Part shown: positions 1-33,909 of the stretch, piece after piece
How the letters are laid out: each line of letters opens with the position of its first letter
Position numbering within the stretch: the first letter of the stretch is position 1
Origin: Cyclobacteriaceae bacterium
GTDB lineage: Bacteria > Bacteroidota > Bacteroidia > Cytophagales > Cyclobacteriaceae
Reading direction: 5' to 3'
Assembly: GCA_018224645.1 (NCBI GenBank)
Contig: JAGTVG010000121.1
Location: forward strand, 1 to 33,909
DNA length: 33,909 nucleotides
The notes under the pieces: generated by a model
Database searches by the model: none
The model's input: the letters and a program-made list of their open reading frames with translations, nothing else
What the model was told of the DNA's origin: nothing
Made by a program: the position numbers and the translations under genes

Positions 1-892
1 CCCGGCTCATATGGAGGCTTTCCCGGATGGGCCGGGTTGGTTCAAAATTATTTTCGTGTGCCAGTTCCACGATCAGGTCGCCGTTAAATCTGATTTTTCG
101 GAGGGCTATTCCTATGGCAGTAAAATCCGTATCACCCTCCCCGAGAGATTCAGCCCATTGGCCGTTCTTATGCTGATCTCTAAGATGCATGAACACAATC
201 TGATCACCATATTCGAGGATAAATCCAACCGGATCCACGCCAGCACGCTGAAGCCAGTTGATATCGGGTCCCAGGGGCATGTCCGGTATCCTTTTCAGTG
301 TACCTTTCAGGTCGAACATACCGTTTTCAACTTCATAGGTATGATTGTGAAGATTCACCACAATATTCCTGTCCATTGCCATTTTCCTGATCCTGATCAG
401 CAATTCTGCCTGGGCATCCAGTTGACCTTCAGTTTTCTGTGCATCCGTATTTCCGACAGATATTCCCAGGGTTCTTCCGCCTGTAAGGGCTAAATGGGTG
501 AGTATCTTTTCAATCTCCTCCAGGATATCCGGATGACTTTTCCGGTCCCACATATCCGCACCATACGAGGTGCCGATTACCGGCAAGTCATATTTTTCGA
601 TCAGGTCTTTCAGGATATTGACGTTCTTTCCATCCCTGAGCGGGTGGTGCATCAATTCCACTCCTTCAAAATGTGCATATTTAACATCCTGAAAGATCTT
701 CTCCAGGACAGGCGTAATATCATATTCAGGTAATTGAGCCGCGTATATCCAGGGATGTGCACCGACCGTTACTTTTTTTTTCTTCCCTTCCTTGATTTTA
801 TCATTTAAATTTCCGGGAAAAGATGGCCACATGCCTGCCCCAAGGAGGCCGCCTGACCTGAGCATGAAGGATCTTCTCGATAAAATCATCAT
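1..892 (-). CDS. Exported TIM-barrel sugar phosphate isomerase/epimerase-like protein, 3' end cut by window edge
   Basis: An open frame runs leftward from an ATG at 892 (a second in-frame ATG is at 889) to the window edge, giving 297 residues without a stop, so the C-terminus is missing. Residues 4-20 form a twin-arginine-like leader (LSRRSFM then a Gly/Leu-rich stretch). The rest fits the xylose isomerase-like TIM-barrel family (PF01261). LHNHTYE at 181-187, DINW at 210-213, HLRDQ at 236-240, GEGDTDF at 251-257 and VELAHE at 275-280 match the usual metal-binding and barrel-strand motifs. The family isomerises or epimerises sugars, and some members act on 3-keto-sugars. The gene is divergent from an exported Gfo/Idh/MocA dehydrogenase across a 108-bp spacer. 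A joint role in oxidising and rearranging a sugar outside the cytoplasm is inferred. The substrate is unknown. Confidence 0.85.
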   Translation of the reverse strand, partial: MMILSRRSFMLRSGGLLGAGMWPSFPGNLNDKIKEGKKKKVTVGAHPWIYAAQLPEYDITPVLEKIFQDVKYAHFEGVELMHHPLRDGKNVNILKDLIEKYDLPVIGTSYGADMWDRKSHPDILEEIEKILTHLALTGGRTLGISVGNTDAQKTEGQLDAQAELLIRIRKMAMDRNIVVNLHNHTYEVENGMFDLKGTLKRIPDMPLGPDINWLQRAGVDPVGFILEYGDQIVFMHLRDQHKNGQWAESLGEGDTDFTAIGIALRKIRFNGDLIVELAHENNFEPTRPIRESLHMSR

Positions 893-935
893 TATGGAAT
901 TTGAGGATTAAATTCCCTGAATTAATAAAAATTAA

Positions 936-967
936 TTTGATAAATCAATCAATAAATGATTAAATTG
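936..967 (+). promoter_or_regulatory. Candidate Bacteroidota-type promoter for the oxidoreductase gene at 1001
   Basis: TTTG at 936-939 is followed, after 21 bases, by TAAATTG at 961-967. This is close to the Bacteroidota sigma consensus (TTTG, about 19-21 bases, TAnnTTTG) but one T short. It lies 33 bases before the ATG at 1001, in a very AT-rich divergent spacer. It is a pattern match only. Confidence 0.3.
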
Positions 968-1000
968 CCTGGAAAATGAATTTTTTAAACATTTTTAGTC

Positions 1001-2401
1001 ATGGCAATATATAGAAAATCCTCACGAAGAAAATTTCTGGAAAAGGTTGCTTTGGGTACGGGAGCTTTGACCATCCCCAATATCGTCACTGGGAAAACCG
1101 GGCAGAACAGGGTAGAAATTTTACACCGGGAATACAGAACCGGGAAATACAGTGCAAACGACAAGATCAACCTGGCAACCATAGGTTTCGGTATTCAGGG
1201 TATTGGCGATACCGCAACTGCAATTGAAGTATCCGGCGTAAAATTGGTTGGTGTCTGTGATCTTTATACCGGCCGGCTGGAAAGGGCCAGGGAATTGCAT
1301 GGCAATGAACTGGTAACTACGAGGGACTACCGGGAGATATTGGCTGATAGGAACATCGACGCGGTGATCATTGCGACACCGGATCACTGGCACCGCAGGA
1401 TCGCTGTTGAGGCCATGAAAGCCGGGAAAGCAGTATACCTTGAAAAACCGATGATTCAGAAAGTTGAGGAAGGTCAGGATATCATCCAGACTGAAAAAGA
1501 AAACAAGGCTGTTCTTCAGATTGGAAGTCAGGGCATTTCCTCGCTGGGAAATGAAAAAGCCAGGGAACTTTTCAGAGAGGGTGTAATCGGCGATCTCGTC
1601 ATGGTTGAGATCTTTAATGACCGTTTTTCTTCAGAAGGGGCATGGCAATATCCGGTCCCTCCCGATGCTTCTCCCCAAACCATTGATTTTGATACCTTCC
1701 TGGGAAACGCACCCAAAGTGGCTTATGACCCGGTGCGCTTTTTCAGGTGGAGAAATTACCAGGATTACGGAACCGGTGTTGCCGGTGATCTTTTTGTTCA
1801 TTCCTTTACCACATTGCATTATGTGATCGATTCAAAGGGGCCGGAACGTGCACGCTCAACCGGCGGATTAAGGTACTGGAAGGACGGCCGGGATGTACCC
1901 GATATAATGATGTGTCTGTATGATTTTCCAGAAGCTGAATCTCACCCTGCATTCAATGCCATCCTCCGTATAAATTTTGTGGCAGGAAATGGCGGAGGCG
2001 GAGGATTCCGGCTGATAGGTTCTGAAGGTGAAATGAGCGTGGGATATAACAGTATTACCGTAAGACGCAACCGGATGGGCATGAAACCTTCCGGCTATTC
2101 GCTGCGTGCTTATACAAATGCAGTTCAGGAACAGATCCGGCAGGAATATGATAAAAAATTCAGTGCCGTGGACCGTGAGATGAATCATCCCGAGGAGATT
2201 GTCTATCAGCCGCCAGGTGATTATAAAGGAGGTGATTATGACCATTTCTATAATTTTTTTGGTGCCATGAGAGGCGAAAGAAAAATAGTGGAGAATGGCA
2301 CCTATGGTTTAAGGGCTGCTGGAGCTGCCTTATTGGCCAATTACAGCTACTACAGGAATGAAATCGTAAACTGGAATCCAGATCTGATGCAGCTTGTATA
2401 A
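1001..2401 (+). CDS. Exported Gfo/Idh/MocA family oxidoreductase
   Basis: A 466-residue NAD(P)-dependent sugar dehydrogenase-like protein of the Gfo/Idh/MocA family. Residues 7-30 are a twin-arginine leader (SSRRKFLEKV, then a hydrophobic stretch), so the protein is probably exported folded with its cofactor, as known for glucose-fructose oxidoreductase. The Rossmann motif GFGIQG is at 62-67, ATPDHWH at 125-131 and the catalytic-lysine motif EKP at 148-150. A GDLFVHSFTTLH segment supplies the usual active-site Asp/His. Members oxidise or reduce sugar hydroxyls, often at C3, and some act in non-hydrolytic glycoside cleavage. It is the first gene of a likely three-gene unit with two PIG-L deacetylases (28-base gap) and is divergent from the TIM-barrel gene. 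No Shine-Dalgarno is visible. The substrate cannot be read from the sequence. Confidence 0.9.
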   Translation: MAIYRKSSRRKFLEKVALGTGALTIPNIVTGKTGQNRVEILHREYRTGKYSANDKINLATIGFGIQGIGDTATAIEVSGVKLVGVCDLYTGRLERARELHGNELVTTRDYREILADRNIDAVIIATPDHWHRRIAVEAMKAGKAVYLEKPMIQKVEEGQDIIQTEKENKAVLQIGSQGISSLGNEKARELFREGVIGDLVMVEIFNDRFSSEGAWQYPVPPDASPQTIDFDTFLGNAPKVAYDPVRFFRWRNYQDYGTGVAGDLFVHSFTTLHYVIDSKGPERARSTGGLRYWKDGRDVPDIMMCLYDFPEAESHPAFNAILRINFVAGNGGGGGFRLIGSEGEMSVGYNSITVRRNRMGMKPSGYSLRAYTNAVQEQIRQEYDKKFSAVDREMNHPEEIVYQPPGDYKGGDYDHFYNFFGAMRGERKIVENGTYGLRAAGAALLANYSYYRNEIVNWNPDLMQLV

Positions 2402-2429
2402 ATTTAAACTACTCTAAATATTATTTCGT

Positions 2430-3299
2430 ATGAAAATTTTGATAATATCCCTGTGTCTTTTCTTTTCAGTCCGGTTTGTTGTTGCCCAGGAGGCCCCATT
2501 GAATGTGATCGTATTTGGGGCACATCCTGACGATCCTGACAGCGATGCCGGTGGATCAGCCATTCTCTGGGCTAAGATGGGCCACAATGTGATGTTTGTT
2601 GCGCTGACAAATGGTGATGCCGGGCACCAGCGTATGGGAGGTGGTGCGCTTGCAAAGATCAGGAGGGCTGAAGCAGCCGAAGCAGGAAATCGATACGGTA
2701 TTAAAAAATACATAACGCTGGATAACCATGATGGTGAATTGATGCCGACCCTGGAAAACCGGCTTAAGATAATACGCCTCATCCGTCAGTGGAATGCTGA
2801 CCTGGTGATCGGTCCCCGGCCGAATGATTACCATCCTGATCACCGGTATACAGGTGTTTTACTGCAGGACGCTGCTTATATGGTTATTGTGCCCAATGTA
2901 GCCTCCGATACACCGCCGCTGAAGAAAAATCCTGTATTCCTTTATTCATCTGACCGCTTTCAGAAACCCAATCCTTTTTCACCTGACATTGTGGTTGATA
3001 TCAGTGATGTTTTTAAACAGAAGATATATGCCATGGCTGCGCATGAATCGCAGTATTTCGACTGGCTGCCATGGACTGCCGGGAGACTCGGCGAAGTGCC
3101 GGAAGGTGAACAGGAAAGACTGGATTGGCTTGCAGAAGTGCGGTATGGGAATATTTCTGAGGAAGAAAAAACATCCCTCACCAAATGGTATGGAAACATA
3201 AATGCAACCAACGTCGAGTCTTTTGAGATCTGTGAATATGGCCGGAGGCCATCGGATGAAGAGATCCGTATGCTATTTCCAATGTTGGGTAATCAATAA
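2430..3299 (+). CDS. Secreted PIG-L/LmbE family deacetylase, copy 1
   Basis: A 289-residue zinc-dependent N-deacetylase of the PIG-L/LmbE family, which removes acetyl groups from N-acetylglucosamine-type substrates (MshB, BshB and LmbE are relatives). A Sec signal peptide covers about residues 1-19 and probably ends at VVAQ. The zinc and catalytic motif AHPDD is at 31-35; the usual Glu after HPDD is replaced by Pro-Asp. The downstream zinc histidine is in YHPDH at 134-138. The length fits the family. The next gene, 13 bases downstream, is a near duplicate. Its place behind an exported sugar oxidoreductase suggests action on an acetylated amino-sugar glycoside in the periplasm or on the cell surface, which is an inference. 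Confidence 0.88.
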   Translation: MKILIISLCLFFSVRFVVAQEAPLNVIVFGAHPDDPDSDAGGSAILWAKMGHNVMFVALTNGDAGHQRMGGGALAKIRRAEAAEAGNRYGIKKYITLDNHDGELMPTLENRLKIIRLIRQWNADLVIGPRPNDYHPDHRYTGVLLQDAAYMVIVPNVASDTPPLKKNPVFLYSSDRFQKPNPFSPDIVVDISDVFKQKIYAMAAHESQYFDWLPWTAGRLGEVPEGEQERLDWLAEVRYGNISEEEKTSLTKWYGNINATNVESFEICEYGRRPSDEEIRMLFPMLGNQ

Positions 3300-3312
3300 C
3301 CGATAAAAGAAT

Positions 3313-4188
3313 ATGAAAAGAATCCTTGTTTTAATGATGTTGATCCTGGGCATCCAGTACGTTTCCTGCGGGCAGGGGGATAAAATAAACGTGATCGTAT
3401 TTGGGGCACATCCTGATGACCCAGACGGTGATGCAGGTACGGCCATTAAGTTTGCCAGCATGGGTCATAATGTGATGTTCGTATCGCTCACCAATGGTGA
3501 TGCCGGTCATCAGTCCATGGGCGGCGGTGCATTGGCCAAGATCAGGAGGGAGGAAGCAGCCGAGGCAGGAAAACGTTACGGTATAAAAAAATACATTACC
3601 CTGGATAATCACGATGGTGAACTGCTGCCAACGCTTGAGGTCCGGCACCAGGTGATCCGCCTGATCCGGGAATGGGATGCGGATGTTGTGATCGGCCCGA
3701 GGCCGAATGATTACCATCCCGACCACCGGTACACCGGTGTCGTCCTTCAGGATGCCGCCTATATGGTCATCGTGCCCAATGTGGCCTCCGATACGCCCCC
3801 GTTGGAAAAAAACCCTGTATTTTTATACACCCGCGATCATTTTCAGAAACCAAACCCTTTCAATCCGGAAATTGCCGTAGATATTTCGGATGTTTATGAA
3901 AAGAAAATATTCGGTATGGCAGCTCACGAATCACAGTTTTTTGACTGGCTGCCCTGGACTGTCGGGAGACTTGAAGAAGTACCGGAAGGTGGGAAGGAAC
4001 GACTTGATTGGCTGGCAAAGACCTGGAGCGATGAAATAACGCCCGGGATCCGCAGCTCATTGGCAAAATGGTACGGTGCTGACCGGGCCGCTAAAGTGAC
4101 CCACGCTGAAACCTTCGAGATCTGTGAATATGGACGTCGGCCTTCCGACGAGGAGATCCGTAAACTTTTTCCGATGCTGGGGAAATGA
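3313..4188 (+). CDS. Exported PIG-L/LmbE family deacetylase, copy 2 (tandem duplicate)
   Basis: A 291-residue paralogue of the preceding gene, with AHPDD at 32-36 and the zinc motif HPDH at 135-138. Over residues 51-150 the two proteins differ at 13 of 100 positions by direct count, so the duplication is fairly recent or under strong constraint. The N-terminal leaders differ clearly: this copy ends in YVSCG and could be a lipoprotein with C19 as the acylated cysteine, while copy 1 has a soluble-type signal peptide. The two copies might therefore work in different places (membrane-anchored versus free periplasmic). The gene ends 20 bases from the 3' end of a convergent oxidoreductase gene, and I see no terminator hairpin in that gap. 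Confidence 0.87.
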   Translation: MKRILVLMMLILGIQYVSCGQGDKINVIVFGAHPDDPDGDAGTAIKFASMGHNVMFVSLTNGDAGHQSMGGGALAKIRREEAAEAGKRYGIKKYITLDNHDGELLPTLEVRHQVIRLIREWDADVVIGPRPNDYHPDHRYTGVVLQDAAYMVIVPNVASDTPPLEKNPVFLYTRDHFQKPNPFNPEIAVDISDVYEKKIFGMAAHESQFFDWLPWTVGRLEEVPEGGKERLDWLAKTWSDEITPGIRSSLAKWYGADRAAKVTHAETFEICEYGRRPSDEEIRKLFPMLGK

Positions 4189-4208
4189 TCGATGAAATAA
4201 AAAAAACC

Positions 4209-5363
4209 TCAGTTCCTGACATTCCTATCGATCATCACCCGCTTCCCGCCATTGGCCCAGGATTCCCTGATCCCGTCGACCACGATCATGTCCAGCAATC
4301 CTTCCTCCCCGGGAACACGCATGGGTTTATTCTCCCGGATACATACCGCCACTTCATCCATCTGTGCCGCCTGCTGGTTGATCTGGGGGAAATTGATGGG
4401 CCCATTTGAACTCATGCCCTTTATGCCGCCGTAAGCCTGGAAGGGTTCAAGACCGAACCAGCCTTTTTGGGCTGTGGCACGTATATGTCCGAAGTTGGCG
4501 TGGAATCCTGTGATCAGGTTGGCAACAGAGCGGTCAGGAAAATCGAGCTGGAAGGAAGCAATTTCATCCACCCCGGTAAACACCTCCGGCCGGGTCTTGA
4601 ACTGCTGGGCAGTGACAGAAACCGGTTCCAAACCTGTAATGTATCTGGCAGCATTCAGGGGATAAACACCCATATCCATCATGGCGCCCCCACCCATGGA
4701 ATCTTTCATCCTCCAGTTATCATACATGGATTCCGGCATATAAAATCCGGCTCCGCCTGTAACCTGTAAAACCTTTCCGAAATCTTCCTCCCGACGCATC
4801 CTGATGATTTCCTGGGTATTGGGTTCAAAATGCATCCTGTATCCAATGGAAAGCCTGACATTGTTTCTGTTGCAGGCATCGATCATATCCCGGCATTCCT
4901 GCGCATTCATGGCCATGGGTTTTTCACAGATCACATGCTTGCCGGCTTCTGCTGCCCTTATCGTAAATTCCATATGCATGGAATTAGGCAGCACGATGTA
5001 GATTATTTCAATGTCCCCATTATTTTTGAGATCATCGAAATTGTCGTAATTGTAAATATTTTTCCCGGGGATGTTGTATTTTTCTGCCCAGATCTTTTCC
5101 TTATCCGGAGTGCCCGTTACAATTCCTGCCAAATACGTCTCCTTCGTTTCAAGCAATGCAGGCCCCAGCAGATCCCTGCTGTAATATCCCAGTCCAACAA
5201 GGGCCACCCCTGTTTTTTTGCCGGATCTGCCTGGCCGTTCCCGACAGGCGGCAGAACCTGAAGCAAGGGCGAGGCCAAGGAACCCCATGGAAGCATTTTT
5301 AATAAAATTTCTTCTGTCTATCGATAAATTATGTTCGTTTTTCATATGCTCTGGATGATTCAT
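4209..5363 (-). CDS. Exported Gfo/Idh/MocA family oxidoreductase, probable Tat lipoprotein
   Basis: A 384-residue Gfo/Idh/MocA dehydrogenase of glucose-fructose oxidoreductase type. Residues 15-40 combine a twin-arginine motif (SIDRRNFIKNAS), a hydrophobic stretch and a lipobox-like SAAC with C40, suggesting Tat export followed by lipid anchoring. The Rossmann motif GLGYYS is at 57-62, EKP at 147-149, and an MGGGAMMDMGVYPLNAAR segment carries the active-site Asp. A start at 5345 (MKNEHN) is equally possible and keeps the whole leader. The gene is divergent from another oxidoreductase of the same family, with 123 bp between the starts. Only a low proportion of residues appears shared with the other two family members here, so their substrates probably differ. 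Confidence 0.9.
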   Translation of the reverse strand: MNHPEHMKNEHNLSIDRRNFIKNASMGFLGLALASGSAACRERPGRSGKKTGVALVGLGYYSRDLLGPALLETKETYLAGIVTGTPDKEKIWAEKYNIPGKNIYNYDNFDDLKNNGDIEIIYIVLPNSMHMEFTIRAAEAGKHVICEKPMAMNAQECRDMIDACNRNNVRLSIGYRMHFEPNTQEIIRMRREEDFGKVLQVTGGAGFYMPESMYDNWRMKDSMGGGAMMDMGVYPLNAARYITGLEPVSVTAQQFKTRPEVFTGVDEIASFQLDFPDRSVANLITGFHANFGHIRATAQKGWFGLEPFQAYGGIKGMSSNGPINFPQINQQAAQMDEVAVCIRENKPMRVPGEEGLLDMIVVDGIRESWANGGKRVMIDRNVRN

Positions 5364-5486
5364 TTCCTGAAAATATAAAAAAATCAGGATCAGAAAGAGA
5401 TACTGGAATTTTTTCGTTGCAATTTAACCGGGGAATGATGATGTTTATGAATTATTACTATTTTTCTATCAGAAATATTTTTTATC

Positions 5487-6785
5487 ATGAAAAAAATCCA
5501 GAATAATACTTCCAGAAGAAAATTTCTTAAAACTACATCGAAACTGGCGGTCTTTACCCTTGTCCCCAGGATGGTATTGGGTGGCCGGGGATATGTTCCG
5601 CCAAGCGATCAGATAACCATCGGATTCATCGGCACAGGCAAACAAAGCCGGGGACTTTCCGGCGGATATATTCCCCTGGAAAATGTCAGGATCATCGCCA
5701 ATGCCGATGTTGATCAGCAGAAAAGGGAAGCATATGCCCAATGGATAAATGAAAAATATGCAGAAAGGACCGGCAAGCCCGGATATAGCGGAATGGATAT
5801 ATACGGCGATTATCATGAGCTGATCGGACGCGAGGATATCGATGCGGTTATCGTAGCGACGCCGGACCACTGGCATGCCCGGATCGCAATCGATGCCATG
5901 AATGAAGGTAAGGATGTTTACTGTGAAAAACCCATGGCCCATACCGTTTTCGAAGGCAGAAAAATGGTGGAAGCCACCCGGAAGAAAAAAAGGGTCTTTC
6001 AGACAGGAAGTATGCAACGGTCATGGAAAGATTTCAGAAGGGCATGCGAACTGGTAAGAAACGGATATGCGGGTGATATCAGGACCATTAAAGTGAATGT
6101 AGGTGATCCGGCAATTCGCTGCGACCTTCCAGGGGAGGATCAGCCGGCCCACCTTGACTGGAATATGTGGCTTGGACCTGCACAGGAAAGACCCTATAAT
6201 TCCATTCTTTCACCCCCCATTTCCTACGACGGCTGGCCGAATTGGCGCAAATACTGGGAATATGGAGGAGGAGGAGTAACGGATTGGGGAGCCCATATGT
6301 TTGACATCGCCCAATGGGGACTTGGCATGGATGAATCGGGGCCGGTCGAATTAATCCCTCCGGCAACGGCCGGGGCTGTGAGAGGACTCAGGTATATCTA
6401 CAGCAACGGGGTGGAAATGGTGCATGAGGATTTTGGCAGAGGTTATGCCGTTGAATTTATAGGTACAAAGGGAACGATTAGGATTTCCCGTGAATTCCTT
6501 GAAGCAGAGCCGGAAAATATACTTTCTGCTGAGATACCTTCGGGCGGAATACAGTTATATAAGAGCGATAACCATTATAAAAACTGGATCGATTGCATTC
6601 TGTCGCGGGAAATGCCTGTCTGTGATGTTGAGACAGGGCACAGGACAGCCACAGTTTGTAATATCGGGAACATTGCCTATAAAATGAACAAACCACTCAA
6701 ATGGGATCCTGTAAAGGAAATTTTTGACAATAAAGAGGCAAATTCCTGGCTGACGAAAAAATACAGGAAACCATACAAGGTATAG
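5487..6785 (+). CDS. Exported Gfo/Idh/MocA family oxidoreductase
   Basis: A 432-residue Gfo/Idh/MocA dehydrogenase with a twin-arginine leader at residues 9-30 (TSRRKFLKTTS). The dinucleotide-binding motif GFIGTGKQ is at 46-53, VATPDHWH at 123-130 and EKP at 147-149. GGGVTDWGAHMFDIAQWGL supplies the expected Asp/His pair. It shares the ATPDHWH signature with the gene at 1001, so these two belong to the same subgroup, which is common in Bacteroidota and Planctomycetota polysaccharide catabolic regions. It stands alone on its strand, with a GC-rich hairpin 18 bases after the stop. It is probably a periplasmic sugar or glycoside oxidoreductase with unknown substrate. Confidence 0.9.
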   Translation: MKKIQNNTSRRKFLKTTSKLAVFTLVPRMVLGGRGYVPPSDQITIGFIGTGKQSRGLSGGYIPLENVRIIANADVDQQKREAYAQWINEKYAERTGKPGYSGMDIYGDYHELIGREDIDAVIVATPDHWHARIAIDAMNEGKDVYCEKPMAHTVFEGRKMVEATRKKKRVFQTGSMQRSWKDFRRACELVRNGYAGDIRTIKVNVGDPAIRCDLPGEDQPAHLDWNMWLGPAQERPYNSILSPPISYDGWPNWRKYWEYGGGGVTDWGAHMFDIAQWGLGMDESGPVELIPPATAGAVRGLRYIYSNGVEMVHEDFGRGYAVEFIGTKGTIRISREFLEAEPENILSAEIPSGGIQLYKSDNHYKNWIDCILSREMPVCDVETGHRTATVCNIGNIAYKMNKPLKWDPVKEIFDNKEANSWLTKKYRKPYKV

Positions 6786-6802
6786 AATTTGTTTTCAAAA
6801 AC

Positions 6803-6830
6803 CCGGGGATAACCCTGATAAAATCCCCGG
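6803..6830 (+). terminator. GC-rich hairpin after the oxidoreductase gene
   Basis: CCGGGGAT at 6803-6810 pairs perfectly with ATCCCCGG at 6823-6830 across a 12-base loop. No U-run follows directly, so termination is plausible but not certain. A perfect 16-bp AT-only palindrome lies at 6845-6860. The rest of the gap to 6993 shows no ORF or other structure that I recognise. Confidence 0.5.
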
Positions 6831-6993
6831 CCCCACGAGGAATAAATAAAAATTTTTATTAGATTATCCATGAAACAGGGCTCCGGCGAAAAGGGCTCTG
6901 TCAATCATGGCTGTCCTGACTGGGCAGTTGTTCACTGCATTTCAAGGATGAAATGTTATTTACCGATTATTGATTACATGAAATTCATAGTCT

Positions 6994-7458
6994 ATGGCAT
7001 GCAAAAAACTAATAGAATACCTTGATGATCATAATGTGAAGTATATCACGATCACACATTCACAGGCTTTTACTGCACAGCAGGTAGCTGCTTCAGCCCA
7101 TATAAAGGGCAGGGAGATGGCTAAAACTGTGATCATCAAGATCAACGGCAAAATGGCGATGGCTGTATTACCGGCCAATTACCACGTGGATTTTCATTTA
7201 CTGAAGGAAATTACAGGAAATGAAGATGTCGTACTGGCACATGAATCGGAATTCAAGGAACTTTTCGATGATTGTGAGACCGGAGCCATGCCTCCTTTTG
7301 GCAATTTATATGGCCTTGATGTTTTTGTCGCTCAGACCCTTATGGAAAATGATGAAATTGCTTTCAACGCTGGCAATCATTCAGAACTTATCAGAATGCA
7401 TTACAGGGATTTTGAGAATCTTGTAAAACCGAAAGTTCTTAAATTTTCGGCACATTGA
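6994..7458 (+). CDS. YbaK/ProX-type aminoacyl-tRNA deacylase
   Basis: A 154-residue cytosolic protein of the YbaK/EbsC/ProX fold, whose members hydrolyse mischarged aminoacyl-tRNAs in trans. The family lysine appears in MAKTVIIK (K44), and the conserved GAMPPFG loop is at about 96-102 before GLDVFVAQTL. Full length for a stand-alone domain. The family includes Ala-tRNAPro, Cys-tRNAPro and other specificities, and I cannot assign which one applies. The gene is monocistronic: 208 bp separate it from the upstream gene and a strong hairpin follows the stop. It has no obvious link to the sugar genes around it. Confidence 0.88.
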   Translation: MACKKLIEYLDDHNVKYITITHSQAFTAQQVAASAHIKGREMAKTVIIKINGKMAMAVLPANYHVDFHLLKEITGNEDVVLAHESEFKELFDDCETGAMPPFGNLYGLDVFVAQTLMENDEIAFNAGNHSELIRMHYRDFENLVKPKVLKFSAH

Positions 7459-7480
7459 GTTTTTAACGGGTTTTATTGGA

Positions 7481-7513
7481 AAGGGTGTCATGGTTACCGC
7501 CATCGACACCCTT
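7481..7513 (+). terminator. Intrinsic terminator after the YbaK-type gene
   Basis: AAGGGTGTC at 7481-7489 pairs with GACACCCTT at 7505-7513. The inner arms ATGG (7490-7493) and CCAT (7500-7503) extend the stem with one bulged base. The T-containing stretch TTGTCTGTTT follows. The hairpin begins 22 bases after the stop codon. Confidence 0.75.
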
Positions 7514-7626
7514 TTGTCTGTTTCCGGGATTTTTTACTCAGCCGGGTATTTTTCATGATATCTTATATTTATTTTATGAACAGACTTTATCCTTTTGATG
7601 AAATTTATTGATCCTTTTTCTGAACC

Positions 7627-9582
7627 ATGCCAACCTCAACGAAAAGAAACACCCTGAAGACTGCATTGATCTTTTTTACCGGTATCTGCTTTTCGTGCAG
7701 TATTAGTGAACAAACCGGAATGAATTATCCCATTCAACCCGTCCCATCCAGCCAGGTTGCCCTGAAAGACAACTTCTGGAAACCCAGAATCGATATAAAC
7801 AGGCATGTGACGGTGCCATTCGGCTTCAAGATGTGTGAAGAAACCGGCCGTATCGATAATTTTAAAATCGCAGCCGGATTAAAGGAAGGTTCTTTTTCCT
7901 CCGTTTTTCCGTTTGATGATTCTGATGTCTATAAACTCATCGAAGGGGCATCCTATGTGCTGGAACAGGAATACGACCCTTCGCTTGATATGTTCCTGGA
8001 TAGTGTGGTATTTTATATCGGGGCTGCGCAGGAAGACGATGGATACCTGCAGACCTGGAGGATCATCGATCCCGGAAAACCGGGCGATGACTGGTGGGGC
8101 GAACGCGAAAGATGGACTTCCCTCATGCATGGTCATGAATTGTATAATGTGGGACATCTCTACGAGGCGGCAGCCGCCCATTATTATGCCACCGGAAAAA
8201 AGTCGCTGCTGGATATCGCGTTGAAAAATGCGGATCTGGTGGCTCAGACCTTCGGGCCGGATAAAAGTATCGCCGTACCCGGCCATGAAGAAATAGAGAT
8301 CGGCCTGATCAAATTGTACAGAATCACGGGCAAGGAACATTACCTTGAACTGGCAAAATTTTTTGTGGATCAGCGGGGACTGAAGGAGAACCGTGAATTG
8401 TGGGGGGAATACCACCAGGATCATATGCCGGTCAGGGATCAACGGAAAGCTGTGGGGCATGCGGTAAGGGCAGGATACCTTTATTCAGCAATGGCTGACC
8501 TGGCTGCCTATACAGGGGATTTCTCCTATCTTCCTGCCCTGGACAGTATCTGGTCGGATGTGGTTCATACAAAAATGTACATAACCGGCGGGATCGGCGC
8601 CTCCCGGAACGGAGAAGCGTTCGGTGCACCCTATGAACTTCCCAATGCCGAAGCCTATGCCGAAACCTGTGCCGCCATTGCCAATGTATTCTGGAATCAG
8701 CGGATGTTCCTGCTCAGTGGTGACGGGAAATATTATGATGTCCTGGAAAGGACATTGTATAATGGATTATTATCCGGCGTTTCCCAGTCCGGGGACAGGT
8801 TCTTTTATCCGAATCCATTATACTCAGATGGTCATACGGCTTTTAATTATGGCAGAGCCACACGGCAGGAATGGTTTCCCTGTGCCTGTTGTCCTTCCAA
8901 TATTTCCAGGTTCATGCCCGCAGTTCCGGCATATATCTATGGTGTAAAAAAGGATACCCTGTATGTGAACCTTTATGCCACCAATACAGCTGAAATCAGG
9001 ACGGATGATCTTGATCTTGAAATCCAACAGGTTACGGATTATCCCTGGGGCGGAAAGGTTTTTTTACATATTGAACAAAGGAAAAGGAACGATCTTGTCC
9101 TGGCGTTGCGTATCCCGGGCTGGGCAGTGAACCGGCCTGTGCCGGGCGACCTCTACGTGGTAAATAATCCTGTTGGGAACCAGCCCGAAATTCTGGTCAA
9201 CGGACAAAAAATTTCACCGGATGTCAATCAGGGATATGTATTTATTGGGCTGAACGGGAAAAAGGAGGAAAACATCGAACTCTTTCTCCCCATGGAGATC
9301 CAGAAAATCAGGGCTCATCCGGAAGTAAAAGAAAATGCAGGGCAAATTGCGTTGCAGAGGGGGCCGCTTGTATATTGTTTTGAGGAGGCAGATAACGGGG
9401 AAATCATTGACAGGCTGAAGATTACCGCGGAAGATACTCCGGAAGCGGTAGAAAGTGAAAATTTTGAAGGTATCCAGGAGATCCGGTTCACATCAGGGGA
9501 CCTTGAAATCAGGGCCATACCTTATTATTTATGGTCAAACCGGGGTGAAAATAAAATGACAGTCTGGTTTGCAGGTGAATGA
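7627..9582 (+). CDS. GH127 family beta-L-arabinofuranosidase-like lipoprotein
   Basis: A 651-residue glycoside hydrolase of family GH127 (DUF1680), of which the best known member releases L-arabinofuranose from beta-linked arabino-oligosaccharides. The N-terminal leader ends in CFSC with C24 as likely lipidation site, so it is probably an anchored periplasmic or surface enzyme. The catalytic set of the Bifidobacterium enzyme (acid/base E322, zinc ligands E338, C340 and C418, nucleophile C417) maps with conserved spacing to E330 (in RNGEAF), E346 and C348 (in AETCAA), and C421-C422 (in CACCPSN). It should therefore be active through the unusual cysteine-nucleophile mechanism. The (alpha/alpha) barrel is followed by a beta-sandwich C-terminus. 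GH127 and relatives also include aceric acid hydrolases, so the exact sugar is uncertain. The TGA ends at 9582, directly against the stop of the convergent gene. Confidence 0.92.
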   Translation: MPTSTKRNTLKTALIFFTGICFSCSISEQTGMNYPIQPVPSSQVALKDNFWKPRIDINRHVTVPFGFKMCEETGRIDNFKIAAGLKEGSFSSVFPFDDSDVYKLIEGASYVLEQEYDPSLDMFLDSVVFYIGAAQEDDGYLQTWRIIDPGKPGDDWWGERERWTSLMHGHELYNVGHLYEAAAAHYYATGKKSLLDIALKNADLVAQTFGPDKSIAVPGHEEIEIGLIKLYRITGKEHYLELAKFFVDQRGLKENRELWGEYHQDHMPVRDQRKAVGHAVRAGYLYSAMADLAAYTGDFSYLPALDSIWSDVVHTKMYITGGIGASRNGEAFGAPYELPNAEAYAETCAAIANVFWNQRMFLLSGDGKYYDVLERTLYNGLLSGVSQSGDRFFYPNPLYSDGHTAFNYGRATRQEWFPCACCPSNISRFMPAVPAYIYGVKKDTLYVNLYATNTAEIRTDDLDLEIQQVTDYPWGGKVFLHIEQRKRNDLVLALRIPGWAVNRPVPGDLYVVNNPVGNQPEILVNGQKISPDVNQGYVFIGLNGKKEENIELFLPMEIQKIRAHPEVKENAGQIALQRGPLVYCFEEADNGEIIDRLKITAEDTPEAVESENFEGIQEIRFTSGDLEIRAIPYYLWSNRGENKMTVWFAGE

Positions 9583-10881
9583 TTACCGGAAAAGGTCAAT
9601 GACCAGATTGGCGCCAGATAAAAGGGCGATAAGCCATAAAACAGGAGATATCTTCCTATAATTGCCTGAAAGGATTTCCAGGACCACATGGCTGAGGAAT
9701 CCAAAGGCCAGTCCCGTACTGATGCTGCTTGTAAACGGCATCAGCAGGATGGTCAGAAAGACAGGGATCCCTTCCTTCAGGGAATTGAAATTTATGTTGA
9801 TTATATTCTTGAACATGTAGAAACCCACAATCACAAGGGCAGGTGCCGTGGCATATGCCGGAACAATTCCGATCACCGGGGCAAAAAATAAAGCCAGAAG
9901 GAACAGGAAAGCCGTGATCATGCTGGCAAATCCCGTTCGTGCTCCGGCGGCAATTCCTGAAGCCGATTCCACATACGTGGTAACCGTAGAGGTGCCCAAT
10001 AATGATCCAAGGAGAGTGGCAATGGCATCAGCAGAAAGGATCCTTTTTAATTTCGGAATTTTCCCTTTTTTATCGATCATATCCGCTTCATAAGCGCAAC
10101 CGATGATGGTCCCGATCGAGTCAAACAGGTCAACGTAGAGGAAGGAAAAGATCACACCTGCCAGGCTGAGGCTCAATGCCTGCCCGATATCCAGTTGAAA
10201 GGCAATCGGCTGAATGGAAGGCGGGGCAGAGAGATAGATTCCCGGTGGCTGAATATTTCCCAGAACCATGGCAACTGCCACAATGAACAGGATTCCCAGA
10301 AGAATACTTCCCCTGATTTTCCGGAATTCGAAAAATACGATGAGCAGTAATCCGCATAAACTGATCAATACCGTTCCGGTCAGCATGCCAAGTTTTAAAA
10401 AAGTATTTTCACCCCTGATCACCAGTCCCATATTCTGAAAGCCGATAAATGCGATCAGTAAACCGATCCCGGCCGGAACGGCCAGCTTCAGTGATTCCGG
10501 GATTGCATCCGCCAGCTTTTCGCGGAACCCGAGGATGGTCAGCAGCAGAAACAGGATACCGGAAACAAAAACGACTCCCAGTGCGACAGGCCAAGCAATT
10601 CCCATGCCGAGAACAATTGAATAGGTAAAAAAGCTGTTCAGTCCCAGTCCGGGTGCCATCGCGAAAGGGACATTGGCCAGGAGGGCTACAATTAACGTTC
10701 CGGCAAAGGAAGCCAGGCAGGTTACCGTGATGAGGGCCTGTTTATCCATCCCCGTCTCAGCCAGCATATTCGGATGGAGGAAGATGATATATGCCATGGT
10801 CAGAAATGTGGTGATACCGCCGATAACCTCCTTTTTTATGGAAGTATTTTTTTCTTTCAGTCTGAAAAATTTATTAATCAT
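9583..10881 (-). CDS. NCS2/AzgA family purine permease
   Basis: A 432-residue inner-membrane proton symporter of the NCS2 AzgA branch, which takes up adenine, guanine or hypoxanthine. Typical signatures are GGITTFLTMAYIIFLHP near the N-terminus, APGLGLNSFFTYSI in the TM3 region, IPESLKLAVPAGIGLLIAF, and a GTSTVTTYVESASGIAAGART segment corresponding to TM10. At least a dozen hydrophobic segments are visible, as expected for the 14-helix fold. The first ATG at 10881 gives the standard short cytoplasmic N-terminus. The gene is divergent from pyruvate kinase with 155 bp between the starts, and its TAA touches the GH127 stop. It has no evident functional link to the sugar enzymes. Confidence 0.9.
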   Translation of the reverse strand: MINKFFRLKEKNTSIKKEVIGGITTFLTMAYIIFLHPNMLAETGMDKQALITVTCLASFAGTLIVALLANVPFAMAPGLGLNSFFTYSIVLGMGIAWPVALGVVFVSGILFLLLTILGFREKLADAIPESLKLAVPAGIGLLIAFIGFQNMGLVIRGENTFLKLGMLTGTVLISLCGLLLIVFFEFRKIRGSILLGILFIVAVAMVLGNIQPPGIYLSAPPSIQPIAFQLDIGQALSLSLAGVIFSFLYVDLFDSIGTIIGCAYEADMIDKKGKIPKLKRILSADAIATLLGSLLGTSTVTTYVESASGIAAGARTGFASMITAFLFLLALFFAPVIGIVPAYATAPALVIVGFYMFKNIININFNSLKEGIPVFLTILLMPFTSSISTGLAFGFLSHVVLEILSGNYRKISPVLWLIALLSGANLVIDLFR

Positions 10882-11036
10882 GCATAAGCTTATTCCCGAA
10901 GCAATCTCAAATTAGAAATAAATTATTAATAATATAATGTCACAAGGAATTGATTCGAAATCATGGTCATGAAATACCAAAATGCATATCTTTATGGCCA
11001 AATGAAAAGATTTTTCAAATAGTCCCATTTCATTCC

Positions 11037-12485
11037 ATGCGAAAAAAAACAAAGATCGTCGCGACCATCTCAGACAAAAAATGTGATGTTGATCTCATCC
11101 ATAAGCTGAGGGACAATGGTCTGAATGTTGTCAGGTTGAATACTGCCCATATGGATTTCAACTCAGCCATGAAGGTGATCAAGGATGTTAGGGCGGTTTC
11201 TGACAGTATTGCTATTTTGATTGATACCAAGGGACCAGAGATCCGGACAACTTCGTCGGATGGACCGATCCACGTCACATTTGGTGACCGGATCAAATTA
11301 AAGGGCGATCCAGATAGTAACACCACCGCTTCCTGCCTCAATGTGAATTATAAAAACTTTGTTCAGGATGTTCCTGCCGGAAGCCGGATCCTGATCGATG
11401 ACGGGAGTGTTGAATTGGTTGTTCTTCAGAAGGAAAACGATCACCTGATCTGTGAAGTGAAAAATCAAGGCGTCATCGAAGGCAGAAAAAGTGTGAACAT
11501 TCCTTCAGTGCATGTCACTTTGCCTTCCCTCAGTGAAAAGGACAGGGATTTCATCGTGTTCGCTATTGAACATGATCTTGATTTTATTGCCCATTCCTTT
11601 GTCAGAAGTAAGAAGGATGTGCTGGCCATCCAGGAGATCCTTGACGAAAAGAAAAGTCAGATCAAAATCATCGCCAAAATTGAAAACCAGCAGGGCGTTG
11701 ATAACATTGATGAGATCCTTGATTATGCCTATGGTATCATGGTGGCAAGGGGAGACCTTGCCGTGGAGATCCCCCAGGAAAAAATACCGGGCATACAGAA
11801 ACAACTGATCGAGAAATGTATGCGGCGGCGGAAACCGGTAATCATCGCCACGCAGATGCTTCATTCCATGATCAGGAATCCAAGGCCAACCCGTGCAGAG
11901 ATCAGCGATGTAGCCAATGCCATCTACGATGGTACCGATGCGATCATGCTGAGCGGTGAAACGGCTTATGGAGATTATCCGGTGGAATCGGTCAGGACCA
12001 TGAGTGAGATTGCCATTGAGACGGAAAAGATAAAACCTTCCATCATAGAATTACCACAGGTAGTCCTGAACAGCGATGTAACTGCTTTACTGACGATCGC
12101 AGCAGTAAAAGCATCCGTTGAACTGAATGCAAAGGCGATTATCTGTGACACCATGGATGGACGTTCGATCAGGGCCATGGCAGCTTATCGGGGGCGGAAC
12201 ATTATATTTGCTCAGTGTTATAAAAAACGGGTAATGAGGGAACTTGCACTTTCCTATGGCGTTTATCCCAATTACCAGGATCTGACAGATAGAAACCTTG
12301 ATTTTGTGCTTCCGGCAATAAACATCCTGCTGAAAAATTGGGATGTACGCCAGGATGACCGGATTGTGGTGGTGGCAGGCGATCATCAGTGGGAATCAGG
12401 CATTTCCAATATAGCCATCAAAACGGTAAGAGGATTTTTGAAAAAATTAAATGTTGCTGATAAATTAATGAAAAATGAGCATTAG
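11037..12485 (+). CDS. pyk: Pyruvate kinase
   Basis: Pyruvate kinase, 482 residues from the ATG at 11037, converts phosphoenolpyruvate and ADP to pyruvate and ATP. The frame stays open upstream to 10950, but those 29 residues are not family-like and MRKKTKIVATI is the normal N-terminus, so 11037 was chosen. Motifs in order are VVRLNTAH (31-38), IDTKGPEIR (62-70), KIENQQGVDNIDEI, MVARGDLAVEIP (active site), IATQMLHSMIRNPRPTRAE and DAIMLSGETAYGDYP. The C-terminal regulatory domain is complete. The last codons overlap the start of the next gene by 11 bases, which puts pyk at the head of a tight catabolic operon. In many Bacteroidota pyk stands alone, so this coupling suggests that the downstream pathway feeds phosphoenolpyruvate or pyruvate. 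Confidence 0.95.
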   Translation: MRKKTKIVATISDKKCDVDLIHKLRDNGLNVVRLNTAHMDFNSAMKVIKDVRAVSDSIAILIDTKGPEIRTTSSDGPIHVTFGDRIKLKGDPDSNTTASCLNVNYKNFVQDVPAGSRILIDDGSVELVVLQKENDHLICEVKNQGVIEGRKSVNIPSVHVTLPSLSEKDRDFIVFAIEHDLDFIAHSFVRSKKDVLAIQEILDEKKSQIKIIAKIENQQGVDNIDEILDYAYGIMVARGDLAVEIPQEKIPGIQKQLIEKCMRRRKPVIIATQMLHSMIRNPRPTRAEISDVANAIYDGTDAIMLSGETAYGDYPVESVRTMSEIAIETEKIKPSIIELPQVVLNSDVTALLTIAAVKASVELNAKAIICDTMDGRSIRAMAAYRGRNIIFAQCYKKRVMRELALSYGVYPNYQDLTDRNLDFVLPAINILLKNWDVRQDDRIVVVAGDHQWESGISNIAIKTVRGFLKKLNVADKLMKNEH

Positions 12486-13248
12486 ACCTTATATCCTGAA
12501 CGAGATCAACTGGGAAATGGTTGGATCAACTGATTATGAGATCGCTGTTTTACCCTGGGGGGCTACGGAAGCCCATAATTATCACATGCCCTATGGAACC
12601 GACAACATACAGAATGAATATATCGCTGCAGAGGCTGCCCGGCTTGCATGGGAAAAAGGCGTGAAAGTGGTGGTGCTTCCCAATATTCCATTCGGCGTGA
12701 ATACCCAGCAACTCGATATTAAGCTGACCATCAATATGAGCCCTTCCACCCAGGCTTTTGTCCTCCGGGATGTGGTGGATGCCCTGTATGGCCAGGGAAT
12801 CCGGAAACTCGTCGTTTTTAACGGGCATGGGGGAAATGATTTCCGTCAGATGATCCGTGAAATCAAAGCCGATTTTCCTGATTTTTTTATCTGTTCATTG
12901 AACTGGTTCCAGGCGGATAAAAACTGGGATAAGTATTTTGAGGATACAGGTGATCATGCCGGTGAAATGGAAACGAGCATCATGATGAACATCGTGCCGG
13001 AATGGCTGCTTCCCCTGGAAAAAGCAGGTGATGGAAAAAGCCGGAAACTGAAATTCAAGGGGAGGGATGAAGGCTGGCTCTGGGCGCCCAGGGAATGGAC
13101 AGCGGTGACAAAGGATACCGGGATTGGCAATCCGGCTAAAGCCACGCCTGAAAAAGGAAAAAGATACCTTGATTCGGCAATCCGGAAAATCGCCGAATTT
13201 CTCATTGAACTGAATGCCACCTCACCCGGTGATGTATATATCGATTAA
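12475..13248 (+). CDS. Creatininase-family amidohydrolase
   Basis: A 257-residue cytosolic metal-dependent hydrolase of the creatininase superfamily (PF02633). The metal motif ATEAHNYHMPYGTD gives E32, H34 and D43, spaced as E34, H36 and D45 in Pseudomonas creatininase. NGHGGN is at 116-121 with H118, and HAGEMETS at 161-168 with E164. The GHGGN form, without the Glu found in true creatininase, is that of the wider family, which includes the formamide hydrolase ArfB, mycofactocin peptidase MftE and the inositol-pathway hydrolase IolN. Creatinine is therefore an unlikely substrate. The ATG lies inside the end of pyk, and the next gene follows after 16 bases. Company with a YiaK-like reductase and a PfkB kinase favours ring-opening of an oxidised sugar or cyclitol, which is an inference. 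Confidence 0.88.
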   Translation: MSIRPYILNEINWEMVGSTDYEIAVLPWGATEAHNYHMPYGTDNIQNEYIAAEAARLAWEKGVKVVVLPNIPFGVNTQQLDIKLTINMSPSTQAFVLRDVVDALYGQGIRKLVVFNGHGGNDFRQMIREIKADFPDFFICSLNWFQADKNWDKYFEDTGDHAGEMETSIMMNIVPEWLLPLEKAGDGKSRKLKFKGRDEGWLWAPREWTAVTKDTGIGNPAKATPEKGKRYLDSAIRKIAEFLIELNATSPGDVYID

Positions 13249-13264
13249 ATTCTGAAGACATCCT

Positions 13265-14278
13265 ATGATGCCTGATAACAAGATTCTCATTTCCTTTGAG
13301 AGGCTTAAAAGTCAACTGAACAGCATATTGATTGAATATGGTTTCACCCGGCAAAAGGCGGATCTGCTTTCCGGGATATTTGCCGGGTCAAGCCTGGATG
13401 GTGTTTACTCTCATGGCGTTAACCGTTTCGCACGTTTTATTCAGACGGTGAAAATGGGAATTGTACAAATTGACGAAGAACCGGAGCTGCTGAATTCATC
13501 AGGATCGGTGGAACAATGGAACGGCAACGGTGGACCGGGAATCCTGAATGCCCTCCGCATGATGGAAAGGGCGGTGGAGATCGCCGGAGAATCAGGGATC
13601 GGCTGTGTGGGATTGAACAATACGAATCACTGGATGAGGGGTGGGACCTATGGCTGGCTGGCGGCGGAAAAGGGAAAAATAGGCATATGTTTTACCAATA
13701 CCAAACCCAATATGGTTCCCTGGGGAGGGGCTGAAAAAAGGATCGGCAATAATCCGCTGGTCATTGCCATACCCCGGGAAAAAGGTCATATCGTACTCGA
13801 TATGGCGATGTCCCAGTATTCATTTGGTAAAATTCAGGAATATGCCATGCGGCATCAGGAACTTCCATTCCCTGGAGGATTTGATGATCTCGGGAACCTT
13901 ACGCACGATCCGGAGATTATATTAAAAAATGAAAAGACGATTCCGATCGGATTCTGGAAAGGCAGTGCCCTCTCCTTTGTCCTTGATATCCTTGCAACCC
14001 TGGTTTCCGGTGGCGACAGCGCCTCCCGAATCGAAGGCAGGGAGGAAGAATACGGACTTTCACAGGTCTTTATAGCCATTCAGCCTGGGTTTCTGCCGGA
14101 AAATGAAAAGGACAGGCTGATCGGAGAGATCATTTCCTTTACAAAGAATGTCCCCGGTTTCCGTGAGGGTGATAAGATCTATTATCCGGGTGAAAAAACC
14201 CTTTTCATACGCGAGTTGAACCGGAAAGAGGGGATTCCGGTGAGCGAAAAAGTATGGACTGAAATTTTAAACCTCTGA
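13265..14278 (+). CDS. YiaK-like 2,3-diketo-L-gulonate reductase (malate/L-lactate dehydrogenase family)
   Basis: A 337-residue NAD(P)-dependent oxidoreductase of the Ldh2/malate-lactate dehydrogenase fold. It strongly resembles E. coli YiaK/DlgD, which reduces 2,3-diketo-L-gulonate to 3-keto-L-gulonate: GVYSHGVNRFARFIQ at 46-60 contains the catalytic H50, NHWMRGGTYGW is at 121-131, and GFDDLGNLT and GFWKGSALSFVLDILATL follow. Length and colinearity match YiaK throughout. MMPDNK gives two possible ATG starts three bases apart. The yiaKLMNOPQRS partners of E. coli (UlaD-, UlaE- and UlaF-like enzymes) are absent here, so the actual substrate may be another 2-keto or 2,3-diketo sugar acid. It sits third in the operon, two bases before the next start. 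Confidence 0.88.
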   Translation: MMPDNKILISFERLKSQLNSILIEYGFTRQKADLLSGIFAGSSLDGVYSHGVNRFARFIQTVKMGIVQIDEEPELLNSSGSVEQWNGNGGPGILNALRMMERAVEIAGESGIGCVGLNNTNHWMRGGTYGWLAAEKGKIGICFTNTKPNMVPWGGAEKRIGNNPLVIAIPREKGHIVLDMAMSQYSFGKIQEYAMRHQELPFPGGFDDLGNLTHDPEIILKNEKTIPIGFWKGSALSFVLDILATLVSGGDSASRIEGREEEYGLSQVFIAIQPGFLPENEKDRLIGEIISFTKNVPGFREGDKIYYPGEKTLFIRELNRKEGIPVSEKVWTEILNL

Positions 14279-14280
14279 AA

Positions 14281-15969
14281 ATGCCAGGGTTGAACCTTTT
14301 CATCATATTGCTCTTGTTCATTTTTTCCTGTACAGGGGAAAAATACGGTACTGGAGATGAGAGGATCGTTGTACTTACGTTCGATGATGCGGTCAGATCA
14401 CACCTGACTGTGGTGGCACCGATGTTGAAAAAGTACAATTTTCCGGCTACTTTTTTTGTGACCCATGCATTCATGGATGATTCCGTCAATTTCCTCACCT
14501 GGAGGGAAATAGGGGAACTTCATAAAATGGGCTTTGAAATCGGGAACCATAGCTGGACACATCCCGATTTTTCCCAGCCGGAAAATGCTGCCGGACTTGC
14601 AGGAGAGCTTGGATTGGTAAACTGGCAATTGATGCGACAGGGTGTTCCTGAACCTGTGAGCTTTGCCTGGACAGGAAATGGTTTCGGTCCGGAAGCTTTA
14701 CGGGTTTTGCAGGAACAGGGAATCCGTTTTGCCAGAAGGGGTATGCAACCCGAAGTTCCTTACGGGAAACTGCAGCCTGGGCCTGTGTATATGCCTGATC
14801 AACATCACCGCTTACTGATCCCTACTACCAGAGACGCATATCCGGATATGCAATTATCCGATTATATTCGGGCCATTGAACAGGCGGAAGATGGCAGGAT
14901 TGTTGTCCTGCAGTTTCATGGTGTGCCGGATCCCATCCATCCCTGGGTACACACGGAACCGGAAATGCTTGAAAAATGTTTCAATTACCTGCAGCAGAAT
15001 GCTTATAAAGTGATGGCCTTGCGTGACCTTGAATCCTGGCTGCCGGATTCTGATCCTGTGGATCCCCTGGTAAACAAAAGGCATGTCCTCGGCGATCCGG
15101 ATGATCTCAGGTGGCCGCAGGAAGTGTTATCCACGAGAGAGGATAGGGATTTCTGGATAGGCATCATGAAAGCATTCAATTACAGCATTGCTGAAATGGC
15201 CGGTGTTTTCGGCTGGCCTGAAAAAGAAATGCAGGAGGTAATTCAATCATCCTCATTTTCCCCGGTCCTGCCGGCCCCTGATCAGATAATGGTCCTGCCT
15301 TATCCTGGCGGAAGGCATCCCCGGATCAGTTTCAGGGAAGGCATGTTAAGCCCGATGAGAGGAACCAAGGTCGGCATATTTTTACCGTGGGATCCACAGG
15401 ATTACCTTCTACTCGACCTCCCGGAAGCTGTTTTCAGCCAGTACGGACTTACTTTTCTGGGACACAAACATATCCCGACTTTTTTTGATTTCCGCAAAAT
15501 AAAAATACAGAACCGCGACTGGGTCCTGCATCCGGACGGACATGTGACCAACTCTTGGGAGCTTCCGAACCGCATGGTGATCGGTGCTGAAATTTATCCG
15601 GGTCGGGAGCAGGTGTATATGGATTTGTGGATGTATAACGGCACCAGGGATACCACATTTACTGATATGCAGACGCAGATTTGCATCATGTTCAGGGGAG
15701 CTGAAAATTTCGATTCGCTCACGAATGAAAATAAACTTTTTCAGGATCCGGTCGCCGCTGTCAGGTCGGAAGATGGAGAGCGCTGGATACTGACTGCATG
15801 GGAAGGATGCAATCATGCCTGGGGAAATGAAGATTGCCCATGCATGCATTCCGATCCTGTTTTACCTGATTGTGCTCCTGGAGATACGGTCCGCGTATCT
15901 GGAAAGATATGGTTTTCCATGAATGAAAAAATAAACCTGGAAATGAATAATTACAAAATAAAAGAATAA
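14281..15969 (+). CDS. Lipoprotein with NodB polysaccharide deacetylase domain and a large unassigned C-terminal domain
   Basis: A 562-residue protein with two parts. The leader ends in IFSC (C17), a lipobox. Residues about 28-260 are a NodB/CE4 deacetylase domain: TFDD at 33-36 and NHSWTH at 89-94 give the metal triad D36, H90 and H94, and LQFHGV supplies the late His motif. CE4 enzymes remove N- or O-acetyl groups from polysaccharides. Residues about 270-562 do not resemble a family I can name. They start with a helical stretch, continue with a beta-rich region (RHPRISFREGMLSP, VGIFLPWDPQDY) and contain a tight Cys/His cluster at 510-531. Fusion of a deacetylase to this domain, next to a second deacetylase, suggests a substrate-binding or second catalytic module. 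This is inferred. Confidence 0.82.
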   Translation: MPGLNLFIILLLFIFSCTGEKYGTGDERIVVLTFDDAVRSHLTVVAPMLKKYNFPATFFVTHAFMDDSVNFLTWREIGELHKMGFEIGNHSWTHPDFSQPENAAGLAGELGLVNWQLMRQGVPEPVSFAWTGNGFGPEALRVLQEQGIRFARRGMQPEVPYGKLQPGPVYMPDQHHRLLIPTTRDAYPDMQLSDYIRAIEQAEDGRIVVLQFHGVPDPIHPWVHTEPEMLEKCFNYLQQNAYKVMALRDLESWLPDSDPVDPLVNKRHVLGDPDDLRWPQEVLSTREDRDFWIGIMKAFNYSIAEMAGVFGWPEKEMQEVIQSSSFSPVLPAPDQIMVLPYPGGRHPRISFREGMLSPMRGTKVGIFLPWDPQDYLLLDLPEAVFSQYGLTFLGHKHIPTFFDFRKIKIQNRDWVLHPDGHVTNSWELPNRMVIGAEIYPGREQVYMDLWMYNGTRDTTFTDMQTQICIMFRGAENFDSLTNENKLFQDPVAAVRSEDGERWILTAWEGCNHAWGNEDCPCMHSDPVLPDCAPGDTVRVSGKIWFSMNEKINLEMNNYKIKE

Positions 15970-15972
15970 AAT

Positions 15973-16761
15973 ATGAAGCTCGATCGCAGGAAATTTATAC
16001 AGCAGGCAGGGCTGACTGCCGGTGCGGTTTTGGCCGGAAATTATGTTTATCCTGCTGAAAACCCCGGGATTACACATATCCTTTCCCTGAGTTTTGATGA
16101 TGGTTTTGCCAGATCCTTTATTAAAACGGCTGATATCTATGAAAAATATGGATTGAAGGCCTGTTTCAACGTGATTGCCTCGGGCGGAACCCCTGGCTTC
16201 AAAGGAGTGGATGATTATATCCTTCCGGGGACTATGGGTGATTTTGACCTATGGAATGAACTTCAGGACCGGGGCCATGAGGTCATGCCTCACAGCTACA
16301 AACATGCCAACCTGACACAGATACCCATGGAAGAGGTAAAGGATCTGTTCACCAGATGCATGGATGTTTTCGCAGATCAACTGAAGGGATTCAAACCTGA
16401 GAATTCCATTTATAACTTCCCGTTTAACGCCTCCAATCCCGAGGTGGAATCCTGGATAGGAAAGAGAGTGATGGCTTTTCGGACAGCGGGTGACCTCGTC
16501 AATCCCATGCCGGACCGGAAACGGAAAAAACTAACCTGTATCAGCCAGGGTCCGGATAATATAGATGATTACCTTTCCGCTCAGGTGGATAAATTCCTCG
16601 GGTCAGCCGGAGGATGGTTTATTTTTAACACCCATGGACTGGATGGGGAAGGATGGGGGCCGCTGAGTTCCGGGCTGTTGGATGAAATGCTGGCAGAATT
16701 TGTTGAAATGAAACACGTAGCGGTGTTGCCTGTCGGGACAGCATACAGGCAATTTGGCTGA
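15973..16761 (+). CDS. Exported NodB-type polysaccharide deacetylase
   Basis: A 262-residue CE4/NodB-like protein with a twin-arginine leader (LDRRKFIQQAG at 3-13, hydrophobic to about 22). SFDDG at 40-44 and PHSYKH at 106-111 give the expected metal ligands D42, H107 and H111, and FIFNTHGLDGEGWG near the C-terminus is the usual His motif. It lies three bases after the larger deacetylase lipoprotein. The two are not close copies: they differ in leader type and in the sequence around the metal site. The cytosolic genes in the same operon suggest that deacetylation in the periplasm precedes uptake and catabolism. The target polymer or glycoside is unknown. Confidence 0.85.
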   Translation: MKLDRRKFIQQAGLTAGAVLAGNYVYPAENPGITHILSLSFDDGFARSFIKTADIYEKYGLKACFNVIASGGTPGFKGVDDYILPGTMGDFDLWNELQDRGHEVMPHSYKHANLTQIPMEEVKDLFTRCMDVFADQLKGFKPENSIYNFPFNASNPEVESWIGKRVMAFRTAGDLVNPMPDRKRKKLTCISQGPDNIDDYLSAQVDKFLGSAGGWFIFNTHGLDGEGWGPLSSGLLDEMLAEFVEMKHVAVLPVGTAYRQFG

Positions 16762-16776
16762 TTACCGTGAAACTGG

Positions 16777-17688
16777 ATGAAAACCTATGATGTATTCGGT
16801 ATAGGGGCCGTTACCGTTGATCTGATCGGGAAGGCAGCTTACTGGCCTGGTTCCGGTGATAAAGTACGGCTTGATTCGCTTGAAATGTTTGATGGCGGGT
16901 TGACCGGTACAGCGATTGTAGCGGTTGCCCGTTTGGGTGGAAAGGCGGGGATCGGTGCTAAACTGGGTTATTCTTACTGGTCCCAACGAGCCATAACGGC
17001 TTTGGAAAATGAAAGTGTCGACACTTCATGTATCCTGCGCCGCCATGGATGTGAACCGGTCATTTCTATGATCATTACCAACCAGGAGGATTATGAAAGG
17101 AATATCTTTTTTTCAAGAAAGGGTGTGAGTTATCCCATGCCGGAAGAACTGCCTGATCCTGATTGGTACTTGAAGACAAGCGTGCTTATGATCGATCATG
17201 GCACGGGAAAAGCCGGAGTTGAGGCTGCGAGGCTGGCCTCACAACATGGCGTGGAGGTGATGATCGATGCGGAACGCGTGGAGCCCGGGCTGGAAGAAAT
17301 GTTCGAATTTTGCAATCATATTGTGGTTTCCCGGAAATTTGCCCTGATGTATTCCGGTGTGGAAAAGGTTGAAAAAGCCGCTTTTACTCTCAGAAAGTTC
17401 CCGGAACAGACAATAATCATTACCCTGGGGGAAATGGGACTTATCGGATTGTCCGGCACTCTTGAATTTTCGGTTCCCGGGCACCAGGTAACTGTGGACG
17501 ATACCACGGGGTGCGGGGATGTATTTCATGGCGCCTATGCCCTTGCCATTGCCCGGAAAAAATCTGTTCCGGAGGCAGCCCGTTATGCAAATGCTGCTGC
17601 TGCACTTTCGGCTACCAAAACAGGTGGCCGTGCTGGTATTCCCACGTCGGCTCAGCTTCAAAAATTCCTTCGGGAAAATTCAGGTTGA
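16777..17688 (+). CDS. PfkB-family carbohydrate kinase
   Basis: A 303-residue cytosolic sugar kinase of the ribokinase/PfkB family. The N-terminal motif GGLTGTAIVAVARLGG at 40-55 and the C-terminal signature DDTTGCGDVFHGAYA at 241-255, with catalytic D248, are intact. The region from the signature through EAARYANAAAALS to the GGRAGIP ending resembles YihV-type (sulfofructose kinase) and other keto-sugar kinases rather than fructokinase proper, but this does not fix the substrate. It is the last gene of the operon, 15 bases after the deacetylase, and a 373-bp gene-free gap follows. Its likely role is to phosphorylate the keto-sugar or sugar acid made by the upstream enzymes before aldol cleavage. 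The expected aldolase is not in the window. Confidence 0.9.
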   Translation: MKTYDVFGIGAVTVDLIGKAAYWPGSGDKVRLDSLEMFDGGLTGTAIVAVARLGGKAGIGAKLGYSYWSQRAITALENESVDTSCILRRHGCEPVISMIITNQEDYERNIFFSRKGVSYPMPEELPDPDWYLKTSVLMIDHGTGKAGVEAARLASQHGVEVMIDAERVEPGLEEMFEFCNHIVVSRKFALMYSGVEKVEKAAFTLRKFPEQTIIITLGEMGLIGLSGTLEFSVPGHQVTVDDTTGCGDVFHGAYALAIARKKSVPEAARYANAAAALSATKTGGRAGIPTSAQLQKFLRENSG

Positions 17689-18061
17689 GCAGGAGGAATG
17701 TTTGGAGTTTGATATTTACATTGATGAAATCCAGTTATACTTTTAAAATCAGACTTCCGCTCATTTTTCTTTCAACAACCATCATGTCCTTCAGCAGGAA
17801 TTTTGATAATTCCTTATGAGACAACCTCTTAGGGAAAAAATGTTTACAGGCCAGGAAAATATGAATGTCCTGATTTTTCGTAAGTCACCTTAAACCCGTC
17901 ATTGCTAGTTTGTGGATGTTACCCTGATCTAACCCGTCCGGAATTACAAAAATTACCATGTTTCGGCAGAAAAACGCAACGGGTAAAAAAAATCAGAAAT
18001 TAAATGGGTTTGATTTTATAAATTTTGTATTTTTCTGGATACACCCTTTAATAATCGAACC
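17689..18061. other. Gene-free gap between the kinase operon and the acyl-CoA carboxylase operon
   Basis: I see no credible coding frame on either strand. An AT-rich inverted repeat (AAAATCA at 17989-17995 with TGATTTT at 18011-18017) lies about 45-70 bases before the TTG start at 18062. A weak promoter-like pair (TTTG at 18009-18012, TATTTTTC at 18028-18035) has a spacer of only 15 bases, too short for the usual Bacteroidota spacing. No clear terminator follows the kinase stop. Confidence 0.5.
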
Positions 18062-19669
18062 TTGTTTCAGATCAAAAGTCAAATCAATGTAAACGCCCCC
18101 GAATTTAAAAATAAGCAGGCGGAAGTACGTGAGCAGGTGAAAAATTATCACAATATTCTTAAATCCGTGATCGACCGGTCCTCATCCGATGCTGTTAAAA
18201 AACACAGAGACCGGGGCAAGCTCCTCGCGAGGGAAAGAATAAATCTGGTCCTGGACCCGGATACTCCTTTCCTGGAATTATCCCCCCTGGCGGCCTATGG
18301 GATGCATGATAACCAGTTTCCTTCAGCTGGGATCATAACGGGGATTGGCGTGATCTCTGGTCATGAAACAGTGATCGTAGCCAATGATGCCAGTGTAAAG
18401 GGAGGAACCTATATCAGGGAAACCATCAAAAAACATATCAGGGCACAGGAAATTGCCATACAGAATCATCTTCCATGTCTTTACATGGTAGATTCCGGAG
18501 GTGTATTCCTTCCTGAGCAGGCGCGGGTATTTCCGGATAAATATGATTTCGGAAGGTTTTTTTATAACCAGGCAAAATTATCAGCCATGGGTTTATCCCA
18601 GATTTCGATCGTCATGGGTTCTTGCACGGCGGGCGGAGCATACGTACCGGCAATGAGTGATGAAACAATCATTGTCAGGAATCAGGGCACCATTTTTATT
18701 GGAGGACCGCCCCTGGTGAAAGCCGCTACCGGCGAGGTGGTCGATGCAGAAACATTGGGGGGGGCCGAGATCCATACATCAACATCTGGCGTAGCCGATC
18801 ACCTGGCTGAAAACGATCGCCATGCCCTTCAGATTGCCAGGAATATTTTCAGGACCATGCCGGTAAAATCTGGCTTCCACTTTGAGCGGATCAATCCGGA
18901 GGAACCGGCTTATGATCCTGAGGAATTATATGGACTGGTTCCACTGAATCTGAAAATACCTGTTGATGCCAGGGAGATCATTGCAAGGATTGTCGATGGA
19001 AGCAGGTTTCATGAATTCAAGGCTGAATATGCGCCCACCCTGGTGACAGGATTCGCCCACCTGATGGGTTACCCGGTAGGAATACTCGCCAATAATGGCG
19101 TGTTTTTTTCGGAGACATCCCTGAAGGGCGCTCACTTCATTGAATTATGTGCATTCAGGAAAATTCCATTGATCTTTCTGCAGAACATAACCGGTTTTAT
19201 CGTGGGAAAAGAATATGAACATAAGGGGATCGCCAGGGATGGAGCCAAACTCGTTCATGCGGTCGCTAATGTCCAGGTTCCGAAATTCACCGTCATTGCA
19301 GGCGGATCTTTCGGTGCCGGAAATTATGCCATGGCGGGAAGGGCCTACGAACCCAATTTGCTTTTCATGTGGCCAAATGCTAAAATTTCGGTCATGGGGG
19401 GTGAACAGGCTGCCGAAGTGCTGATCACCATCAGGGAAGACAAACTTAATGCCATGGGAAAATCCCTGGGTGATGCTGAACGGAAAAAGATATACGAAGA
19501 AACCATCAGAAAATATGAGGAAGAAGGTTCGGCCTATCATTCTACAGCGCGGCTATGGGATGATGGGATCATCGATCCTGTGGATACACGGAAAATTTTG
19601 GCGATGGGTATCGCCATGTCGCTGAACCGGGAAATCCCTGAACCAAAATTCGGAATTTACCGGATGTAA
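18062..19669 (+). CDS. Methylcrotonyl-CoA carboxylase-type carboxyltransferase (beta) subunit
   Basis: A 535-residue carboxyltransferase beta subunit that transfers CO2 from carboxybiotin to an enoyl-CoA. It is colinear with MCC beta over its whole length: the [13 protein letters not shown]-terminus, [32 protein letters not shown] at 186-201, [48 protein letters not shown] and the FGIYRM ending are all family-like. The start is TTG at 18062; the first internal ATG is far inside the conserved core, and MFQIKSQIN aligns with the normal N-terminus. Geranyl-CoA carboxylase beta (AtuC) is a close relative and cannot be excluded from motifs alone. It heads a five-gene operon with hydratase, alpha subunit, AtuA and acyl-CoA dehydrogenase. 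Confidence 0.9.
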
Positions 19670-19686
19670 CAGTTTAAGCAGTTTAT

Positions 19687-20475
19687 ATGAAAGATTTTCA
19701 AACAGTCCTTCTCGAAAAGGAAGGCAATTTTTCAACGATCTGGCTGAACAGGCCTGAGAAAAGAAATGCCTTGAATGAAAAAATGATCGATGAGTTAACT
19801 GAGGCAATCACAAACATCAACCTGGAGAATCAGCAACGGTTGATCATCCTACGGGGGAAAGGGAAGGCATTTTCATCGGGTGCTGACCTGGATATGATGC
19901 GTGATGCGAAGGAAACCGCTCCAGGAGTGAAGATTGGCAAAATAAACCAGCTTCCACGTTGCCTCTCTGTCATTTATCAATCTGAAATTCCGGTAATTGG
20001 CGTGGCGCATGGATCAGTATTTGGCGGAGCCAATGGGATCCTTGCGGCCTGCGATATTGCACTCGCCGGAGCAAACACTGTTTTTGCTTTCAGCGAGGTA
20101 CGCCTCGGCCTTATACCCGCAGCGATTGCCCCTTATGTGATGAAAAGAACCGGGGAGTCCAAGGCCAGGGAATTTATGCTCACCGGTAAAAGATTTATGG
20201 CCCGGGAAGCGGAGATGTCAGGTTTGATCAACAGGTCACTTCCTGAAGATGCCCTTGAGGCCCATCTGGATGATTTGGTACAGGATATTCTGGCAGGGGG
20301 TCCGGAGGCCATCAGCATATGTAAATCGATGATCAGTCAGATTGCAAACGTCTGGGATTTGAATGAATCCCTGATTGAAACCGGAAAACTCATCCTGCAG
20401 GTCAGGGGGTCCGAAGAGGCACAAAGGAGGATGAGCTCATTTTTGAATAAAAAGCAAGGAAATTCAGCGAAATAA
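19687..20475 (+). CDS. Enoyl-CoA hydratase, methylglutaconyl-CoA hydratase (LiuC/AtuE) type
   Basis: A 262-residue crotonase-fold hydratase. GKAFSSGADLDMM at 58-70 and SVFGGANGILAACDIALA at 110-127 form the oxyanion pocket, and FSEVRLGLIPAAIAPYV holds E137, matching the second catalytic Glu of mitochondrial crotonase. The first Glu is replaced by G117, a pattern I associate with bacterial methylglutaconyl-CoA hydratases rather than with fatty-acid crotonases. The expected reaction is hydration of 3-methylglutaconyl-CoA to HMG-CoA, or of isohexenylglutaconyl-CoA in the terpene pathway. The gene lies between the two carboxylase subunits (17- and 19-base gaps), the same order as in liuBCD. Confidence 0.87.
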   Translation: MKDFQTVLLEKEGNFSTIWLNRPEKRNALNEKMIDELTEAITNINLENQQRLIILRGKGKAFSSGADLDMMRDAKETAPGVKIGKINQLPRCLSVIYQSEIPVIGVAHGSVFGGANGILAACDIALAGANTVFAFSEVRLGLIPAAIAPYVMKRTGESKAREFMLTGKRFMAREAEMSGLINRSLPEDALEAHLDDLVQDILAGGPEAISICKSMISQIANVWDLNESLIETGKLILQVRGSEEAQRRMSSFLNKKQGNSAK

Positions 20476-20494
20476 AAAGATTAAAACAGGCATT

Positions 20495-22501
20495 TTGGGT
20501 TTATTTAAAAAAATACTGATAGCCAATCGTGGAGAGATCGCTATCAGGATACAGAAAACAGCCAGAAGGCTGGGAATCCATACGGTGGCCATATGTACGC
20601 CTGAGGATGCAGATGATATGTATGTAAGAATGGCGGATGAATCCTGGCAATTGAAGGGGAAAAGCCTTGCCGATACCTACCTGAATATCACCCGGATCAT
20701 TGACCTTGCCATCCGGTCAGGAGCAGAGGCGGTTCATCCCGGTTATGGGTTTCTTTCTGAAAATCCTGAATTTGCGGATGCCTGTGAAAAACATCATATG
20801 GTTTTTATCGGCCCCCCGGGAGAAATGATCCGATTGATGGGAAATAAGATCACCTCCGGAAAATTTGTGGAAAGCCTGGGCGTACCTGTCCCCGAAACGA
20901 TCACGGGAAATAAATCTGAAATCCTCAGCCGCAGACATTCCATCGATTTTCCGGTGCTGGTAAAAGCTGCCGGAGGAGGAGGAGGTAAGGGTATGAGAAT
21001 TGTGGAATCGGCTGAACATCTTGAAACGGCGCTGTTATCCACCGCACGGGAAGCAAAAGCCTATTTTGATAATGAAGAGATATATCTTGAAAAATATATT
21101 GAAAAACCCCGTCATATTGAAGTACAGATCCTGGGAGACCATTACGGGAATGTAATCCACCTGTTTGAAAGGGAATGTTCTGTCCAGAGAAGATATCAGA
21201 AGATCATTGAAGAGACGCCTGCCGTGAAGGTGCCTGAAAAGATACGGGAAAGGATCAGGCACGATGCAGTTACCATCGCCGGCGGGATGCAATACAGGAA
21301 TGCGGGTACCATCGAATTTCTTGTCGACGGGAATTGGGATTATTATTTCCTCGAAATGAATACAAGGCTGCAGGTTGAACATCCGGTTACGGAAATGACC
21401 ACGGGGATTGACCTGGTGGAACAGCAGATAAGGATTGCTTCGGGAGAAAAACTGGGGATATCGCAGGAAAATATACGTCAAACCGGCCATGCGATGGAAT
21501 GCAGGCTCTATGCGGAAGATCCAGCCCGGGATTTTCTGCCTTCGCCGGGCAGGATAACGCTGTACAGGGAGCCGGTATCGGAAAAGATCAGGATGGATTC
21601 AGGCATTTCCGGACCCGGGAATATTTCTCCCAGGTTCGATCCGCTGATCGGAAAGCTGGTCGTCAGGGGAGTGGATAGAAAGGAGGTCCTGGAACAAATG
21701 TCTTCTGCTTTATCTTCCTGCATCATACACGGCGTCACCCATAACATCCCCTTTCTCCAGTCCCTTATCCGGCATCCATTATTCAAGTCCAATGATATCT
21801 CTACCCATTTCTATGAAGAGAATAAGAAAGAAATTCTGGAAAACATGAAACATGAACAGGAAAAATTGGATCCTTTATTGCCGTTGTCCTTTTTTCTGGT
21901 TCATCAGTTGAACACAAGCAGACAAATCAGGCCGGTGAATGTCTGGCAGGAAATTGGTTTCTGGCGTTTGATGATGGAAATACCCGTTAAAAGCCAATCC
22001 GGTGAAATGATTGTCAGCATATTGGGAAACGATAACCAGGGGTTTAAACTGGAGATGGGTGCCAGAGAACTTACTGCCGGTATTATTTCGGCCGTTGATA
22101 ATGATATGACGCTGGAAATTAATGGGAAAACCTTGAGGGCAGTTGTTTCTTCCGGAAATGGTGGAAAGGGATGGGTCTCCTTTGAAGGACAGTTGTTTGA
22201 ATTCAGCCGCCTGGATGTCCTTCCCGGAGAATATATTTTTACGGAAACGGGTTCAGGTGAAAATAGCCATTCGGGGAAGATATTTTCACCCATGCCGGGT
22301 AAGATAGTGGATATACGGATCAGCAGAAACGCTACGGTCAGCAAGGGAGATATTCTTCTGGTCGTTGAGGCCATGAAAATGGAAAACAGCCTTGTCGCAC
22401 CTTTTGACGGACAGGTCAGCGCCGTTCATGCCAGGATGGGGCAATTGATCGGCAACAGGGAATTATTGATGGAATTGGTTCCGTCAGGGAAGGAAAATTA
22501 A
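20495..22501 (+). CDS. Biotin-dependent acyl-CoA carboxylase alpha subunit (biotin carboxylase plus BCCP)
   Basis: A 668-residue alpha subunit of MCC/GCC/PCC type. Residues 1-115 are the biotin carboxylase N-domain (FKKILIANRGEIAIR), about 116-325 the ATP-grasp domain (AAGGGGGKGMRIV, EKYIEKPRHIEVQILGD, EMNTRLQVEHPVTE), and about 340-445 the C-domain (ECRLYAEDP). A middle region at 450-595 corresponds to the BT domain, and a biotinyl carrier domain from about 600 has the biotin lysine K628 in EAMKMEN. The start is a TTG at 20495, the only start that gives the normal MGLFKKILIANRG beginning. It partners the beta subunit two genes upstream. The stop is one base from the AtuA-family start. Confidence 0.92.
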   Translation: MGLFKKILIANRGEIAIRIQKTARRLGIHTVAICTPEDADDMYVRMADESWQLKGKSLADTYLNITRIIDLAIRSGAEAVHPGYGFLSENPEFADACEKHHMVFIGPPGEMIRLMGNKITSGKFVESLGVPVPETITGNKSEILSRRHSIDFPVLVKAAGGGGGKGMRIVESAEHLETALLSTAREAKAYFDNEEIYLEKYIEKPRHIEVQILGDHYGNVIHLFERECSVQRRYQKIIEETPAVKVPEKIRERIRHDAVTIAGGMQYRNAGTIEFLVDGNWDYYFLEMNTRLQVEHPVTEMTTGIDLVEQQIRIASGEKLGISQENIRQTGHAMECRLYAEDPARDFLPSPGRITLYREPVSEKIRMDSGISGPGNISPRFDPLIGKLVVRGVDRKEVLEQMSSALSSCIIHGVTHNIPFLQSLIRHPLFKSNDISTHFYEENKKEILENMKHEQEKLDPLLPLSFFLVHQLNTSRQIRPVNVWQEIGFWRLMMEIPVKSQSGEMIVSILGNDNQGFKLEMGARELTAGIISAVDNDMTLEINGKTLRAVVSSGNGGKGWVSFEGQLFEFSRLDVLPGEYIFTETGSGENSHSGKIFSPMPGKIVDIRISRNATVSKGDILLVVEAMKMENSLVAPFDGQVSAVHARMGQLIGNRELLMELVPSGKEN

Positions 22502-22502
22502 T

Positions 22503-24326
22503 ATGAAAAAAAGCATCAGGATAGGCAATGCAGGAGGTTTCTGGGGAGATGATCTCCAGGCTTTCAGGAGACAGCTTCTGACAGGAAAGCTTGATTACCT
22601 GACGATGGATTTTCTTGCAGAGATTACCATGAGTATACTCCGCAAACAGCAGATCCGTGATCCGGAGGCGGGATATATCGGGGATTTTGTCGATCAGGTT
22701 GTTGAAAATGCGGAACTCATTGAAAAATCAGGCACGAAGATCCTGACAAATGCCGGCGGGATCAATCCACTTGGCTGTGCCCGGAAAATCATATCAGCAT
22801 TGAAAAAGCAGAACAGGTCGTTGAAACTGGCTGTGGTTGACGGGGATGATCTGATGGCGGTTATTGACCAGTTGTACCCTGGAAAGGCGGATTTTAAAAA
22901 CATGGAAACGGGGGTATCATTTGAAGAGATCAGGCAGCAGATTCAGAGTGCGAACGCCTACATGGGAATAATCCCTCTGCTGAAAGCCCTTCAAACTGAG
23001 GCAAATATCATCATTACAGGCCGTGTGACAGATACATCCATTACTATGGCCCCGATGGTACATGAACTGGGTTGGGAATTAAATGACTGGGATAAACTGG
23101 CCAGCGGTTTAATTGCCGGACATATCATTGAATGCGGGGCTCAGTCTACCGGCGGAAATTTCACCGATTGGAAAACGATAAAAACCTGGACCGACTTCGG
23201 GTATCCCATTGTCGAAATGTATGAAGATGGCAGTTTTGATGTCATCAAAGCCGATAATTCCGGGGGGATCATCAGCAGGGATTCGGTGAAGGAACAGATC
23301 GTCTATGAAATGGGTGATCCATCTGCATATATCAGCCCCGATGTCGTGGCTGATTTTACTGCCATTCAAATTTCAGAAAAGGGTAAGGACCGGGTCAGGA
23401 TTTCCGAAGCAAAAGGGTATCCGCCAACTCATTTTCTGAAAATATCCATGGCATACAAGGATGGATATTCGGCAAGTGGCCATGTGATCATCAGTGGTCC
23501 TGAGGCCATAATAAAGGCGGAAAAGGTCCGGGAAATATTCTGGGACCGCCTTGGTATAAGCTTTGAAAAACAAAATACGGAATTTATCGGATTTAATGCG
23601 GCGCACCTTAATCTGGCTGCTTCGTTGGAACCGAACGAGATCCTGATCCGTTTCAGTGTTTATGACAGGGAGAGGGAAAAGCTGGAAATTTTTTCAAAGA
23701 ACATTGCCCCATTGATCCTGAGCGGACCTCCCGGAATGGCCGTTACGGGTGGCCGACCCAGAATTACACAGGTTTTGACGTATTGGCCGTCATTGATTCA
23801 TAAAAAATGGATAAATCCCAGGTTAATAATTCCTGATGATCAGGGGCATATTAAGGAAGAATATATGCTAAGTTCAGTAACCGGTTTTGAATCGGGACAG
23901 GATTACAGCAGGAGCAGGGTTCAGGAGGCAAAGGACCCTGAAGCATTCAATATATCCGGGGAAACGGAGAATATACGCCTGGCGGATCTATGCCTGGCGC
24001 GGAGTGGAGATAAGGGGGATACCGCCAATCTGGGGGTTCTGGCAAGAAGTAGGGAGATATATGAATTTCTCAAGGAACACCTGACGGCTGGAATTATTAA
24101 AAATATGTTCCGGGGACATTGCCGGGGAAAAGTAATAAGATATGAACTGGATAATCTTCAGGCCTTGAATTTTCTGCTTCATGAAGCATTGGATGAGGGA
24201 GGCACCAGGTCATTACGGATCGATGCGCAGGGTAAAACCTTTGCCCAGGCATTTCTGAATCAAAGGGTCCCGGTACCGGTATCCTTGTCAGCATTGGTTA
24301 CGCAGAATTTATCAAAGAAAGGATAA
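22503..24326 (+). CDS. AtuA family protein (acyclic terpene utilisation, DUF1446)
   Basis: A 607-residue protein of the AtuA/DUF1446 family. The N-terminal signature IRIGNAGGFWGDD and KLDYLTMDFLAEITMSIL, followed by TNAGGINP, IITGRVTDTSITMAP and HIIECGAQSTGGNF, are typical. The last 110 residues, from about 497 (LADLCLARSGDKGDTANLGVLA), form the small AtuA-like C-terminal domain found in full-length members. AtuA is required for growth on citronellol in Pseudomonas, but its biochemical role is not established to my knowledge. Its company with a carboxylase, hydratase and acyl-CoA dehydrogenase points to branched or terpenoid acyl-CoA breakdown. The gene starts one base after the carboxylase alpha stop and ends 8 bases before the dehydrogenase start. 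Confidence 0.9.
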   Translation: MKKSIRIGNAGGFWGDDLQAFRRQLLTGKLDYLTMDFLAEITMSILRKQQIRDPEAGYIGDFVDQVVENAELIEKSGTKILTNAGGINPLGCARKIISALKKQNRSLKLAVVDGDDLMAVIDQLYPGKADFKNMETGVSFEEIRQQIQSANAYMGIIPLLKALQTEANIIITGRVTDTSITMAPMVHELGWELNDWDKLASGLIAGHIIECGAQSTGGNFTDWKTIKTWTDFGYPIVEMYEDGSFDVIKADNSGGIISRDSVKEQIVYEMGDPSAYISPDVVADFTAIQISEKGKDRVRISEAKGYPPTHFLKISMAYKDGYSASGHVIISGPEAIIKAEKVREIFWDRLGISFEKQNTEFIGFNAAHLNLAASLEPNEILIRFSVYDREREKLEIFSKNIAPLILSGPPGMAVTGGRPRITQVLTYWPSLIHKKWINPRLIIPDDQGHIKEEYMLSSVTGFESGQDYSRSRVQEAKDPEAFNISGETENIRLADLCLARSGDKGDTANLGVLARSREIYEFLKEHLTAGIIKNMFRGHCRGKVIRYELDNLQALNFLLHEALDEGGTRSLRIDAQGKTFAQAFLNQRVPVPVSLSALVTQNLSKKG

Positions 24327-24334
24327 TTAAGACC

Positions 24335-25480
24335 ATGGATATATTTTGTAATGAGGAACACGATCTTATCCGGCAGACTGTCAGGGATTTTGCAGAGCAG
24401 GAGATCAGGCCGGTTGCACGTGAATTGGATGAAAAGGAAGAATTTTCGGTTTCGCTGACTAAAAAGATGGGGGAAATCGGATTGTTCGGCATGGTGGTGA
24501 ATGAACAATATAACGGGGAAGGATTTGATACCCTGTCATACATCATTGCGGTGGAAGAGCTGGCTCGCATTGACAGTTCGCAGGCAGCTACGGTAGCTGC
24601 ACATAATTCACTGGGGATCGGCCCAATCTATCATTACGGATCGGAAAAACAGAAAAAAAAATACCTGCCCATGCTGACTACCGGGGAATACCTTTGGGGT
24701 TTCGGTCTGACGGAACCCAATGCGGGTTCAGATTCCAGGGCAACGCGGACTTCAGCCAGGTTGGATGGGGATGAATGGGTGATCAATGGGTCAAAAATAT
24801 TCATTACAAATGCCGCAACCTCCATTACCCTGGGCACCACCGTACAGGTCAAGACAAGGGACCGGTCCGGGAGGAAAAACCTATCGGCCATTATTGTTGA
24901 GCAGGACACTCCTGGTTTCAAAGCTGAGGAAATGAAGCATAAAATGATGTGGCGGTCCTCCAATACAGCACAATTGTTTTTTGATCATTGCCGGGTCCCT
25001 GCTGAAAATCTGCTGGGAAAGGTGGGCATGGGATCTGGGATCATGCTCAGTACCCTTGACAGCGGACGGTTATCCATTGCTGCCATGGGACTTGGTCTTG
25101 CCCAGGGAGCCTTTGAAATGGCATTAAAATACGCCGGTCAGAGAAAACAATTCGGCAAGGTTATTGCCAAATTCCAGGGAGTGTCTTTCAAGCTGGCAGA
25201 AATGGCAACAAAGATTGAAGCTGCGAGGAACATGTTGTACAAAGCCTGCTGGCTGAAGGATAAAAAAAGGCCTTTTGCCAGGGAAGCCGCCATGTCAAAA
25301 TTATTTTGTTCCGAAATTGCCAAGGAGGTAGCCGATCATGCGGTGCAGATCCATGGCGGGTATGGATTAATGAAGGAGTATGATATTGAACGGTTTTACC
25401 GGGACCAGCGATTGCTGCAGATTGGTGAAGGCACTTCGGAGATTCAGAAAATAGTAATTATGAGGCACCTGGGTCTTTAG
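24335..25480 (+). CDS. Acyl-CoA dehydrogenase (short-chain type catalytic residue)
   Basis: A 381-residue FAD-dependent acyl-CoA dehydrogenase that introduces the alpha-beta double bond in an acyl-CoA. GLTEPNAGSDS at 124-134 is the flavin-contacting family motif, RKQFGKVIAKFQG at 270-282 the second signature, and LLQIGEGTSEIQ at 360-371 the C-terminal catalytic segment with E365. E365 sits where medium- and short-chain dehydrogenases keep their catalytic base. True isovaleryl-CoA dehydrogenase has Ala there and uses a Glu in helix G instead, and that position is G244 here (LDSGRL, 241-246). It is thus of SCAD/2-methylbutyryl/citronellyl-CoA type rather than a clear LiuA. It is the last gene of the operon, and no terminator hairpin is visible after the stop. 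Confidence 0.9.
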   Translation: MDIFCNEEHDLIRQTVRDFAEQEIRPVARELDEKEEFSVSLTKKMGEIGLFGMVVNEQYNGEGFDTLSYIIAVEELARIDSSQAATVAAHNSLGIGPIYHYGSEKQKKKYLPMLTTGEYLWGFGLTEPNAGSDSRATRTSARLDGDEWVINGSKIFITNAATSITLGTTVQVKTRDRSGRKNLSAIIVEQDTPGFKAEEMKHKMMWRSSNTAQLFFDHCRVPAENLLGKVGMGSGIMLSTLDSGRLSIAAMGLGLAQGAFEMALKYAGQRKQFGKVIAKFQGVSFKLAEMATKIEAARNMLYKACWLKDKKRPFAREAAMSKLFCSEIAKEVADHAVQIHGGYGLMKEYDIERFYRDQRLLQIGEGTSEIQKIVIMRHLGL

Positions 25481-25573
25481 GAATATTTCTGACCGATTTC
25501 CCAGTTGATTATTTTTTTTACTAATTTTAAGTATTGTTATCGTGTATTTTTTCATTTTAACCATTTTTTAATC

Positions 25574-27127
25574 ATGGCTTACGCAACTTCTGAGTTAATT
25601 TCTTCCAGGCCGTTCAGGATTATTTTTACTGCTTTGAGAATGCTTATCGGATGGCATTTATTATATGAAGGGATCCTAAAGATCATTGATCCGGCCTGGA
25701 CTTCTGCTGCCTATCTGGCGGGATCGACGGGTATATTGTCCGGATTTTTTCAATGGATCGTTGATTCATCAGTCATGCTGACGGTTGTGGATGCCCTCAA
25801 TGTTTGGGGACTGACGGTCATCGGTTTCGCCCTGATAATCGGATACAGGACAAGATTTTTCGGAATCGCCGGAGCATTGTTATTGTTCATGTATTATATG
25901 GCTTATCCTCCTGTTATAGGCAGAAGTGGATTATCTGTGGAGGGGAATTATTTATTTGTGGACAAAAACCTCATTGAATCGATTCTGCTGCTTGGTTTTG
26001 CAACCTTTTCCAATGGGTATCTTTATGGGCTTGATAGAATACTGAATGGATCCGGAATAAAACTGCATCCCTTTGAACGTAAAAACCTTCAAATTCCAGA
26101 TCAGGAGGAGATCCAGGGAGAATTGAACAAGTTGAGTATGAACAGGAGGGAGTTGATCAAGAATCTCTCTGCATTGCCCGTGCTGGGGCTTTTTGGCTTT
26201 GGGTTTTTGAAGAAAAAACAATGGATGAGCCTCGAAGAAAAAAAGCTGGTAGCGATGGGAGGAACCGATGCAGTTACCAGCGCCACCCTAAAAACCTTTC
26301 ATTTTTCAAAACTTGAGGATCTAAGAGGAACCCTGCCCATGGGGAAAATTGGCAATCTGGAAGTGAGCAGATTGTTCATGGGTGGAAACCTGATCGGAGG
26401 GTGGGCCCATGCGAGAGACCTTATTTATGTCTCTAAACTGGTAAAATCCTATCATTCTGATGAAAAAGTGATCCATACGATGCAGCTTGCCGAACAATGT
26501 GGAATCAATACCCTGCTAACCAATCCACAGCTCAACAGGATCATCAACAAGTACTGGCGTGAAACAAAAGGAAAAATGCAGTTCATTTCTGATTGCGGTA
26601 TTTCGGAAGACCTGCTTAAGGGAGTTCAGATGTCAATCGATGGCGGTGCACATGCCTGTTACAGCCAGGGAGAAATCTCTGATCAGCTTGTCAGGGATGG
26701 AGATTTTGATACATTGGCCAGAGCCCTTTATATGATCCGTCAGAACGGTTTGCCTGCCGGAATCGGCGCCCACCGTCTCGAAACAATACAAGGCTGTGTA
26801 GAAAAAGGATTAAAACCTGATTTCTGGGTAAAGACCCTGCATCATCATAATTACTGGTCAGCCTCTCCGGCAGAATGGAATGATAACATGTATTGTTTTA
26901 AGCCGGCGGAAACCATTCAGTTTATGTCAGGTCTCGAAGAACCCTGGATTGCCTTCAAGATTCTGGCGGCCGGATCGATCGCGCCTGAAGAAGGTTTCAG
27001 GTATGCCTTTGAGAATGGTGCCGATTTTATCTGCGTGGGAATGTATGATTTTCAGATCGTTGATGATGTGAACATTGCACTGGATACACTGAACGGTTTG
27101 CAGAGGAACCGGCCCTGGAGAGCCTGA
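25574..27127 (+). CDS. DoxX-family membrane domain fused to an exported TIM-barrel-like domain
   Basis: A 517-residue protein from the ATG at 25574. The frame is open from 25505, but the first 23 residues are Phe-rich non-family sequence, so the internal ATG (MAYATSELIS) was chosen. Residues 15-150 are a DoxX/DoxD-like four-helix membrane domain (hydrophobic at about 15-35, 68-90, 95-112 and 134-150). A linker to 188 is followed by a twin-arginine-type segment, MNRRELIKNLSALPVLG, at 189-205. The C-terminal domain (about 255-517) resembles an aldo/keto reductase-like barrel (GKIGNLEVSRLFMGGN), but the DxxxxY part of the catalytic tetrad is not where expected (GINTLLTNPQLN). The topology would put the barrel outside the cytoplasm. 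Its function is unknown; DoxX domains are linked to quinone-dependent oxidation. It stands alone on the strand. Confidence 0.75.
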   Translation: MAYATSELISSRPFRIIFTALRMLIGWHLLYEGILKIIDPAWTSAAYLAGSTGILSGFFQWIVDSSVMLTVVDALNVWGLTVIGFALIIGYRTRFFGIAGALLLFMYYMAYPPVIGRSGLSVEGNYLFVDKNLIESILLLGFATFSNGYLYGLDRILNGSGIKLHPFERKNLQIPDQEEIQGELNKLSMNRRELIKNLSALPVLGLFGFGFLKKKQWMSLEEKKLVAMGGTDAVTSATLKTFHFSKLEDLRGTLPMGKIGNLEVSRLFMGGNLIGGWAHARDLIYVSKLVKSYHSDEKVIHTMQLAEQCGINTLLTNPQLNRIINKYWRETKGKMQFISDCGISEDLLKGVQMSIDGGAHACYSQGEISDQLVRDGDFDTLARALYMIRQNGLPAGIGAHRLETIQGCVEKGLKPDFWVKTLHHHNYWSASPAEWNDNMYCFKPAETIQFMSGLEEPWIAFKILAAGSIAPEEGFRYAFENGADFICVGMYDFQIVDDVNIALDTLNGLQRNRPWRA

Positions 27128-27147
27128 TTTCCCCGATTAACTCATAC

Positions 27148-27164
27148 CATCACTCCGGGTGATG
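27148..27164. terminator. Short hairpin between convergent genes
   Basis: CATCAC at 27148-27153 pairs with GTGATG at 27159-27164 across a five-base loop, in the 91-bp gap between the DoxX fusion gene and the convergent GH172 gene. No U-run follows on either strand, so its use as a bidirectional terminator is only a possibility. Confidence 0.3.
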
Positions 27165-27218
27165 CCATGTGCATATCGGCCATCATCTCCCTGATGTTTA
27201 CCTTTCACAGGATCACTT

Positions 27219-29207
27219 TTATTGATCTTCACCCCCTTTTTTCACAAACATCATCTTTGTGAAAACCAGATGATTACCGCTTCCCCCAGCTTCCTTCATG
27301 AGGGTGACTGAAGGATAATTTTCATTCAGATTTATATCCCCTATATAAAGATCTTCCATTGATTCGACATTTTCTGAATGTGAGCTGATAGTCTCAGAAA
27401 CCCTTTTCTGCCGTTGCCATATGGAAAAATCACATCCTTCGCCGCTCTTCAGGAAACTGATGTACATCCCATATTTCCCCCGGGGGATTTCATCGAGATG
27501 AACAACCATAATGCTGTTCTCATCACCATGAAACATGAATTTACCCCAATCGATACGGCTCACCGCATTATAAAGTCCAACGGTTACCTTCATCAGGTCA
27601 GGCGTTATGATCAGTGTATCGGGTAAATATATTTCCCTCAATTCCTCCCGGGGCTCCATAATTTCTGTTGGCGGATGTTCACCATAATAGAAGGCAATGG
27701 ATGTATAATCGACCGGATACCGGTTCCCTTCAGGTCCGTGTTCGATGGTATGAAGGAAATGCTGCCGATAACTGATTTTATCTGTGAGATAGAACCTGTA
27801 TCCACCGGTTCGGGATAACGGGATGGAATATTCAAGGCAGCCGTGGATGGGCAGACTGAAAGCCCTGTCCCATCGGTTCGGCAGTGCATACCAGCCCCCG
27901 TTAAAATAATCTTCAGAGCCGGTACCATGCAGCCGCAAGGTATGATCGACAAGCGTGGAATCATCACCTTCAAAGAATCTGGTCATTCCGGCACTTAATC
28001 CCCTTGCCTGCAATATGGTTCCGAAATGATGTCCTTTCCCACTGGATTCCTGGAAAATGTATGGTTCTCCTTCCTCCGGGTGTATTATTCTTTTCCATTG
28101 TGTATAAAATTTCCCCTCAAATGCAGGATTCCTTCTCTCCGGAACAAATCCAATGGATGATTTTAATGCTATTGCAGGCTGATCGGCATTTCCCCTTTTT
28201 GCATAAATCAATTCAAATTTTGCACGAGAATCAAAAGGCATCGGTATGAAACAATAATTGATCCCCGATTCACTTCCATGCAGGATACTCCTGGTTGATG
28301 GTTTTCCGAAAGCATAGCCAAAAAAATCTATAACCGGACAGAACACAGCCGGTTGATCTTCATCATCCCACAGGATCTTGATTAAGAGGTCTTTGTTGAT
28401 TTCTACTGAACCTGAGGTAGTTACCAGTTCAAATTTAAGGATTCTTCCGGCTTTCTCAAGGTTCAAAAGGTCTACTGTTTCACCCGGGGAAATCGTAAAT
28501 GATTGAGTTATCGACTCCTGGCCGGTATTGATAGAATCGATGTAGGATTCAATATCCGATCTCCTGCTTTCCCAGAATCTGGCGGCTCTTCTTAAAACTG
28601 TATTTTCGGCTTCATTCAGCTCCATCCGGAAACTTTCAGGACCGGTTGTGCCATTGAATTTTCTGTATTGTATCTGGTGAAAATATAACTGATCTCCGAT
28701 GTAGACGATTTTGCAGGATTGCTGGTAGGGAATGGGTAAATACGAATAATAACCGCCAACTTCATTGCCCACGATAGGTGTGATGAATGGATATTGTTTG
28801 CCACTGAACAAATCGATGAAGCGGATACTGATCCTCGGTTCGGTTTCACCATCAAAATAAAACTGTATGGTATCTTCCGAAGGTGTAGGGGTCCATATTC
28901 TTTCGATCACTCCCGGCCCCTGAAGATCGGCTATGATCAATTTATCACCTTCTTTCCGGATGTATGAATATAAACCGGAAAATCCATCATTGTTACCTCC
29001 GGTTGTATCGTAACTTGAGACCTGCTCGACGGTTGTATTATCCCTGTATTGCGGAAGAAGATCTAACCGGTAAAGATATTCAAGTTCATCCGAGAATGAA
29101 TATACGCTGTGTAGCGAAACCGTCCTGATAAGAACGGCATCATCCTCCCGGCAACTGATTAAAAAAGCAAGAACCAGGAAAAAGTAAAAAAAACGATTGA
29201 TTTTCAT
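27219..29207 (-). CDS. GH172 (DUF2961) lipoprotein
   Basis: A 662-residue member of DUF2961, now glycoside hydrolase family GH172, which includes difructose dianhydride I synthase/hydrolase and alpha-D-arabinofuranosidases. The leader ends in FLISC with C19 as lipidation site, so it is probably membrane-anchored outside the cytoplasm. The conserved N-terminal double jelly-roll region carries GFSGLYSYIRKEGD and ADLQGPGVIERIWTPTP. HGTGSEDYFNGGWY at 427-440, with E432, is the family's active-site motif, and TIEHGPEGN at 487-495 supplies another conserved acid, E489. The usual single DUF2961 core is about 350-400 residues, so the C-terminal 150 residues add a further beta-rich region. The gene is convergent with the DoxX fusion gene and its substrate is undetermined. 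Confidence 0.87.
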   Translation of the reverse strand: MKINRFFYFFLVLAFLISCREDDAVLIRTVSLHSVYSFSDELEYLYRLDLLPQYRDNTTVEQVSSYDTTGGNNDGFSGLYSYIRKEGDKLIIADLQGPGVIERIWTPTPSEDTIQFYFDGETEPRISIRFIDLFSGKQYPFITPIVGNEVGGYYSYLPIPYQQSCKIVYIGDQLYFHQIQYRKFNGTTGPESFRMELNEAENTVLRRAARFWESRRSDIESYIDSINTGQESITQSFTISPGETVDLLNLEKAGRILKFELVTTSGSVEINKDLLIKILWDDEDQPAVFCPVIDFFGYAFGKPSTRSILHGSESGINYCFIPMPFDSRAKFELIYAKRGNADQPAIALKSSIGFVPERRNPAFEGKFYTQWKRIIHPEEGEPYIFQESSGKGHHFGTILQARGLSAGMTRFFEGDDSTLVDHTLRLHGTGSEDYFNGGWYALPNRWDRAFSLPIHGCLEYSIPLSRTGGYRFYLTDKISYRQHFLHTIEHGPEGNRYPVDYTSIAFYYGEHPPTEIMEPREELREIYLPDTLIITPDLMKVTVGLYNAVSRIDWGKFMFHGDENSIMVVHLDEIPRGKYGMYISFLKSGEGCDFSIWQRQKRVSETISSHSENVESMEDLYIGDINLNENYPSVTLMKEAGGSGNHLVFTKMMFVKKGGEDQ

Positions 29208-29652
29208 GGTAAAAATTAATTATTGATGCGGACGAATTTAATCATATATTCAGGCGGATGAAATAATAAACAATCAGTTTTTTAATCGGTTCCCGGACTG
29301 ATTTAGTGAAAGGGTATTATTGTTATTCTATATGCTCATGAGATGCCCCCTGCCTTTTCCTGTTTATGAATTGATTCCGGATGGGAAAACGGCCCTTAGT
29401 ATTGATTTTGAAATGATCCATGATCTGCATCCGGGCTATAGTTAAGCATCCCAACAATCAATGTTTTGCACCTGAAAATGCCGGCAATCATATCAATGAT
29501 CTGAAAGCAGTGTCACGGAGATTAATCATTTCCCTGGTAGGGAATCATAAGAGATCCAGTGTTGACATCGATTATTACAGGGGATCTGCCGGCCGTCAAC
29601 TATATCTCATGGATATATCGGAAGTAATCCGGAAAATTCCTCATTTCAGGTT

Positions 29653-29676
29653 CCACGGTCTAACCAGGCACCGTGG
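29653..29676 (-). terminator. Perfect 7-bp hairpin downstream of the head-GIN gene
   Basis: CCACGGT at 29653-29659 pairs perfectly with ACCGTGG at 29670-29676 across a ten-base loop. Reading on the minus strand it lies about 70 bases after the head-GIN stop and overlaps the outermost repeat unit. There is no clear U-run, so a terminator role is tentative. Confidence 0.35.
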
Positions 29677-29747
29677 TCAGACCATGATCCCTCGTCAGAC
29701 CACGACCCTTCATCAGGCCACGGCCCTTTGTCAGACCACGGACCAGT
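29658..29747. repeat. Degenerate 18-bp tandem repeat, five units
   Basis: Units start at 29658, 29676, 29694, 29712 and 29730, each exactly 18 bases. The four right-hand units share the pattern (G/A)TCAG(A/G)CCA(T/C)G followed by a C/T-rich end; the leftmost unit keeps GTC and ACC at matching positions but is more diverged. There are no spacers between units. The array ends one base before the stop codon of the minus-strand head-GIN gene. Confidence 0.8.
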
Positions 29748-29748
29748 A

Positions 29749-30462
29749 TCAATTGATCTTAACGATCTTACCCACGCCGGTATGATTCACGGTCATCGAA
29801 GGACTGCCCATGTATCTGATATCCCCAACACCGCTGAGGTTGATTTTCAATTCATCGGTAACATTGATATCAATATTGCCCGTTCCTGATAAATTCAGAT
29901 CCCCATCCCTGCCTGTCAATTCAAATAATCTCAAATTGCCAACACCGGAGTGCTCCGCAATAATATCATCGGCCGTTCCTTTAACTTCCACATCGCCTAC
30001 CTCATCAAGGTCAAAATACACACGCTGGACATCAATATCGGAAAGGTAGATGTTTCCCACACCATCCTGAACCACCCTGAGTTCATTAACGGCCAGTAAA
30101 TCATTACTTCGGATGATTGCCACCCCATCCAGCCTGATCAGCGTAAATTCCGGTGCATAAACATCAAATTCGAGTTGATCGATCTCCTTGTGCTTGCCGG
30201 TAAGCTTTATGTAAAGTTCCTCATCAGAGATGGATAGAATGATGTCGTCGAGTACATTGGCATTGGTGTTTATCATTACCCTGTATTCCTGGGCGATATG
30301 CAGATTGACCTTTCCGATAGTCTCCACATGAACGCCATCAAAGGCTGATAATACCCTCTCCTCTGTTGCCAGGGGGCCTGGTTCCTCTCCAACTGTACAG
30401 GATAAGAACAATATGGTCAGAATGGATGAAAGAATTGCTGTTGTTTTGAGTCCTTGATTCAT
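29749..30462 (-). CDS. Head-GIN/DUF2807 domain lipoprotein
   Basis: A 237-residue protein from the ATG at 30462. The frame stays open to 30489, but MNQGLKTTAILSS gives the proper signal peptide start. The leader ends in LFLSC, a lipobox. The mature part is a head-GIN domain (DUF2807, PF10988), a right-handed beta-helix with repeated G-V/T-G-N/D/K turns: DGVGNIYL, DEVGDVEV, SGVGNLRL, SGTGNIDI, SGVGDIRY and TGVGKIVK. This family is abundant in Bacteroidota and is presumed to be surface-exposed, but it has no defined activity. The gene stands alone on its strand, divergent from the outer-membrane barrel gene. An 18-bp repeat array begins directly after its stop. Confidence 0.88.
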   Translation of the reverse strand: MNQGLKTTAILSSILTILFLSCTVGEEPGPLATEERVLSAFDGVHVETIGKVNLHIAQEYRVMINTNANVLDDIILSISDEELYIKLTGKHKEIDQLEFDVYAPEFTLIRLDGVAIIRSNDLLAVNELRVVQDGVGNIYLSDIDVQRVYFDLDEVGDVEVKGTADDIIAEHSGVGNLRLFELTGRDGDLNLSGTGNIDINVTDELKINLSGVGDIRYMGSPSMTVNHTGVGKIVKIN

Positions 30463-30659
30463 TGTTTTTATAAGTTTAATTAACACCATTTACGGATATT
30501 TATTGGGTAAGTTTGTTAAAGAGACAATCATCTTGCCTCAGACCCGTACCCTAAATTTCAATTTTTTTAAAAATTTCAAGTCAGGGAATTATCCGGTTAA
30601 AAATTATTTTCATTTAAATTTTTTTTAAATTACGGAATCATTTTTTGAGGATATGCTGG

Positions 30660-32048
30660 ATGTATAAACGTTTATTGCTTCTTTTAGGCTGCCTGGTTAT
30701 TTTTTATTTCATGTTACCGGCTGTTGTCCTTTCCCGGGATTCTCTATCAATGGAGAGAGTAACAAACAAAAATAAGGTGATTCAACCAAAGGAAGGTTGG
30801 ACATTCGGGATCCTTCCGGCAATATCCTTCGATACCGATGTCGGATTCCAGTATGGAGCCCTGGCCAACCTGTATTATTATGGTGATGGTTCGAAATATC
30901 CGGAATACCTTCAAAGTCTTTACCTGGAATGGTCGCAGACCACCCGCGGAAGTGGAATTGCCAGATTTTATTATGATTCAAAATACCTCATTCCCGGGAT
31001 CAGACTGACGGCTGATATCAGCTACCTGACGGAAAAAGCCATGCAATTTTATGGATTTAACGGGTATGATGCAGTTTACCATTCGGAATGGGAGGACGAT
31101 ACAGATCCAGGGTATGTCTCGAGGGTCTTTTTCAGGCATGATCGTAAGATATTCAGGATAATGGCCAATTTTCAGGGAAATATCATAAAAGAAGATAACA
31201 GGTTCCGGTGGATCACCGGTTTTGCTTATTATAATAATTCCATCGGGCCGGTGGACATCGATCGCCTGAACAAAGGAAAAAGTGAGGATGAAAAGTTACC
31301 GGCTGTGGATGGGCTGTACGATAAATATGTGGAATGGGATGTCATTACTGATGAAGAAAAGGACGGTACTGTTACCACCTATCTGAAGGCGGGACTGATC
31401 TACGATACCCGGGATTTTGAAGCCCTGCCCTTCAAGGGGATCTGGTCGGAGGCCGTCATCTCCTATTCGCCTTCCTTCCTGGGGGATGATCGTTTTTCCT
31501 ATTCAAAACTTACCCTTATCCATCGCCAATATTTTACCCTCGTGCCCGGAATCATGTCATTCGCTTACCGGGTGGGCTACCAGGGCACCCTGACTGGAAC
31601 TGTTCCCTTTCATATGCAGCCCCATATCGTTCCGACGTTCCTGACAGGGGCTACCTCCCAGGGGTTGGGAGGTTCAAGGACCCTGCGGGGAGTTCTGAGG
31701 AACAGGGTGGTAGGAGATGGAATTGTTCTGGGAAACCTTGAGTTGAGATTAATTTTCTACCGGACAGTGATTTTTAACCAGAATCTCTATATCGGCACCA
31801 ACCTGTTTTTCGATGCTGGACGTGTAGTGGATGAAATGGATATTGATTTTTCAGGGGCAGAAGAAGAACTGGGAGAAGATTTTCCCATGTACTTTAATCC
31901 GGGTGCTGAGTCGGTACACATGAGTTCCGGTATTGGTTTAAAAGTCGGGTTAAATGAAAATTTTATCGTAAGCCTGGATTTTGGAAAAGCCTTTGACCGA
32001 CAGGATGGGAATACCGGTTTTTACATCAACCTGAATTATCTTTTTTGA
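30660..32048 (+). CDS. BamA/Omp85-like outer-membrane beta-barrel protein (surface antigen D15 domain)
   Basis: A 462-residue outer-membrane protein from the ATG at 30660; a TTG five codons upstream at 30645 is an alternative. A signal peptide covers about residues 1-25. The rest is an even alternation of aromatic beta-strands typical of the C-terminal Omp85 barrel (PF01103). It includes GGSRTLRGVLRNRVVGDG, which corresponds to the conserved (V/L)RGF loop region, and a terminal NLNYLF ending in Phe. POTRA domains are absent, so it is not BamA itself. Short barrels of this kind in Bacteroidota are of unknown role and may export or translocate lipids or proteins. The next gene follows after 10 bases on the same strand. 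Confidence 0.85.
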   Translation: MYKRLLLLLGCLVIFYFMLPAVVLSRDSLSMERVTNKNKVIQPKEGWTFGILPAISFDTDVGFQYGALANLYYYGDGSKYPEYLQSLYLEWSQTTRGSGIARFYYDSKYLIPGIRLTADISYLTEKAMQFYGFNGYDAVYHSEWEDDTDPGYVSRVFFRHDRKIFRIMANFQGNIIKEDNRFRWITGFAYYNNSIGPVDIDRLNKGKSEDEKLPAVDGLYDKYVEWDVITDEEKDGTVTTYLKAGLIYDTRDFEALPFKGIWSEAVISYSPSFLGDDRFSYSKLTLIHRQYFTLVPGIMSFAYRVGYQGTLTGTVPFHMQPHIVPTFLTGATSQGLGGSRTLRGVLRNRVVGDGIVLGNLELRLIFYRTVIFNQNLYIGTNLFFDAGRVVDEMDIDFSGAEEELGEDFPMYFNPGAESVHMSSGIGLKVGLNENFIVSLDFGKAFDRQDGNTGFYINLNYLF

Positions 32049-32058
32049 AAATACCATT

Positions 32059-32952
32059 ATGAAAACACCTACCAGAAGATCATTTGTTAAAACAGGTTTG
32101 GCCGGCATAGCCGCGATCCCCCTTTATCATATGTTTGGTTGTACACAGGGTACAGCGAAACTTCCTCACATCGGACTTCAGATGTATACGGTCAGGGATG
32201 AAATCGAAAAAGACATTAAAAAAACCCTGGCTAAAGTAGCGGATATGGGTTTGGCGGGAGTTGAGTCCGCTTTCCTGCCGGAAGGAATAAGTATCGAAGA
32301 AGCAGGAAAACTTTTTAAGGAATACGGACTGCATGTTTTTGCAGCCCATGTTGAGTTGCCTGTCAGTCAGGCTTCAAAGGATGAAATGCTGAGAATCGCC
32401 GACGCCTATCAATGCAAAAGGATGATATGGCATGGCTGGCCTGAGGATAAAAGGTATAAAACGGAAAGTGGAACCCTGGAGCTGGTTGAAATATACAATG
32501 AAGCCAACAGATTTGCCAGATCCAACGGTTTGAGCTTCGGTGTTCATAACCATTGGTGGGAGTATGAAAAACAGGCTTCCGGTCAATATCCTTTTGAAAT
32601 TTTATTAAGGGAACTGGATAACGAAATTTTTTTTGAGATCGACACCTATTGGGTAACTGTGGCTGGCCATGAGGCGGCAGAAATCATCAGGAAATTTGGC
32701 GAGAGGGCTCCGTTGATCCATATCAAGGACGGACCTGCCACTTACAGCGATTCCCTCGATGCCGATGACCCTGATCCCATGGTCCCCCTGGGAAAAGGTT
32801 CAGTCAATATTCCTGCCATTGCTGCTGCGGCGAGGAATTCAGCGGATTGGATGATTGTGGAACTGGATGTCGTCAGGACGGATGTATTTGAAGCCATCAA
32901 GGACAGTTATGACTATATGATTTCCAACCAATATGCAAATAGCCGATCCTGA
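32059..32952 (+). CDS. Exported TIM-barrel sugar phosphate isomerase/epimerase-like protein
   Basis: A 297-residue PF01261 TIM-barrel protein with a twin-arginine leader (PTRRSFVKTG at 4-13) and a cysteine at C28 in FGC that may be lipidated. The strand motifs GLQMYTVRDE at 39-48, VHNHWWEYE at 162-170, EIDTYWV at 193-199, HIKDG at 221-225 and IVELD at 266-270 place the metal-binding Glu, His and Asp residues as usual for the family. It belongs to the same broad family as the partial gene at 1-892, but the two share little beyond the motifs. It is 10 bases downstream of the barrel gene and could be cotranscribed with it. No Gfo/Idh/MocA partner lies nearby. Substrate unknown. Confidence 0.87.
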   Translation: MKTPTRRSFVKTGLAGIAAIPLYHMFGCTQGTAKLPHIGLQMYTVRDEIEKDIKKTLAKVADMGLAGVESAFLPEGISIEEAGKLFKEYGLHVFAAHVELPVSQASKDEMLRIADAYQCKRMIWHGWPEDKRYKTESGTLELVEIYNEANRFARSNGLSFGVHNHWWEYEKQASGQYPFEILLRELDNEIFFEIDTYWVTVAGHEAAEIIRKFGERAPLIHIKDGPATYSDSLDADDPDPMVPLGKGSVNIPAIAAAARNSADWMIVELDVVRTDVFEAIKDSYDYMISNQYANSRS

Positions 32953-32974
32953 TAATCCGGGATCATTTTATGAG

Positions 32975-33006
32975 TTAACCGCAGTTAATGAGCAGACCGT
33001 GGTTAA
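32975..33006. terminator. Hairpin between convergent genes
   Basis: TTAACCGC at 32975-32982 pairs with GTGGTTAA at 32999-33006 (eight pairs, one G-T) across a 16-base loop. It sits 22 bases after the isomerase-like stop and just after the minus-strand small ORF, where a shared terminator would be expected. It lacks a good U-run on either strand. Confidence 0.45.
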
Positions 33007-33008
33007 AA

Positions 33009-33155
33009 TCAGTGTTTCCGTACCATTCTCAGCATTTTCAGGTTGATGATGATAAACCTGAAAAATTGCCACAGCAGGTTTGTCCTTAACCATTTTGTGA
33101 ATCCAGTCGGCACTGGGGGATAATAGTTCTGGTCATAGGGAGTTCTTTTATTCAT
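33009..33155 (-). CDS. 48-residue conserved-looking small basic protein
   Basis: An ATG at 33155 opens a 48-codon frame that ends in TGA at 33009-33011. It begins MNKRTPYDQNYYPPVPTG, continues through a Trp/Phe-rich middle and an FRFIIINLKMLRM stretch, and ends MVRKH. The start lies 11 bases after the stop of the SQR-like gene on the same strand, so the two are probably cotranscribed. The protein is basic, rich in aromatic residues and has a short hydrophobic helix, which suggests a peripheral membrane partner of the flavoprotein. I cannot name a family. The composition and position argue for a real gene, not a chance frame. Confidence 0.6.
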   Translation of the reverse strand: MNKRTPYDQNYYPPVPTGFTKWLRTNLLWQFFRFIIINLKMLRMVRKH

Positions 33156-33166
33156 GGTTTTCTAAT

Positions 33167-33909
33167 TTATTCAGGGATTACTTTCCAGAATGGATTGGCT
33201 TTCGCTTTATAGATAAATGCATAATGAAGGAGATGTTTTACCCAATGTCCTGCGAGGCCGATTTCACCTGAAGTATAGGATAAACTCCGGCCTGTCCCCG
33301 GAAATCTATCGAAATCAGGGATAATGGGATACATGGTCATTGAAACCGCAGTGCCTTTCAACAAACTGGCTCCGGCAGAAGCAATGCAGGCTGCTCCCAT
33401 ATTGGCCATGGATGCTTTTCTGACAGGATGATCAGATTTTCCCATAATCATATCAGCAATGTTATAGGCAACTTTCCTTGCCATAACTCCTGAAGGCATG
33501 CCTGTCCTTGGAGGGGTGGGAAATATGGGTGTACCTTTTGGACTTTGTTTAGGTTGTGATATGGGGTGCGGCGGGGCGAATGCGATTCCTACGGCAAAAA
33601 TGTTTTTATATTTCGGATTCTGGTAAGTTGAAGGCCAATCCTCAGGTTTCCATTCTTCATAGGGTTTTTTGGTATAATCCCCGTCTACAAGCATAAAACC
33701 ATTTGGTGCAAAAATCTCATGGGTGATGTCGGCGTTGTTTTTATCAAAGGAATTTAACCCTACACCTGAAAAAGGGGGCAGCAGCATGGCAAAATCAAAC
33801 GCCTGTTCCAGGTTCTCACCCTTTATTGTCTCATAGGATATCTCTTCATTGCCAACCTCATCGACATGGGCCTGAGTGATCCATTTAATTCCTCTTTCAG
33901 TATAGAGGG
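33167..33909 (-). CDS. Sulfide:quinone oxidoreductase-like FAD/NAD(P) oxidoreductase, 5' part cut by window edge
   Basis: The frame is open from the right window edge to the stop at 33167, giving 247 residues of C-terminal sequence; the N-terminal FAD domain lies outside the window. A first internal ATG at 33787 is not the true start, because the upstream in-frame sequence (GIKWITQAHVDEVGNEEIS) is also family-like. FAMLLPPFSGVGL, ITHEIFAPNGFMLVDGDY, YKNIFAVGIAFAPPHPIS and GTPIFPTPPRTGMPSGVMA match the C-terminal half of sulfide:quinone reductases and related type-II NADH dehydrogenases. GHWVKHLLHYAFIYKAKA near the end is the amphipathic membrane-binding helix region. It probably oxidises sulfide or a related donor and reduces quinone. 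The disulfide-forming cysteines are mostly outside the visible part, so activity cannot be judged. Confidence 0.82.
   Translation of the reverse strand, partial: LYTERGIKWITQAHVDEVGNEEISYETIKGENLEQAFDFAMLLPPFSGVGLNSFDKNNADITHEIFAPNGFMLVDGDYTKKPYEEWKPEDWPSTYQNPKYKNIFAVGIAFAPPHPISQPKQSPKGTPIFPTPPRTGMPSGVMARKVAYNIADMIMGKSDHPVRKASMANMGAACIASAGASLLKGTAVSMTMYPIIPDFDRFPGTGRSLSYTSGEIGLAGHWVKHLLHYAFIYKAKANPFWKVIPE

Follow-up and report, generated by a model that had tools for sequence, protein, structure and literature searches.

What does the C-terminal region of a NodB-type deacetylase do when it matches no family in the libraries searched and carries a dense cluster of cysteines and histidines? The question is raised by one gene in the 33,909-nucleotide stretch of Cyclobacteriaceae DNA analyzed here (contig JAGTVG010000121.1; hereafter the window), whose product comprises a NodB (CE4) domain at approximately residues 24-254 and a separate C-terminal domain at approximately residues 280-562:

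14281..15969, + strand: whole gene, NodB-type deacetylase with an unnamed C-terminal domain (562 aa, ATG start)
14281..14331, + strand: hydrophobic N-terminus with Cys17, possible lipoprotein signal (sequence only)
14350..15042, + strand: NodB/CE4 deacetylase domain, residues ~24-254 (PF01522)
15118..15249, + strand: predicted four-helix N-terminal part of the C-terminal domain, residues 280-323, weakly HTH-like (AlphaFold2)
15292..15918, + strand: predicted beta-supersandwich part, residues 338-546 (AlphaFold2 and Foldseek)

The first-pass annotation described a NodB deacetylase fused to an unrecognized domain, and this description holds: the ORF bounds are exact, PF01522 covers residues 24-150 (E 3e-19, 69.6 bits against a cutoff of 23.1), and nothing is assigned past it. 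The protein features the NodB motifs TFDD (33-36), H-x3-H (H90 and H94) and LQFH (210-213), with the metal triad residues D35, D36, H90 and H94 all present. Across 36 aligned NodB fusions D35, D36 and H94 are nearly invariant, and Q211-F212-H213 is invariant. The arginine of the usual CE4 motif 3, RxP(Y), was not found in these fusions, which possess FAW[PT]GN in its place followed by an ARRG segment that sets them apart from usual CE4. This arginine varies across CE4 and is not decisive for membership; the profile match and metal triad therefore place the N-terminal domain within NodB/CE4, to which the C-terminal domain is unrelated. The NodB subgroup of the window protein also features an invariant ARRG...LQFHGVPD set, which, together with FAW[PT]GN, may reflect a different substrate. 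The N-terminus, MPGLNLFIILLLFIFSC, has a hydrophobic stretch and Cys17, but lacks positive charge and has a non-ideal lipobox, and residues 1-21 are disordered in the full-length AlphaFold2 model; as read from these letters, lipoprotein identity is only plausible. In the same model (pLDDT 88, pTM 0.59) both domains are predicted confidently, but their mutual arrangement is not, and the linker is weak at 273-276.

Pfam and NCBIfam assign nothing past residue ~262, and neither PHROGs nor the PDB sequences gave the C-terminal domain a credible match; a literature search for a description of the domain found none. PDB profile matches to ferredoxin-thioredoxin reductase (through its CPC motif; FTR E 0.33) and to ferritin were rejected as chance level (E 0.3-0.8). 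As a direct query, the window domain found no relatives in the genome collection, nor was the domain found in viral contigs and plasmids. One good homologue, L003, was found among 396 Bacteroidota genomes, with 40% identity. A degenerate DNA pattern for WGNxxCPCxHxDP matched at least 120 loci; the matches listed comprise 83 from Planctomycetota, 20 from Acidobacteriota, seven from Verrucomicrobiota, four from Hydrogenedentota, two from Bacteroidota, one from Lentisphaerota and three unplaced. The domain has more than 120 homologues, mostly in Planctomycetota, and founds an unnamed family on what is predicted to be a known fold. A profile, A1, was built from 93 domains (the window's and 92 found by pattern), and its strong matches include full-length copies in 91 of 249 Planctomycetia and 15 of 68 Hydrogenedentota genomes. 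Nine candidates were scored per genome in this survey, so copy numbers are lower bounds; the usual number is one full-length copy, as in 9/9 genomes with all candidates scored, the exceptions being a Hydrogenedentota genome that has two and a Planctomycetia genome carrying an additional fragment. In a genome of the window's own genus, a short decayed remnant (L002; G001:C10, ~3564-3641, - strand; TAWNEGNQAWGNEDYPCLHSDPRLPD) retains 73% identity over 26 residues.

The first-pass annotation had further proposed that C510, H512, C519, C521, H523 and C531 form a metal site or disulfides. These residues are correctly numbered, and the protein has only seven Cys. When its composition was shuffled 100,000 times, a 22-residue stretch with at least four Cys and at least six Cys plus His appeared 77 times; chance therefore does not explain the clustering. 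Conservation was scored on 60 full-length homologues from protein or profile searches; the pattern set (L004-L123) was left out for C519, C521 and H523 because the pattern required those residues, although a few of the 60 (L124-L132) come from genomes first reached via pattern matches, and the profile itself derives from such matches. Seventeen positions are identical in 60/60: H346, R348, R360, D379, P381, E382, H395, N453, Q466, C468, W514, N516, P520, C521, H523, D525 and P526. H397 follows in 59/60. Only C521 and H523 of the reported six belong to this core. C519 is Cys in 52/60 (otherwise Val), C531 in 47/60 and C510 in 33/60, and the H512 position is never His, but Arg, Lys or Asn throughout. 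The proposal of six joint ligands was therefore mostly wrong in detail, and neither a structural site built from the Cys/His cluster nor a disulfide between these cysteines is likely, since the six are not jointly conserved; it also omitted the invariant C468. The conserved site comprises E382, H395, C468, C521 and H523, with D525 and N516, and maps to the following motifs:

15301..15324, + strand: YPGGRHPR motif, residues 341-348, with H346 and R348 invariant in the 60-homologue alignment
15421..15426, + strand: P381-E382, part of the conserved site (60/60)
15463..15471, + strand: H395-x-H397, part of the conserved site
15676..15684, + strand: Q466-x-C468, on the predicted strand 463-470 (60/60)
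15820..15858, + strand: W514-G-N-x-x-C519-P-C521-x-H523-S-D525-P motif, the reported cluster

More broadly, 34 columns are invariant across 93 pattern-found homologues, and most also hold in the 60 found by profile. The window copy itself deviates at near-invariant positions, with F299 for His, S350 for Gly, F402 for Trp and H512 for Arg/Lys. These deviations, and the mere remnant in its genus-mate, suggest that selection on the domain may be relaxed in this lineage.

A looser superfamily surrounds the family, comprising exported proteins of ~300 residues and the C-terminal parts of GH43/GH130-like propeller proteins (L144-L148, L174-L185). Across 22 of these cousins, W414, N453, C521 and H523 are kept in 22/22, C468 in 20/22, E382 and N516 in 17/22 and H395 in 16/22, the counts for C521 and H523 being somewhat favored because the cousins were detected partly via this motif. 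Unlike the family, they have neither the YPGGRHPR motif nor its conserved helical N-terminus, and C519 (0/22), C510 (0/22) and C531 (3/22) are mostly missing. L144, L155 and L180-L184 form the C-terminal part of longer unannotated proteins, of which at least L144 carries a GH43/GH130-like propeller. L145, L147 and L148 belong to a second exported family, likewise unnamed (~290-320 aa), which features QPC...CxHSD motifs and matches nothing in Pfam or NCBIfam.

For structure prediction, which the first-pass annotation had suggested together with a fold search, AlphaFold2 on profile A1 gave a confident model (pLDDT 91.5, pTM 0.90) with four helices, then ~14 beta strands and a C-terminal helix; weak Sigma70_r4-like matches occur in 3/93 members. 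Foldseek against the PDB returned at the top beta-supersandwich proteins of the galactose-mutarotase type, mostly sugar enzymes, namely GH94/GH65 phosphorylase N-domains, Slr1438, the b2544 aldose 1-epimerase and also YidC (E from 1.5e-5, with probability 1.00, to 2e-3 for the sugar enzymes), with TM-scores of 0.3-0.47 that, being low, indicate only fold class and not family. YidC is a non-enzyme, which counts against an enzymatic reading of the fold. By this prediction the domain would fall in the fold class of the galactose mutarotase/aldose 1-epimerase superfamily (PF01263 and relatives; GH65/GH94 N-domains), but it has an extra four-helix N-terminus and a different invariant set. In the model one predicted strand (519-528) presents C519, C521, H523 and D525 at alternating positions, and a second (463-470) does so for Q466 and C468. 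Galactose mutarotases bind their sugar on the concave face of the fold, whose strands supply the catalytic His and Glu. Catalysis in these enzymes relies on two His and one Glu (PMC5902678). Compared by eye, CLHSDP..PGE near the C-terminus here resembles CLETQ..PGE in aldose epimerases, the Glu of their pattern falling on an invariant His; the likeness is suggestive only. The Pfam profile for aldose 1-epimerases (PF01263) has no match to the domain, and hhalign with both narrow and broad profiles gave no significant homology to these enzymes (probability ~1% or less). Because this profile-profile comparison is not significant, the C-x-H/C-x-E likeness stays a lead.

The domain recurs in many architectures. 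Among the 93, 32 are stand-alone, 34 lie C-terminal to NodB and 11 are fused to CehA/McbA metallohydrolases, the last counted by the length of the C-terminal part and confirmed by NF038032 for three; this frequent partner in Planctomycetota is not in the window protein. Other partners, mostly hydrolases, comprise PhoPQ-related, CN-hydrolase, esterase/DLH-like, DUF6807, 3-keto-disaccharide hydrolase, Sde182-like and propeller domains. By a crude test, 29/32 stand-alone copies have a hydrophobic N-terminus; such apparently exported copies are common, so the domain can function on its own. A maximum-likelihood tree of the domain requires no fewer than 20 changes of partner among the labeled entries; NodB, the commonest partner in that set, needs six changes. 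The window copy clusters with NodB fusions from two Bacteroidia MAGs and one Opitutaceae MAG. NodB as a separate gene beside a stand-alone domain was seen at one locus only. One protein, L074, has two sandwich copies.

In the window the gene belongs to a closely packed run that starts with pyruvate kinase and ends with a PfkB kinase, with gaps of at most 17 bp or overlaps:

12475..13248, + strand: creatininase-family amidohydrolase (PF02633), same tight run
13265..14278, + strand: 3-dehydro-L-gulonate 2-dehydrogenase-like protein (Ldh_2; NF009750, 410.8 bits against a cutoff of 316), 2 bp upstream
15973..16761, + strand: second NodB protein, Tat-type (PF01522 E 2e-10; TIGR01409 Tat signal), 3 bp downstream
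16777..17688, + strand: PfkB-family sugar kinase (PF00294), end of the tight run

A stand-alone homologue in another Bacteroidota genome (L249; G417:C1, 589-9590) is separated by 22 bp from a fucose/arabinose-isomerase-like gene and by 81 bp from PduL, within a microcompartment operon with BMC shell proteins, aldehyde dehydrogenase and EutN. Together these two unrelated operons point weakly to sugar catabolism. Conserved neighbors were sought across loci and none recurs, so functional linkage by neighbors was rejected; the frequent ones (sulfatase, DUF1501-like and Gfo/Idh/MocA genes, named from their sequence without a family search) are common in these phyla. Elsewhere in the window, two PIG-L type de-N-acetylases stand in tandem at positions 2430-4188, near a GH127 beta-L-arabinofuranosidase and Gfo/Idh/MocA genes; counting the two NodB genes, the window has four deacetylase-type genes. 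Downstream, at 18062-24326, a biotin-dependent acyl-CoA carboxylase (carboxyltransferase and biotin carboxylase), an enoyl-CoA-hydratase-like gene and AtuA form an acyclic terpene/leucine-type degradation cluster.

A sugar-directed active or binding pocket is likelier than the proposed cluster. We tentatively prefer a catalytic pocket that acts on sugars, set in a mutarotase-like fold, a reading we hold to be nearly evenly poised. The C-terminal region would be an independent exported domain, modeled as a galactose-mutarotase-like beta-supersandwich preceded by four short helices, in which H346/R348, D379/E382, H395/H397, Q466/C468 and C521/H523/D525 could line a pocket comparable to that of mutarotases. 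It would most likely perform a second sugar-directed step, such as an anomerization, epimerization or related acid/base reaction, on a saccharide deacetylated or cleaved outside the cytoplasm by the fused hydrolase, here NodB; these steps would precede uptake and cytoplasmic catabolism. At least 12 polar and Cys residues invariant in the 60 profile-found homologues, and a core retained in the cousins, count for this reading, as do the fold matches, the exported stand-alone copies, the recurrent hydrolase partners, the usual single copy and the sugar-catabolic setting of the two operons; the low TM-scores, the non-significant profile comparison and the absence of recurring neighbors count against it. 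The second function that the first-pass annotation considered possible is plausible in view of the 34 invariant columns, and is the best-supported reading. That the family is a new class of exported sugar-active enzyme, with C468/C521 and H523 replacing His/Glu chemistry on the mutarotase fold and deployed in modular fusions to many hydrolases in Planctomycetota, is a rather doubtful extension.

The many different hydrolase partners, the beta-sandwich architecture and the position of the cousins behind GH43/GH130-like propellers would suit a module that recognizes carbohydrate without catalysis and directs the fused hydrolase to a polysaccharide. Such a module would not be expected to occur so often as a stand-alone exported form, the single full-length copy usual per genome is unlike a repeated binding module, and the invariant residues are His, Cys, Asp, Glu and Arg rather than mainly aromatic; we regard it as unlikely, if the strongest competitor to a catalytic pocket. 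Somewhat less probable is a metal ion (Zn, Fe or Cu), structural or catalytic, held by C468, C521 and H523 with H395/E382, which would rescue the earlier idea with other ligands. C468, C521, H523 and H395 are invariant in the family and largely kept in the cousins, and the predicted alternation of C519, C521, H523 and D525 on one strand would be compatible with a site, but only two Cys are invariant, and the profile matches to metal proteins, FTR among them, are at chance level. Disulfides among C510, C519 and C531 would stabilize an exported protein, and C519 and C531 co-occur in 43/60; each Cys is nevertheless often missing while others remain (C519 without C531 in nine of the 60, C531 without C519 in four, C510 without C531 in seven), so co-variation was rejected, and all three are nearly absent in the cousins, leaving this reading very improbable.

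Planctomycetota and their relatives encode many unassigned exported proteins, and this domain, whose invariant residues look catalytic, occurs in approximately one third of the sampled Planctomycetia genomes and is fused to approximately eight other domain types, mostly hydrolases. A single biochemical assay would therefore give hundreds of proteins an annotation, and might bring a further activity into the mutarotase-like superfamily.
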